Assembly (NCBI GenBank): GCA_010094025.1
Contig: ML991776.1
Location: 310,001 to 374,000 of the forward strand
Direction of reading: 5' to 3'
Length of the DNA stretch: 64,000 nucleotides
Source of the DNA: Viridothelium virens
Taxonomy: Eukaryota > Ascomycota > Dothideomycetes > Trypetheliales > Trypetheliaceae
Shown here piece after piece: positions 1 to 64,000 of this stretch. Below the pieces are notes generated by a model that was not told where the DNA came from, did not search any database, and saw only the letters and a program-made list of their open reading frames with translations. How positions within the stretch are numbered: position 1 is the first letter of the stretch; each line of letters begins with the position of its first letter. The position numbers and the translations under genes are program-made.

Positions 1-792
1 TCGATGCCAAATGATGGAACAACCTGCCCCAAGAAGCTAAGATGGCCCTGCGTGAACCATATGCGACAAGATATGACGTGGATAGCCCAGCTTGGGAGGA
101 GCCAAAAAGAAGGCTTCTCTCGGTTAGCATAATCCTCGTCCGTTTCGAAGCTCGGTACTCGTCACCACCTCCACAGCCAGTGTAGCAAGAACGGTCTTGC
201 TACCGGTCTCGTTTGACCATCTCCCTGCGATCAAAACTTCTGCAGAGCAGTTTGTCCCATCGGACACGAGCTATCCGCATGGCCTATATTGTGGCGGCTG
301 GGGCTGTAGGGCATCCCTCTACAGCCGATACAGCTCTCGACCGGCTAGGTAGCAGGCTATGCCGTCTGGCTGGGCTTTTCACTGAACCGACCATCCACTT
401 AGGGAATATTGAACATTTGACCAATCCAGCCGCGATCCTCACACGCTGCGACACTGCTGTCACGAAACCTGGATAAAATGTTCCCGCCTTGAAGTTTCCT
501 CATATACGTTCATGCGAGCCCCTACACTGGCCGTTCGGACCTCACACCTCGAGCGTTCTCGCTCTGCCAATTCTGTGTCCCATTACTACTGACTGGGTCA
601 GGCAGCGAGTGACGGTCGAGCTGGACTCTCTCTGGTCCTCGTCTTTGTCCTTTCACCAACATTCTTTTCTCCAGTGTTCCAGTAACACTTGCCATTCTTT
701 CTGACTGTTCTCTGCTGCCGGAACCAGCGAGGACGTTTGGCAATTTTTTCCTCAGCTCTGGCAAGCTTTGAGTATGGTTGATTGATGACAAC
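1..792. other. Upstream region of the first gene, no gene seen
   Basis: No frame here gives a convincing protein, and the short reading frames on both strands look random in composition. The stretch just before 793 is pyrimidine-rich, as fungal leaders often are, so the right half is probably promoter and 5' UTR of the receptor-like gene. An upstream ATG at 774 closes after three codons and would be a minimal upstream ORF if it is transcribed. Confidence 0.5.
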
Positions 793-2968
793 ATGGAGAT
801 ATGGACTCGAACACCGTTCCATCGTTTCGGTGGCTCTGGCAATGCGACCATGGACGCTACGTCCAGCCCGACATCAGACAGCAAGACCGATCAGATCATT
901 GCTGAGCTGCTGCTCAACAACTTCCAGACTATCCGCACCGCTCATCTTGTGCTATCTAGCTTCAGTATCGCTGCATCTGTGGTTGTGATATTAAGCATCT
1001 TCAACGATGCTCGGAAGGCAGCTAAGTTTGATGTTACTCTACGCCCCAGGTAAGAAGCATGTTTTCGTCAGATCCGTACGAATTGCTCACAATCTCGCTC
1101 CAGGAAATTCCGATTCTTCACCAAGGTCCACCCCGCCGAGGTACTGGCTCTGGTACTGTCCGTTGCGATTCTCCTACAACAGATCGCGTTCCTCGCGGTT
1201 CAGGCGTCTGGAATGGGAAGTATACTCGTTCAAGGCTGTGTGAGGACATCGCAAGTTGTCTGGCCTGGTATGTGAGCTCTGTTATGTCGAGCGTGCTACC
1301 TTACTAACGAGCCTCTTTAGCGATATTCCTCACTCCTTACACTGTGCTCGCGTTTTCGCTCGAGACTGCCGTGAGGTCCTTGATGAGGACGAAATTTGCT
1401 CCACGCGGCAAATGGAACTACTATTTGATACTCGGTTTTGCAGCTACGCTAACAATTGCCACCTGGGCTTTATCCGCTGTTCGTTCCACCCACAATGCTT
1501 GCTTCGCGAGTTTGCCTTGGTGGGTTGGGGATGAGAAGAAGGCAGCAATCGTCCTTCTGAGTCTCTTGATTGCTGTCTTTATGGGATTGGCATTCATCAT
1601 CTGGCTTGGCTTGTCCAGGACGGTCAAAATAGAGCCACAGGAGCGAATCTCAGCATCACGAGACTTTTGCTATCTTCTGCTTGGCGCTGTCCTCCTCGTA
1701 AGCCTTCTCTTTGAGACATTTTTTCTTTACTAATCCGTTCGCAGTCGATGATCTTACCCTTTTATGTTCAACTCAACTCTCGCATATCCCTCAATCATTT
1801 TACTAGCTCGATGGTCGCTGGCGTTGCACTCACTCTCACGGGTCTGGTCAACGGCTTCCTTCACTTGATCCTCCGAGCTAATGCAGCACGCATGGCCATC
1901 AAGCCGATTCAAACTCCATGGCAGTCCAAGCGTAGTTTCAGGCTGTTTGGACCAAATGATCTCGAAACTTGCATGAATATCAGTGGTCCATTGGCTCTCA
2001 TTAACCCTAAAGACGAGGATCTTGAATCTGCATATGGTGAAAAGGGCTTCGAACTTGATGCTGATGCCACTATGCGCCCTGAGCTTGCGCAGCTTGACAG
2101 TGACGAGCTTCACGAAGCTTTGACAAATGAGATCAACAAGAGCTGGCCTCTAATTCGGAGCCAGCAAAGCGCACCTCCAACACCGCCACCAAAAGCATCA
2201 TCCCACCAACGAAATGGGAGCTACTCGCTTTTCCCTACGGCAGCTTCTGCAGATGCAGGTGTGCGACCCGTCTCGACACCATCCGACAACGAAGAGCCAA
2301 ATTCACTGTTACCTCCGCGGCCTTTCTTCAGTCGTAGACACAAACGCGAGAGCAGTGCTGGAAGCAGCGCGACAGTACAGATTGGTCTTCGTCTCTCACT
2401 CGCTTCTTCCTCAGCTGCATTCCCCCGCATTCACAGCATAGCCAACGCACTCACTTCGCCAAAATCTCCAAAGAGCCCCCGATCGCCAAGGTCATTGACG
2501 CCTAGGTCTCCTATGTCTCCTGGGAACCCGTCGCCGCTCAAACACGAAGTGTCTCACGATAGCACTAGCACCATTGCACCGCTCCCAAACTCCTTCTTTA
2601 CTCGTCCAAAACGGACGACCAGCCTTCAACAGCCGCCACCGCACATTGTCACGCAGATCAAGAATATAGACCCGATGCCGGCTGAGCCAACGCCGGTTCT
2701 ACTTACAAGTCGGAGGTATCTCGACAATGTCCGCACCAGCGGTAATGGGGGAAGCCCCTCAGCGCCAGTTCCGTCCATTGGCGCAGTACTGCAGCCGGAG
2801 GTATCCAATGGGTTACGACAAAATCCCCCGACACCAATGTCGGCGGTACGTCCTGGTGCGAAGGAGCGATCACCTGTGTGGTCACCTCTTATGTCCCCGC
2901 TTCGCTCACCCAGATCGCCATTACGATCGCTCAGTAACAAACCGAATGGCAACAATAACTGGATATGA
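793..2968 (+). CDS. Seven-transmembrane receptor-like protein with Ser-Pro-rich tail
   Basis: Four exons are deduced: 793-1049, 1104-1267, 1321-1697 and 1745-2968, giving 673 aa. The joins keep frame and the introns are GTAAGA..CAG, GTATGT..TAG (with TACTAAC) and GTAAGC..CAG. Seven hydrophobic segments follow a short N-terminus that carries a possible N-glycosylation site: one in exon 1 (about residues 50-70), one in exon 2, four in exon 3 (the sixth ends over the last junction) and one at the start of exon 4. A cytosolic tail of more than 330 residues follows, rich in SP/TP repeats (SPKSPKSPRSPRS and a second block near the C-terminus) that look like proline-directed kinase sites. The architecture is that of a fungal GPCR-like protein. 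I do not recognise the class or ligand. Met20 (850) has a better start context and is an alternative start. Confidence 0.72.
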
Positions 2969-3695
2969 GCTCGTCTTCCACTTTCTATTACATTTCGGGC
3001 TTTTTCAGGCGTTTCATGCTCAGGCTATAGATGCCATTCTTTCCTTAGTGGCAATAAGGCGTTCATCCGGCTTTAGAGTCCATTCTCACATCGGATCGAC
3101 TTGAAGACCGATTATTCTTCCCATTCTCATTCTCTCGTTAAACATTTTACCCCCTATGTAATTCAGTGAAGCTTTTTGGGGCTGTGGCAGGGCAGACAGA
3201 AAGTCGGCACCTGCGCCCGGACGTTGCAATCGATTTGCTCCTGTCACTGCAGAGGAAGAAAACCGAGACCAAGGCGTGGGCTTCACCGCTCCTCTGGCAG
3301 CCTGGGTCATGATAGATGAAAGAGGTGGAAAACCGTCATTTGAGCGATTTTTCCGGGTGAAGAGGAAAACATCAAAGCACTTGCTCCTTTGGTTGTCTCT
3401 ATGTACTTACGACTATAAATGATATGCAGGGCAGGTAATGCAAGAAGGAAGAACGTTCGTTCCTAACAATCTAACAGTATTCGCTATAATTCCACCTTTC
3501 GCTCCGACACACAATCATGTCCCATCATGAAGGCAGTCAAATTCTCTTTTAGGGCATGTAAGAGCTATGTCGCGTGTATTCTGAGATCACGTGAGTGCGC
3601 GTTGCGGTTCAACTGCCTAAACTGGAAAAAGCTCCGGAATTCAAGGCTTAACTTCAATCTTGGCCGTGTTTGCGATTGCTACACCACCATGTCCC
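2969..3695. other. Intergenic, nothing recognised
   Basis: This separates two plus-strand genes. It should hold the 3' UTR of the receptor-like gene and the promoter of the next. I found no coding frame, RNA gene or repeat. Confidence 0.5.
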
Positions 3696-5099
3696 ATGTT
3701 TGACTTACCAGACGCCAAGCGGTAAGGCACTCCTTCTCCTGTCCCAGCGCCTCTCAGCGCTAGATAGTAGCCTCTCCGGCGCCACTCTGGGATTTCGAAA
3801 CGAGCACTATCTTATCACGAAACATACATGCCCGTTTATTCCACCACGCTAGATGTAGAAGCTGGGGATTCAACATGACTGACTTTGGCTTTTTGCCGGT
3901 TGACTAGGGTGCGCCGCGAGGACCTGGATCACGATGCTGACGCTTCCATTTCCTCTTCCCCTAGTCGAGCAAGAAGATCGCCGATGAAGTCGTACAAGGA
4001 TGGAGAGAGAAGGGACGAGCTCCTCGAACACCATGATAAGGATGATAGCGGAATTAAGGGAGAAGTCGAAGAACCTAGCATCGACGCCACTGAATGGCTC
4101 CGTCAGCGTCTAGACCGCGACGTCCCGTACACCATCGTCGAAGCGCCCTCTATCGGCGCGACGAAGGATAGTGCACAGGATCCCACATCGTCAACTTCAA
4201 TCGCGTCCCGGCTGGGAAATACTGCCCGGGTGCGGGATGAATCCCCATCCAAGGAAGAGGAATCCAGCAATACTGAGGACGATCTTGAAGGCGAAGACAT
4301 CGCAAAAGGAAACTCAGTAAACCCCTCCAATCAATCCCCACCGGAAGAAGACCAAGCCCACGACTTCCACCTCTTCGCTCCCCGACACCCTCTTCCATCC
4401 ACCCAGCCTCCCACCTCCACCTCTTCTTTCCCCCCTCGCCCTGAACCCCTTCAACCGCATCACTCGCCCACCTCTCCAGCAGCACCACCAGCACCACCCT
4501 GGCCCCTCCCGTCCCCTCAACGCATCCTCCTTCGCTCTCCCACGCCCCTCGCGAACCGTGCCGCGGGCTTCGTAGTTCCGCACCGTCCTGCATCCCACTA
4601 CTTCGCCGACGCCGACGCCGCGGCCTGGGCCGCCAGGGTCGCGGAGCTGGCGAGTGTGACGGTGAGTGGGGAGACGGTGAGGCGATGGGCGAGTGGGGGG
4701 ATGGCGTGGCCGGGGATGCGGTATCCGTGGAGGGTGCTTCGGATTCCGGGGTCGCATGTGAGGGTCCGTGGTGTCGAGGGGTGCGGTATTGATAAGGATG
4801 GAGGTAAGGGGAAGGGTGAGGGTGGGTTCGAAGAGGGAGGGAAGAGGAAGCGGGCGGGGAAGAAGAAGCGGATTCGGATTCGGGTGAGGGCGGCGAGGGC
4901 GCGGGAGGCGGAGGAGAAGGCTCGGGTGGAGAGGGAGGGGAGGGAGTTGGAGGAGAAGGTGAAGAGGGCGAGGCGGAATCGCGAGAAGAAGTTGAAGAAG
5001 AGGGAGAGGGATAAGGTGAAGAAAGCGAGGGCTAGGGCGGAGGTGGGGCTGGGGAAAAAAGGTGAGGAAGTAGAAGTAGAGAGCGATACTTCGAAATAG
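3696..5099 (+). CDS. Hypothetical protein with KRVRR motif and basic coiled-coil C-terminus
   Basis: I propose a small first exon 3696-3721 (MFDLPDAKR) spliced by a 186-bp intron (GTAAGG..CTAG, with CTGAC-like branch sites) to 3908-5099. The join reads MFDLPDAKRVRREDL and stays in frame, for 405 aa. Without it, the first ATG of the long frame is at 3984. The middle is acidic and then very proline-rich. Around residues 225-280 lies a more globular, Trp-containing block. The last 100 residues are almost entirely Lys/Arg/Glu and should form a charged helix or coiled coil. KRVRR and the KRKRAGKKKR run look like nuclear localisation signals. I do not recognise the family. A nuclear or nucleolar role is only an inference from composition. 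Confidence 0.6.
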
Positions 5100-5315
5100 G
5101 TTGGCGAAGAAGCATGATGACTATCAGGAGCAGAAATGAGGGTGACGCTCTACAGAGGCGCATTCTAGATACGCCAACATATTCATACAGTGCCTCCAAG
5201 AGGGCCGTTATGTATATCATAAACGTTCGTCCACTCATTCCCGAACGCCCAACCAGAGCCGAAACCTTCCTGTGACTCTAAAGCTCCAAGCCATGCCGAA
5301 AGCCTCCGTCCAAGA

Positions 5316-8062
5316 TCAAGTAACGCCTCCACCATGTTCTTTCAATTCCGCTTTATCTAGCTTCTCTACCTTCCGACTGAGCAACGACCTCAGTTCCGGA
5401 CTAATTATCTTTTGCTTCTCTAGACCGATTCCCTGCGCAACTGCATCACCAACGCTTTGACGCTTGGGCTGAGGCGCTGCATCTGCGCCCGATGATGCGC
5501 CGTTGGCGTTCGACTCTGTTGGCGATGCCGGCGTAGGTTTGCGTTGACGGACAGAAGGTGCCGGAAAATTGCTACGCTTGTCAATCGCTTCAACCATGCG
5601 TTGGAAACGTCGGAAGAGCGACTCGGCACGGATGAGTGTGGACTGAAGGTCGATTGTATTGGAGAGCTCGTTCACTGGAACGTAGACGTCAGTAGTTGAC
5701 GCATGCAGATGATATCCAAGTCGCCTGGTTGACTTACCGTACTTCAAGACTTCGTCGAAATGTTGAAGATGGTCCATGATGACGTTTCTGTGCTTTTCCA
5801 GGATTGCGAGAGCAATGAAGAGATGGAAGTTACTGCTGAGCCAGTCCGTCCATAAGCATTCCCATAAGCGTAGGACATCAAGCCATTCGAATTCTCGCTT
5901 GTACCAGACGAGCAGCATCCGGAAGAAGAAAAAGAAGTTGGTTGATTCTGCCTTCTGCAAGTGTAAGTAGAGCTTAGGATCGACAAGTTGGACGAGGTGA
6001 TCAAGAGTAAGTAGCTGTCTTCTCATGCCGGACTGGTCGCGCAGAAAATTCCGCTCCATCCGCTCCATGAAGCCAACGAAGGCCCAGAACGCAACTGCAT
6101 CATCCTGCATAACGGCGTATATAGGGGCTAGGAGATCGCTCATTCCTTGGACGTAGCCGAGGTCCTTGTTGTATTCATTGTATGTCAGCAGCATATCCTT
6201 CATTTGCTCCATATGAACATTCGTCCCACTCTCTGCGAAAGGAGAATCTGGATCTGGATGTGGTATGTCTTCACCAGCAAAGAGCGGTATGTGGCGATCT
6301 GTTCGGTGCACATCCTTTTCTACAGCGCGTATCCCAAGAAATGGGATGCAAGTTAGCCAATGAACTCTCAGTCCTTATGAAGGGAGGTAGACAAACCAAT
6401 TCTCATCTTCTGCTCCTTCCACCATTCATTTTCTTCCAGGGTAACATGGCCTTCTGCTGTACGCTCCCACCAAGCACCTTTTAGCCGGATGTACTCATCT
6501 CGAAGACTGTTCATCTTCACTTGCCGCTCATCCCTCGACGTATTCCATTCGTAGACTCCGAGAAGGAATAGCCAGGCCTCTTTTCGCACTCCATCTTCCG
6601 GATCCAATCCTCCATGGAATATGCGATCTTTGACTTCATCCGGAGTAATCTGTAGCCTGCCAGACATGTCAAACCACTTTTCCCACTCATCCATCATCAC
6701 TGGCTTTCTCTTATCAGCCATCGACATGTTCCCGACCTCCATATCCAAGATCTCAAAGTCGCCGACTTCACTCTCTTCCATTTCGAGCACATCCTTCGCT
6801 GTCCATATCCTTTGACTTCGCTCTCGCTCGCTTTGCTCTGCAATACCCATCGCCCATCGGGCAAGATATAACCTCGCACTGTCGAACTCTTCTTGTATTG
6901 TCTGGACTTCCGGGTTCCTCATCAGCCGTCGCATCTGCGGAGGCATCTTGGGGTTCTCCGCCACCGCCTGCGCCGTCCGCCTGGTGAATGTCGTAACCTG
7001 ACTCAACTTCTCCAGGAAGTTCCACCTCGCTTCCTTCAGCGCTTTCGTCACCGGATCCATTCCCCCATCTCTTCTGCTCGGAAAGGGTGCACCACCAGCT
7101 GAGCTCTTAGCCGCGCCCGCGGGCGCTTCGGGAACCGACTGGCCTGGTTCGGGACTCGCCGGCTTCCCGCCGAAACCGACCTTATCGGCATTGCTGGGCT
7201 CGATGAGATATACAGTGTTGTCGACGCCCGATCGCTCCACCGTCACATATCGCTTCAGCCAGCGGAGGACCTCGTCTCCGCCCCAAAACATGCCCCCGCC
7301 ATCACTAGAGATGTCGAAGCTTTCTCTTGCGAGCTTCTTCCTTTGCAGTATGGTAGACTGGCACTCGCTGTCGTGAAAGAATAGCGCGGGAAAGCTATCT
7401 CCCGCCCTCGTATTTATGACGACGCTGCCAAACCACCATCCCAGACTGGGGGGTCGCACCAAAAGGGAGAAAACTTCGCTGATGGGGACAGCAAAGGCGT
7501 AAGTGCCTACAGCACTGCTGTGGGAGGTAGTGGTAGGAGGTGGCGGGACAAGATATTTTTGCTTGGGTGGAGAGTCTGAGTCCGACAGATCGACCTTGAC
7601 GTATGTATCGTATGCATCGCCTAGAGATGATTCAGGGACCCAGGCCAACAGTAGCGAAGATGAGGCAATAGTTTTTGATGAGGACGAAGATGTGGGTCGA
7701 TTCGCGCTGGTTTGCGCAGGAGATTTTTGTTGGATAAGAGCTATGAAGCCAGGAATATTATCTTTGGAAGATGGCGATGGGTGAACATAGACCTAGCGCT
7801 CTTGTCAAAACTATTCCTTATTTTTAAAGAGAAGATATGCAATGCCCCTGATTCCAACAGTTTGGCAAAATAGAGGGTGTGCTTGTGTCTGCCACCTAGT
7901 CGGAATGCTACCTACCTTGCTCTTGGAAAACAGGAGCTTGACACCTCTACCTGACTTTGCGTGTTTTATGGTATTATAATCGTCTTCTTCGTCGTCACTC
8001 ATGTCGTAAAAGGATGCCGTAGGAGAAGGAGGACTCGGAGGAGGCTCTTGCTTCGCCATCAT
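5316..8062 (-). CDS. GYP7: Gyp7-type Rab GTPase-activating protein (TBC domain)
   Basis: Exons on the minus strand are 8062-7916, 7792-6397, 6319-5738 and 5674-5316, giving 827 aa. The protein opens with an acidic MSDDEEDDYN stretch and the Gyp7 N-terminal domain (GRGVKLLFSKSK, then VYVHPSPSSKDNIPGF after the splice). The TBC domain follows. It contains the arginine-finger motif IEKDVHR and the glutamine-finger motif YVQGMSDL, the two catalytic signatures of TBC GAPs. Gyp7 stimulates GTP hydrolysis by Ypt7/Rab7-type GTPases in vacuole and endosome fusion. Met28 of the open frame (8062) is taken as start; the acidic Met at 8002 is an alternative. The 63-bp last intron keeps the reading frame and has no stop, so its retention would only add 21 residues. 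Confidence in the family is high. Confidence 0.9.
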
Positions 8063-8547
8063 GAACGAATGCAAGTCAAGGACAGGTGGATGAGATCTTG
8101 AGTCACTGGGGTACGGGCCCGAGGCACTTGCTGGAAGGATCACGAGGGCATCGTAGCAAGAGGTTATTGAATACTCTAGGGAGAGTATCAGTTACTCTTT
8201 CATAGAGGGATTAGTGGGATGTAGTTGAAATTTGGTCACCGGCGTGGGACGCATGATGACGGAAGCCTGCGTGTCGCGGGGCAGTGCGACGCCTTTGTTT
8301 GCGCATGTGATGACACGTCCTTGGTACGAATTGGCTTCATATTCTAGCTTTATATCCATGTCCCTTGAAATGAACTGTTGTTTTGCGATCGGAGGTCTGA
8401 ACCCTACTTTGCAGGCCATTGAGGTAATACGCCAAACTCCTGGCTTGATGAAGACGGAACGCTTTGAAACCTCCACGATATGAAGAACTGTATGTTCAAA
8501 CCATAGCATTTCTCTCTCTTCATCCCGTATGAATAGATTCCCAAGTC
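8063..8547. other. Intergenic between MSO1-like 3' end and GYP7 start
   Basis: Both neighbours are on the minus strand, so this should hold the GYP7 promoter/5' UTR and the MSO1-like 3' UTR. A 105-codon minus-strand frame at 8509-8192 has no family resemblance and I treat it as chance. Confidence 0.45.
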
Positions 8548-9357
8548 TCAGAACCGCCTTGGCCTTGGCCCTGTAGGCAAGCCTACCCTCTCCCTCCCTG
8601 GGAGTGCTCCCCCACCATCATCCGCATACGGATTCCTGCCCGAAGAGCCATAGCTGCCCTGATCCGCGTACGGGTTCGACGAAGCCTGCGACGTCGTGCT
8701 GGGCGTTGGGCTGTTGGACCTACTAGATCCCCATAACCTAGCCTTCAGCCTTTCTTGTGCCGTTCCACCACCCCCACCTCCTGCTCCTGCTCCACTGCCC
8801 GAGGGCGAAGAGTCTGCCGCTGCCCGTGTAGCTGCTACCTGCGCAAACTGGCTTTGATAACTCCCTGCTCTTTGACTCGGTAGTGGTCGTGATGTAGGCG
8901 CCTGATATGAGTCGCCGCCGCCGCCTGCGCCATAAGAATCGACAATGCCACTGCGGCCGCTGCTTACAGAGCCAGCGCCTGGCGTTCGCGCTCCTCGTCG
9001 TAGCGAAGACGGTTGCGATGGCGGCGCTGCCTGCTGCGGGGAGTCCCAGAGATCGCTGAGTCCGCCTCCTCGCCCGCTAGATGCGCCTGCCGCCTGACCT
9101 GACGGGGTCAGTCGTCCGTAGGAGGACCCGACGCTAGATGTGACGTATTGTTGAGGGGCAGGTTGTGGTGCTTTTGGATCGGGAGGTAGCCATGGTGGAA
9201 ACGGCCTGCCCTTCTCTGTATAGTACGCGCGGAGTACGCGCGTGACATGGGAATCATCTTCGGTGTCTCCATCTGCATCGTCCGAAAGAAGCGCTCTTCT
9301 GAGGGTGGTGTATCTTGACGTTGTTTGCGTGAGGAGATTGCTTAGATACGCCGACAT
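8548..9357 (-). CDS. Mso1-like exocytosis protein (Sec1-binding N-terminus)
   Basis: A single exon of 269 aa starts at the ATG at 9357. The frame runs three codons further up but without an ATG. The first 60 residues (YLSNLLTQTTSRYTTLRRAL, a short acidic loop, then VLRAYYTEKGRPFPPWLP) match what I know of the Mso1 Sec1-binding region of filamentous fungi, which helps SM protein Sec1 act on SNAREs at the plasma membrane. The rest is Gly/Ser/Pro-rich and probably disordered, with repeated NPYAD motifs near the end. The C-terminus ends in a basic PRPRRF. The family call rests on the N-terminal motif only. Confidence 0.65.
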   Translation of the reverse strand: MSAYLSNLLTQTTSRYTTLRRALLSDDADGDTEDDSHVTRVLRAYYTEKGRPFPPWLPPDPKAPQPAPQQYVTSSVGSSYGRLTPSGQAAGASSGRGGGLSDLWDSPQQAAPPSQPSSLRRGARTPGAGSVSSGRSGIVDSYGAGGGGDSYQAPTSRPLPSQRAGSYQSQFAQVAATRAAADSSPSGSGAGAGGGGGGTAQERLKARLWGSSRSNSPTPSTTSQASSNPYADQGSYGSSGRNPYADDGGGALPGRERVGLPTGPRPRRF

Positions 9358-9732
9358 AGTGGGCACAACTTGGACGCAGCAGGATGCTAGAGTTCTCGAG
9401 CCCAGGAATTCTTGTCTCTATCTCCGTGAGCGCATGCGTGGTCAGCCGACGGCGTACTTCAGATGCGGTAGTCTGAGAAATGAAACGTTTGGTGAAGTAC
9501 TCTAGAGTATGGTACTCAACTCACTGAATGTGGGGCAGGCCAGTTGTGGAGCGAAATCCTGCCTCGCTTCCAACGAGACGGCTAAGATTTTTAAGGAAAT
9601 CTATGACCATCTAAATCTACCATTTACGACATCATCACAATATGGCATGCTCCAAGTGAGATAGCTATTGATACAATATATATGATAGAATCTTGGGTGG
9701 AGCCCTTGTCTTTTCTGTGTCCGAATCGCACA
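9358..9732. other. Intergenic, nothing recognised
   Basis: Located between the starts/ends of two minus-strand genes. It is presumably the MSO1-like promoter plus the 3' UTR of the decarboxylase gene. The AT-rich part near 9600-9690 fits a 3' UTR. Confidence 0.45.
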
Positions 9733-10890
9733 TCAAGCAGGACCGGCTCCAAGCCGCCATCCAACTTTCATGAGGGTCTCACAACCTTGATCCGTCGAAT
9801 TCTTGACTAAATCTCTATCCAAGGTGACCTCTCCGCGTGGATAGACAATAATGACTGTTGAGCCTCCATAGTAGAATGCTCCCAGGCATTGTCCCTTCCG
9901 CACCTGCGCTCCAACTTCGATGCCAGGATTGTACTTCACAGATCCAACCAGCATGGCACCCACCGCAATAATCGCCACAGGGCTGCCAGTGTTACTTCTC
10001 TGCACCGTCATGACGGACCTCCGATTCTCACAAAACACATCCAGTGTCCCTCGCTCATTGATCGCCTGCGGATTGACCGTGTAGTACGTCCCTGGGATCT
10101 CCGTAATACTCAACACCTTCCCATCCACCGGCGAATGCCAACGATGGTAGTCCTGGGGCGCCAACCTCGCAATCACCATCGCTCCACCATCAAGCCTCCG
10201 CGCCAGCTCCGCATCCCCCAGCAGCTTCTCCAGTGTAAACCCAAACCCCTTAATCCAGTACTTCGTCGCCTGATCCACCGTCTCGAACGCAGTAAGCCGA
10301 CAATCCGCCGGCGAGCTCACCACCTTGGGATCCGCCTCCCCCTCTACCGGGCGCGTCCCCTCCCTCAGCTCTCTCGCAAAGAACTCATTGAACGTGCGAT
10401 ACTGGGTCGGGTCGGGCTGCTTAAGCTCGTGCAGGCCGGGCTGCAGCTGGAACGACTCGATGAACACGGGGATGTGCTCCTTCGACTCCGGCTTGTCGTA
10501 CTCGGCGCCCATCTTGCGGCTCTGCCGCTCCAGCAGCTCCTGCGTCCGCTTCCAGTGCAGCGCCTTCTCCTGCTGCGACCCGTAGTACAGCGCGTGCATC
10601 CCCACCCGCACGTAGATGCTCATTGCCTCGAAGGTCTTGCTGCTTGTCTGCCGGTCGATCACGTAGTTGCCCATGTGCATCTTGGCTTCCCATGCTTCGA
10701 GCGAGTTCTGTGGGAAAATGCGCTTCAGCCAGGCGTGCGAGTGGTCGTGGTGGGCGGGGGCGTGGACGGTAGACTTGGGGTCGGCTGCATGTTGGGTGGC
10801 CGCGTCAGTGATGCTTTCGAGTGCTTGTTCGGTGGCTTCGAAGCGGGCGTCCGAGGTCGATTGGGTGCGGGTGAGAGGGTTCTCCGCCAT
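9733..10890 (-). CDS. Phosphatidylserine decarboxylase
   Basis: A single exon of 385 aa. The enzyme converts phosphatidylserine to phosphatidylethanolamine and uses a pyruvoyl group made by self-cleavage. Visible signatures are YRTFNEFFARELREGTRP near residue 160, the SSPADCR block, the LAPQDYHRWHSPVDG catalytic segment, and near the C-terminus FYYGGSTVIIVYP, whose GGST Ser is the expected self-cleavage and pyruvoyl residue (LGST in bacterial and mitochondrial enzymes). There is no mitochondrial presequence, transmembrane helix or C2 domain. It is therefore the short soluble type found as an extra paralog in many ascomycetes, not the Psd1 mitochondrial form or the long Psd2 form. The N-terminal 50 residues are low in homology. 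Confidence 0.9.
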   Translation of the reverse strand: MAENPLTRTQSTSDARFEATEQALESITDAATQHAADPKSTVHAPAHHDHSHAWLKRIFPQNSLEAWEAKMHMGNYVIDRQTSSKTFEAMSIYVRVGMHALYYGSQQEKALHWKRTQELLERQSRKMGAEYDKPESKEHIPVFIESFQLQPGLHELKQPDPTQYRTFNEFFARELREGTRPVEGEADPKVVSSPADCRLTAFETVDQATKYWIKGFGFTLEKLLGDAELARRLDGGAMVIARLAPQDYHRWHSPVDGKVLSITEIPGTYYTVNPQAINERGTLDVFCENRRSVMTVQRSNTGSPVAIIAVGAMLVGSVKYNPGIEVGAQVRKGQCLGAFYYGGSTVIIVYPRGEVTLDRDLVKNSTDQGCETLMKVGWRLGAGPA

Positions 10891-11424
10891 TGTGGACGGG
10901 ACGTGGTGGGATAGAAGGTGGTGGTAATGTTGTTTCGTTCGTTCTTCAGAATTAAAGGATGAATCTTAAACAGTGGTGTTTTCAATTTTTAGAGGTCTGA
11001 ACAAGGAGACTTCGCTAACAACTGAAATTGCCAGATTTGAGGAGATAGCAGACTGGGCTTTCAGAGGAAGAAAACGCGTCAGAAAGCATCTTTCAAAAGA
11101 CCGGGAAAGGAGCAGGTAAGGAGCAATATGACACTCCTTCCTTGCCAATCATAGCAGCAGATTGGGCGGCTCTTCTCACCACCACCTCTCCAGCCATAGT
11201 ACCTGACGATCTAGACTCACTTCACGATTGACCCCGCATTAGTGCCCTTCTTGGAAAAGCTTGGGTTTACCGGTCCATTGGCGCCGGTGAAGCGCAACGG
11301 AAGCCAGCATCCTTCAACGTCACCCACAGCCTCAAACAGATTTAGATTTTCGTAATATTGAAAGCTGCCTGAGAGATAGGATAGGCATCAAGCTTTTCTC
11401 AAAGCCCGAATCTCGGTTACTCGT
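10891..11424. other. Intergenic, nothing recognised
   Basis: Promoter side of the decarboxylase gene and 3' side of the GH55 gene, both on the minus strand. No coding frame or repeat was found. Confidence 0.45.
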
Positions 11425-14400
11425 TCATGCGAAGCCGAGGTACGCTGCTAAAACACCTCCCCAACTACCAGGATTATCGGCCCTCTCTGCCGCGGCCAAT
11501 CCATCACTACCACCGATCGTTACAATCTCCTCCACGCCCCGGACATTGAGATTGTAAAGGTAGACGTTGGCATCCTCAGGGAGCTTTTCCAAGTCCACCA
11601 CACTATCTTGGCAGTTCCCATTATTGTTGCCGCAATCGGTAGTGTAGTTATTGAAGAAAACCCAGTATCCACTACCGTAGATGTTGATGGTGCTAGTCTG
11701 CTCTCCAACAATCCTCAGTGCCCATTGCATCCTACACCGGGGTTCCGTTGTATTTTTGCCACAGCCTACAAAGTCAGGGTCGTGCCATGTAGCATTGGGT
11801 TTCCAGGGCGTAGGCGCAGAGGGGATAGGCTGGAAATAAGGTGTTTCGACCTGCTGCATGTTGACGAAGATGTTTTGTGCATTGTAGGTCTGGTATGCAT
11901 ATAGGATGTGGTGTTCCGACGCTGTTCCCACAAGCCAGGTTCCACGGGTAGATTCAATGAACATGCCTCGACCTGTGCCAATGACTTGGTTGTAAGACCC
12001 GTCAAGATCGTGATCAGCTGACCAAAGCCAGGCATTTTCGATATACGTCTGGGAAGAGGGGCTATCGAGTATTAGCATCGACTGTGTAAGACCGTACTTT
12101 TCATTTGTTTGAAGCGTAAGGCTTACGTTAGATGGGCGAGCAAGAATGCCGCTTTGCATGGTGAACCAGTGGTCTGACATGCAGTCTCTGTCCGCGAGTC
12201 TGCGGCTCCTCCCACACGATAATGCGAGTTGTGGAAAGAGACGTCTCCTTTCTGAGAACCAGCCATATTGACTTCCACTAGAATGGCTCCAGGTAGAACG
12301 TCTGCAACGGTGAAAAGCATGTCCGAAATCTCGGCCACGCCTACTTCCCCAGGTTTACCAACTTGGAACATGACATGAGGATCTCTCTCGTTTGCAAATG
12401 CTTTTCCAGAAGCAGATATTGTCGACCTAGTGATCCACTATGAGCGAGGGGTTATTAGGTGTTGGTAACAATTCGACCTACCAAACCTCACCAACGATCC
12501 GTGAACCGGGTGGTACATAGATAGTATCAGTGACCAGGTAAACACCATGTGGAAAGTAGGTTATTTTGCATCCTGCATTCGCTTTCAGTGCGGCGTTGAT
12601 TGCTGCAGTATCGTCAGTCTGTCCATCCCCTAGCGACATGTTAGCCTCTGACCTCAATAACCCTATTCTTGTCATTACCTCGAGCGCCAACGTTCTTAAC
12701 GGACACGACTGAATCAGCTCCATATTCGATATATTGCGGCTGTGACTTTGCCAGATATAAGCCATCGCCATCTGTCAGAGCACCTCGCTCAGTGTATGGG
12801 AGTGACTGCCCCATAGATTGGACCAGGGTGCCATTGCTGTTGAAGTACAGATGGCCGATGACATAGGTTTGATCTTCTAGATCATTTCCCAAGACTCTTG
12901 AAGTACCGTTAACGTAGAGTAAAGGGCCAGAATTTGTGACATGGACATTCTCTAGGAGGAATGAGCTTGATCCATTCAGAACAACGGCACAATCGTCCGC
13001 TGTGCTGTCAATCAATGAGACTGAGCCAGCAGTGTCGGCTTGACCAACATCAATGGCAATGCCGCAATCTTCGAAATGCATTTTCTGAAATGTTCCCACA
13101 AAGAGGTGCTGTACAGCAATGCCCGTGGCTACACCTGTAAACGTGATATTTTTGAAGGCATACTGCTGATTGTTCAAGTGAATGCCAATCAGGCCGCCTG
13201 TGAAAGTCTATAATATCATAAGCAGGTTTGCATATAGTCACAATCATCAATCACCTACCAGATCTCCCAAGAACGTACCAGATCCTCCTCCGCCACTGCC
13301 CCCATCCATTTGAATGCCAACATGCTGGCTATTAGGTGCGAGAACGAAATTGACATAGATCAGATTAGTAGCTTGGGATACAGCCCAGTTCAGCCCTGAG
13401 ACTGTACTGTTTATGCTAACACTAGTCGTATCAATATTGAGGTTACGAAGGCCAATGTAGAAGTTGGTGGTGCTCCCTTGGCCTGGGTCAAAGCCAGCGA
13501 TCACGCTCCCATTGCTCGGGGCAAATGCCGGACTGGCTTTTATAGTTGGGAAATTCACTGCGTCTCCAATGACTTGGGTGTCGATGTAAAGCTGAATTGG
13601 TGATGAGACGACGTAGGTCCCTTGAGGAACGTAGATGAGAGCTGGTTGTCCGGTTGAGCCTGTTCCGCAGGTACCGCCTGAGCAGCGACCGCCAGCTAGT
13701 ACGCAAGTTTCAGCAAATCATGGCCGACAAATTGCGGGAAATTTTTGAGAAACGATGTTCAAGTCTGACTTAAAGCCAATTCATAGGGACCCTACCATTG
13801 ATTGCTGCAGTGAATGCAGCAGTATCATCCGAGGAACCGTCACCCTTGGCGCCGTAATCTTTAACATTGCGGAAGACCGTGTAGTTGGTGTTGTTGGTCA
13901 GAAAAGGACTGGTGCCTTGATGAGGGATCTCGGAAAGCCAATACGATTTTTGTGGGGAGGGACTTTGGATGCTGCATCCGGACTCGGATACTGATAGCCG
14001 CTCATACTCAGGGAGCGGCTCCAAGCGAGACGGTGACCAAGGTTGAAGAGAATCATTCCTTTGCGCAAATAACCCTGACCTGAATTGGTGAAGTCCCAGT
14101 CAGTGCTATTTGTTATTGATATTGATGTATTGGTGTTAAACAATCTCCTCGCTTGTGACCATCGGCAAACGCAAAACGCGACAAGTCAGGATAACGTTCC
14201 CGCAACTTCAATCTCTGCTAGCAAGCCATAGAAGGGTATTTTTAGCACGATCAAGACTGTAATAGTCAGGACGCTTGAGGAGGACGTTGATCGTACTTGC
14301 CTTCAGACAACATTTGAGAAATGTGGAGGAGAAGCCATAGACGAGACGAGATGAGGATATGATGCTATGGGACAGTGCTGAACTTACTGAGGGTCTGGAA

Positions 14401-14524
14401 ACCAATTCGTAAATTGACGGTTCTGCAATGGATTGATCGCATTCAGAGGTGCTGGTTGCCTGTGTGCAAGCACGACGCAGGGCACAGCAGCTGATGCCAC
14501 CAAAAAAGCAATTTTGAATCCCAT
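11425..14524 (-). CDS. Secreted GH55 exo-beta-1,3-glucanase (pectate-lyase-like beta-helix)
   Basis: Seven exons are deduced: 14524-14388, about 13971-13796, 13695-13259, 13207-12679, 12629-12482, 12426-12127 and 12061-11425, giving 787 aa. Exon 1 encodes a signal peptide (MGFKIAFLVASAAVPCVVLA). Two pectate-lyase-3-like beta-helix starts are visible, FRNVKDYGAKGDGSSDDTAA and VKNVGARGDGQTDDTAA, the tandem layout of family GH55. Further family blocks are VPQGTYVVSSPI, GGLIGIHLNNQQ, YIENAWLWSADHDLDG and TGRGMFIEST. The predicted job is extracellular hydrolysis of beta-1,3-glucan, for nutrition or wall remodelling. The start of exon 2 is uncertain: AG at 13972 or 13963 both keep frame. Intron 1 is then over 410 bp, unlike the other introns (49-100 bp), so a missed small exon is possible. 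Confidence 0.85.
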
Positions 14525-16140
14525 CACCTTCTAAGGTATCCTGATCCGATCCAGAACGACGAGCTTCAGTCATTCACTTCGAAGCTACTTCTGCTTTTTA
14601 ATGATGAAGCTTTGCCCCTGACATGGTCTAAATGAGGTGATAGGGTCACATTTCCCCCCTGCAAGTCACTTTCCCCACAGCCCAACTAAAAAATACTAAT
14701 TACCTTATCATGACAGTATGTAAACGTACAACTAGTGCTAGCGGCTCAGGTGCGTCCAGCCATAGAATCTGGGTGGCCTGCATGGCTCCTGCGAAAGAGG
14801 TTCTAGAGTAGTCACTGCGCCCGCATGGGAACGGCTCGAGGACCGAAGCTGGATCAATACGATGAATTGAGGCACTGATGTCTCCACCGAACTCTCTTGC
14901 TCCTTACGTGTTGAAGTTAGCGTTGTATCATATTTTGGTATGGAAAATTACGGATACACCCAGCCCAGCTTCGGCTCAAGGCTCGCCACGACTCAGTGAG
15001 TAAATATTGTAAATACGAAGTACGGACGTGATGGAGTACGGGGCCGTGAGAGTCAGGTCAATCGAAACGCGCTAATGACGGAATTTACCGAATCATCCGA
15101 ATCTGACTGTTCTGTTTTGCTTCGTATATATGGTACGTGTCTTTCGGTGAACAACAACACGGCACTGTATTAGGAACAGCAGACAGCATAATAGCGTCTA
15201 TACGACACTTCATTCACATTTCGTTAGATCCCAGAGAACGTTTTAACACGAGTGAGCAAGCTCAGTTTCTGCGAATGGAAAACCACATATTCTTCGGCTG
15301 GAAAATCTGCAGCAAGTTGATGGGACAGACCCCGAGTCCATCGTGATTTCTTTTGGTTTGTAATAGAGGTCGCTCTCAACGTATGGCAAAAGGAGTGTCT
15401 CATATCAACGGCGCAGGCTTAAGCGAGAGTGATCCTTTAAGGAAATACCCCGTAAGCAAGGCGGGCGTTTCAGGAAAGCCGATGGGCAATGTGCAGGAGC
15501 TCAGGACCTCACGAACGCCATCTTGCAGGTAGAATCAATAAGACTTGCTTTTCTGAACACCGAGCAAAACCAATACGCCTTCATGCAGTCAACACTTCTC
15601 AGCCTGCTCTGTGCAAGCCAAATGTATCGCGACTGAGGGGCCGAGCGACCATGCACAGTCCTGTACCCTTAAGTGAGCTCAAACCTGACACCAACACCTA
15701 AGCCTGTCAGTGCATCAACTGGGACGACTTCATGTAGAGAGCCCTAGCCTTGGCGATGGTTGGACCATGACACGGCATTTCAGCTTCCGCTACGCTCCTA
15801 GCTAGGTAGAGTAAAAATTAAATCTCTGGGTCAGTATGAGAAGAGCAGACTCATTGCTTGCTCGCTTGGTAAATCCCACAACATCGCATCACCCCGAATC
15901 TGGCACCGCAGGCCAAACTCTAGATTACTGCTGCGGTCTACCCGCGTATTTCTTCTGTCTTCGATCAAGATCGCCTGATACGCAAGAGAAAACTTTGATT
16001 TTCGCGGAGAAAAGGCTCTCGCTGTAAATAGCCGCTGAAGGCGGGACATTTAGAGGGAACTCTCGGTTGAGCAATCCTTCTCTTTGGCCTTCTCTCCATG
16101 GAAATTTTTTTAGATCGTAGCTATCATCGCTCAAGCTTCA
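14525..16140. other. 1.6-kb gene-poor gap
   Basis: No frame longer than about 75 codons and none with a recognisable domain. It lies between the divergent GH55 (-) and surface-protein (+) genes, so it carries both promoters. I saw no tandem repeat, transposon end or tRNA. The length is generous for two promoters and leaves room for an unannotated non-coding transcript. Confidence 0.45.
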
Positions 16141-17281
16141 ATGGCATCGAATAGCACGGGCGCTATTTCGTCCTCCCCAAGCTCAACGACACAGTTAGCA
16201 ACGATCACCTCTCCTGTCCCATTAACGACGACCTTCACGCCCGCGGCCCACTGCAGCGGCTTCACATTCTCTTCTCCAAGTTATTATATATGGTATAATG
16301 AACCGGTCGTTGCGACAAGCCTCACTGCCAGTGATTGCTACCCTAGTGAATTTTTGGACGGGTACTCGTCCATGGTTGAGTCTCTTTCGCAACGCTCAAT
16401 CGCTCCGCTACTTGGGCCGATAGTCTGCCCCAAGGGCTGGACGACGATTCCAGACGTTCAGAGTTCCACTTATGTTGCTTGTTGTCCGTCGTAAGTGCGA
16501 GGAAGAGTCGACAATAAAACGCTTCTTGACTGATATGAAGATTCAAACTAGTGGCTTTGATGGTATCGCTCCTCCAGCATCTGTTGTGCACGAGAGACCC
16601 TCATATGGTGGCACCTGTTATAGTGACTTCACCTCCGGTCAAAGGCTCACAGTGACCGAGTATAACGGCCAGTCATTAGTAGAGGCAAAGACTTTGTCGC
16701 AAAGTAGCCCGGGTCAAGTATACGCTCACGTCATCGATGGTATGGTTCAGCAGGAGGTGCTTCCTACCAGCGTCCGTTTCTCCTCTCTATAAACTGTCAG
16801 TACAGGCTCGTTGACTCGATTCTAGACACCAGCCACAGTCGATGCTTCGTTAACAACGGCACCATCAAGCCCGGAATGGACAGGCGAGCCAACATGGGGT
16901 GCTGCAAGCACAGATACTCCACCCATTTCGTCCTCTGGCCTCCCAAACAACACTGTCAAAGGTATCGTGATCGGAAGTAGCATAGGCGGAGTATCCTTAA
17001 TTGGTCTCGCAATTTTCTTCATGCTTAAGAAATGCAAGCCAAACGAGAACGCCAGGACGAGAAGAGGGTTTGAGATCGAAAAAGATGCTGTCAGTGCACA
17101 AATATATGAAAAGGATCCATTCGGCGATCGAGGCAGCTCCGTAAGTCAGATGAAGACGGAGCTTACTGGTCCGGAGGTCGTCCATGAAATCTGTTATGAG
17201 CTTGAAGGCTCACCGATCCAGACCACCCCAAAAAGCTTTTACGGTCCCCAAGATCCAGCTGGCCATTCTCTCAAGATATGA
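16141..17281 (+). CDS. Single-pass membrane protein with Cys-rich ectodomain
   Basis: Three exons: 16141-16490, 16552-16756 and 16826-17281, giving 336 aa. The last donor (GTGCTT at 16757) is weak and could move. The N-terminal half is Ser/Thr-rich, then carries a Cys-containing ectodomain (YYIWYNEPV, ASDCYPSEF, VCPKGWTTI, VACCPSGFDG after splicing, GGTCYSDF). A further Ser/Thr/Pro stretch precedes one transmembrane helix (KGIVIGSSIGGVSLIGLAIF), a KKCK stop-transfer signal and a cytosolic tail of about 85 residues. This layout recurs in uncharacterised Pezizomycotina plasma-membrane proteins that resemble wall-stress sensors. I do not see a classical signal peptide at the start, so either the single helix acts as anchor or an upstream exon is missing. 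The function is unknown. Confidence 0.65.
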
Positions 17282-17850
17282 ATGATTCTAGATTCGTATA
17301 TCCAGACGTGTATATGTATTGCTGCCCTTTGGCGTTCATTGGCGCCTCGTCTTGGTATGATGTACATTTATGAGGCCGGCGTGTCGAGGGCGGGTTTAAT
17401 GTCATATACCCTTCATGTCTTTTTTTCTTTTGGAGGTCGAAAGGAAATGGTTGTGGAATGTGCGGAATCTTCACTGATGTACTAGTAGTGAAGTGGAAAG
17501 CGTCCATGCCTGCTTTCCAGAATTGAACAGGGAGACGACGACCTCCATCCGACGCTCTATTGGCATAACAAAGCGATGCTCAATCCTGTTTCCCAGTCAA
17601 GACCGGCTTCGATGATTTGCACCTTCCTTGGATACTGGAGATTCTGTTGTCGGACACAACATTTGTTCCCCACTATTCTGTCCCTCCTGTCCTATCACAT
17701 GCTGTATGGTGCTGCTCCAGTCAGTTATCTGGGAGAGAGTAACGGTTGCAGTGAGCATGAGTGACCGAGATGGGGTGCGTCAAGGTCGTGAAGTCCCAGG
17801 TATTCGGTACGCCTATGGCCAGGAATACTTGTGACGATCAGACAGGTTGC
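17282..17850. other. Convergent intergenic region
   Basis: Between the 3' ends of the surface-protein gene (+) and the Trm9 gene (-), so mainly two 3' UTRs. No coding frame or repeat was recognised. Confidence 0.5.
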
Positions 17851-18767
17851 TTATGCTGGAGGATCAATGTGATTAATGCCACCGGTCGCGGACCGTGTTA
17901 CGATGGCCCACCAGTTGTCTTTCTCGTACCCAGAGTCTAGTACAATACCGCCAGCTTCGGAAACATCATGTTCCAACTCTCCTTTCCGGTAGAGATGGTA
18001 GTATCGATAATGAGTAGTTTGTGCGCCTGGAACTTCTGCAACATGATCGGCGTCCTTCGGCTTCTTTTTATGATCCTTCATCACCCAAGGCACCATAACG
18101 TCTTGTTCATGGCCTTCATCCCAGCCTCTTCGACTCTCCTTCTGCTCCAATGCCCAAACATAGATCAGGGCCCTCCCACCATTGGAAGATGCATCGGCTT
18201 CCCTCAAAGAATCAAAGATAGCCTTCAAGGATTGTACTCTCCTTTCTTCTGTGGAAAGATGGTGTACCACTGCAACTGAAATGGCGAAGTCATAAAAAGA
18301 TAACCTGTAGGGCAAATCTAACGCATCTGCAACCAATGCAGAATGAGGCTGGTGCTGACCAGCTATAGCTACGAGATTAGGAGATCTGATACGAAATGAA
18401 AAGTCAAAAATAAGAGTCTACAGAGTCGGCGAGGACTCAATAAACATGGCTCACCGGTCGGACGCAACGATGAAGATATTCTTATTTACAGCAAGGTATT
18501 TGCCGTTTCCACAACCCACGTCCAGGCCAATGGATCCATCTGGCAACTCGCGTAGAAATTTTTCTACAACTGGCCACGGCTATATGATGTCAGCTATTGT
18601 CGCCAGCCATTGTCATGTCTTATCTCTGCCTAGACTGTCACTTCCACGCGGTAAAAGATACCCACCTTGTATCGCGTAGATGAAAAATGCGGAGCTATTC
18701 GCTCGTACACGGAATGAACATGTTGATGCTCATATTCAGCACCGTACCCTTGCTCAGTATCCGGCAT
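17851..18767 (-). CDS. TRM9: Trm9-type tRNA (wobble uridine) methyltransferase
   Basis: Three exons: 18767-18666, 18579-18455 and 18385-17851, giving 253 aa (yeast Trm9 is 279). The spliced protein has the family N-terminus (HVHSVYERIAPHFSSTRYK, then PWPVVEKFL), the SAM-binding motif LDVGCGNGKY at residues 53-62, ASDRS, ADALDLPYR and AVVHHLSTEERR. The late motif VPWVMKDHKKKP and the terminal YRYYHLYRKGELE are also typical. Trm9 with Trm112 methylates carboxymethyluridine at the wobble position of certain tRNAs (mcm5U, mcm5s2U), which tunes codon-specific translation and stress response. All three exons join in phase with GT-AG borders. Confidence is high. Confidence 0.9.
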
Positions 18768-19491
18768 TTGGTCGGATCTGGAGGCTTTAAGCACGGAAAC
18801 TCATTTGTAAAGCAAGTTGAATCCAGCCAGACTGAATTTCAAGTCGTGGGGAGCGGAGGGCGGAGCGGAAATGATGGTGCACTTCAGCACAGACCTCTTG
18901 GTCTTTATTTACCCTTATGACATTGACATTACATTCACTGGCTAACATTCTTCTACTTAATCGTTTCTCGATTGTTGTACAGCAGATTTTTTGGCATCTC
19001 GCCTTTACGCGAGTAACTACATACATCAATCTCTTGTACTATTTACATGACAATACAAACCCATCAGTAATCAATACTAACCAAGGACAAAGCCTTCCAA
19101 ACATCCAGTCCGAAAGCGGTATTCACCTGAATACCACGCGGCCAGTCCGGACAATAACATGCTTTTATATCACTTATCAACATATAGTCTAAACGCTTTT
19201 CTATTCATCCTAGTCTATTGTAGTTTCGATTTCTCAGGATAGCTATTGTCGAGCACGCGGACAAGCACAAACTCCTATAGCTCGACTTGCTTTAAAGCAG
19301 ATCAACAATCCTCGTCCTCTCAGAAGCTTCTAAACCTCATCCACTCTCTTTTTTCACTGTAGTCCTCAGTCGCCATAATCATATCCTCGCTTTGTTTGCT
19401 AAGCCGCTGGCGGCTGTCATCGAGCAAGCATAAATCTTCTCTCACGGCTCTGCCCCAATATCTCTTTTCTCACGACAAATCGTCGTCGACA
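18768..19491. other. Divergent promoter region, TRM9 / ubiquitin protease
   Basis: AT-rich stretch between two divergent genes. The protease frame is open upstream of its ATG from about 19396 but without an in-frame ATG. Nothing else was recognised. Confidence 0.45.
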
Positions 19492-20754
19492 ATGGGATTG
19501 CCATCCAAAATATCCTCGCCAGCTGCGCCTTGCTCCAAAATCCGATCTTCTACCTCCCCCAAAAGAGCTCCCAAATCATCAAGAGCCTCCTTGGAATCCC
19601 CAGACCGCGTCACCAAACTGGCGCAAAAACCTTCGAAAATCAAGCAACGAAAGGCCAACGGGCGTCACCTCCAGCTCATCGAAGCGAATGGAGACATCAT
19701 CGACAGCGTTGCCGTGCCGAGCAATTTCAACACAAAATTGAAAGACCTCCTCGACAATGCCATCCACTTCCAAGAAGCGAATAACCACACGGAGTCAGCT
19801 CCAACCCAACAAGACACCAAAATCGCCTACCCCGAGCCCCACGGCATCCCCCGACGCAACACCGCCTTCTGCTACCGCCTCGCCCTCCTCCAAGCCCTCG
19901 CCCACGCGCCCCCCTTCTGCACAGCGCTCCGAGCCTCGAAGAAATTCTGCGGTACCCACCTCAACTGCAACCGCAACTGCAAGCCGTGTCTCGCATGCAC
20001 GCTCAACCGCGTGCTCCGTTGCTATTGGCACGCGTCCTCCGACCTCGACGACGCCGTCCGCAGCTTCCACGGCGCCTGCCGCGACACCACGAGCCCGTCC
20101 GCGTGGCCCTACCGCGCCAGCGAGCACGCCGATATCCAGGAGTTCCTGCTCTGGCTCGGAGAAGTCGTGAGGGCGCAGCATCCCCTGGCATCTACGTTCG
20201 CAGCGACCCTCGATGTGGGGTCTGAAGGGAGCTGGAGCTGTCGGCATTGTGGGCGGGTGCATCGGAAAGCGGAGGCGAGTTTGGGGTTGAGCGTGGGCAT
20301 CTCGGTGCCCAGGCGGGGTCTGGATTTGTTGAGCTACCTCCGTGAGGATATGGCGGAGGTGGTGGAGGTGCGGTGCGATGCTCCGAGGTGCAGGACGAAC
20401 GAGAGGCGGCAGCGGCGGGTACGCTTCACGAAGCTGCCGAGGGTGCTGTTCGTGCATCTGAAGCGCTTTGAGTATTCGCCGAGGAGAGGCCCGGTGAAGA
20501 TTGGCAGCCAGGTCAAGTTCCCGGAGATCCTCAGTCTGAAAGAGTTTGTGGAGAACGGGGTGGATGGTACCAGATACGAGTTGATGGCCTACGTGGCACA
20601 TCAAGGGAATTTAGAGCATGGCCATTACGTGGCGATGGTGAAGGGGCCACGGGGGATCTCCCTGGTGGATGATGACCGGGTGCAGAGGAAGAGGGACTGG
20701 TACGATTTCCCAGCAGGATTTTCGCCTTATCTGTTAGTTTATGTACAAAAGTAG
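19492..20754 (+). CDS. Ubiquitin carboxyl-terminal hydrolase (USP family)
   Basis: A single exon of 420 aa from the ATG at 19492. After a basic, low-complexity first 115 residues comes a USP/UCH catalytic core: Cys box GIPRRNTAFCYRLALLQAL with candidate nucleophile Cys127, a Cys-rich insertion (CNRNCKPCLACTLNRVLRC), a zinc-ribbon pair (CRHCGR and CDAPRC), the LPRVLFVHLKRFEY block and the His box LEHGHYVAMVKG with candidate His378, then VDDDRV and PYLLVYVQK. It should cleave ubiquitin or a ubiquitin-like protein from substrates. The Cys box departs from the common GLxNxGNTCYxNSxLQ pattern by one extra residue and a shifted Asn. It does not match any named yeast Ubp closely enough for a symbol. 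Confidence 0.8.
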   Translation: MGLPSKISSPAAPCSKIRSSTSPKRAPKSSRASLESPDRVTKLAQKPSKIKQRKANGRHLQLIEANGDIIDSVAVPSNFNTKLKDLLDNAIHFQEANNHTESAPTQQDTKIAYPEPHGIPRRNTAFCYRLALLQALAHAPPFCTALRASKKFCGTHLNCNRNCKPCLACTLNRVLRCYWHASSDLDDAVRSFHGACRDTTSPSAWPYRASEHADIQEFLLWLGEVVRAQHPLASTFAATLDVGSEGSWSCRHCGRVHRKAEASLGLSVGISVPRRGLDLLSYLREDMAEVVEVRCDAPRCRTNERRQRRVRFTKLPRVLFVHLKRFEYSPRRGPVKIGSQVKFPEILSLKEFVENGVDGTRYELMAYVAHQGNLEHGHYVAMVKGPRGISLVDDDRVQRKRDWYDFPAGFSPYLLVYVQK

Positions 20755-21395
20755 TGGGCCCGCATAGTTGGACATTGATCAATGGGGTCTGCCGGCATGA
20801 TTCTGCCAGCCTTGATGTATACATAGCATCTTAATTGAAAAGTATATTTATTCTTAGGAGGTTCGGTATGGCTCTCAATGATATGCTTTAGAAGGAGCAT
20901 TTGCGCATATGCAGATGAGGTTCGCTTCATAGCATCATCACCGATCAATGCTTGCACACTGCTAAATTTTAGAATTTCGATATTCATAGTGTCGAACGCA
21001 TTTTGATTAGCAATCGCAAGTTCGAGGCACTCTCATGAAGCTATGGCTGGGTCAGGGGAAATGCTAGCAAGTTTTCCCTTGGGAGCTATCTTCGAGGTAT
21101 TTATTGAATTTACGGATTATGAGTGTCCGCGAACGCCATAAATTACGTTTGGTTTCTCCCCGAGGTAAGATAAGAATACGCTATGGGCTTGATAACACAA
21201 GACCAACCTCATTAATCTACCACTTCACACAAAGGTCTAAGAAGCTTCATTCTCTCCACGACGGTAGATTAAAAATTCATTGTGCTGTCTATCATGTGCT
21301 CCAAGTAAAAATCCACAGGCCCTTATGCCATCCGACAAACCTCCCATGCACCCACCCAAACGCCTAGAAACCCCTCCAGAACCGCGCACATCACC
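20755..21395. other. Convergent intergenic region
   Basis: AT-rich 3' flank of the protease gene and 3' flank of the HECT ligase gene. No coding frame or repeat was recognised. Confidence 0.5.
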
Positions 21396-24300
21396 TCACT
21401 TCAACCCAAACCCCTCACTCCCCCTCACCGCCTCCCATAGCTTCCGCTCCAGAGCCTCCCGCCTGCGGTACCATTGCAACCCCAGGCGATTAAAGCACGT
21501 CCTCGCGGTAGGATAGCGCTCCTCATCCTGCCCCGCACACGCAACCCTAATGACGAGGTTCGCCGCGCCCGTCGCCGGAATACGATCGCTGCCCGTGACG
21601 AAGCCGAGCAACCTCCGCTGATCCTGGGGCGTGGCGCGCTCGAAAGCCTCCCAGAACCAGCGTACCACCGGCACCGCAGGACGCGGATCGTCCGGCGGCC
21701 CGACATCGGCGTCAGGCCGCGGTATGGGCGCGTTAGTGCGGGGGTCATTCCAGGCGTCGTAGACGGCGACGGCGCGGAGGGCGGCGACGTCGAGGGGCTC
21801 GTCGGAGCCGCGGACGAGCAGCTCGATCTCCTCGGGCCGGAAGAGCGAGAGGGCGTTGCCGCCGCAGACGGTGAAGAAGCCGCGCTTGAAGGGCTCGAAT
21901 TGCCGGCTGACGGCGGTGTCGAGGAGGTGGCGGACGTAGGCGTCGACGAAGGCGTGGCGGTTGGCGTGGGTGACGGGGGTGGAGGCGCCGTGTGGGATGA
22001 GGGAGATGGTTTCGGGGGAGCCGTAGCGGTCGAGGGTGGCGACGAAGTCGAGGGCGAAGGTGGATTCGACATCGGTGCCGGGGTAGTCGAGGAGGGCTTG
22101 GAGGCCGGAGGCGAGGGCTGGGCGGTATTCGGCGAGGTCTTCGAGGGTGTAGGTGATGAGAGGGGCGCGGTTGGGGTTCATGTTGGTGATGGAAGGTGGG
22201 GCGGAAGCGAGGAGCTTCTTGAAGGTGAAGGGAGGGAGGGCGACATCGAGAATAGTAGAGTTGTAGATGGCGAGTCCGATGGCGACACCGACGAGGAAAT
22301 ACTGAGCTGAGGTTTCGAAGGAGAATGGATTAAAATAGCAGAACTTTGAGTCGTCATCGTAGAGAAATAGGCCTGTGGCGTAATTAACACTGCTCAGCAG
22401 GAGATGTGCTGAAGTATGGAGACATACCGTGATTAGGATCAAAGATCTCCCGTATCAGCATGAGAAACCACTCTTTGCGGAGACCGCCGACATCAACGCC
22501 TTCTTCGCCGACGAATTGAACCCTCAGACCTTTTTTGACCTCATTGTCAGAAGACCCCACAGCAGCACTAATTTGCTGCAGACTATCTTCTACAAGACAA
22601 TCCCGTCGCACTTTGAGAAGGAAATAGTGTCCTACAGAATTGCTCTCGGTCATGATAGCATTGAAAAATGCTTCTCGGGCCTTAATTTCCATTTGACGCC
22701 TAGCATCATGCTCTAGAATCCGAATTTTGGCGCCGATGGATAAGAAAAACGGATATTGACAGAAACAGAATTTTGCACGTCTAGTTTCCCAGAGCTCGAA
22801 ATCAGCCACCAAGTTCATATAATCAAGCAGAGTATTGTAGAAGTCCGACGTCGGCACCAGTTGACCATGAGTCTTTGCTCGTAACCTCGCAGCCACACCA
22901 GAGCTCACGGGAGCTGCTTCAGCTAAAGGGACATTGATCGGGTTTGCTTTCCTTGTGTAGTAGCTATTGTTTGCTGCGAAGAGAAGCGCCATGACTTTAG
23001 CAGCTGCTCGTAATTGCCAATCTTCAGAATACAGTACATCTGTCGTAGCAGGCTGCTGACCCTTTTTGGCAGTAGTCGCGGTCGTAGTGGATCGACTTAA
23101 TCCCAGTGCTGCATGAAGCTGCGCAGAAGTATCGGCATTGGAGGCAGTGATATCTGGGACTAGTCCATCGTCCATGTCTTGCGTAGGAGTCCGTTTCCGA
23201 TCATTTTGGCGTGAGAGTCGATAAGTGACAAATCGGCCCACTAGTTCAATTGTGCGTTGCAATCTATCCTCCGAGTACCTTGAAAACCAAGCGGCACAGA
23301 TTCGGTGACATTCGGGAGGTGTACCTGCGAGCAACCCAAGAATTCTTTTAACAATACCGGGGTGCTGGCCTTGAGCTTTTCCGCCACCACTAAAGAGCTT
23401 CCGAGACTCGTAAGAATTTGAGGTACTGGAAAGGCCTGATTCCGGAGGATAGAGCAACGGATTGGCCAGTAGAACAAGGAGGAATCGTAAATGTTCGGGT
23501 TTTTTAAGCGGTCGACTAGGCCGTCTGAGGAGACTCTCTGTGACTTTAAGCAGCACTCGCTCCACGTGGTGTTGTGCTTCTCGTAATTCTCTTTCCACCA
23601 AGTACATATCTTTCGCTAACGGGTTGGAGACGCCGGACGCTTGAAGCTCCTGAGACTTTTCTTTCCAACCTCGTGATGCATGAAGAATCATTTCGTACCA
23701 GTCGCTTAGTTCTTGCCAGTTGATCAAGGGGCTTTTCGAGTTAACCATACGCCCTCGGCGCGAGCTACTTTGGGGGTTCCCGTCTGCGTCTTTCACTTGT
23801 CCGTCCTCCTCCCGGCCACTCCACCAGGCGCCATTCTCGGCAAAGTCCCCCAGCAAGAGAGTCTTTGCATCGATTCCGGGCGTTGTAATATCGACACCAT
23901 TAGTGTCCTCCATTGGCCCTCGTTGCGGGGGTATTTTGATGGAACTTTCACTTTGCGTACGCCGCTTTTGGATTGGCCGAATAGTACTGAATGATGTATT
24001 TAGACAGTCAAATCTTCCAAAATTGTGGATGATGTAATCTTCCAACTCTTTGAATATTGCTTTTGCCGGCCTCACAGTACTATCGGCTAGTATTTTGGGG
24101 GACCCTTCAAGGGGACGATTTTGGCCTTCTGGTGGTGTCGTGACGATTTCTCGTCGTGGTTGAGATGGAACGTTGGGGAAGCTAATGGGTGGGGGTGGTG
24201 GATTACGAGCTGGCTTGGCTGGAAAGACGCTGAACGAGCTTGCATTTGTAACAATGTCATCGGATTGAAGAGATTCGCTGAAGGACTTCTGGGAATGCTT

Positions 24301-25236
24301 TGGTATAGGCTTGCGTTGACTCGAGGATACCGTAGATGAAGGTGCACGAGGCAGTCCTGATAAAGTTGTCGCTGATGGAGGTGATGCTGAGAACACAGGA
24401 GCATTGCCTGTTGACCGAGGCCCTTTCGTGTCGACAGATGCACTGATAGTAGCGTTGGAGGCTTTAAAGGGCAATCTGGGTGATCCAACTTGAGACGGTC
24501 TTCTTTGCTTGCCCCGATTTTCTAGATAGATGGTGATGCATTTGTCGATGATCATTGCCGTCCGCTCATTGGATATTGGCAAGGCTGCGCATCTTGTCAA
24601 TGTAAAGTATGCTCTCCACAATACACATCAGAGCCCACCTTTTCTTTTGGGTGCCAGTGCTGGCTTGGCATCGCTACTCGTACCTGGCCGCTCCTGCAGT
24701 TCTTTCTGGATGGGCTCCCACAATCTCGGTTGGAGATCATTCACAGCAATGCAGATTGGACATTTGTAAGTGATTGTTCCTTTGGAAATATGCACCGAAG
24801 AATCGCAAGTCATGCAATGAGCAACGGTAGTTTCTTGCTCTTCCACCTTCGCCTTGCCGCTGCTTCCAACTGCCTTCTTGGTAGGACTACTAGAGGACAA
24901 GTCCTCAGGTCCGGATGCCAAATCATCGTCACTGCTACTGTCTATACCAAGGTTGCCAGCTGAACGACCTGTGCTCTTTTTCCTAAAGATTCCCAAGGAG
25001 TGACTGATGGATCGCGAATGCGGTCGAGCGCTCGTATCGCTCCTGATCGGAACAGGAACACCGCCTAAGTCTTCCGGTTCAGCAGGAGGTATGCGAGTTT
25101 GTCCACTCCGAGATCGGGGTGGAGGGCGCGGTAGGGGTCTGTCGTAGTTGGCGGGGCTTGAACGGGTTGAGGAGGTAGGGGTGGAGCTCGAAGGGGCATT
25201 GCTGCTAGAAAGAAAGCGAACCGGCCACGAAGGCAT
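21396..25236 (-). CDS. HECT-domain E3 ubiquitin ligase (Hul4-like)
   Basis: Three exons: 25236-24684, 24611-22428 and 22372-21396, giving 1237 aa. The first junction is the least certain; the second (GTATGT..ACAG) restores DPNHGLFLYDDDSKFCYFNP exactly. The N-terminus is Ser/Pro-rich, then a CxxC...CPIC zinc motif (AHCMTCDSS and YKCPICIAV). The HECT domain spans about the last 370 residues, from LRVQFVGEEGVDVGGLRKEW to the C-lobe. The catalytic Cys lies in PTARTCFNRL, about residue 1205. The size and the N-terminal zinc motif suggest the Hul4 group of fungi, an E3 for nuclear and misfolded protein quality control in yeast. That subgroup assignment is an inference; the HECT call is certain. Confidence 0.87.
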
Positions 25237-26058
25237 TGGGGTTCATTGAAATTGCTGTGATAGCGAATGCCAATGAGCAATGGCCTGCCATTCAAAGCTC
25301 ATCTTTGAAGTCAGGTGAGCATGAGTTGCAACGATTGCAATCGACCGCGCGGGAGCAGCACCGATTTACGTACGCGTATGGCCTCCCACGCCACCAATGG
25401 TCAAGCCTCGGCCCTTGATTCTCGATCTGGAGATGTCCACAATAATGCTTTTTAGAAGCTTCCTTTGTGGAATTACTGTCCAATTACTCTCTGGACTAGG
25501 AATGCAACCGGAAGCTTGAGGAAGAGAAGAATGCAAGGATTAGCTAGGTCGAGGTCGAGAAGGGCCGCCTTCTCAGCATTGCCTAGTTGTTTCGTCACTT
25601 CCCAGCACAGGTGTGGATACGAGCACGGCGTGCGTGCAGTGTCAGCCAACTGGAAGGAGCAAACGTAATGCAAGCCCCATCAACGCCGACAGCTAGATTT
25701 CTATTTACGGTCGACACGATAATCGCTGATCCATTCGGCGCTTCATTCTCTTCAAGTGTTCTACAGAGCAGATGCGACGGGACAAAGACCCCATCAACCG
25801 CCACGTGGGTTTTGCTTTCACAGGAATCTTGCATTCTTGGCGCCGTAGATGAAAACAGCCTCTGGCTTGTATTGAGAACCTAACTCGACAGAGCTACCTA
25901 AATCAACTTTGCTTGCTGCGTACCGAAATGGGTCCTGTGGAAGCGTGACCACTGACGTAGCCAGCCAGACACATGCCAGTAGATACGCCAGTAAACACAT
26001 CGCAAATGATGCCGATGTTGGACATGGCTTCGCATTGTCTCTACCCGAGTCGCCCACT
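25237..26058. other. Gap between RPL15 and the HECT gene
   Basis: Holds the 3' UTR of RPL15 and the promoter of the HECT ligase, both on the minus strand. Short frames on either strand look random. No repeat was recognised. Confidence 0.45.
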
Positions 26059-26889
26059 TTAACGGTACCTCCAGAGGGACAATGTATTGTGTCTCTTCCA
26101 GATCTTCCTCCTTCCAGAGGTGGTGTGATTGAACTTGTGACCTCTTCCCAATCCGCGCGACTTCTTGCCTGTAGCTGTAAGACCACGTGCCTCACGGTGC
26201 TGAGACGTACATTAGTGGGGTTCTTGTAAGGCATGCACGTGCAGTACGAACCTTATGGACGGGTTTCACGATCCAGTTGATGCGAGAATCATTGCGAATG
26301 GCCTTATGTTGAGGATCGACAAGAATGACCTCATAATATTTGTATCTGTAATCCACCATGAGCTTTGTTCAAGCATCTTGAATGCACAGGACTTACGTCG
26401 AATCTTGATTGATCCAGTACGAGTTGAGGACACGCAAGTTGGCGCAACGGCGACCAACACGTTCCTCGGCCGTGGAACGAAGAGAACGTTGGTACTTCAA
26501 TTGGTTGACACCCTGATTGGTGGGCTTGCCTGTGGAACGTATGCAATGAGCATTCTGTGTCGTGCTGTATTAGAGATGGATTGGGCTTACCGTAGGTAGC
26601 ACCCTTTGGCACTGGTCTCTTCCTACCACCACGCCTCACTCGCACACGGTAGATGACATATCCTTGCTTGGCCTTGTAGCCAAGACGACGAGCCTTGTCG
26701 GGACGAGAGGGACGCGAAGCGCGGTGGATGACATTGAGTTGTCGGAGCTAATTGATGTACTCTCAGCAAAGTTCAACGAGTAGCATCAACGAGTTTGCTG
26801 ACCTCCCAACAGCGGACACGAAGTAGGAAGCGCAGCACGTCGGACTGCTTCTTCTTTTGAAGCTCCTCGACGTATTTGAGAGCCCCCAT
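26059..26889 (-). CDS. RPL15: 60S ribosomal protein L15 (eL15)
   Basis: Five coding exons: 26889-26803, 26747-26591, 26529-26397, 26345-26252 and 26199-26059, giving 203 aa, the usual eL15 length. The spliced protein is near-identical to the family: [80 protein letters not shown] and a C-terminal [20 protein letters not shown]. It is a core component of the large ribosomal subunit. All four coding introns are 51-61 bp, GT-AG. A fifth intron appears to end directly before the start codon. Confidence is very high. Confidence 0.97.
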
Positions 26890-26972
26890 CTATATAGTGA
26901 CGGTCAGCGTTGATTCTGCAAAGCAATTCTGTCGCAGACTCAATATTGTCGAGGAAAAAAAAAAACACATAC
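26890..26972 (-). other. Probable 5' UTR intron of RPL15
   Basis: On the minus strand the sequence reads CAGAAG then GTATGTG, followed by a run of 13 T, and ends CTATATAG immediately before the ATG at 26889. No in-frame ATG lies in the upstream exon, so the intron would be non-coding. Introns abutting the start are common in fungal ribosomal protein genes. Confidence 0.6.
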
Positions 26973-28314
26973 CTTCTGAGCAGTTCAAAGATCTGCTCCA
27001 AAGTCGTGGTAGATGATTGTGGTTATGACTGGCTAAAGAATTGCAAATGGGAGAGCGAAATTCGCTTGGTGGTGTGGAGCTGCAGAGACCGGCTCGAAGG
27101 TTTTTCCGAAATGCGCCCACCCCTCCACTCTCGCCCGGATTAAGGCAGTTCAGGCCCAAGGCTCTACCTGCACAGACACGAGCTGCTCTTCGCGCAAGTG
27201 CTGACGATCTCTTCCAAGTCTGGCTTACAAGTCGCATTCCAAACAGGCTTTCTTCCAAAAGCGACGCGTGTTCTATTTTAGATCTTGAGTTTCAGGCTAC
27301 CGCTTGTTTTAGAAACCCGATCTTTTCTCTTGCGCTCATTACTCAATTACATTTTAAGTGGCCACATACAACTTCACACAAGATGCAGCAAAGGTGCCGT
27401 GACTTGACATGAAGTTGAAGCATAATCTCATGACATGTATCCAGAAGAAAATTCAAGCCCATGCCACAACGACTGAAGATGCTTCAATCTAGGGAACCAG
27501 GATTTTTTCCTTCTTTCCTTCAATAACGTTGGCATCGATCGTGCCATTGCTTTCATGATGCTCAGAAGCAAGACTGCGGTATTTAATTCAGGCAGTAGTG
27601 AAGACTACATAATGTTTGACAACATCAAGGCAAGTTGATATTAAACGACAAATGATTGGAGGCCGCAGGGATGGCTTGCGGAGAGCGCAAGATTTTGTCT
27701 GCATTAAGGAGGCCGAAACAGGCTTTTGCTTACGGACAAGGTGGACAAGATGGATTTCCCCAGCGATCTCTGCCGGATTTCTCCAGTTGTTCATGCAATT
27801 GAATGGAAACGGCGTCTGTAGCTGCGCATTTTGTTCCGTCATGCTTCTGTGCACATCCTTATATCCGCCCCGAGTGTATGAGTGCACAATTCGGTGATGA
27901 TCGATTCTGAAACTATCGACTATTTTTCTCTTAGCTTCCTCGAAGTTGGAGAGGCCTTGCGCAATCAGTACAAAGCGCTGCAAACCGGCAGTCCGGGGTG
28001 GTAAAAAGGAAATTGGATGGCCCCAGTGCCCCAGCCCCTGCCACCCTCGCAACCCTCGCCCCAAGCTTAGCCATCTTAGCGCCCGAACGCCAATGAAACA
28101 AGCCTCCCTCTGCCTCACACCCGGCCAACTCATACCTCTTGCTTCAGCCTCCGCAGCTGTGCAACACTTGCATAACCTTCTCGTCTTTCACTAGTTCTAC
28201 GCACTCGTCTAGTCATTCAGCCAGTCTGGCCTCACCAGCTCACTCGAGCCCTCACAATTGCTTCATAGAATTACAATTCAGACCTGTCGCGCGGCGCAAT
28301 GCCGTCGACAGCGT
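26973..28314. other. 1.3-kb divergent promoter region, RPL15 / CHS7-like
   Basis: Contains the RPL15 promoter and first non-coding exon on the left and the promoter of the CHS7-like gene on the right. The right end has CT-rich leader sequence. A 181-codon minus-strand frame at 28133-27588 shows no recognisable domain and I do not annotate it. Confidence 0.45.
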
Positions 28315-29567
28315 ATGGCAACTTTCGAGTATGAAGATCGTCTCCTCTCACGCGTCAGGTCAGAGACTGATTTTGGGCCATACAGGACTTCTGTCGGGAC
28401 ACCGGAGACCGCCATTCGACCCTTCCTGTCTGCAATGTACGTCCCTCTACCTCCTGGACTGCTTAGAGACGAGCCCTAGCTCGGGGTCCCTTCGTTCAAG
28501 GCTAACTTACTGGATGACAGCTCTTTCTTGAGTCTGCTTCGCGACAAAACACTGGGTTCGGTGGCTGCGATCTCATAGGCATATCACTGAGCAATGGAAG
28601 GGAATTAGGCAACTTAGGTAATTATATCAAAGAACGAAAACTTCAGTTTCGGACAAGACTGACCCGTGTAGGATCGATATTACTCTGCGGCATCGCCATC
28701 CTCGTCACGTTATTCCTACTATGGCGGTCAGAAATGAAGAGAGCAGCCGTTGGCAGAAGGTGGGATCGAGGTCATAAAGCGATGTTACACATACGGCTAA
28801 CCATAAAATCCAAAGGGAGATGCAATTATTCTTAATCGGATATATCATCATCGAAATCTGCGAAATCTTCACCGTTGGCTGGTTCCCTCTTGACGGAGGT
28901 GTGCGACGGGTGAGTGCCACCTTCCGTTAATACTGAACAACTTCCCTGACGTATACATAGGCCTTCACTGCTGTCCACATCGCCGCGATCGTTGCAACAT
29001 TATGGATACTGATGATAAATGGCGCTGTTGGCTACCAATTGCTTGACGATGGAACACCATTCTCGATAGGACTGATACTCCTGTCCGCCGCGGCGCTCTT
29101 CATTGGTGTCGGGTACATTTGTCTTGATACGGGATTCAATTGGACCGGCTTCTGGAACTCCTCAACGCAGGGCCCGCTGAATCGCGATTACGCACTCTAT
29201 ACACTCTACCAACTAATACCACTCGTAATGCTCTTCGTCTTCTTCGTGTTGGAGTCGCTCCTAGTGCTTCGAATATTGGGGGAAAGAAGACCAATGCGTA
29301 AGTGTGGTTCAAGCAGTGAGGTCAACTCTGAAACTAACAAAACTCACAGTCTACCTCGTCGCGGCCATGCTGCTCTTTGCTATCGGTCAAATCTTCCAAT
29401 ATGTCATCAGCGTCCATATATGCACAGGCACTGGCGGTAAAATTAATGGAGGTCTGTTTGAAACTCTTTTCACCCTTCTTGCCGTAGTTATGATATGGGT
29501 GTTTTGGTCAAGTATTACGGAAGATGATTGGCCAATGCCTGTGGCAAGCGAGAGTACGTACACATGA
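28315..29567 (+). CDS. Chs7-family membrane protein (chitin synthase export chaperone-like)
   Basis: Five exons: 28315 to about 28440, 28521-28759, 28816-28909, 28961-29297 and 29350-29567, giving about 337 aa. Seven hydrophobic segments are visible. The best family blocks are NGAVGYQLLDDGTPFSIGL and, at the end, GLFETLFTLLAVVMIWVFW followed by SSITEDDWPMP, both of which parallel Chs7 (NGFVGFQLYEDGTT and YKYWDSITKEDL). Chs7 acts in the ER to export chitin synthase. This protein is longer at its N-terminus than Chs7 (MATFEYEDRLLSRVRSETDF), so it is probably a paralog subgroup. The exon 1/2 join is unresolved: the good donor GTACGT at 28437 breaks the frame, while the frame-keeping donor at 28441 is poor. 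The other three introns fit well. Confidence 0.7.
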
Positions 29568-30675
29568 AGTAATAATACCCTTGAGAAGCTTTTCTGGTTT
29601 TTGTTTTGGAGGAATGGTTCGAGGGATTGATTAGCGATGGAATGAGAGCCACTCGATTGTTCTTTGACGGCCTCACGATCAGCATGGCGTATCATCTTAG
29701 CCTGTCTTGGCATATAGGCACTTAACTTAATTTTCTAGTGTCAAAAAGAAAAGACTCTGACCTTTTTCCCAAAAATAAAAAAGAAATTTCCCTATGATCA
29801 CATGTGAAGACGTTTACTGAGCATGTGAAGGATGCTTTGCTCAAAGCTTTTTGCAGGGATCCTACCAACGTCCTTGAGCTGCAACTTGTTTTTAGGTTCA
29901 TCATGTCAAGGTCGCTTTCAAGGTTAACGCAGATGTTTTTAGTCTCATATTCTACCTCCGATGTCCTTTTTACTTCATTGAGAGGCCCCTATTCCGTGCT
30001 CGTGGGCTGGCTAGCCGAAGTGGCTTCAGGTTTGATCATTGTGGACGCTTCAAATTCCCAATCAAGTACTTACTCTTTCCAATCTTCTTTCATACGCCTT
30101 ACTATTCTCAAAGGCACCGTTAGTTGCAAAATGCGATAGTACGTCACAACAATTTCTCTCATTCTTAACTACATATTTTGGGGACGTCCCTCTAGGACTG
30201 TTATTCGGCGACATTGAGCAGTCCCTTAGTCATTACAGTCAATGGCTTTAGTATAAGCTTTAAGTACTTGAGAGGATGGGACAAGGACGAAGAAGACAGT
30301 AAAAAAAGAAGAGAAAGGAAAACAAGCGAAACATGGCTCTTGCTCGCGCTCGTCCCCTTTTCTCAAAACGCGATTCAATACGTAGGATACTTGTCAGTAG
30401 AATTTCGGCTGGCGTCCCCTCGTTCTAGCAGTCAATATAGCAGGCAAGGGCTACTCCGCAACTTCCAGTCCTCGAGATCCCCGAAGTCGGTGCACTTGAT
30501 GTACTCCATCCTAGAGGACGGTGGCTGAAATAGCGATTCAGTTGCTGCTGTGCCCAACTTGGTATTCCTTCGGCGATGATGCAATCTTCAATAAATACAT
30601 GTAGGAAATCTGATAGAGTCCTGACATTTGCAGGTTCCTTCAAGAAGATAGGAAGCATTGGCATGGCTTTCCTTT
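29568..30675. other. Convergent 1.1-kb gap, nothing recognised
   Basis: AT-rich, between 3' ends of the CHS7-like gene (+) and the protease gene (-). No frame over about 110 codons and no repeat or RNA gene was recognised. Confidence 0.45.
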
Positions 30676-32139
30676 TCACTGTTGACTCATTGGGGCACCT
30701 ACATATGGCTGGATGGGTAATTTGTTTTGCTTCTGGAATCCGTTATTGTTCAACCTATTCGGCGTTGTCCTTGAGAAGCCCTCGAGAATCCCATCGATCG
30801 AATTATCTACCATTCGTTTACGTACTAGCGCGGTATTTGATCGTAGCTTCTCGTAACTGATAAACTGAGCAAGAGTCCCAGATACGTAGGCAGTTGCCAG
30901 AGACGTTCCGTCGTCAATTTGGTAGCCGAATCTGCCATCCTGGAAACTCGCACAGATAATATCCTGGCCTGGTGCAGCAATCGCCACTTCTGGTCCGTAA
31001 TTAGACCAGTTTGCTTTTCTGTATCCATTGTCAACTGCTGCAACACATATTGTATCGCGTATATTGCAAGGAGATCTGCTGTAGGTTAATGTGTTGAGAT
31101 TGCCGGCAGACACAACGACGGGGATTCCAGCCTTATCCACCTTCTTAATCGCTGTTGCCATCGCTCGACTGTAGCCAATCCCACCAAAAGACATATTAAT
31201 CACTGAGCCAGCAAAAGGTGCACGACGACTACGCCACCGCTTAGCATTATGCTCTTTCCTCACATCACCTAATGCTCTAACAACCCCTGCCGATTCGGCA
31301 CTCCTCTGTATGCCACAGACTTTTACGTTGATAATATTTGCGTGTTTAGCAGCCCCACCGAGTCTACCACCGGCAAGGGACGCAATACACGTCCCATGTC
31401 TGTTGGGGGTTGTATCCGTCATAAACCTATCCTCACCATCGTAATACGGCGTGACGTCTATTCCTTGGAAATTGGAAGCTCGGCCACCGAATTCCGGGTG
31501 AGAGATGTTTATTCCAGAGTCGAAGATATAGATATCCACATTACGACCCGCCTCACTCCAGTGCCAAAAGCTAGGAACTGAGCTCGGAAGTCCATCTGCA
31601 CCTAAGGAAAGCTTTTCAGTGCTTGACTGCATCGCCAGCTGAAAAGGGGCATTTTGCTCTATGATCGCTTGCCATCGCTTCGTTCGCCGTCGTACCAAAG
31701 GGTCCTTCTCATCCTCAATATCGACCGTAGGACGACGCTCAGGCAAGTGGAAGCGGCTGGATGGCTCGATCCATTCGACTCCTGCATCCCGCCTCACAAT
31801 ATTGTCTATCACAGATTGATTGCCCTTAAGGTGATATCCAGGTAAGATGTCTAGGTCATGATATTCGTGCCCCATTGACGAGAAGTTCAAGCCAATCCAG
31901 TCCAGATGGTTTTGTAGAGTATAGCCCTCTTTGAACTTGATAATGTAGCTATTCGCAATCAGTTCGGATGATTCGTTGTATCCTATGTAGGGTGCCAGTC
32001 CAGGCTGATGAGCTCTAGGGTACGATGTCGTTGCTGCCGCTGCAACTGTCAGCAAAATTATCCATCCCCCACTGAAATGCCAGACGATCGCGGACATCCC
32101 TGACAGTACTAGGGAGAGGGAGGCCAGGGGATAAAACAT
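30676..32139 (-). CDS. Subtilisin-like serine protease (S8, proteinase K type)
   Basis: A single exon of 487 aa. A hydrophobic N-terminus (residues 15-37) is a signal peptide or anchor. An I9 propeptide-like region follows (NSYIIKFKEGYTL, VEWIEPSSRFHLP), ending near a dibasic stretch RRRTKR at about residue 150. The catalytic triad is complete: Asp207 in YIFDSGINISHPEF, His248 in RHGTCIASLAGG and Ser413 in DDGTSLATAYVSG, with the oxyanion Asn347 in VVVSAGN. It is therefore a likely secreted or vacuolar endoprotease made as a zymogen. The serine motif differs from the usual GTSMAxPHVAG, with Leu, and Ala-Tyr in place of Pro-His. The function in nutrition or pathogenicity cannot be decided from sequence. 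Confidence 0.85.
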   Translation of the reverse strand: MFYPLASLSLVLSGMSAIVWHFSGGWIILLTVAAAATTSYPRAHQPGLAPYIGYNESSELIANSYIIKFKEGYTLQNHLDWIGLNFSSMGHEYHDLDILPGYHLKGNQSVIDNIVRRDAGVEWIEPSSRFHLPERRPTVDIEDEKDPLVRRRTKRWQAIIEQNAPFQLAMQSSTEKLSLGADGLPSSVPSFWHWSEAGRNVDIYIFDSGINISHPEFGGRASNFQGIDVTPYYDGEDRFMTDTTPNRHGTCIASLAGGRLGGAAKHANIINVKVCGIQRSAESAGVVRALGDVRKEHNAKRWRSRRAPFAGSVINMSFGGIGYSRAMATAIKKVDKAGIPVVVSAGNLNTLTYSRSPCNIRDTICVAAVDNGYRKANWSNYGPEVAIAAPGQDIICASFQDGRFGYQIDDGTSLATAYVSGTLAQFISYEKLRSNTALVRKRMVDNSIDGILEGFSRTTPNRLNNNGFQKQNKLPIQPYVGAPMSQQ

Positions 32140-33351
32140 TTACTGGCTTTTTTCAGTACATGGAGTAGGCGACCTTCTTATCCACTGGCATATACATAAG
32201 GCCAAGTGGCACTTGACCGGTCCATCCGATGGTCTTGAGTCGCATTTATTCCTGGCTTTTCGTGACGGAAATCCAGGATAACGTTAAGCTTGTCGATAAT
32301 GTGAGCATCGTCACCAAGAGCTTTGTGTGGTTACGCTCTACCCGAGATGGATGTTTTAGCACCATTCCGACAGAGAGTACGTGCTAGCTAGGGGTGTTGT
32401 CTCAATCATGCGATCCTCGGAGACCATCAAAATCCAGGAGCCGATGAGAGCACACGTGGTCCAGGAGCGGAAAACGAATCTTGTCCATCCTAAAGATGGG
32501 CCACTGAGATCTCGATTATTGTTGCTCGGTTGTCTCTATGATCGATACCTGAGGTACCTAGCCTAGGTAGGTCTTCCATCCATGCGTGCTGTCGATGTCC
32601 GGGCCACTATTTCGGACCCTCCGGCCTATTGTCCAGGTACGAATCTGTCCACTTTTGGTCCATTGTTATTTCAAATTGCCGTCTACGTTGCACCACATAG
32701 AGCGACTTATTGCCTGATACGGAGATTGCCAGCTACCGGAAGTAGACGCTGGTGCCGAGAGTGCTGGCAGTGTCGAAGCGGGCAGTCCGCGTACTGTCAT
32801 ATAAGACGTAAATTCAGTAGGCGTCAAATCGTTGCAGTGTCGCACTTCGGTGTTCAAGCACTTTCGGCTTGGAGTGCCACGGCTGCATGGCATGGGCCGC
32901 TCCGTTGTCGCCAAGGGCCTCTACCTAGATGTGGTGTAGTTAGTAAAAGGTACCTAAAGGTGTAAAGTCACTTTACCTCATTAGGTAGTGCCCAGTCAGT
33001 TACACTTTTTCTGATTGAACGTGAACACTCTGGGTCGCTACCAGCAATGGATGTATTGATCCTCTTTTTAGCTTGATGAAGTTCAAAGGAGGATCGAGCC
33101 GAGTGATGATCTTTTGATATTCTATCATGGCATCCTCGTAATAATTCGTCAGCTCCCCGAATTTTCCGTAATACGCTCTTCCACGCAATCGTTCCTCCAT
33201 ACACCACTTACCCAGACTAGTTGGGTGGCCCATCTATCCAAATCTTCACGCCCCAACCTGTTGGCCTTCCACCTCCCGCCCTACCCTCAGCTCCACCTTG
33301 GGGCACCCTATATATGACCCTCCCACCACTCCTTCCTCCTGCAATCGCACC
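32140..33351. other. 1.2-kb divergent promoter region, protease / SSL1
   Basis: No coding frame is supported. Near 32550 lies a palindromic cluster (GAGGTACCTAGCCTAGGTAG), and a related AGGTACCT occurs near 32948. A TATATATG box lies at 33309-33316, about 40 bp before the SSL1 start codon. Confidence 0.45.
33309..33316 (+). promoter_or_regulatory. TATA-like box before SSL1
   Basis: TATATATG about 36-43 bp upstream of the proposed SSL1 ATG (33352). The position is close to the ATG, so if it is used the 5' UTR would be very short. Weak evidence on sequence alone. Confidence 0.3.
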
Positions 33352-35260
33352 ATGGCCGATTCCGACGATGATTACATTCAAGATGCGCGCTCTGCCACGC
33401 CCGCCTCTGACGATGAACTCTCCGATGCCGGTATCGATGCTCCAAGAGGCAGTCAAGCGCAGGGCAAGAGCAGACGTAATGTTGGACAGGATAAAAACGG
33501 AAAGGGAAAGAAGAAGGCTACGGGGCAAGCCCGGTGGGAGGCAAGCGCACAGAATCTTGGGCTGACGGAGGGTGTGGATGGGGGAATCACTAAGGCGCTG
33601 GAGAGGGATTTGGAGTCGCTGAAAAGGGCCAGGTAGGTGCATTTTGCTTTCTGCCTGGCAGATGAGAGGAAGGAGGTTATGTAGGTGTGGAGGAGGAAGG
33701 AACTTGGGTGGGTTATGAATTAGACGGAAGGTCTTGAAGGAGGACTAGCACTTGAAGATCATTGTATTTGCAGGGGAAAATGGGGTCTGGCGAACCATCT
33801 GATTGGCATACAGCTTTACAAGATGCAGACATTGCAAATGAAGAAAGGGAGATTGCTATCCGAAAGAGCCTCGGTCATTGGCCAGACGGTTAGCAACTTG
33901 AGAATCCTGTCGAGATATCCTTACGCAGACGACTCAGCTTGTGCTCCTATCTACGTGCTCTGCAACATCTGACCTTCCGCTAATCTTTCTACTGTCTAGA
34001 TTGAAGAAGAATACAACTCCCACCCAACGTGGTATCATCCGACACCTCATCCTCGTCCTCGATCTTAGCGAAGCCATGGCTGAAAAGGACTTCAAGCCCA
34101 ACCGATACACTTTTGTGCTCCGCTACATCCTCTCTTACATCCGTGAGTTCTTCGAGCAGAACCCCATCTCCCAGCTCGCTCTTGTAGGCATGAAAGACGG
34201 CCTGGCGAAGCCCATATCTGAACTCAGTGGCAACCCGAATCTGCACTTGAGCGCGGTGCGGGCGCTCATGCAGAAGGAAGGCCAGGGTAATCCAAGTTTG
34301 CAGAATGCGCTCGAGATGAGTTGTGCAATGTTGCAGGGGGCGCCAAGCCATGGAACGAGAGAGGTCGTGATTGTGCTTGGGGCGCTCCTGACTAATGATC
34401 CTGGAGACATCTACACCACGATACGACGGTGTGCGAAGGAGAGGTTGAGGGTGGGGATCATGGGGTTAGCTGCGAGATTGCATATTTGTGGCGAGATCGT
34501 GGCGAGGACAAATGGTGGAGATGATAGCGGATATGGGGTTGCGGTGGATGAGCTTGGCCTGAAGGATCTGTTGATGGCCACCACAACGCCACCGGAGATT
34601 AGGGGAGAGGGCACGCAGGGACCGAGTGCCCTGGCAAGTCTACTCAAGATGGGATTTCCGAACCGAATTGCTGAGGAGGTGCCAAGTCTTTGTGCGTGTC
34701 ATAACAAGCCGGTAAGAGGAGGATACCAGTGTCCACAGTGTATGGTTAAAGTCTGTTCCCTACCGACCGAATGTCCCGGATGTGGCCTTACTCTCATCCT
34801 CAGCACACACTTAGCAAGGAGTTATCACCATCTCTTTCCATTGCGGGAGTGGGTGGAGGTTAGCTGGCAAAGAGCAAGAGAGGTGGGAAGCGTCGAATGT
34901 CGCAGTTGTCTAACCAAGTTTCCGGAGATTCCGGCCCAAAAAGAGCTCGACAAAGACGGAGACACAACAATGGCTGATGCATCCGGGAGTACTGCAGGGG
35001 GTGCGAACCCGCGGACGCCCAATGAACAGCCACAGCGAAAAGGGGAGGGTGCGTCAGAGAGCAGAAGATACGAGTGTGAGACTTGTCAGAATCATTTCTG
35101 CGTTGATTGCGATGTCTTTTGTCACGATGTGCTGCACAACTGTCCTGGATGTCAAAGTCAAGCTCATTTACCTGGTTCACAGGTAGGAGGTAACGCAGCA
35201 GATGGGCCGAATCAGGGAGATGGTACGGGAAAAGAAGGAAATCCGGCTGAAGCCACCTAA
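33352..35260 (+). CDS. SSL1: TFIIH core subunit Ssl1 (p44)
   Basis: Two exons, 33352-33632 and 34000-35260, giving 513 aa. The junction reads ARLKKNTTPTQRGIIRHL. The N-terminal 80 residues are acidic then basic. The von Willebrand A fold follows (HLILVLDLSEAMAEKDFKP, FFEQNPISQLALVGMKDG, HGTREVVIVLGAL). Then comes a C4 zinc finger (CACHNKPVRGGYQCPQC, TECPGCGLTL) and a C-terminal RING-like domain (CETCQNHFCVDCDVFCHD, LHNCPGC). Ssl1 is a structural subunit of TFIIH that binds and activates the XPD/Rad3 helicase in transcription initiation and nucleotide excision repair. The intron is unusually long for this window (367 bp). The linker before the RING is expanded with Gly/Pro/Asp, as is the very C-terminus. 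Confidence 0.93.
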
Positions 35261-35454
35261 TCTTTGATATGCTCTAATTCCTTCGTTCATTGCTGCATGG
35301 CGAAGGCGCATTCTTTTTCGGAAGGGAATCGGATACCAAATACCAAAAGGGGCCTTGAGCCCGTTACCTCTGCATCTTGGGAGGCCAAGTTCTTCCTGGT
35401 CATAGGGAATTGTTGAAAAGTCTAGAGATAGTGGCATGCTTCAATACACACTAT

Positions 35455-37070
35455 TCACAGCTTGGCATTAACCCAGAGACTTGGCTTTTCGAGACCAGCA
35501 GGACCATCATAGACATATCTTTCCACAGCCCTCGTATTGATCTAGAATAATTCGTCAGCGGGCTTTTTCCAGTGTATTGAAGAGACTACATTGATCAACT
35601 TACGTGTCGAGGTCCCAGTTGCTCGACTTTCTCAACGCCCAACAACCTCATTGCCGTCTCCGTCTCCGCCTTCAAGATCTCCAGCACTCTTTCCACCCCT
35701 TTCTCACCTCCAACACCCAAGCCCCATAGCGGCGCTCTTCCAATGCCAACAGCCTTCGCTCCTAAACAGAGCGCCTTGACAACATCCGTACCCCTCCGAA
35801 TGCCTCCATCAACCATGACTTCCAATCGACTGAACACTTCAGGGCAATACTTCCGAATCTCAATCAATGTATGCACAGCCGGTGGCGCGGTATCCATCGC
35901 CCGTCCGCCATGATTCGACAGAATGATCCCACGTACCTGCGGCGCATACAGCGACGCTATGTACGCATCCTCATGCGTCTGCAACCCCTTCAGCACAATC
36001 GGCAACTTCGTATGCTTCGCCAACCACGGCAGCGTCGTCTTCCACGTCAAATCCGGCGCCGTCCCCGCAAAAAGCGCCATACCGATCCCTCCGCCCTTCG
36101 CCCCATTCCGCGGCTCTCTCGTCGTACTCGACGCCGAGTCCGCCTGCACGCTCGACCGCACCGCCAGATTCGAGCCCACATTCTTCGTGCGCTCGTCGTG
36201 CTCGCGCTTTCCGGGCACGGGTGCGTCGAGCGTGAGGCACACGAACTTGATGGCGGGCAGCTGCGTGATGCGCGCCAGCATGGCTTCGCTTTTGGCCCGG
36301 TCCGTCTGCACGTACAGCTGCCAGCCGAAGACTTGGTCGGGTCCGGCGTCCGCGACGATCTGTTCGGGCGTTTGCGACGCGTTGTTCGAAATGATCTGAG
36401 CGGCGCCGAAGGTGTGGCTGGCGCGGGCGATGCCGGCTTCCCCGTCGGGGTGCGCGAGGCGAGCCATCGCGGCGGGAGAGACGTAGATGGGCAGGGAGAC
36501 TTTGTAGCCGAGGAGGGTGGTGGAAGTGTCGCATTCGGTGCAGTCGACGAAGATGCGGGGACGGAGGAAGATGGCTCTGTAGACGGTGTTGTTGTAGGTT
36601 TTGGAGATGAGGTCGTCGCCGGCAGAGTAATAGTATGCCCAGGCTTTTCGACTAATGAGTTTTGTTGAAGCGGCTTCGACATCATCAAGATTGAGAAGTT
36701 CGTCGAGCGGCGGTGGTCCTGTGTCTTCTTCATTGATTTCGGCGGAAGACTTCTCTTCCTTCGGGAGTGTTTCTGGATCTATGGCTCCGAGCTTGCTCTG
36801 GGGTTTGAGGCTCTCTTCAAGGGTTCCGGGTGGATGTACAGGATCATATTCTTCTGTGGCATCTTTTCCGGCTAATTGAAGTATTATCTTCGAGCCACCC
36901 GGATGCTGCGGTACGAACTCTGTGACATCGTAGACATTGCCATAGAGAACCACCCAACAGCTCTCAGCCGTGTTGTGTTTCGATACTACAGATCTCGTGA
37001 GCTTGAAGATTCAGTCTATGTGAGAATTAAATTTTCTTCAACCTTCATCATACGAGAATACTTTGGCCAT
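35455..37070 (-). CDS. Flavocytochrome b2-type L-2-hydroxyacid dehydrogenase, no presequence
   Basis: Three exons: 37070-37043, 36985-35604 and 35541-35455, giving 498 aa. The first exon is only 28 nt and the join reads [21 protein letters not shown] cytochrome b5 domain comes first, with heme ligands in FVPQHPGGS and DPVHPPG. The FMN-dependent alpha-hydroxyacid dehydrogenase domain follows: [35 protein letters not shown], the catalytic His in [10 protein letters not shown], and [15 protein letters not shown]. The C-terminal tail encoded in exon 3 ([20 protein letters not shown]) is typical of fungal members. It oxidises L-lactate or a related 2-hydroxyacid and passes electrons to heme. Yeast Cyb2 has a mitochondrial presequence; here the b5 domain starts at residue 1, so a cytosolic paralog is more likely. 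Confidence 0.9.
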
Positions 37071-37543
37071 AGTGACGACAACAAATATAGGATAATAGTC
37101 AAAACAAGAAGGCTAAGAACAATAGGAAATTACATTAAACGGAGCAGACCAGAGATCTACAAGCAATTGGAAAGACGCCAAAAACCATTTGAGGGTAGCT
37201 CTCTGCTAAATAGGTCTTAGGACTCGGGAACTTTGGGACTTGAGTCGCCGGGCCGGTTATCTGGCAAGGGTGGTTCTTCGGTTGAAGACAGCCCGATTGA
37301 ATCAAAACTTATTACCGATTCTGGTAGTCCTTCCGGAAAATATTATCCCTTCAACATATTTACCAAATGGCTCTGTATTGGGCTTGAGCTGGGTATCTCA
37401 AGATGCACGGCTCTATTGGTTGCTGTAGTCGGAACTCATGGATGTGCGTCGTCTTGATACTGACCATCCTGATCTTTACCAGTTCATATGTAGAACTGCT
37501 CTCAAACGGTTTGCTCGTTACTGACTGCGCTGTCGTTCTGGTC
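37071..37543. other. Intergenic, nothing recognised
   Basis: Promoter of the flavocytochrome gene and 3' flank of the PAC3-like gene. No coding frame was recognised. Confidence 0.45.
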
Positions 37544-38050
37544 TTATAAACATTGTAAAACTAGCTCCATGGTATCCATGAAGGTGTCTCGGCTCGAATC
37601 TACCTCCTCAAGCCCAAGCCCTATTACCAGAAGCCTCCTCTCGGCTGGGTCTTTTGTGGCTATAGCACTTGCTATTTGTGTCGCATAGAGTTGTCCCACT
37701 GTGTCTCGCTCAGGGACGGTGCCTCCTAACACTGTCGTAGCCGTCAAATGCGTCATCGGGAGTAAATCTGTGTTTTCGCTACTGGCTCCATTGCCTTCCG
37801 AGAAGTGCATGGCTGAAGCATCAGGAGCTGCAGAATCGAGCGGTACATGCATCTGCCGTCTGTATTAGCTCAAGGAATAGATGTCCAGTAGAAGGCAGAG
37901 ACAAACCCAATGAGCAAGACGGCCGCCTTGGGAAACTGTGATAAGAATTTTGTCTGCAAAAGCGACTGATATGATCTCAGTATGGATGCCATTGATTTCA
38001 CCTGCGGCCGTCTTCGTACGAGCTGGAAAGGGCTCGGTCATCAAATCCAT
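37544..38050 (-). CDS. Proteasome assembly chaperone 3-like protein
   Basis: Two exons, 38050-37907 and 37852-37544, giving 150 aa; the 54-bp intron runs GTTTGT to GCAG. The protein has FPARTKTAAGEINGIHTEII, FADKILITVSQGGRLAHW, then HVPLDSAAP after the splice, DLLPMTHLTATTVLGGTVPE and RDTVGQLYATQIASAIATKD. This is the pattern of fungal PAC3/Poc3 homologs, small proteins that help build the proteasome alpha ring. It is divergent from and only 114 bp away from the Dhr1 helicase gene, so the two must share a promoter region. The family call is from memory of fungal homologs and is moderate. Confidence 0.66.
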
Positions 38051-38164
38051 GTCTTAGTTGAAAAACGGCATACCTTACTCCAGTTACGGTAGGGCGGAAA
38101 TGAGTCCGCTTGAGATTGAATATTCGGGCAAAATTTCGATTTCATCAGATCCCCCGCCCCCACA

Positions 38165-41100
38165 ATGCCAAAGTTCGTTCCTCGCCAGCGAAAGCACAAA
38201 GCTCGAGAGCGACAAAAACAGAACGGACACAGCACTGGCGGAGATGCAAATGCCGTTGAGCTTTTACCGGAGTCCAAAGATGATCGCGAAAAGCGACGCA
38301 ACCAGCTACAGGAAGAGCTGCGCGCTCAACAGCCGCAGTCAAAGATCTCAGCCAAGAAGCAGAAAAGACTGAACAAGTACATTGATACCAAGCTGAGAAA
38401 AGAGGAGAATCAAGAGCTTATCAAGAAACTCGCTGCCCAAAAGGTGGATACGAGTCTGTTCCGGAGTTCCAAAAAGCTTGGAAGAGTTTCGGAATCAAAG
38501 CGTGAAGCGCTTTCCCGCGCTCTCCAGGAACGCAATGCCGGCATTGATATTGAAAAGAACAACCAGCTCCTATATCAGACCTCTAAGGTGATTAGTGATG
38601 CCTCAGATACCTCCTCGGATGAAGACGATGGCGGTAGCAATGTCGCCACCTTCTCAAAGAAGGAATCTGTCAAGGCAATATCTCCCGAGCCTTCTACACA
38701 ACCCAATGCCACTGGTCCCGCTTTTGGGAGTGGCCTAAAGCGACCATTAGCTTTGGACTCTTTAGGGAAACCTATCATTAAGAAGAGAAGGAGAACCCAA
38801 CTCGCCCCAGTTGTAATCAAGATCGAATCAGAGGAAGAGTGGGAGGGCTTCAGTGATAGTGGCCAGTCAATGTCAGAAGTTAGCGCGGAGAGCAATCAAG
38901 AGCAGATCCCAGATACAAACATAGATGGAAATGAGGATTCTACCTCCGACTCTCTTCAATCTTACATGCAAGAGGATAGCGATGACATAGGGTCCACAGA
39001 GGCAAATTCCGCAGTCACGTCGGAAGAGTCGGAAGATGAATTTGGTGATAAAGATAGGGAAGAAGACAAGGCTAAGAAGGAGCGCTCATCGGCCTTCAGG
39101 GCGTGGGCAACGAAGCAACGAAATGAAGTTCTTGGATTCCAACCTTCCCTGGCAATCAATGATGCAGCATCCGCCACTTCCAAGCCCATTGAATTCAAGC
39201 CGCGTCCTGCAGAGTCTGACCCCTTGCCAGCTGAGCTTGAGACTAGGGCATCGACCAATGAAGCGAGACAGGCCTACAGTGTTCAGGTCTCTCGTACGCC
39301 AGAAATTCAGGATGCGCGGATGGCTCTTCCAGTCGTCACTGAGGAACAAAAGATCATGGAGGCTATACATAACAACGACATCGTTGTCATCTGGGGAGCA
39401 ACAGGCAGTGGAAAAACAACACAAGTCCCGCAATTCCTGTTCGAAGCGGGCTATGGGGACCCAAAGGGCCCAACTCCTGGTATGATCGGAGTCACGCAGC
39501 CGAGACGAGTTGCGGCTGTGAGCATGTCGAAGCGCGTGGGTGATGAGTTGTGTGACCTGAAAAGTCGAGTATCATATCAAATACGCTTTGACAGTTCGGT
39601 CAGCAGTAAAACCGCTATCAAGTTCATGACGGACGGCGTTCTTCTGCGCGAAATTGCCAATGATTTTGCATTGACCAAGTATTCTGCGGTCATCATTGAC
39701 GAGGCGCATGAGCGGAGCGTCAATACTGACATTTTGATTGGGATGATGAGCAGAATCGTGGATCTTCGCTCCACGATGTCGAAAGAAGATCCAAAATTTC
39801 AACCTCTAAAACTAATCATCATGTCTGCTACACTTCGCATCTCAGATTTCACGGAAAATTCAACTCTGTTCCGCAAAGGATCGCCCCCTTTGGTGCAAGC
39901 GGAAGGTCGGCAGTATCCTGTTACCATACATTTTGCCCGTAGAACACAGCGAGACTATGTTTCTGAGGCGTTCCATAAGATCAGCCGAGGCCACAAAAGG
40001 TTGCCGCCAGGAGGAATGCTTGTCTTCCTGACAGGCTTAAATGAAATCATGGATCTCTCCAGACGACTGAAGAAGGCGTTCCAATCGTCTAGTCAACGTG
40101 AAGTCGTGGGACCTCAGATTCGCGTATCTGCAGCTGAAGCATCTGTTGAGACAGAAGATGTTGATTTTGGCGATTATCAAGATAAAGGATTAGATGATGA
40201 CGCATCGGAAGATGATCTAGACTCCGTACGTGTTGATGAAGAGGAGGAAGACCAAGAATTCGATATTGGTGAAACTCCCGATGGTATCTCAAGTGTCTCT
40301 GTTTTACCTCTATATTCTCAGCTGCCAACAACTCAGCAACTTCGAGTATTTGAGCCTCCGCCAGAAGGATCTCGATTGATCGTGCTGGCTACAAACGTCG
40401 CGGAGACAAGTTTGACGATCCCCGGAATTCGCTATGTTTTCGACTGCGGTAGATCCAAAGAAAAGAAGTACGATGAGATTACTGGTGTACAGAGCTTCGA
40501 GGTTGGTTGGATAAGTAAAGCCAGTGCAAGTCAAAGAACTGGGCGAGCAGGACGTACTGGACCAGGTCATTGTTACCGATTATATTCCTCTGCTGTCTAC
40601 GAGCGCGACTTCGAAGAATACAAGGCTCCGGAGCTCCTGAGGACGCCCATAGAGGGCATTGTCCTCCAACTCAAAAGCATGGATCTCCAGCATGTCGTCA
40701 ACTTCCCCTTTCCAACCCCTCCAGATCGCCAAAGTCTTGCCAAAGCTGAGAAACTCTTGACGCATCTCGGCGCGATCTCAGACGAAGGCAAGATCACCCA
40801 CACAGGCAGGGAATTATCCCTCTATCCCTTGAGCCCGCGCTTCTCTCGTATACTCCTACTCGGACAATCTTACGGTCTCACATCATATACTATCGCTCTT
40901 GTAGCCGCTCTCGCAGTTCCGGACATCTTCATCCCCGAAAACCAGCTCGCTCTCTCTGATCTGGACGAGACACCAGCACGAAATGCCTCCCCTAGCGATT
41001 CGGACACAGAGACTCCAACTATTGCCACCGACGCTGATAACACAACCCAGGAGCGAGAACAGCGAAGAAAGGCCTACAGCATCGCCCACGCCACCCTCTC

Positions 41101-41920
41101 CCACCAAAGCCGCACATCCGACGCTCTCAAACTTCTCACAACCCTTTGCGCCTATGCGCATACCTCACCCTCTTCCCATATCGAATTCTGCACGTCACAT
41201 TTCCTCCGCGAAAAGGGCCTCCAGGAAGCTTCGCAATTACGGCAGCAGCTCCACAGCCTCATCCTCACAAACAAGCCTGCTCTAGGACTCGGCAAGTACG
41301 AAGAGAAGCTCTCGCAACCGAAGCCAAAGGAGCTAGAGCTGCTGAAGCAGATCACCGCAGCCGGCTTCATCGACCACATCGCCATCCGCGCAGACCTCAG
41401 TCCCGACCCCCCCGAGACGGCACGGAAACCAAAGCGAGCCACCGAGGTCCCCTACCTGACACTCTTCCCTTCCCACGAAGGCCCAGTCCCTCCAGCCACC
41501 ACCACCACGCAGGACGAGAACGAAGCCCAGAAGCTGAAATTCGTGTACGTACACCCGTCGTCCGTGCTCGCGCGACGCGACGTCAAAGCCATGCCAACGT
41601 ATCTCGTTTACGCCACGCTGCAGCGGAGCTCCTCGACGGTGCCGGGGAAGCTGGCGAGGGTGCGGATGCATCCGCTGACGGAGGTGAGTGGGCGACAGCT
41701 GGTGGCGCTGGCGAAGGGGACGCCGCTGCTGGATTGGGGCAAGCCGGTTGGGAGGGTGGATGCGCTGGAGCCGGTAGAGGGGAAGGAGAGGAGGGAATGC
41801 ACGGTGGTGCCGAGTCTGGTGGGGAGAAAGGGGACTTTGGGGTGGCCATTGCCGGGGACGAGGGTGGTGCAGAGGAAGGAGGGAGGGCGTGGATGGGTTG
41901 TGGAGAAAGTGGTGGGTTGA
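38165..41920 (+). CDS. ECM16: DEAH-box RNA helicase Dhr1/Ecm16 (DHX37 family)
   Basis: A single exon of 1251 aa. The first 400 residues are basic then acidic and disordered (MPKFVPRQRKHKARERQKQN). The helicase core has motif I GATGSGKTTQVPQFL (about residue 411), motif II DEAH (about 511), motif III SATL, TGLNEIMDL, ATNVAETSLTIPG and motif VI QRTGRAGRTGPGHCYRLYS. The HA2, OB and C-terminal domains follow, including FVYVHPSSVLARRDVKAMPT. Dhr1 unwinds U3 snoRNA from pre-18S rRNA in the small-subunit processome. The acidic insertion between motif IV and V (about 660-710) is typical. The base composition in the last 250 codons turns more GC-rich. Confidence 0.92.
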   Translation: MPKFVPRQRKHKARERQKQNGHSTGGDANAVELLPESKDDREKRRNQLQEELRAQQPQSKISAKKQKRLNKYIDTKLRKEENQELIKKLAAQKVDTSLFRSSKKLGRVSESKREALSRALQERNAGIDIEKNNQLLYQTSKVISDASDTSSDEDDGGSNVATFSKKESVKAISPEPSTQPNATGPAFGSGLKRPLALDSLGKPIIKKRRRTQLAPVVIKIESEEEWEGFSDSGQSMSEVSAESNQEQIPDTNIDGNEDSTSDSLQSYMQEDSDDIGSTEANSAVTSEESEDEFGDKDREEDKAKKERSSAFRAWATKQRNEVLGFQPSLAINDAASATSKPIEFKPRPAESDPLPAELETRASTNEARQAYSVQVSRTPEIQDARMALPVVTEEQKIMEAIHNNDIVVIWGATGSGKTTQVPQFLFEAGYGDPKGPTPGMIGVTQPRRVAAVSMSKRVGDELCDLKSRVSYQIRFDSSVSSKTAIKFMTDGVLLREIANDFALTKYSAVIIDEAHERSVNTDILIGMMSRIVDLRSTMSKEDPKFQPLKLIIMSATLRISDFTENSTLFRKGSPPLVQAEGRQYPVTIHFARRTQRDYVSEAFHKISRGHKRLPPGGMLVFLTGLNEIMDLSRRLKKAFQSSSQREVVGPQIRVSAAEASVETEDVDFGDYQDKGLDDDASEDDLDSVRVDEEEEDQEFDIGETPDGISSVSVLPLYSQLPTTQQLRVFEPPPEGSRLIVLATNVAETSLTIPGIRYVFDCGRSKEKKYDEITGVQSFEVGWISKASASQRTGRAGRTGPGHCYRLYSSAVYERDFEEYKAPELLRTPIEGIVLQLKSMDLQHVVNFPFPTPPDRQSLAKAEKLLTHLGAISDEGKITHTGRELSLYPLSPRFSRILLLGQSYGLTSYTIALVAALAVPDIFIPENQLALSDLDETPARNASPSDSDTETPTIATDADNTTQEREQRRKAYSIAHATLSHQSRTSDALKLLTTLCAYAHTSPSSHIEFCTSHFLREKGLQEASQLRQQLHSLILTNKPALGLGKYEEKLSQPKPKELELLKQITAAGFIDHIAIRADLSPDPPETARKPKRATEVPYLTLFPSHEGPVPPATTTTQDENEAQKLKFVYVHPSSVLARRDVKAMPTYLVYATLQRSSSTVPGKLARVRMHPLTEVSGRQLVALAKGTPLLDWGKPVGRVDALEPVEGKERRECTVVPSLVGRKGTLGWPLPGTRVVQRKEGGRGWVVEKVVG

Positions 41921-42290
41921 AGTTCAATGACGTTTCATATGCACAAACGTGGTTCATGGCCATGCCATTGCTGTACGTGAATCTAGCTACTTCCAGGAAA
42001 TGTTCTCGAGGCCTTGAAGACCATCGTCTAGTAAATAACGCCTCCCGATGCAAGTAGGTATCACGCGCAATGATAGCGAACGCTTCGGAGCCCTCCCAAT
42101 GCATCGTTTACCTCATCAGCTCGTATCCGCAGTACGTGAAACCCACAGACGTCGACCACTTCAAATTTTCACCCTTCTGTTTCCATCTCTCTTCATTGCC
42201 GTTCACCTCATCTGCAAACCAGCAGAGCATAAATCTCTATCCTATAACCACCAATCTCTTCTGCCAAAGACCCTCTGAATTCTCGTCTTT
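41921..42290. other. Convergent intergenic region
   Basis: 3' flanks of the helicase gene (+) and the RBR ligase gene (-). Nothing else was recognised. Confidence 0.5.
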
Positions 42291-44186
42291 TTATTCATCG
42301 CTGTCGTCATCGTCATCATCCTCCTCCCTCTGCTCACGCGCTCTCTGCGGAAGGCGAACCACAACATTGATCTGGCCATCAACATTCCCGGGTTCTAGAT
42401 CCCGCTGAAATCGCCGATTGGCACGACGGCCCACCCGTTCATAACGCACGGCAGGACGATGGCCACGCCCGACCTCCCCTCGTCTCTGCAACCAGAACTC
42501 CTGCTGCGGATCCCTCCCCTCAAGATTCATCTGGTTCATCAAGGCCACCACCGCCGGAACCTCCGCCTGTCGAGGAGGCGCCGGCGCAGGAGGAGGGTGA
42601 TACCACTCATCCTCCTCCCGACCATTCTCATCCACAGGCACACCTCTCACCACCGGCACCGCCTCCTCACCAGCCTCGCGCCCTTCCGCTTCATCCTCCA
42701 ACACCTGCTGCTCCAACGCAAACGCTTCCTGCTCCGCCATTCTGATACCACCAAACGCCGCCCCCTGCCCATTATCGCCCTCCTCAAGCTCCCACAGCCG
42801 CATATAGCAACCCCTCCCCTTCTGCGCAAAGTGCTGGTAAGGGTTCGCGGCGTCGAGCCAGGCGGAGCAGAGGTAGCAGAAGTGGGTGCCGCACTGGAAG
42901 CAGCGCATGTGGTTGCAGCCGTGCGTCTTCTGGCACGGAGACCCGCACGTCGGGCACGGGCTCGTGTGCAGCCGGATGTACTCCATCGACGCCTGGTCTT
43001 CGGCGCTGAGGGTCGCGGCGGATTGCGCGTTCAGCGGGTGGCAGCGGGCGTATTCGCCATGCCACCCCAGGCTGCAGATGCGGCAGAAGGCGTATTGGCA
43101 TAGGGAGCAGATGGCGAGCCGTTCGGAGAGAGGAGGGAGGATGTTTCTGTCGTTGTTGGTGGAGGTGGAGTTGGGGGGCTCGGTGGGCGGTTCGTCGTCT
43201 GAGGAGTCGGAGCTGTCGATGGCGGTCACGTCGGTGAGCTTGGGGTATTTTTTGGAGCGAGCGGGACCTTGGCACCATTTGCGCGGGCAATAGACGGTAG
43301 AGGAGTCGGATTCGAGCTTCTTCTTACGTTTGAGATCCACGTAGCGCCTTACCACATCTGGCTCAAGGGGGATCTGGAGTAGTTGGCTAGGGCTAAGGGT
43401 CTTTGACTTTCGACCGCGTGGCTTTTCAGCACCACAGTCAGGAGCGAGGCATTTGACGCTGCTGATGTCGCCTTCCGTAATGCAATTGTTGTAGTAATCC
43501 TGCAGACAGGAGACGCAGAAGACATGGCCGCAGCGCGCGATGCGGTGACAGCTAGCGCCTTTCTTCGGTTCGAGACAGACTCCACAGTCGAATGTCTCAG
43601 CCTCAAATTTCCGCCGCTCGGCTTGTCGATCAAAGTCGAGGAGAGCAATCTGCATCTCTTGCGGGAGGGAGAGTGGGCCGTCGACCGCCAATCCAAATGC
43701 ACGCTCCGCCGACTGCTGGAGCTGGTCTATGTATGCGAAGACGACTTGCCCGTGTCCATACTCATGCCACAGGTCCAGCCCATTCCACTGTAATTTTTCT
43801 AGAGTATCCTCTGGTATCCAACGTGGCTCACTGCTCAGTAAGAATTGTGGCGCTTCATCTGCTGGATATCCCTCCGGTAGATTGACCTTAAGTTTCAGAG
43901 GAGGAAGATTCGAAATGCGGTGAATCTCCAGTGGAATGGCTGTGACTATTCGGCGCGGCTCATTGTCAGCGGTGGAATCATGGTCTGAGGATGGTGGTGT
44001 GGGGAGTTGGTTTGGAGGGGCACCGTCAACGGTGGGGAAGATGATAGGGAGAGGCGCTTCAGGTGAGACGGGTATATCGAGATAAACGGTATATGGATTT
44101 TCCGAGTCGGTTCGAAGCTCTTCAAAAATCGCTTTTATAGAGTCTAGTTCGATATCGCGTTCATCTTCAGTCTCAGTCTCGGCCAT
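42291..44186 (-). CDS. RBR E3 ubiquitin ligase with RWD domain (Itt1/RNF14 type)
   Basis: A single exon of 631 aa from the ATG at 44186. An RWD domain covers about residues 10-165 (IFEELRTD, NLPEGYPADEAPQFLL, WHEYGHGQVVFAYIDQL). RING1 follows from about 201 (CGVCLEPKKGASCHRIARCG, HVFCVSCL), then the IBR (CSLCQYAFCRICSLGWHG) and RING2 (CPTCGSPCQKTHGCNHMRCF). The catalytic RING2 Cys, which takes ubiquitin from E2, is expected in HGCNHMRC, about residue 424. Order and RWD domain match RNF14 and yeast Itt1, the latter linked to translation termination factors. The C-terminus is Glu-rich and basic and ends in a Asp/Glu run. A long Ser/Asp/Thr linker interrupts the IBR region. Confidence 0.87.
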   Translation of the reverse strand: MAETETEDERDIELDSIKAIFEELRTDSENPYTVYLDIPVSPEAPLPIIFPTVDGAPPNQLPTPPSSDHDSTADNEPRRIVTAIPLEIHRISNLPPLKLKVNLPEGYPADEAPQFLLSSEPRWIPEDTLEKLQWNGLDLWHEYGHGQVVFAYIDQLQQSAERAFGLAVDGPLSLPQEMQIALLDFDRQAERRKFEAETFDCGVCLEPKKGASCHRIARCGHVFCVSCLQDYYNNCITEGDISSVKCLAPDCGAEKPRGRKSKTLSPSQLLQIPLEPDVVRRYVDLKRKKKLESDSSTVYCPRKWCQGPARSKKYPKLTDVTAIDSSDSSDDEPPTEPPNSTSTNNDRNILPPLSERLAICSLCQYAFCRICSLGWHGEYARCHPLNAQSAATLSAEDQASMEYIRLHTSPCPTCGSPCQKTHGCNHMRCFQCGTHFCYLCSAWLDAANPYQHFAQKGRGCYMRLWELEEGDNGQGAAFGGIRMAEQEAFALEQQVLEDEAEGREAGEEAVPVVRGVPVDENGREEDEWYHPPPAPAPPRQAEVPAVVALMNQMNLEGRDPQQEFWLQRRGEVGRGHRPAVRYERVGRRANRRFQRDLEPGNVDGQINVVVRLPQRAREQREEDDDDDDSDE

Positions 44187-44496
44187 GTTGAGGAGGAATG
44201 GGACATTGGGCTTGCGTATAGATCCTTGCACAGTGTGACTACTGGAATATTATTACGAGGAAAAGAGGACGCTCTAGAGTACCTCTTCTGGAGAAGACAC
44301 TCGAGCAAAGGAGGGTATTGAGTAGGTGTGGTGGGGTATCAAAAGTGAAGTGTGGCGGAAGAGTCACTATGTAATACTACCTGAGTCAGTGGCACAAATT
44401 GGATCATCGCTAGAGAAGAAACTTAGGACCCTGTGCTGCAGCTTGACCTCACAGCTCCTCGCCGGTTGCCAAACACTTCTTTCCATAGTGACCAAC
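44187..44496. other. Divergent promoter region, RBR ligase / dolichyl pyrophosphatase
   Basis: 310 bp shared by two divergent genes. No motif stands out. Confidence 0.5.
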
Positions 44497-45374
44497 ATGG
44501 AGCAACCGCCACTGGCCTCCTTGTCGTTGACGCACGTCCACTATGTACGACTCTTCTCGAAGCACCTTGAAGAATATTATGAAGATAATCTGATCATTAC
44601 TAGAACCCTTACGACCGCGTCTCCTATCTTTGCGCTTGGCTCGCTCTTGTCCCCCAAGCGCTGTGTATTACATATGCAACGCTAATATGGAGCACTCGCG
44701 AGGTCGAAATACTGCTTATGTTCGTGGGACAAATGGGTTGTGAAGCGTTCAATTGGTTGTTGAAGCGCTATATCAAAGAGGAGAGACCCCGACGTAGGTT
44801 ACCGCTCAAAATTTATTGAGACTCCAGAATGGAGCGTGCTTGTTTTCGCCGTATCTGAGCATCGCTGACGCATATTTCATGCTTCATAGAAATGAATGGT
44901 AAAGGCTACGGCATGCCTTCCTCCCACGCCCAATTCCTCGCCTTCTTTTCCGTATCCCTGACCCTCTTCCTGCTCTTCCGACATAACCCATCCTCCTCTC
45001 CGGATCACCTCCACAACCATCCCATACCCTTCCTTCACCGTGTGCTCCTCTCCCTTGGCGCCGTTGGCGCAGCTGCTGCTGTGGCCGGGTCGCGAATATA
45101 TCTTAATTATCACACTCCACGCCAGGTCCTGGTGGGTTGCGCTGCAGGAGCTATTACGGCAGTGGCCTGGTTCATCGTAACCGAGTACCTGAGAAGGGCC
45201 GGATGGGTATCCTGGGCATTGGATAATGAATGGGCACGGTGGGCACGGATGCGGGATCTGGTTGTTTCCGAGGATTTGGCGGATGCTGGCTGGGCGAGAT
45301 GGGAAGGCCGGAGAATTAAAAGGAGCGCCGCTGGAAGTGGTGAAATGGCTAATGGAAATAGGAAAACCCGGTAG
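44497..45374 (+). CDS. CAX4: Dolichyl pyrophosphate phosphatase (Cax4)
   Basis: Three exons: 44497-44544, 44604-44793 and 44890-45374, giving 240 aa. The splices give LSLTHVHYNPYDRVSYLCAW and IKEERPRQMNGKGYGMPSSH, which is the family signature. PAP2-type phosphatase motifs are KRYIKEERP, PSSHAQF and SRIYLNYHTPRQV. Several hydrophobic segments make it an ER multi-pass protein. The enzyme removes a phosphate from dolichyl pyrophosphate after N-glycan transfer so that the lipid carrier can be reused. The 48-nt first exon is easily missed. Its 3' end is only 79 bp from the end of the convergent Sld7-like gene. Confidence 0.92.
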
Positions 45375-45453
45375 GATAAGAGAGTGAAGTCCTCACAAGA
45401 TTGTTTCATGGGCCATTCCGACCGTCCGAAGTGCAATCTTGGGTCAAGATGCG

Positions 45454-46970
45454 TCACCCTTTGTCGATTGCTGCGGTCTTGTCATGTCGATGTGTGTTTG
45501 GCTGCTGAACCGTCTCTTCTGTCTCAACGCGGGAAGGACTTCCTGGTACCTCCGCTTTTCCTGGCTTCCTCTCAACCGTGCCTGTCGGGGCTTGATCTTC
45601 GTGTCCGGCTACTGAGTCGTCCTCCAAGGGATCACAGCAGAAGACTGCAAGCAATCGATCCACAACCTCTCTCACCTTTTCCGTCTGCACATGGAGCAAT
45701 TCATCTCGCATGTGCTGTCTGAAGGCAAATACAGCGCCTTTGTACGCTTGATGGTACACGAGTTTGTATGTGTCAGCTTCCGAGGGCATAGACGTGCTGT
45801 CTTTTCCTTGTACTGGCTGCGTTTCGAGTCCTGCGCTTTGTCTGCGTGAGTCTGGCTTGCGCGACCGTGAGGAGAGACCATAGAGCCGCAAGCCGGCCAT
45901 GATGACGCGAGAAATAGTCTCCTTGTTGCGTTCTTCCATTAAGGACACAATTGCTGCATCAGGCATAACTGGTAGATGAGAGGCTCTCGCGCTTGCATTT
46001 GGTATGCTCGTAGAGCGTGTTCGGGAATGTCCAAGAGGTGGGCGCATAGCTCCATTCGAAACTGCAGTTGGTGTTGATTCGTTACGATCTTGGACTTGGC
46101 TTTCAGTCGAGGGAGTTGACTGCAAGGTAGAGTCTTGCTGGGAATGCTTTGATGCAGCAAGAGCGATACTTTCACCTCCATGTCGATTGGCCTTCCTCCG
46201 CCGTTCCGTGGCTTCCTCAAACAACGAGGCGGTTCTTTTGCGTTTGAGCGCTTGATCTGAGTGCTCACTATCGAAGACGGGTACGAGAAATTGCCCCTCT
46301 ATCTGTTCATCTGTATCGTCGGAAGTGTCTGCCTCTTCCTTGGTCGGTACTTCCGGTAACGGAGGATCAAGAGCCCGATACTGAATAGCCTTCAACAGGT
46401 CGGATGAGAGCGGAAGTGCATGGACGCAATATTCGCCAAATCTTGCGCGGAACGGATGTCCTGTCTGGGGAAGCGACTCTGGAAAGCGCTCAGCATCAGC
46501 GATGGGTTGCGACAGATAGAATACGATCTCCGTGGTACGGGGGTTTGCAGGCTCCACATTTTCTTCGTATTGGACACGAGTGAGAATACCAGTACAAAGT
46601 TGCTCATGCGAATTCGATAGATGTTCTTGCAATTGTTCCTCCCTAATAGGTGATTGTCTTTCTGGCGAATCGGGAGTTCCGAAGAGATAGAAAAACGTCT
46701 CAAACCATGTTGTGGTTTCAGCGATAGTAGTCCAGACGCCTAGGTTAGGGCCATTGACCATATACAAGGGGACATAATTAACATTAATTAAACTCAAAAA
46801 ATGCAAGGTTGTGCCAGACGGGAGTATTTCGTTTGCATGGTTCTGCTCGGATGTTGACAAGTGAATATCTAGCATTAATTTAGAGTCCTTCTACGTTCGT
46901 CATAAGTCGGGCAGACGATACCTCTGATTACCTCATTTCTGTGATAAATGTTCCCTGACCAAAGATCCAT
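45454..46970 (-). CDS. Sld7-like DNA replication initiation protein
   Basis: Two exons, 46970-46932 and 46887-45454, giving 490 aa; the intron is only 44 bp (GTAATC..GAAG) with a TTATGAC branch-like site. The first exon gives MDLWSGNIYHRNE and joins to DSKLMLDIHLS. The N-terminal 170 residues look folded, the middle is Ser/Lys-rich and disordered, and a C-terminal helical block reads YKLVYHQAYKGAVFAFRQHM and VREVVDRLLAVFC. That last block is what I know as the Sld7 C-terminal domain in fungi. Sld7 supports Sld3 at replication origins in yeast. If the first exon is wrong, the protein starts at Met 46875. Confidence 0.58.
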
Positions 46971-47344
46971 GGTGCGAGGGGAAGCAAAAGTGTTGGGAAA
47001 ACTTGGCGTGAATATCTGGAAGTTGATCTCGAGTCGTACGCGACATCTCGTGACTGCGCGACGCGGCCAAACTCAAATTCGCGAACCAGCACGATGGGCG
47101 AATGCGTTTTCAGCGTCATTATGTACTGGTTTTCCTAACCGTCTAGCGATATAGCGGCTCTTTACAGCGGGTTTTGCTTCAGTTCCACTGCTACATATGA
47201 AGCGATTGAAGTAGGCGATGGCTCAACTTCAAAGCCCATGTAATTCCTTCAGAACACTTCGCTCAACGTACATTCGAACAGAGTCCGACCTCAATCATGA
47301 TATGCAAACATCAATAACAAACTATGACCAGACGCTTCATTTCC
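46971..47344. other. Intergenic, nothing recognised
   Basis: Promoter of the Sld7-like gene and 3' flank of the Pex22-like gene. A 63-codon frame overlaps the first Sld7-like exon in another frame and is not supported. Confidence 0.45.
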
Positions 47345-48699
47345 TCATTCCCTCCCATTGACCCTCCTCTCCCATTCCTCTCCGATCCTCCCCGCATCCA
47401 AAATCTCGACTCCCTTCCCCAACCCCACCGCATCACTCTCCTCATACCATCTCCTCCTTCCCACTCCGCTATCTTCCCCCTCATCCTCCGTATCTAACAG
47501 CCCGCCAGCCTCGTCTCCGACCACTACCACTATCTGCCTCACCCAATTCCTCAAATCCAATACGTCCCGCCCTCCTTCCCCCGCCAACGCGTCGCTCACG
47601 TACACAATCTCCAGCTCTAACGCCTTGACCATAGGTACGTAGCCGTTCGGCGTCGTAAACGGCATGATTTGGCTCTTCTTGTCAACGAGCGCTGTAGCTT
47701 GGTTGTAGAGGGCGTCAAAGAGAGGGCTCTCGTCGGGTTTGGGAGAGAGTCGCTCAAGGTCAGAGCCAGGCGTTATGGCGGGAGTAGAAATAGCGGAGTA
47801 GGAAGACGGGAGGGAGGCGTGGCTGGTGGAGGTGTTATTGTTGGGAGCGTAAATGAAGATGAAGAGATTGGTGCGCGCAGGATCGAGATGGGTGGGGAGA
47901 TGGGAGAGTATCGACTAAGAAGGACGTTAGTACATGGGAGAGAGGGTTGGCAGCCAGAGGGGCGTACGGTGTGTTCGGATCGGTAAGAGTCGTTTCCAGC
48001 ATTCAATTCCCCAATGCCCGATTCAGCGCTCACGACAAGCCCCACGTTCCTCCTTCTCCCACTTCCTCGCGAAGAGCCAGATGGCTGTACCAGTGATGTC
48101 GGCCTCCCGACCGACGCATTGAAGGCGTTGGCCTGCGACTTGACAGCCTGTGTGCTTTGTTCGCTCAACGCAACTGCGCGCCGCCTCTCCTCTGTCTCCT
48201 CTGACCACCTCGAATGGTCCCCAAAGTCGTCTTTGTCTTCTTCCCTTATCGACTGCAGCGCGCCTCCTACAGCAGCTCCTGCAGCGGCCACGCCAGCAGT
48301 GATCTGCTTTCCCGCAGTATTGATGAGTTGTTGCGGAGATGGTGTCCTCCGAATGGCGCCTGACATGCGCGCCATAAATGTGTCTTCCTCTCCCGTTCCT
48401 CGCATTTCCGAATCAGGTGGTAGGCCATACTGCGACGGCGGTCCTCCCATTGACCCTGGTGGGTAGGGACCAGGAGGTGGACCAGAGTAGCCATCTGGAG
48501 GTGGTGGACCGTAGTCCGGTCTGGGGTGATTCGAGTCGTCGTCGTCTTCGACGGAGTCGCGTCGTTCGCTCCATATCCATACTGCTAGCCCAATGGTAGC
48601 GGCGGTGACAGTAAGGACGAGAGGGACCCAGTGCCCAAGGACCGAGTGATTGGAGCGTGATTGGCGACGACGATCGAAACGGTCGTAATTATAGGACAT
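47345..48699 (-). CDS. Pex22-like peroxin
   Basis: Two exons, 48699-47968 and 47914-47345, giving 433 aa. A short basic N-terminus (MSYNYDRFDRRRQSRS) precedes one transmembrane helix (WVPLVLTVTAATIGLAVWIW). A Gly/Pro-rich linker follows, and then a folded domain starting NVGLVVSAESG and, after the splice, SILSHLPTHLDPARTNLFIF. It ends with a Rossmann-like part (GYVPMVKALELEIVYVSD, WVRQIVVVVGDE). Fungal Pex22 has this layout and anchors the ubiquitin-conjugating enzyme Pex4 at the peroxisome for Pex5 recycling. The frame is open 60 codons further upstream to an ATG at 48879, but 48699 gives the usual short N-terminus before the helix. Confidence 0.72.
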
Positions 48700-49607
48700 T
48701 TTCGCGATTTTCACATAGTTCGAGGTATATTGCGTAATATGGTCTGGCGGAAATACGGGGTATAGTTGTGGGACGAAAGATGCGCGACCGAGGGATGTTT
48801 TGTTTAACGAGTTTGTTTGGGGCGGAAGAGGCTGGATTGGGGGCGGGGAGGAGACAGGGGTATTCCGCAGTTTGCTCATCTACCACCTACGGAGTCGTGG
48901 GAATATCTTGCCACCAAATAGCATAACTGACGGAGTGGGAACAGACCATGACAACTCCGTGGAGAGTTTGCAATCCGTACCACAAAGCTTTCAGCTTTGC
49001 TATTTTCAACATTTTGAGTCGGAGTCAGTATCCTTCCCATCGTTTGCGATAGACCGACTTCCTATCCCGAACTAGCAATGAAGACCACTTGAGTCGTTGA
49101 CTTCTATTTTGACTCATGGTTCCATTTTGCTTAATTTCCGAGCTTAATTCATAGAGCTATTCTTTGTGCCTTGAGACCTGGTTATCGTCTTCTTTGCATT
49201 ATAATTCTCTCAAAGACTCTTGGAACAAAGCTGAACTGGCTCCAGATGCTGGGACCGCTTAGGGAGGACGTGAGTGGGCCGTGAGAGGACGTGGGCAAAG
49301 TCACAAGGAAGGCATCTAGATGGCCTTTGCGACTCACAATACTCCGGGATAGGTTCCTAGCCTCGTACCCTCCGTACCCTAACCCGAAGTTAACCCTATC
49401 CAAAGTACGTTTTCGTAGTTTTGAGATAGTTTGGGTGCTTGGAGCACTGTCTTTCCGCCCAGGTCCTGTACAGCCACCTAAGTCCTCCCTAAGCGGTCCT
49501 CCACATGCTCTAGCCCAAAGTCTGGGGGCGCACTTGGTATAAATTGGTACCCAACTACTATCACTCTATACGTCTTGGTTTATCAGTAATAGAAAAGCCT
49601 TCTTACA
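48700..49607. other. Divergent promoter region, PEX22-like / P-loop gene
   Basis: About 0.9 kb between divergent genes. A GGTATAAATTGG sequence lies near 49536, about 70 bp before the next ATG, a plausible TATA box. Nothing else was recognised. Confidence 0.45.
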
Positions 49608-50292
49608 ATGTCAGCAAAGCCCCTAATATGGATCAACGGATTTCCTGGCGTAGGCAAACTCACCATTGCCAAAGCCCTTATCTCCCTATTGGAAAGCAAC
49701 AGACCTATCTTAATCGACAACCATCAGCTGATTGACCCAGTCGCTGCCGACTTTCCACGGGACCATCCAGATTACCAAAGTGAACGATGTCGGCAGAGAA
49801 ATGTCACATTCACCGAACGTGTTGAACATCCAGACTTACAGGACCAAGTGGTCGTCTTCACCGGTAAGATCAAAATTGGGCAAGGATTCGTCCGCAGACT
49901 GCTTCATTGAGTTTTGCATGCTGATGTGCCTTTATGAAGATTTTCAATCCAATAATGAACTCGGCCGAGGGGTGGCGCGCGAATATGAAGCCGCAGCACA
50001 ACGAAGTGGGCGTCCCTTCCTGCCTATTTATTTGGAATGTGAAGTCGACGAGAACGTACGAAGAGTAGCAAGTGCACAGCGTACGAATAGCGGTACAACC
50101 AAACTCTTGGACTCCGAGGTACTTAAAGGAATCCGCGTGAGATGTCACTTGTATCGATTTGATGAGATCAAAGGCATTAGTCTTGATTTATCGTCCATAG
50201 CGCCCCAAGAAGCGGCTGAGGCGCTCTTAGAGCAGATTAACGAAATCTTGCCAAATCTTCAGAAGCACCCGAGAAACACGTTAGCTAGGTGA
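49608..50292 (+). CDS. P-loop kinase-like protein
   Basis: Two exons, 49608-49863 and 49940-50292, giving 202 aa. The Walker A motif GFPGVGKLT is at residues 11-19 in a typical beta-strand context (PLIWINGFPG). The join gives VVFTDFQSNNELGRGVAREY, followed by RPFLPIYLECEVDENVRRV and TTKLLDSEVLKGIR. This order (P-loop, substrate strand, LID-like region) is that of small nucleoside or adenylyl kinase-like proteins common in fungi and bacteria. The substrate is unknown. It precedes the multidomain asparaginase/AsnRS-like gene on the same strand by 530 bp, but I see no proof that they work together. Confidence 0.7.
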
Positions 50293-50819
50293 TTACTTAG
50301 CGCTCCATGGATCTCATTGTCGTTCGATACGGTGTCGGAGGCTACATATGTGGCATGAGGCAGAGCAGGCAAACCCTTGACAGCACTGCCACAAAACGCC
50401 CACATGTCACGTTTCGTCATATCAGAGATACCGCACGCCTAATTCTCCGAACAGCAGCCCGGCAGCACGCCGTTTGTTGCAAAAACCGGAAAAAGTGATA
50501 TCATGTACTTCACAAAGGATTTCTTCGGCAATGCTGAAGCCGAAGCATGACAATATGGATCATGACCTAGTGGATCGGCATGGTCTGTTGTTTGCTCCAC
50601 CGTCATCAAGCTAAGTAGCACAATATATATATGGCGCGCCGGATCTCCAGCTTCAAGAACCGAGTGAATCATTTATACTCTATCCAATCCCGTCAGTGTA
50701 TCATTAAAGATCTTAGTCCTTTGCGTCAGGGCCACCAAGACTATAGGTCGGGAAATCCCGAGTGAAATTCCCTGTCGCGGTATAGCCGGATAACGTTGAG
50801 CCAATCAAAAGACTTCAGC
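50293..50819. other. Intergenic, nothing recognised
   Basis: Promoter region of the multidomain gene. It contains an ATATATATATGG run near 50623. No repeat or coding frame was recognised. Confidence 0.4.
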
Positions 50820-53800
50820 ATGACTCCTAGACCCTTGCGCTGGGCAGTTGTGATCCATGGCGGCTGCACCAACACCTTGTTTGATCCTGAAGTTCAGCGA
50901 GACATTCAAGATAACCTCGCCACCATCCTTGGGACTGTTGAATTGGCTCTCAAAGAGGGTGTCCAAGCAAAAGATGTTGTTGTGAAAACAATCTCGGCCT
51001 TGGAAGATTGCCCTCTATTCAACGCTGGAAAAGGCGCCGCCTTCACACTCGATGGAGGCCATGAGGTAAGTAGCCCAAGAGATTTCTTTCAAACACTTGT
51101 GCAGTACTGACTGGGATAAATGTAGCTCGAAGCTGGTCTTGTCGATGGCCACTCAGGCTCCTATGGTGCTGTATCTTGCCTTACTGTGACCAAAAATCCG
51201 ATTCTTGCTGCAGATGCCGTCTTATACCGTGGAAATCATTGCATGATAGCTGGAAGTGCTGCCGATGACTTGTCCAGGAAGCTTGGTCTGGAGATAGTCC
51301 CGAATACTTACTTTAGCACAATCTCTCGGCGTGCCTTCTGGGAAGCTAATATTAGGATCGGACACCAACGCACGGCATGGGAAGCTGGTACCGTAGGTGT
51401 CATTGCCCTTGATTCACACGGCCACATTGCTGTCGGAGGCTCTACTGGTGGCATTTCCGGCAAAGATAGTGGAAGGGTTGGAGACACAGCAGTGCTCGGT
51501 GCCGGCCTTTTCGCAGACTCGAAGCTAGGTGTTGCCTGGTAAGTATTTCCTGGCAGTACCTTGCCGCGGCTGGGGGGTTCCTCAGCTGGTAATCAATACA
51601 ATGTTAACTCAGTTTCATTGTTATGACCGTGTTGGCCCATGTTAAGGCGGCGTTAACATGGACCAATAAGATCATAACAGTAAAGTCGAAATCACATTGT
51701 ATTAATTACCCGTTGAGGAACCCCCCAGCCGCGGTAAGGTACTTATACCTTATGTTCTACACCTTAATTTTCTGCTCTCTTGAATGTTGGCTCGACTCTA
51801 GCACTGCGCTTCCTCACACGAACTCGTTTTACTGACGAAATAACAGTAGCGGAGCGGGCGACGAAATTTTTCGGCACTTGCTTGCTACCAAAGTCACAAG
51901 TCACCATTCGCACGGTCTTAGTCTTGAGGCCGCAACTCACAAAGCACTTTCGCAGATATCCCTGACGGGTAAGCCATGTGCCATTGTGGCAATGGATAAA
52001 GAGGGCATGGTATCTATTCAATCAACGAGCCGCCTTTTCTCAACGGCGTTGGGTTCTTCAAACCAGCCTTCCACAGTACATATACACCAGGCTACCCTAC
52101 CAGTACTGCCCCAGCACATTTTCTACAGTGACTCACATTTGTCTGCCGGGCTATCGCAGTTTCCAACTACACAAGGGCAATCTACGGCCGTTCTCAAGCA
52201 TTCGGCGCCAAGTTTATTCTCTCTTGAACAAGCAGATTTTCTAAGAGCCATGATCACCATCAAGAGCTTGCAACAGAAGCTCCGCGCTTTCTATGGTGTA
52301 AATCGCTGCGCTCTTATTACTGAGGGAAACCACCCTATCTCAATGATTCCACTGCATGGTCTGAGCGAAGAATGGAAGCCAGTCATTGGCAATGCAAATG
52401 AATTCCACGAAGAGTTTCCTGGCTACATTACATCAAAGGATGGCCCCGAGATGGACAAGGACCGACAGGAACAGATTGCCTTTTCGATCAGAGCCGAAAT
52501 CGGCCTTGAAGAACCATTCAATTACCAGTTCCAAGGCGAGAAGCATGACAGCAATCTCTTCGCTCGGCTTGTCAGAGGTGAGCTACCTCAATCTCGCATA
52601 TGGGAGACTGATGAGCATGTTGCGTTCCTGACGCCTTTTGGAAATACTCCTGGCTTTACGGTTCTTGTGCCTCGGGCTCACCTCACGAGCGACATTTTCT
52701 CCATCGATGATAATGCTTACTTGAAGCTTTTGGCTGCCGCTCACACTGTTGGCAGGCATCTAATAAGCGCTTTCCACGTCAGTCGCTGTGGTATGATATT
52801 TGAGGGGTTTGAGATTGACTATGCTCATATCAAGCTGGTTCCAATCCACGAAACCCATCTTTTGAATGTAAAGCTAATCACCACTACTGTGGTACAGGAA
52901 GCAAGCTTTGAAGAGACTTATCAAGGATACATAACATCTCTTAACGGCCCTCTTTGCAAAGACATTGAGTCCTTATCTGCCGATGCTTCATCAATCCGAA
53001 GAACTATTTTGAGCGCGCGAGCCAAAGCTCCACGCAGTTGGGTATCCCCAGTGGACCATGCAGCAGCTGTACTCACAGAGCCTTGGTACAGCAACTTATT
53101 TGCGGCACAAGACTCGCTTTTTCACAGCTCGGTCAACTTTTTCAAGCATCGACTCAATTACAAGTACACTTTTGTCCCAGCTACCACGGACGCAATCAGC
53201 TCACCTATGGGTCTTGGATCGGATTCTGTGCCTGTCCCCATAAACTTCCTAGGCCAAGATACCCATCTCGCCGACTCAATGCAGTTCGCTCTGGAATACT
53301 CCCTGCGCATAGCGGATGATTCGCCCGGTGTCTACTATATTAGCACTTCATTTCGCGGAGAAGACCCTGATGCTATGCACCTTAACCAATTTCACCACGT
53401 GGAATGTGAACTCATTGGTGATTTTCAGAAGGGCATCTCCGTCGCAGAAAAGTACCTGGTCAGCGTTATCTCTGCAATGACTCGTGATCTATGCGGGCCT
53501 ATCCAAATGCCGGCGGGCAGCATTGATCATCTTGACGCATTCTTGGAGCTACATCGATCAAACAGTGGGAAGCTACCGCAAATTACAGTTGAAGAGGCCC
53601 TCAGCCTTCCACAAATGGATCACACTTGCTGGAAACATGCCGTACAAGGCGACCCAAAGCATGGTCATTGTATCACCCGCGCCGGCGAGGTGAAACTGAT
53701 CGAACATTTTGGTGGCGCTGTCTGGCTCACTGAAATGGATCATCTCAGTGTCCCGTTCTACCAAGCCTATGTTGAGGGAAGCTTGGACAAGAAAGCTCGA

Positions 53801-53965
53801 TGTGCCGACTTGCTCCTGGGAAATGGCGAAGTGCTCGGTCTTGGCGAACGTCATGTGCATGCTAGTGACGTACTTCGAGCTTTGGATCAGCATAAGGTTC
53901 CCACTGAGCCGTATACTTGGTATTCGGAAATGAGGGAGACGAAGCCTATCCAAACCACAGGATGA
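50820..53965 (+). CDS. Asparaginase-type Ntn hydrolase / tandem HIT / AsnRS-like fusion
   Basis: Exons 50820-51065, 51126-51538 and 51847-53965 give 925 aa. Residues 1-290 form a type-2 asparaginase/isoaspartyl peptidase: FNAGKGAAFTLDGGHE, GLVDGHSGSYGAVSCL, the nucleophile Thr171 in EAGTVGVIALD, the substrate loop GRVGDTAVLGAG and CSGAGDEIFRHLLATKV after the last splice. Residues 325-420 look like a degenerate HIT domain. Residues 453-555 are a clearer HIT domain (NLFARLVRGELP, PGFTVLVPRAHL, YAHIKLVPIHE). Residues 620-925 resemble the class-II core of asparaginyl-tRNA synthetase, with motif 2 in YYISTSFRGEDPDAMHLNQF, then HHVECEL and ADLLLGNGEVLGLGERH. There is no anticodon-binding domain. 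The frame stops at TGA 53963-53965, and class-II motif 3 continues in frame beyond it. Each domain call is strong. The joint function is unknown; amide or aspartyl chemistry through an adenylate is inferred. Confidence 0.8.
51559..51739. mobile_element. Foldback MITE (TA target duplication) in an intron
   Basis: A 181-bp element flanked by TA on both sides. The left end CCTTGCCGCGGCTGGGGGGT and the right end, read in reverse complement (CCTTACCGCGGCTGGGGGGT), match for about 46 bp with few differences. The inverted symmetry continues to the centre (TTGGCCCATGTTAA against TTAACATGGACCAA around GGCGG). It has no coding capacity. TA duplication suggests a Tc1/mariner-type source for the transposase. 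It lies in intron 2 of the fusion gene (51539-51846), which is 308 bp with it and would be about 125 bp without. The high symmetry suggests a fairly recent insertion. Confidence 0.85.
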
Positions 53966-54067
53966 GGCATGGGTGTTGAGCGTTTTCTAGCCTGGCTCTT
54001 CCAGCACAATGATATTCGTGACTTGGTCACTATGCCAAGGATGAAGGGCTCTTCATTCTCTGTCTAA
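53966..54067 (+). other. In-frame continuation encoding class-II synthetase motif 3
   Basis: Directly after the TGA the same frame stays open for 33 codons to a TAA. It reads GMGVERFLAWLFQHNDIRDL and then VTMPRMKGSSFSV. GMGVERF is the class-II motif 3 (GxGxER) with the AsnRS-type follow-up (FLxWLLxHxDIRD, PRxKG). In AsnRS-like proteins the residue at the TGA position is Trp (TTGWGMG), one base away. The segment is thus the true C-terminus of the ancestral protein. Confidence 0.8.
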
Positions 54068-54081
54068 TACTCTCGAAATAC

Positions 54082-54126
54082 CATTCTATTGATTACCAGT
54101 TGAGGAACCCCCCAGCCGCGGTAAGG
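54082..54126. mobile_element. Solo terminal fragment of the same MITE family
   Basis: 45 bp closely matching the right end of the intronic element (GATTACCAGTTGAGGAACCC through GCCGCGGTAAGG). No matching inner half is present upstream. It lies just beyond the TAA that ends the fusion gene's extended frame. Confidence 0.7.
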
Positions 54127-54258
54127 TGTTCTGATTGCTGTCATTCTTGAAACTACTGCGTTGGTATCTTACATGATTCGACTGAATGATGGACTCGATA
54201 TCTTACACGATCTCCCTTGCTGATGTACCTTCATCACCACAAATGAAAGCAAATGCCA

Positions 54259-54381
54259 ACTTTACTGTTGTGACCTTGTTGACCCATGTTAACGCCGCCT
54301 TACATGGGCCAACATGATCATAATGGTCATAACAGTTAAACTGAGGTAACATTGTATTAATTACTAGTTGAGGAAGCCCCC
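54259..54381. mobile_element. Truncated, diverged copy of the same MITE
   Basis: About 123 bp aligns by eye with the internal and right part of the intronic copy: TGTGACCTTGTTGACCCATG, TACATGGGCCAACATGATCA, ATTGTATTAATTACTAGTTG and AGGAAGCCCCC. The terminal CCGCGGTAAGG is lost. It is more diverged than the intronic copy and so is older or decayed. Confidence 0.65.
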
Positions 54382-54400
54382 GGTCTCAAACACACCCGGC

Positions 54401-54516
54401 GGGGAAGAAGAGGTGAGAGACGACGGGCAAGAGAGAGGGGAGGAGGAGGGAGATGAGGAGGAGGAGGAAGAGAAGAAGAGAGAGAAGAGGGAGGGGAAGA
54501 AGAAGGTGGAGAACGA
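54401..54516. repeat. Purine-rich (GA) tract
   Basis: About 115 bp almost entirely G and A on the plus strand, made of irregular GAGGAGGAG and AAGAAGAG units. It directly follows the truncated MITE copy and precedes the eIF2B gamma promoter. It is simple-sequence DNA with no coding claim; polypurine tracts of this kind can act as promoter elements or form triplex. Confidence 0.7.
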
Positions 54517-54866
54517 CGTGGTCACTGGGCCGTCTGCAACACAGTAGAGTTATTCCTTACAGGTAGTATCCCCGTGTATTCACCCAACGGCAAAGACATG
54601 GTCGTTGATAGCTTAGATGACCCGCAGTAAGGTACCTTTCAAATACAGTCATGCCAAAAAGGTGTCCGAACGTTGGTACGGGAAAATTGTTGGGGGGTTG
54701 CCCGAACAATTTTAGTACTGTAATAAATACTTGCATTGAATAGGTACCTATAGTGGTGGGGTGCGCCAATTTCCTAATTGCCTGTGAGAGAAGGACATGT
54801 ACTCTACCTAGTATTCCAGCCCAAGCTCTGGATGCAAACCGCACTTCGACCTTAAAACAATACAAA

Positions 54867-56770
54867 ATGCCCCACGCAACAATGCCTTCTGTGGGTTTCC
54901 AGGCTATTATTCTCTGCGGGCCTGGAGAATCCATGAGCACATTTACGTCCAATCGAAAAGATTTCCCTAAAGCTTTGATACCTATCGCAAACCGACCCAT
55001 GGTATGGTATCCTTTGGATTGGTGCTATCGTATGGGAGTGACAAGTAGGTCGTGAGTTCTGCTTTGATTACACTAAAGTGTCGTTGACTGAGAAACATTA
55101 AAGACATTCACCTGGTCACACCTCCTGAATCCGCCAGTGCAATAGAAGCAGCGTTGTCGCAAAACCCTTACCTTACCTCACTCCCGTCCCCCAAACCCGA
55201 TGTGCTTGCACCTAAAGACCTGACTCAGACTACTGGAACCGGCGAGATATTCAGATTGCCAGAGGTTCAACGGGAAATAACTGGAGACTTCATAGTCTTG
55301 CCTTGCGACATAATTTGCGAGCTTGAAGGAACATCTTTCCTTGAGTCATGGATGGTTCAAGAAGCTGGATTAGGTGGCGCGACTGGCGGCATTGGTGACA
55401 ATGGGCCAATCAAGTCAGGCTCAGGAGGAGAGAAAAAGGGAAGGAGAGGTGGACTTGCTATTTGGTATCCTACCAAAGGGGAGAACAGCATCAAAGATGA
55501 AGAGACAGACTTCGTAGCTACTACACCTCTATCAGCCCCGATCGTCGCTCCTCCTGCAAGCTCTTTACGGCCAGACATTGGAAACCTAGTCTATTCAATG
55601 CCAACGGATACGTTGAACGATGTGGTGGAAGAGCATGGGGGCTTTCCGATAAGACATTCGCTGCTGAGGAAACACGGCCGAATAAAGATGGAGACGAACT
55701 ACCGCAACGCCCACATCTTCTTCTTTCCCTACTGGATTCTTGAGATGATCAAGCGGAACGAAGTCATCGAAAATATCAGTGAAGACGTGCTGGGCTGGTG
55801 GGCAAAAGCAGGATGGCAGACAGGCCTAGGCGACAAGCTCGGCTTGCGGGAAGTCCTATCAAGCTCTTCGACCCCCAATGAGGACATGCACGAATCTACC
55901 GATCTGGACGGTATGCTGGACGATGAAGTCGACGTCGCTAGCTTAAGCAGTACCTGGACATCGCCATCAACCAAGCACCCCTCCCATCAAACCCCTTTGG
56001 ACACTTCCAACAGCCTCATATCCCCCACCGCTCCCTCAACCTCCTCGGTGGCCCCCTTCCAACCCCTCACCATCCCCCCAATCCTCGCCTACATCCAGCC
56101 CAGCACCACCAAACCGCCACTCATCCGCCGCGTCGACACCGCCCCCGCCCTCCTCACCACCTCCCTCCTCCTCGCCAAACTCCCCTCGCTCGAAGAACTC
56201 CAAACCACGCAGCAGCAGCAACAACAACAACAACAACAACAACAGCAATCGCCCAACCCACCTCCCTCAACCCCAGCATCCAGGCCCTCCCCACTGGCGC
56301 ACCCCGCCAAGATCGCCTGGCCCGAGGGCATCGAGAAGCCATCCCGCGTCGAGACCGACTCGACCCTGCTCGACGCCGCCGTCACGGTCGGCGCGCGCGC
56401 CAACATCCGCGAGAGCGTCGTCGGCGCGAACTGTCAGGTCGGCGTGGGGGTGCGGCTGCAGCGGTGTGTGTTGATGGAAGGGGTGGTGGTGGGCGAGAAT
56501 GTGCAGCTGGCGGGGTGTATTCTGGGGCGGAGGTGTAGGGTGGAAGGGGGAGCGGTGGGGAAGGGGGACGGAGGCGAGAGGACGCGGCTGACGGATTGTG
56601 AGGTGCAGGAGGGGTTTGTGGTGCCGTGGGGGACGGAGGCGAAGGGGGAGGAGTTTGCGAAGGGGTTGAGTGAGGGGGAGGAGGAGGATGAGGAGGGGGA
56701 TACGAGGATGGGGTGGCAGGTGGAGGGAGAGGTGGAAGGAGGCGATGAAGGAGGGATTGAGTTGGGGTGA
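54867..56770 (+). CDS. GCD1: Translation initiation factor eIF2B subunit gamma
   Basis: Two exons, 54867-55044 and 55104-56770, giving 614 aa. The join reads YRMGVTNIHLVTPPESASAI. A nucleotidyltransferase-like domain (FQAIILCGPGESMSTFTSNR, KALIPIANRPMVWYPLDWCY, LPCDIICELEG) is followed by a Ser/Pro/Thr-rich linker with a pure Gln run. A left-handed beta-helix domain closes the protein (VTVGARANIRESVVGANCQV, VLMEGVVVGENVQLAGCILG). The gamma subunit with epsilon forms the catalytic part of eIF2B, the GDP-GTP exchange factor for eIF2. The usual gamma-subunit order is kept. The linker and the acidic C-terminal tail are expanded compared with yeast. Confidence 0.9.
56208..56247 (+). repeat. CAG/CAA microsatellite encoding polyglutamine
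   Basis: About 13-14 consecutive CAG and CAA codons inside the linker of eIF2B gamma, between the nucleotidyltransferase and beta-helix domains. The run stays in frame. Length variation between strains is likely. Confidence 0.85.
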
Positions 56771-56971
56771 AGGATGGGTATGGAGATGGAGACTTGGAAT
56801 AAGCTTTAATTGCTATTGATGCTGCAAGTACAGTGTGCAAATGCACGCTTCCGTTGAACGATACAGAAAATAGACAGAGATGATCAAGGGTATCTCAATG
56901 CAGCCTGACCTCTCCCAATGTTCGCCAACCAGCCGTATCCGCTAGATTTGGTTGCCCATCTCATGAATTTT

Positions 56972-58366
56972 TTATCCATCAAGCTTGATTATCCACCCAT
57001 CTCCTTGGCCATCACTAAATCCGGGATAACAACCACACCACATCAGCACGGTCTTTTCATCCACCCTTGCCATCGCACTGTGCGTCCTCGGCCCAGGGTG
57101 ATTCACCGTGTCCTCGCTCTCCCTCCACTTCGTTTTCAACTCGACCTCCGCCCACTGCCTGCATCCACTATTTCTCCCAAACTTTTCCCTCACCCAATCC
57201 TTCAACTTCGCTAACGAGCGATCATCGCTCGGGATCTGCATCACCCATAATCCTGTCTCGGTCGCTGAATCCGACTTCTGTTCTTCCTCCTTAGGGTTGG
57301 AGTTGGCAGCTCGGCCGCCCTGGAAGAGCAGGTAGTGACGTCCCATACCCGTATGGACAGGGATCAGCGGAGACCCCTGGTAGGTGAGAGGCCCGGAGGA
57401 GGGTTCGACGGGCAGCTTGATAGACTGCCACTCCGTAGGTTTGCCGTCTTCATGAAGGTAGAGATAATGCAGCCAGATAGCATGTTCCTCTCGATTGGGA
57501 TCGCGCTGCACAGAGATGCTGAAAAGGGTGCGATCGACGAGGGCGGGCTTGGTCGAGGCTTGGCCTGGTTCGGTACGTAAGGAGGCAATGTGTGACCATG
57601 TGTTCGTGTTCAGGTCAAAAGCCCAAGTTTCTTGGAGATGGGAGATGGCCTCGAAAGCAGAGCCATGTACGATGAACTGGTCACCATGAACGACGGCGCC
57701 TTGATTCATGCTGACTTGGCAGGTGCGCAGGTCTGACGGATCTCGGGCAGTCCACTTCAGCGTTTTGGTAGAGAAGGACCAGACACGGCCGTCTTCATTG
57801 GGGCCACCGAAGACGAGAATGTTTTCATTGTAGACAGCCGAACTGTGCGCTTTACGCGAGGCTGGGATAGGTCCGCCATCAATGGAAGGCAGTGCTGGCA
57901 CGCATTTGTAGTCGAATTCAGTGTCATACTTGCCTGAGATGCGGATGATGTGCATCTCATTGCCGGCAGTTGGAGCCTGGCTTGATTCTTGTGTACTACC
58001 GCCAAAGATGTAGGCATGACCATTGACAACATTGAGAGTACCTGAGATCCGGTGAAGCGACTCGCTGAAGTAGCGTTAGAGGAAAGAGACCAGAAGAAAA
58101 TGGAAACGAATAATATCAATCTTTGTAGAGGCCGTAACATAGAAGAGTATTCTAGTCATGTAGGAAGTGGAGCATCATGCCTTAATTGCACGGTACGCTA
58201 AAGCAGGGACTTACTGGGAAGGTTGGTCCTGCGAAGTTGCAATACGAGTAAATGTAGCTTTCAAAGGAAGAGTACGTCTTGCAGCAAGGGCTGTACCAAC
58301 AACGGCACCCTCAACAGCCGTTGATAAAACTTGCTCTGCCACCACAAGACCAGCAGCAGCCTCCAT
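56972..58366 (-). CDS. Kelch-repeat protein
   Basis: Two exons, 58366-58215 and 58064-56972, giving 414 aa; the intron is 150 bp (GTAAGT..TCAG). The first exon encodes MEAAAGLVVAEQVLSTAVEG and ends ITR-like sequence before the beta-propeller. Kelch blades are visible: VVNGHAYIFGGST, RKAHSSAVYNENILVFGGPN, VSMNQGAVVHGDQFIVHGSA with ETWAFDLNTNTW, GRHYLLFQGG, and the closing THSAMARVDEKTVLMWCGCY. No catalytic domain is attached. Proteins of this type act as interaction scaffolds, often in cell-polarity or oxidative-stress contexts, but no partner can be named. It is divergent from SPT20. Confidence 0.82.
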
Positions 58367-59035
58367 TAGCGGCATTGCCGGTCAGGAAGGATGAAGGCGG
58401 AGATAGAGCCAGGGATCGAGATGCCCAGTGCGAAGCAATAATAGGAATGAACGAAACGAAATACGATGTACCGAGATACAGTGCGCAAGTTCGTATTAGG
58501 ATCGGCGCAGAACTAGACCACGCTGATGCAGAGGGTTCTGAAGGTGGAAATGTGGATTGGAGAGATTAATTCAAATGTTACTGGTGTAACCCACCTTGAT
58601 TATTATTAAAAGTGGCCACTTATCCGTTTGTTTCATACTGAAATGACGAAATATGACGGAGGTGTTGTACCGGTTGGTCGTTGCTCACTAGGTCTTACTA
58701 AGGTTCTGCTGTGCCTGGAGATCATCTCTATTACCTAAGCAACCTAGCGGGTCTCTGCCTATTTGCCCGACCTCAGCAAACGCTCATCGTAGATATCCAC
58801 TACATCCTGCTCTATTTGTACGGTCTCTCCACCACGAAGTCCATATCGCTGCCGTTGATTATCTCACCTCCGTCGCATGGTGCCTGAAATTCCAGCTTTC
58901 GGTGTACAAACTTTTACGAGTCTGCACAAGACTCCACAATCGTCCCTCCGCCGCACCATCATTTCCTCCGGTGACCCTGTACATCTTTATCACTTGATGC
59001 AATTACTACGTTGAGCAGAGTGCCATTCCGCGGAC
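58367..59035. other. Divergent promoter region, kelch / SPT20
   Basis: About 670 bp between divergent genes. No coding frame or repeat was recognised. Confidence 0.45.
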
Positions 59036-62000
59036 ATGACTTCTGTCGTCGCTGCGCGGCCTGTCCAGGCATTGCGCAATAGGCGCGAGTCCGCTCGGCC
59101 AAGCCTTCTCAGGGTAAAAGCAAGAAATTCCGTCGGGGACGGCCTCGTCGGAGATCCCAAGGCACCGAAGAAGAAACTGTCGGAGCCGCAGGGTATGAAT
59201 CCTGCGAGGCTAGTTTATCTTGTCTGTCTTGCTCTGGCTGACCAAGAATAGTTCGAAGTACCGAGTACATCTTACAGAAATTCAAGGGCAGATCCCCCTC
59301 GTTAGTTGTCCACCTCCATCCGACCCACTTTCGCTTCGATCAGCAGGATGGCAGCTTCAGCTACAATTCGCCCATGAAAGTCTTTCTAGAACATCTTCGA
59401 AATCATACTGTGCCTCACGACATGTTGGAGGAGTTCTTCCAGTCGGGAGTTACATTCTACGATGGTCAGTGTGGCATCCTCTCGATTGACCAGACTGCTG
59501 ACCTCGTTCCAGGATGTCTTATCGTTGAAGTTCATGACCATGTCTCAAAAAGTAAGACTACTACAGAGTCGTCCTCTGAAAACACCAATCGCAAGCAAGC
59601 AAATCCTTTCTCCGTTCACAACAATACACAATACGTCACTCCCTCACCTTACGCCCCATATAATCTGGACCCAAAAGCTCCGAACCATACTCAAAATGAC
59701 ACCCCCGTCTCAAAAACTGATGCGGCCACGGAAAAGAGAGAGAAGGACAAGGAAAACATGCCAGCTCCAGGACAGACATCGTCACAAAAAACAAAATCCT
59801 CGAGTGGTCCTCGTATTATCACTACTGTGTTACATTCGACGCCGTTATCGCTCCACAATGAAATGGCTATATTGGCAAGGACACCTGCATCGGATCCTCG
59901 TAGCGGTCGAAGACAATCTATTCAAAAAGAGGGGTTGACCCCTACAATGACGCACCCACCGACACCATTAACAGCAGTCCCGCCAACGCCTACTGCATCC
60001 AAAGCTCCACCTGCGAAGAAGCAAAAAATGATGCTCGATGAAAGCGATTACCATGCGTTTGAGGCAGATGTACTATTATGCACCGAGCCACCACTTAACC
60101 TTCAACCTGCCAAAAACTGGGAGGAATCACAGTATATCCTCAATAGCATGCGTCATCCCTTGCATGAGTGCCAACCTCCAGCACCGAAGACTCGCAAGCG
60201 TACAAGCGCCGAGTTGGCCGCAGATGAGGCTGAAGCTGCTGCCGAAGAACGTTTCTTGTTGGCATTCGATGAACAGCGGCAGCCTTCACTCGCTTCCGGT
60301 GGTGCTGTTGGTTCTTCTGCCGTTGAGGGCCAAGCAGCTACTGCTGGATTTGATTTCTCAAAATTCAAGACTATCGAGAATATCAAGCAACGACACGAGG
60401 AACAAGCAAAGAAGAAGAGAGAAGAAGAGCACCGGCAACAGATGGAGGTACGGGAGGCACGGGAGAAGAAGGCCCGCTTGGAAGAGGCGGAGACGAAGAA
60501 GCGGGGCCCCATGCCACAGCAACAGCGCCAGCTCTTGGAGCAGCAAAGCCAAGTCAGAGCACAGCAGGCCCAGGCGGCGCATGCTCAGCAGCAAGCCCAG
60601 CAAGCCCAGCAGCAAGCCCAGCAAGCTCAGAATCAAGCTCAGAATCAAGCTCAGCATCAAGCTCAGCACCAAGCTCAGCATCAAGCTCAACAGCAGGCTC
60701 AGCAGGCTCATCAGCAGGCTCAGCAGGCTCAGCAAGCCCAACAACAACTGCACCAGCAAATGCAACAGCAACAGCTCCACCAGCAGCAGCAGAACCAAAG
60801 TCAAAGTCAAAATCAAAATGGACACGCGCATCCACCGTCGGGTGGCATGGTAGGTCAGCAACCGCAGCAGCAGCCTCCCCGCTTCCCTGCAACACAACCT
60901 CCACAAGGATCGCCCGTCCTGCGTCAACAATCACACACACCAATGATTGCCTCATCGCCCATGGGCCAGAACATGGTGTCCGCTCATGCGATGGGTGGAG
61001 TTTCAATGGCGCCGACTTCAAGTCAGAACGCTGGAAGTCCACCAAGACCACAATCGGCACTTCAGCATCATCAAATTAAAATGGCCCGACAGGTCAGCCA
61101 GCAAAAACCTCACAGTGGCCACGCAACTCCAGTCATGAATCAGGGTACCCCGCACATGCAGCAGTCAACTCCAAACATGAGCCATGGCGTACCCGTTTCA
61201 CGTCACATGACGCCAACACCATCAGTCTCCCATTCAAGCCCGCATCCTGGCGCGGGACGGGGCACACCAAATAATTTGATGATGCAAGGAGCTTCTATGC
61301 AAGGTCAAACACCACAACTCAACCCACAACAGCTAATGGCGTTACAAATGGGTCGCGGACAAGTAATGCAGCCCCAAGCGCTCCAGAACATGTCCCATGA
61401 ACAACGTCAACAGTTTATGATGCTACAGCGGCAGCAACAACAACTACGCCAGCAACAGCAGCAACAGAATGGCGGTAATCAAGGCTACAATGCGCAGATG
61501 GCAGCCATGCTTCAAGGCCAGATGAACAATATGCATAACCAGAATACGACAGCGATGAACATGGGTAACAATATGACCGCTACTTCACATGCTGGTATAA
61601 GCAGCAATCCGATGAATATGCAGCAAAATGCTGGCATGCATAACATGAATGATGGTCAGCGCGCGGCAGTGCAGCAGCGTAATGAAGCCATGAAGCGTAC
61701 CTTTTTCCACCGACTTGCCCAAAGTCATGGAGGTCAACTTCCCCCAGATGCCAATCAGCGATTCCAACAATTCGTCGCCGCTCAAGGTAGGCAGCAACAG
61801 CAGATGAATCAAGGTCACCAGCAGCACCAAGGTCAACAAGGACACATGCCCCAGCAGGGAATGACGCCGCAACAGCAACAGGCGCTCGCGAATATGGATC
61901 CCCAAGCCCGGATGCAATATCTCCACCGAATGAAGCAACAACAAGCCTTCATGGCCCAGCAGATGCAACATCAGCAGCAACAGCAACAGGTTGGTGGCAA

Positions 62001-62208
62001 TCAGCAGAACATGGCGAATCTACAGATGATGATGGGCAGGGGTCAAGGGGGACAGCCCAACCAACAGGCGATAAATATGATGCAGATGCAGCGGATGCAG
62101 CAGCAAGGCCAGATGCAGGGCATGAGTCCGGCGATGATGCAGCAGTTGAGGCAGCAGATGCAGCAGCAGGGGCAGATGGGCATGAATATGAACATGCAGA
62201 ATATGTGA
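59036..62208 (+). CDS. SPT20: SAGA complex subunit Spt20
   Basis: Three exons: 59036-59192, 59252-59464 and 59513-62208, giving 1021 aa. The conserved SEP-like Spt20 domain is near the N-terminus: STEYILQKFKGRSPSLVVHL, HPTHFRFDQQDGSFSYNSPM, and FYDGCLIVEVHDHV across the last splice. After about residue 350 the protein is Gln/Met/His-rich, with long AQQ/AQH repeats (encoded about 60520-60800) and MQQQ runs to the end, as usual in fungal Spt20. It holds SAGA together and supports TBP recruitment and histone acetylation at inducible genes. The 48-bp second intron is a multiple of three with no stop, so its retention would insert 16 residues inside the conserved domain. Confidence 0.92.
60520..60840 (+). 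repeat. AQQ/AQH codon repeat in SPT20
   Basis: Tandem, imperfect 9-12-bp units (CAGCAAGCCCAG, CAAGCTCAGCAT and relatives) encode AQQAQQ and AQHQAQHQ stretches. Both synonymous and non-synonymous differences between units show an old but still repetitive array. The corresponding protein segment is low complexity and probably disordered. Confidence 0.8.
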
Positions 62209-62579
62209 AGCGGGACGGGTGGTGGAATGGGTAAATAGGATTGAAAATTCGACACGGACTTATGGAGTTCAAGGGAATGATGTCTGGGACTCTGGGAAAG
62301 AACTCGTCGCAGCCGTCCACTCCGGGCACGGAAATACATGATGGTTTTTGAGAGCGTCACTCATTGAAGCCGGCTGCTTCGGACCGGGACGGAGATGACG
62401 GCGTTTTTGTTTTGGTGCAATCACTTTGGTGTTGGATGGCTATGATACCCATGAAACGTGAACGATGGCGAGTTCACCTCAGATATTTTATGCATAGTGC
62501 TGTCAGCCCTTTGAAGCTGTCTTTGACGACAGCTACTATCAATACATGTATACACTCTTTAATCAATCCATCGAAGCTC
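62209..62579. other. Convergent intergenic region
   Basis: 3' flanks of SPT20 (+) and the PPR gene (-). Nothing else was recognised. Confidence 0.5.
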
Positions 62580-64000
62580 TCAATGTGACGCTGTGAGCCG
62601 GGCGAATGCAGGCCTCTGTTCATCCAAAGCTCCAGAGCCTACTTTTCTGTAAGTCTCGTCCTGAAACTGACTCTCATACCCATTCTCATCGATATCCTCA
62701 CGTCCATCCTCGTCCTCGTCCTCCTGGTCCTCCTCCTGGTCCTCCTCCTCTTCCGGACCATCCCAATTATACTCCTCCCCCCCACCCTCACCATCTCCCA
62801 ACACCTGCGCCACCGTCCACTCAAAATGCGCCCTTTCATACCTCCTCCATCTCCCGGTCTGCCTGCCCACCACCTCCGCCTCGCCCCTCCTCGCCTCCCT
62901 CACCACCTCGCGACACCTCTCCCAATCGCCGATCTCCGCAAGGCGGCGGACCACCGTCGCGAGGGTGCGCCAACTCGGCTGCTTGCGGTCGTGGGTGGTG
63001 CGCGCCAGGAACGCCATCATCTTGCCGATATCGCCGACGTTGGCATAGCCCTCGACCATGCGGTCGAAGAAGACGCGGTCGGCGTACGTGTTGGGCAGCT
63101 GCAGCTGGATCTGGGCCCAGATGGCGTCGATGGCGGCGAGGTCGGGCGGCTCGAGCGTGAAGTAGTGCGTGATGAGGATGGTGTAGAGGTGCGGGTTGGG
63201 TGGGAGGGAGCGCGAGACCATGTGGGCGAGGACGGCGCGGGCGGCGGTTGGGTTGTTGTGCAGTTTGAGGAGGCGGTCGAGGAGGAGGTTGTAGGATTTG
63301 GTGGTGGCGGCGAAGCCGTGCCGTTCGAGCTCGGTGAGGTAGGTCATGACGAGGTTTTGTTGTTCTTCGGGGGGTTTCGTGCTGATGGCCGGGTCTTTCA
63401 TGAGGTTGTCGAGGAGCATGGTGAAGGTTGCGATGTTCGGTTGGACGTTTTGGGCGGACATTTCTTTCAGGAGGCGGAAGGCGGCGGTGATGTCGTTCTG
63501 GCGCAAGGCGATGGTGATGCGGATGTTGAAGGTGAAGGCGTCGGGCTTGATGCCACGGCGAGCAGCCCAGGCGAGGACATCTTGAATTGCTTGTTCCATG
63601 GGCCCGCGGGAAAGAGGCATGATAACAGCATTGATTGTTTGGATATTAGGTTTTGGGACCGCTTTGTCAGCTTCGGTGGCTTTAGACGGATTGGCGGAAA
63701 TTCGTCTGGAGGCGGCGGTATACTCATTGGCCATCTCTCGTAGACCTTGTAAGCCCTCCTTAACCTTGTCACCTCGAATGAGGCCGTAAAGTCTTGTGGT
63801 CCATGCCCTGGCATCGGGCTGTACTCCCGAGTCCCTCATTCTTTGCCAAAGGGCCTCGAGGCTGTCCGCATCCCGCTCCAGGCGACAGCCTTTCATCATC
63901 GACGTCCATGAGATTACCGTTGGCTGCACGCCACGGTTGACCATCTCATTCCATACATTGATTGCTTGATTGGGTACACCAAGGCGCATGTACGTGAAAA
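62580..64000 (-). CDS. Pentatricopeptide repeat protein (5' partial)
   Basis: At least 473 codons; the frame is still open at the window edge (FTYMRLGVPNQAINVWNEM), so the start lies outside. PPR repeats are clear in the first 300 residues: NRGVQPTVISWTSMMKGCRL, DSGVQPDARAWTTRLYGLIR, RRGIKPDAFTFNIRITIALR, NVQPNIATFTMLLDNLM and SRSLPPNPHLYTILITHY. The last 80 residues are acidic (EEEEDQEEDQEDEDEDGRED). Fungal PPR proteins of this kind bind organellar RNA and act in mitochondrial gene expression. The target cannot be read from sequence. No targeting signal can be checked because the N-terminus is missing. Confidence 0.85.
   Translation of the reverse strand, partial: FTYMRLGVPNQAINVWNEMVNRGVQPTVISWTSMMKGCRLERDADSLEALWQRMRDSGVQPDARAWTTRLYGLIRGDKVKEGLQGLREMANEYTAASRRISANPSKATEADKAVPKPNIQTINAVIMPLSRGPMEQAIQDVLAWAARRGIKPDAFTFNIRITIALRQNDITAAFRLLKEMSAQNVQPNIATFTMLLDNLMKDPAISTKPPEEQQNLVMTYLTELERHGFAATTKSYNLLLDRLLKLHNNPTAARAVLAHMVSRSLPPNPHLYTILITHYFTLEPPDLAAIDAIWAQIQLQLPNTYADRVFFDRMVEGYANVGDIGKMMAFLARTTHDRKQPSWRTLATVVRRLAEIGDWERCREVVREARRGEAEVVGRQTGRWRRYERAHFEWTVAQVLGDGEGGGEEYNWDGPEEEEDQEEDQEDEDEDGREDIDENGYESQFQDETYRKVGSGALDEQRPAFARLTASH

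What the first reader, a model, noticed from the sequence alone, without database searches (positions are those of the whole stretch)
50820..54067. Asparaginase + tandem HIT + AsnRS-like single-chain fusion
Seen: one frame joins a complete-looking type-2 asparaginase/isoaspartyl peptidase, two HIT-like units and an AsnRS-like class-II core without anticodon-binding domain. Known: class-II cores without tRNA-binding parts often activate amino acids as adenylates for non-translational ligation, HIT (HINT) enzymes cleave aminoacyl-AMP, and type-2 asparaginases cleave the Asn or isoAsp amide. Inferred: the three could form one module that makes, proofreads or recycles an aspartyl/asparaginyl adducts or amide metabolite. 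I know no characterised enzyme with this architecture.
Basis: partly seen in the sequence, partly recalled or inferred. Interest (0 to 1): 0.87.

Follow-up and report, generated by a model that had tools for sequence, protein, structure and literature searches.

The report
Fungal fusion of nucleotide-antibiotic enzymes
A gene that looks fungal joins, in one protein, relatives of bacterial enzymes that appear to build and destroy antibiotics made by linking an amino acid to a nucleotide; a close copy of the whole fusion was found in a giant sulfur bacterium, and in this copy a stop codon cuts off the end of the building part.

Summary
The fusion is real. With two introns removed, a 925-aa frame (50820-53965) joins a type-2 asparaginase/isoaspartyl peptidase, two HIT units and an AsnRS-like core; the asparaginase end, both HITs and the core share one exon without a stop. 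The core is closest to the AgnA (agrocin 84 synthetase) family. HIT2 has most of the published signature of the MccH clade, phosphoramidases that destroy the microcin C payload, and groups with HITs bearing that signature (100/100); HIT1 lacks the catalytic His. The same order, behind an acyltransferase domain, lies in one ORF of a Candidatus Parabeggiatoa MAG (38.6% identity). AgnA relatives have an MccF-like S66 peptidase nearby in 68 of 88 loci. Best reading: a laterally moved single-chain machine for aspartyl/asparaginyl-nucleotide phosphoramidates. So this copy may have lost synthesis while keeping its hydrolases, may be decaying, or may be read through. Function is inferred; no fungal genomes could be surveyed.

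The parts
50820..51065 (+). exon 1, start of the type-2 asparaginase/isoaspartyl peptidase domain
   Evidence: Pfam PF01112 58.8 bits; splice GT at 51066
51066..51125 (+). intron 1, 60 nt
   Evidence: GT-AG, frame kept
51126..51538 (+). exon 2, asparaginase domain with GTVG (Thr 171), STGG and GRVGD motifs
   Evidence: PF01112 121.3 bits; motif positions; 2zak E 1.2e-39 for the spliced domain
51539..51846 (+). intron 2, 308 nt, holding a MITE-like element
   Evidence: GT-AG, frame kept; inverted repeat
51555..51743 (.). 189-bp MITE-like inverted repeat (94-nt arms, 82% complementary) inside intron 2
51847..52063 (+). exon 3, C-terminal part of the asparaginase domain
   Evidence: PF01112 positions 229-307, 31.3 bits
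52064..52507 (+). HIT1, degenerate MccH-like HIT unit without the central catalytic His
   Evidence: phmmer 7e-13 to the Salmonella HIT protein L006; tree; L010 HIT1 lacks it too
52508..52975 (+). HIT2, MccH-type HIT unit: F490, E539-GFEID-Y545-A-H547-I-K549
   Evidence: PF01230; 3p0t E 1.5e-12 for a stretch holding both units; signature; clade 100/100
52802..52834 (+). HIT2 active-site motif EGFEIDYAHIK
52976..53962 (+). AgnA-like class-II synthetase core without anticodon-binding domain (motif 2 Arg 723 in FRGE, Arg 888 in GLGERH)
   Evidence: 33-44% identity in the 18 listed plasmid rows that match the core; PF00152; AF2 pLDDT mostly 74-97 here with dips below 61 at exon-3 residues 451-480 and 501-520, AsnRS as top fold hits
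53963..53965 (+). in-frame TGA inside class-II motif 3; at this position 88 bacterial relatives have Phe (86), Trp (1, L010) or Met (1, L079)
53966..54067 (+). motif-3 segment (33 codons and a stop) in the same frame after the TGA
   Evidence: AsnRS 2xti/2xgt match E 0.0011; gap-free alignment to relatives
54073..54381 (.). pieces of the same MITE-like family just downstream of the gene (54073-54127, 54259-54381)

Best explanation
The gene is kin to a rare bacterial fusion, most simply by lateral transfer, whose domains all address one chemical object: an aspartyl/asparaginyl group joined to AMP through a nitrogen-phosphorus bond. SHOWN: the fusion; the core's kinship with AgnA; a HIT pair of MccH type, one unit dead and one bearing the signature; a type-2 asparaginase with its motifs; the same architecture in a Parabeggiatoa MAG; a TGA in motif 3. 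INFERRED: the AgnA-like core activates Asp/Asn with ATP and makes an N-acyl phosphoramidate of AMP; the asparaginase cleaves the (iso)aspartyl amide bond (a role like MccF or MccG), leaving a nucleotide phosphoramide; HIT2, steadied by dead HIT1 as an internal pseudo-dimer, cleaves the P-N bond. Synthesis and self-protection would then be in one chain. In this copy the TGA removes the motif-3 arginine, so the likely state is synthesis lost, hydrolases possibly kept, unless the stop is read through.
For: Core vs bacterial AgnA relatives: E 2e-35 to 1e-52, 33-44% identity in the 18 listed core rows of 38 matching plasmid records, against E 1.5e-3 to the best solved AsnRS (other program and database). 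agnA is described as an AsnRS homologue without anticodon domain and a biosynthetic enzyme of agrocin 84 (PMC4392301, passages); agrocin's toxic part has an N-acyl phosphoramidate bond (PMC4307249, passages). MccH signature and activity on aspartamide-adenylate: PMC7157772, section 10 and passages. In window HIT2 the residues F490, E539, H547 and K549 have the same spacing as F44, E93, H101 and K103 of MccH; HIT tree 100/100. The McC payload is an isoaspartyl nucleotide, with GNAT, S66, S51 and HIT immunity enzymes (PMC9239234, passages). AgnA loci: S66 in 68 of 88, any searched aaRS paralogue in 27, GNAT in 6, HIT in 3, asparaginase_2 in 2; control: 56 S66 genes in 26 genomes of about 146 Mb. 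L010 fusion 38.6% identical; the two cores are sisters, 100/99. L031: a tandem-HIT gene directly before agnA.
Against: No activity is shown. In the passages I read, AgnA's own reaction is not demonstrated. The gene's neighbours among the ORFs scanned (20 of 62) are mostly housekeeping, and phmmer with S66, aaRS, methyltransferase, MFS and other cluster queries finds nothing but the gene itself. Motif 3 is cut by a stop. The first triad residue of HIT2 is Tyr, not His, and the equivalent of MccH F91 is Ile. Clade membership does not assure activity: two MccH homologues (Microcystis, one Parcubacterium) were inactive in the published test. The L031 tandem HIT is outside the MccH clade. The HIT-for-S66 swap rests on 3 loci (Fisher p 0.010), two on contigs under 9 kb. 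NCBIfam's nearest name is asparagine synthetase A, below its cut-off.
Confidence: 0.5

Rival explanations
1. Decaying gene: this copy is a pseudogene or a strain-specific nonsense allele with no present function; the chemistry described belongs to its intact relatives.
For: In-frame TGA in motif 3; MITE-like insertion in intron 2 and pieces downstream; among 14 in-frame GT-AG introns that would skip the stop, each removes at least 102 nt (34 codons) of the core.
Against: No other stop or frameshift in 925 codons; splice sites intact; motif-3 residues after the stop still fit the family; asparaginase and HIT2 motifs are in place. RIP indices of the gene are close to the window's (0.67/1.44 against 0.65/1.30).
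Confidence: 0.35
2. Detoxification only: the protein degrades imported or endogenous aspartyl-nucleotide toxins; the AgnA-like part serves as a binding module, and its truncation is of no consequence.
For: Most tested MccH homologues confer resistance to McC1120 (PMC7157772, passages); hydrolase motifs in place while motif 3 is cut; no exporter or tailoring gene of the searched kinds found in the window.
Against: The core keeps the motif 2 and GERH arginines conserved in the family; L010 has an intact motif 3 plus an acyltransferase domain, which suggests synthesis.
Confidence: 0.25
3. Asparagine metabolism: the core is an ammonia-dependent asparagine synthetase A and the asparaginase the opposing enzyme, with HIT clearing adenylate side products.
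For: The best NCBIfam model for the core is asparagine synthetase A (169 bits for the window, 195 for L010).
Against: Both are far below that model's cut-off (322); AgnA of pAgK84 draws the same name, also below cut-off; the family profile fits AsnRS 1x54 (1e-41) better than the solved archaeal AS-A 3p8t (4e-18); 68 of 88 relatives have an S66 gene nearby.
Confidence: 0.12
4. Read-through: the TGA is recoded at the RNA or ribosome level, so that a full-length synthetase is made conditionally.
For: The stop takes the place of a single residue in an otherwise gap-free conserved motif, and the frame continues to a natural C-terminus.
Against: No direct evidence. Exon 3 holds seven TGG and no other in-frame TGA, so TGA is not evidently a general Trp codon. 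The stop context was not examined.
Confidence: 0.1

Closest known systems
AgnA, agrocin 84 synthetase (pAgK84) and its family
   Same: AsnRS-like core without anticodon-binding domain; 40% identity to AgnA itself, same conserved motifs
   Different: In 81 of 88 bacterial loci the frame is at most 500 codons stop to stop; fusions were seen in L001 (GNAT) and L010 (full), and five other long frames were not examined. The window copy is fused, probably fungal, and cut in motif 3
MccH clade of HIT phosphoramidases (Hyalangium, Salmonella and others)
   Same: Glu, central His, Lys and Phe at the published spacing; clade support 100/100; best solved match 3P0T, also the published model's template
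   Different: First triad His is Tyr; F91 equivalent is Ile; in tandem with a dead unit; fused
Type-2 asparaginase/isoaspartyl peptidase (2zak; E. coli IaaA by recall)
   Same: GTVG, STGG and GRVGD motifs; E 1.2e-39
   Different: Fused; CSGAGDE where L010 has CTGTGEL; maturation untested
Candidatus Parabeggiatoa fusion (QNER01000461.1, L010)
   Same: Asparaginase-HIT1-HIT2-core in the same order, 38.6% identity
   Different: Extra N-terminal Carn_acyltransf domain; open 5' end; intact motif 3; no introns
Archaeal asparagine synthetase A (3p8t)
   Same: AsnRS-like core; 294-residue chain, without anticodon domain by recall
   Different: Weaker match to the AgnA-family profile than AsnRS (4e-18 against 1e-41)

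Membership tests
AgnA family | closer to AgnA relatives than to AsnRS | tested here: met
   tblastn E 2e-35 to 1e-52 to AgnA relatives against 1.5e-3 to the best solved AsnRS (different program and database). The tree holds only AgnA-type rows, no AsnRS outgroup
AgnA family | no anticodon-binding domain | tested here: met
   only HIT and asparaginase domains lie N-terminal of the core
AgnA family | class-II motif 3 in the open frame | tested here: not met
   TGA 53963-53965; motif 3 follows in frame after it. The 88 bacterial rows read through this position
AgnA family | gene cluster with S66 peptidase, methyltransferase or aaRS paralogue | tested here: not met
   phmmer of these queries on six-frame ORFs of the window finds only the gene itself; Pfam on 20 of 62 ORFs shows none; intron-split genes could be missed
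AgnA family | makes an N-acyl phosphoramidate nucleotide | not testable with these tools
   no assay
MccH clade (HIT2) | third triad His replaced by Lys | tested here: met
   K549; definition
MccH clade (HIT2) | Glu upstream of the triad and Phe in place of the N-terminal His | tested here: met
   E539 and F490, same spacing as E93 and F44 of MccH
MccH clade (HIT2) | first triad His | tested here: not met
   Y545; Tyr in L010 too
MccH clade (HIT2) | groups with signature-bearing HITs | tested here: met
   8-row clade 100/100 against 25 other HIT rows; MccH of Hyalangium itself was not in the tree
MccH clade (HIT1) | central catalytic His | tested here: not met
   absent in the window and in L010 by alignment
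Type-2 asparaginase | Pfam domain and catalytic Thr motif | tested here: met
Type-2 asparaginase | autocleavage and activity | not testable with these tools
   no assay
Asparagine synthetase A (NCBIfam) | score above the curated cut-off | tested here: not met
   169 bits, cut-off 322; the piece before the stop was scanned
AsnRS | score above the curated cut-off | tested here: not met
   64 bits, cut-off 342.6; the piece before the stop was scanned
AsnRS | anticodon-binding domain | tested here: not met
   no such Pfam domain in the 709-aa exon

The most novel reading that the evidence does not exclude
Some fungi carry a horizontally acquired single-chain synthesise-and-destroy enzyme for Trojan-horse-type aspartyl-nucleotide phosphoramidates, a eukaryotic counterpart of agrocin 84/microcin C chemistry. 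The copy in this window is an immune non-producer allele: a stop in motif 3 disables synthesis while the MccH-type phosphoramidase and isoaspartyl amidase remain.
Probability: 0.25. Interest if true: 0.9.

Novelty: new variant of a known kind. Interest (0 to 1): 0.72.

Why it matters
It would bring the chemistry of agrocin 84 and microcin C into fungi. It would also give a natural single-chain pairing of a supposed P-N-bond synthetase with enzymes that undo its product, which makes the reaction of AgnA-type enzymes testable through the intact bacterial fusion. The pairing of AgnA relatives with S66 (68 of 88 loci), and sometimes GNAT, HIT or asparaginase enzymes, gives a genome-mining handle for aminoacyl-nucleotide antibiotics.

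Tried and rejected
Rejected: unrelated neighbouring genes (one uninterrupted exon holds the asparaginase end, both HITs and the core; L010 repeats the order). Rejected: a tRNA-charging AsnRS (no anticodon domain; 64 bits against a cut-off of 342.6). Rejected: an intron that removes the stop (14 in-frame GT-AG options found with donors from 53400 on; each removes at least 102 nt of the core). Unlikely: TGA as a general sense codon (exon 3 has seven TGG and no other in-frame TGA). Unlikely: RIP. Less likely: L010 as mis-binned eukaryotic DNA, since its 3' flank is repeat-rich native Parabeggiatoa DNA; a chimeric contig cannot be excluded, and the ORF's G+C (0.536) differs from that of the rest of the contig (0.407).

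Led nowhere: four viral-contig scans (HIT-core part, A1, asparaginase of L051, A2; no relative); PADLOC (none); AlphaFold of the HIT and asparaginase parts (shallow alignments, blocks of pLDDT 22-75; only the core is reliable). Paper searches for the architecture (I saw listings, and passages of PMC3532385, which names no asparaginase or histidine triad) gave no description. I found no fungal genome collection among the tools, so the fungal spread is unknown.
Full report
WHAT IS THERE. The window is eukaryotic and looks fungal: introns, and Sld7-, Spt20-, Ssl1- and eIF2B-like neighbours; the organism is not known to me. At 50820-53965 three exons give a 925-aa protein. Domains in order: type-2 asparaginase (residues 1-292), HIT1 (293-440), HIT2 (441-596), AsnRS-like core (597-925); I set these boundaries from the alignments. 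The last part of the asparaginase, both HIT units and the core lie in a single exon without a stop. Pfam sees the asparaginase, one HIT and tRNA-synt_2 above cut-off; HIT1 is too degenerate for Pfam and was recognised by comparison with a Salmonella HIT protein (7e-13).

THE STOP. The frame closes at TGA 53963-53965. The next 33 codons of the same frame read as the motif-3 segment of AsnRS-type enzymes and match residues 406-433 of AsnRS 2xti with E 0.0011. At the position of the TGA, 88 bacterial relatives have Phe (86), Trp (1, L010) or Met (1, L079); 81 rows were scored by a pattern and 7 read by eye from the printed ends. Fourteen in-frame GT-AG introns would skip the stop, each at the cost of at least 34 codons of the core. 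So the open frame lacks the motif-3 arginine that class-II enzymes use for ATP (recalled knowledge).

THE CORE. A tblastn against plasmids found 38 records, 20 listed. Eighteen of these match the core (six of them also the tail of HIT2) at 33-44% identity: AgnA of pAgK84 and genes labelled asparagine synthetase A, amino acid--tRNA ligase-related or GNAT; the other two listed, Salmonella L006 and a Proteus record, match the HIT part. A genome-contig scan with the nine-row alignment A1 confirmed 132 relatives, of which the best 80 were kept. A profile of the family matches archaeal AsnRS 1x54 (1e-41) better than AspRS (2e-23) or archaeal asparagine synthetase A (4e-18), and the predicted fold finds AsnRS first. 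NCBIfam gives no name above its cut-off. agnA is described as an AsnRS homologue without anticodon domain that became a biosynthetic enzyme of agrocin 84 (PMC4392301, passages).

THE NEIGHBOURHOOD OF THE FAMILY. Taking 88 loci (8 plasmid loci plus 80 genome loci; L006, a HIT locus, left out), an S66 peptidase like that of L002 lies in the held flanks of 68, in 56 of those 68 within 5 kb; a SAM methyltransferase in 49; any of the searched aaRS paralogues in 27; GNAT in 6. As a control, 26 of the 80 genomes hold 56 S66 genes in about 146 Mb, that is under 1 per 100 stretches of 20 kb (some of the 56 are the ones at the AgnA loci; 25 of the 26 genomes have at least one). HIT genes occur in 3 of 88 (L010 fused, L011, L031) and none of the three has S66 in its flank (Fisher p 0.010; L010 and L011 are contigs under 9 kb). 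In L031 one base lies between a tandem-HIT gene and agnA, but that HIT is outside the MccH clade; in L011 the HIT gene lies some 6.6 kb downstream on the same strand. An asparaginase_2 gene occurs in 2 of 88 (L010 fused; L051 separate, and L051 also has S66 and GNAT). In Pantoea L001 a GNAT domain is fused to the core; GNAT is the MccE type of immunity.

THE HIT UNITS. PMC7157772 (section 10 whole, other passages) defines the MccH clade: third triad His replaced by an essential Lys, a Glu upstream of the triad, a Phe for the N-terminal His. MccH hydrolyses the phosphoramide of aspartamide-adenylate; most of the homologues tested, a Salmonella enterica one among them, gave resistance to McC1120 but not McC1177, and two (Microcystis, one Parcubacterium) were inactive. 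Whether the tested Salmonella protein is L006's was not checked. Window HIT2 has F490, E539, H547 and K549 at the same spacing as F44, E93, H101 and K103 of MccH; the first triad residue is Tyr in the window and in L010, and the F91 equivalent is Ile in the window. In a tree of 33 HIT rows both window units group with L010's units, Salmonella L006, L123 and L011/L121 at 100/100, apart from 25 other HIT rows (L011/L121 and L113/L122 are the same sequences twice; L119 was left out as a copy of L010, L120 gave no match). HIT1 lacks the central His in both fusions, so the dead-plus-active pair probably predates their split; the HIT1 pairing has 92/89 support and the program warns of long branches.

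THE BACTERIAL TWIN. L010 (Candidatus Parabeggiatoa MAG, QNER01000461.1) has one ORF, open at the contig's 5' end, with Carn_acyltransf, Asparaginase_2, HIT1, HIT2 and the core, 38.6% identical over an alignment that spans all 925 residues of the window protein. The two cores are sister rows at 100/99. Searching genomes, the fusion was found only in that MAG itself: 1 of 42 genomes of its order, 1 of 369 drawn from its class, and 0 of 282 drawn from the phylum of G043, where 3 have a match to the core alone. The ORF's G+C is 0.536 against 0.407 in the rest of the contig; the flank is native repeat-rich DNA, and on another contig of the MAG the same flank begins at the ORF's end. This fits lateral transfer; its direction is not shown.

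HOW IT MAY WORK. The microcin C payload is an isoasparaginyl nucleotide with a phosphoramide link, disarmed by acetylation (MccE), amide cleavage (MccF, MccG) or P-N cleavage (MccH) (PMC9239234, passages); the toxic part of agrocin 84 has an N-acyl phosphoramidate bond (PMC4307249, PMC5059758, passages). The window protein puts an amide hydrolase for (iso)aspartyl groups and an MccH-type unit on the same chain as an AgnA-type core. I infer a machine that makes such a nucleotide and limits or recycles it. In this copy the core is cut at motif 3, so synthesis is probably lost and the hydrolases may remain. Confidence: architecture and family placement high; chemistry about even; present activity open.

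LIMITS. No fungal genome was searchable; AlphaFold was reliable only for the core; AgnA's reaction is not demonstrated in the passages I read; no S66, aaRS, methyltransferase or MFS gene of the searched kinds shows in the window, and Pfam was run on 20 of its 62 longer ORFs besides the gene. Novelty was checked only in listings of the held library, where I found no description of this fusion.

Noticed in passing
window 51555-51743, 54073-54127, 54259-54381: A MITE-like family: one 189-bp inverted repeat inside intron 2 and pieces just 3' of the gene; blastn found no other copies in the window.
   Followed up: partly
L001:9641-11236: Pantoea agglomerans plasmid ORF fuses a GNAT acetyltransferase to an AgnA-like core beside an MFS transporter: a possible one-gene synthesis-plus-immunity unit.
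   Followed up: partly
L051:7437-17983: AgnA-like gene near ThiF-rhodanese, GNAT and asparaginase_2 genes (Pfam) and ORFs that I read by eye as YcaO-, cysteine-desulfurase-, LuxD- and LuxC-like.
   Followed up: no
L076 and L080: Vibrio and Photobacterium loci with ThiF-, AgnA-, S66- and methyltransferase-like ORFs together.
   Followed up: no
L010:4487-4576 against L131:7782-7871: The native flank after the fusion ORF is found on another contig of the same MAG, starting at the ORF's end, like an empty-site boundary.
   Followed up: partly
L010:1-1470: A choline/carnitine acyltransferase domain is fused in front of the asparaginase in the Parabeggiatoa protein.
   Followed up: no
L005, L007: AgnA-type clusters with two alanine--tRNA ligase or related genes and ATP-grasp genes, which suggests that other amino acids are attached in those pathways.
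   Followed up: no
L045, L054, L064, L075, L089: AgnA-like frames of 544-748 codons stop to stop, longer than most; further fusions or only long open frames in G+C-rich DNA.
   Followed up: no
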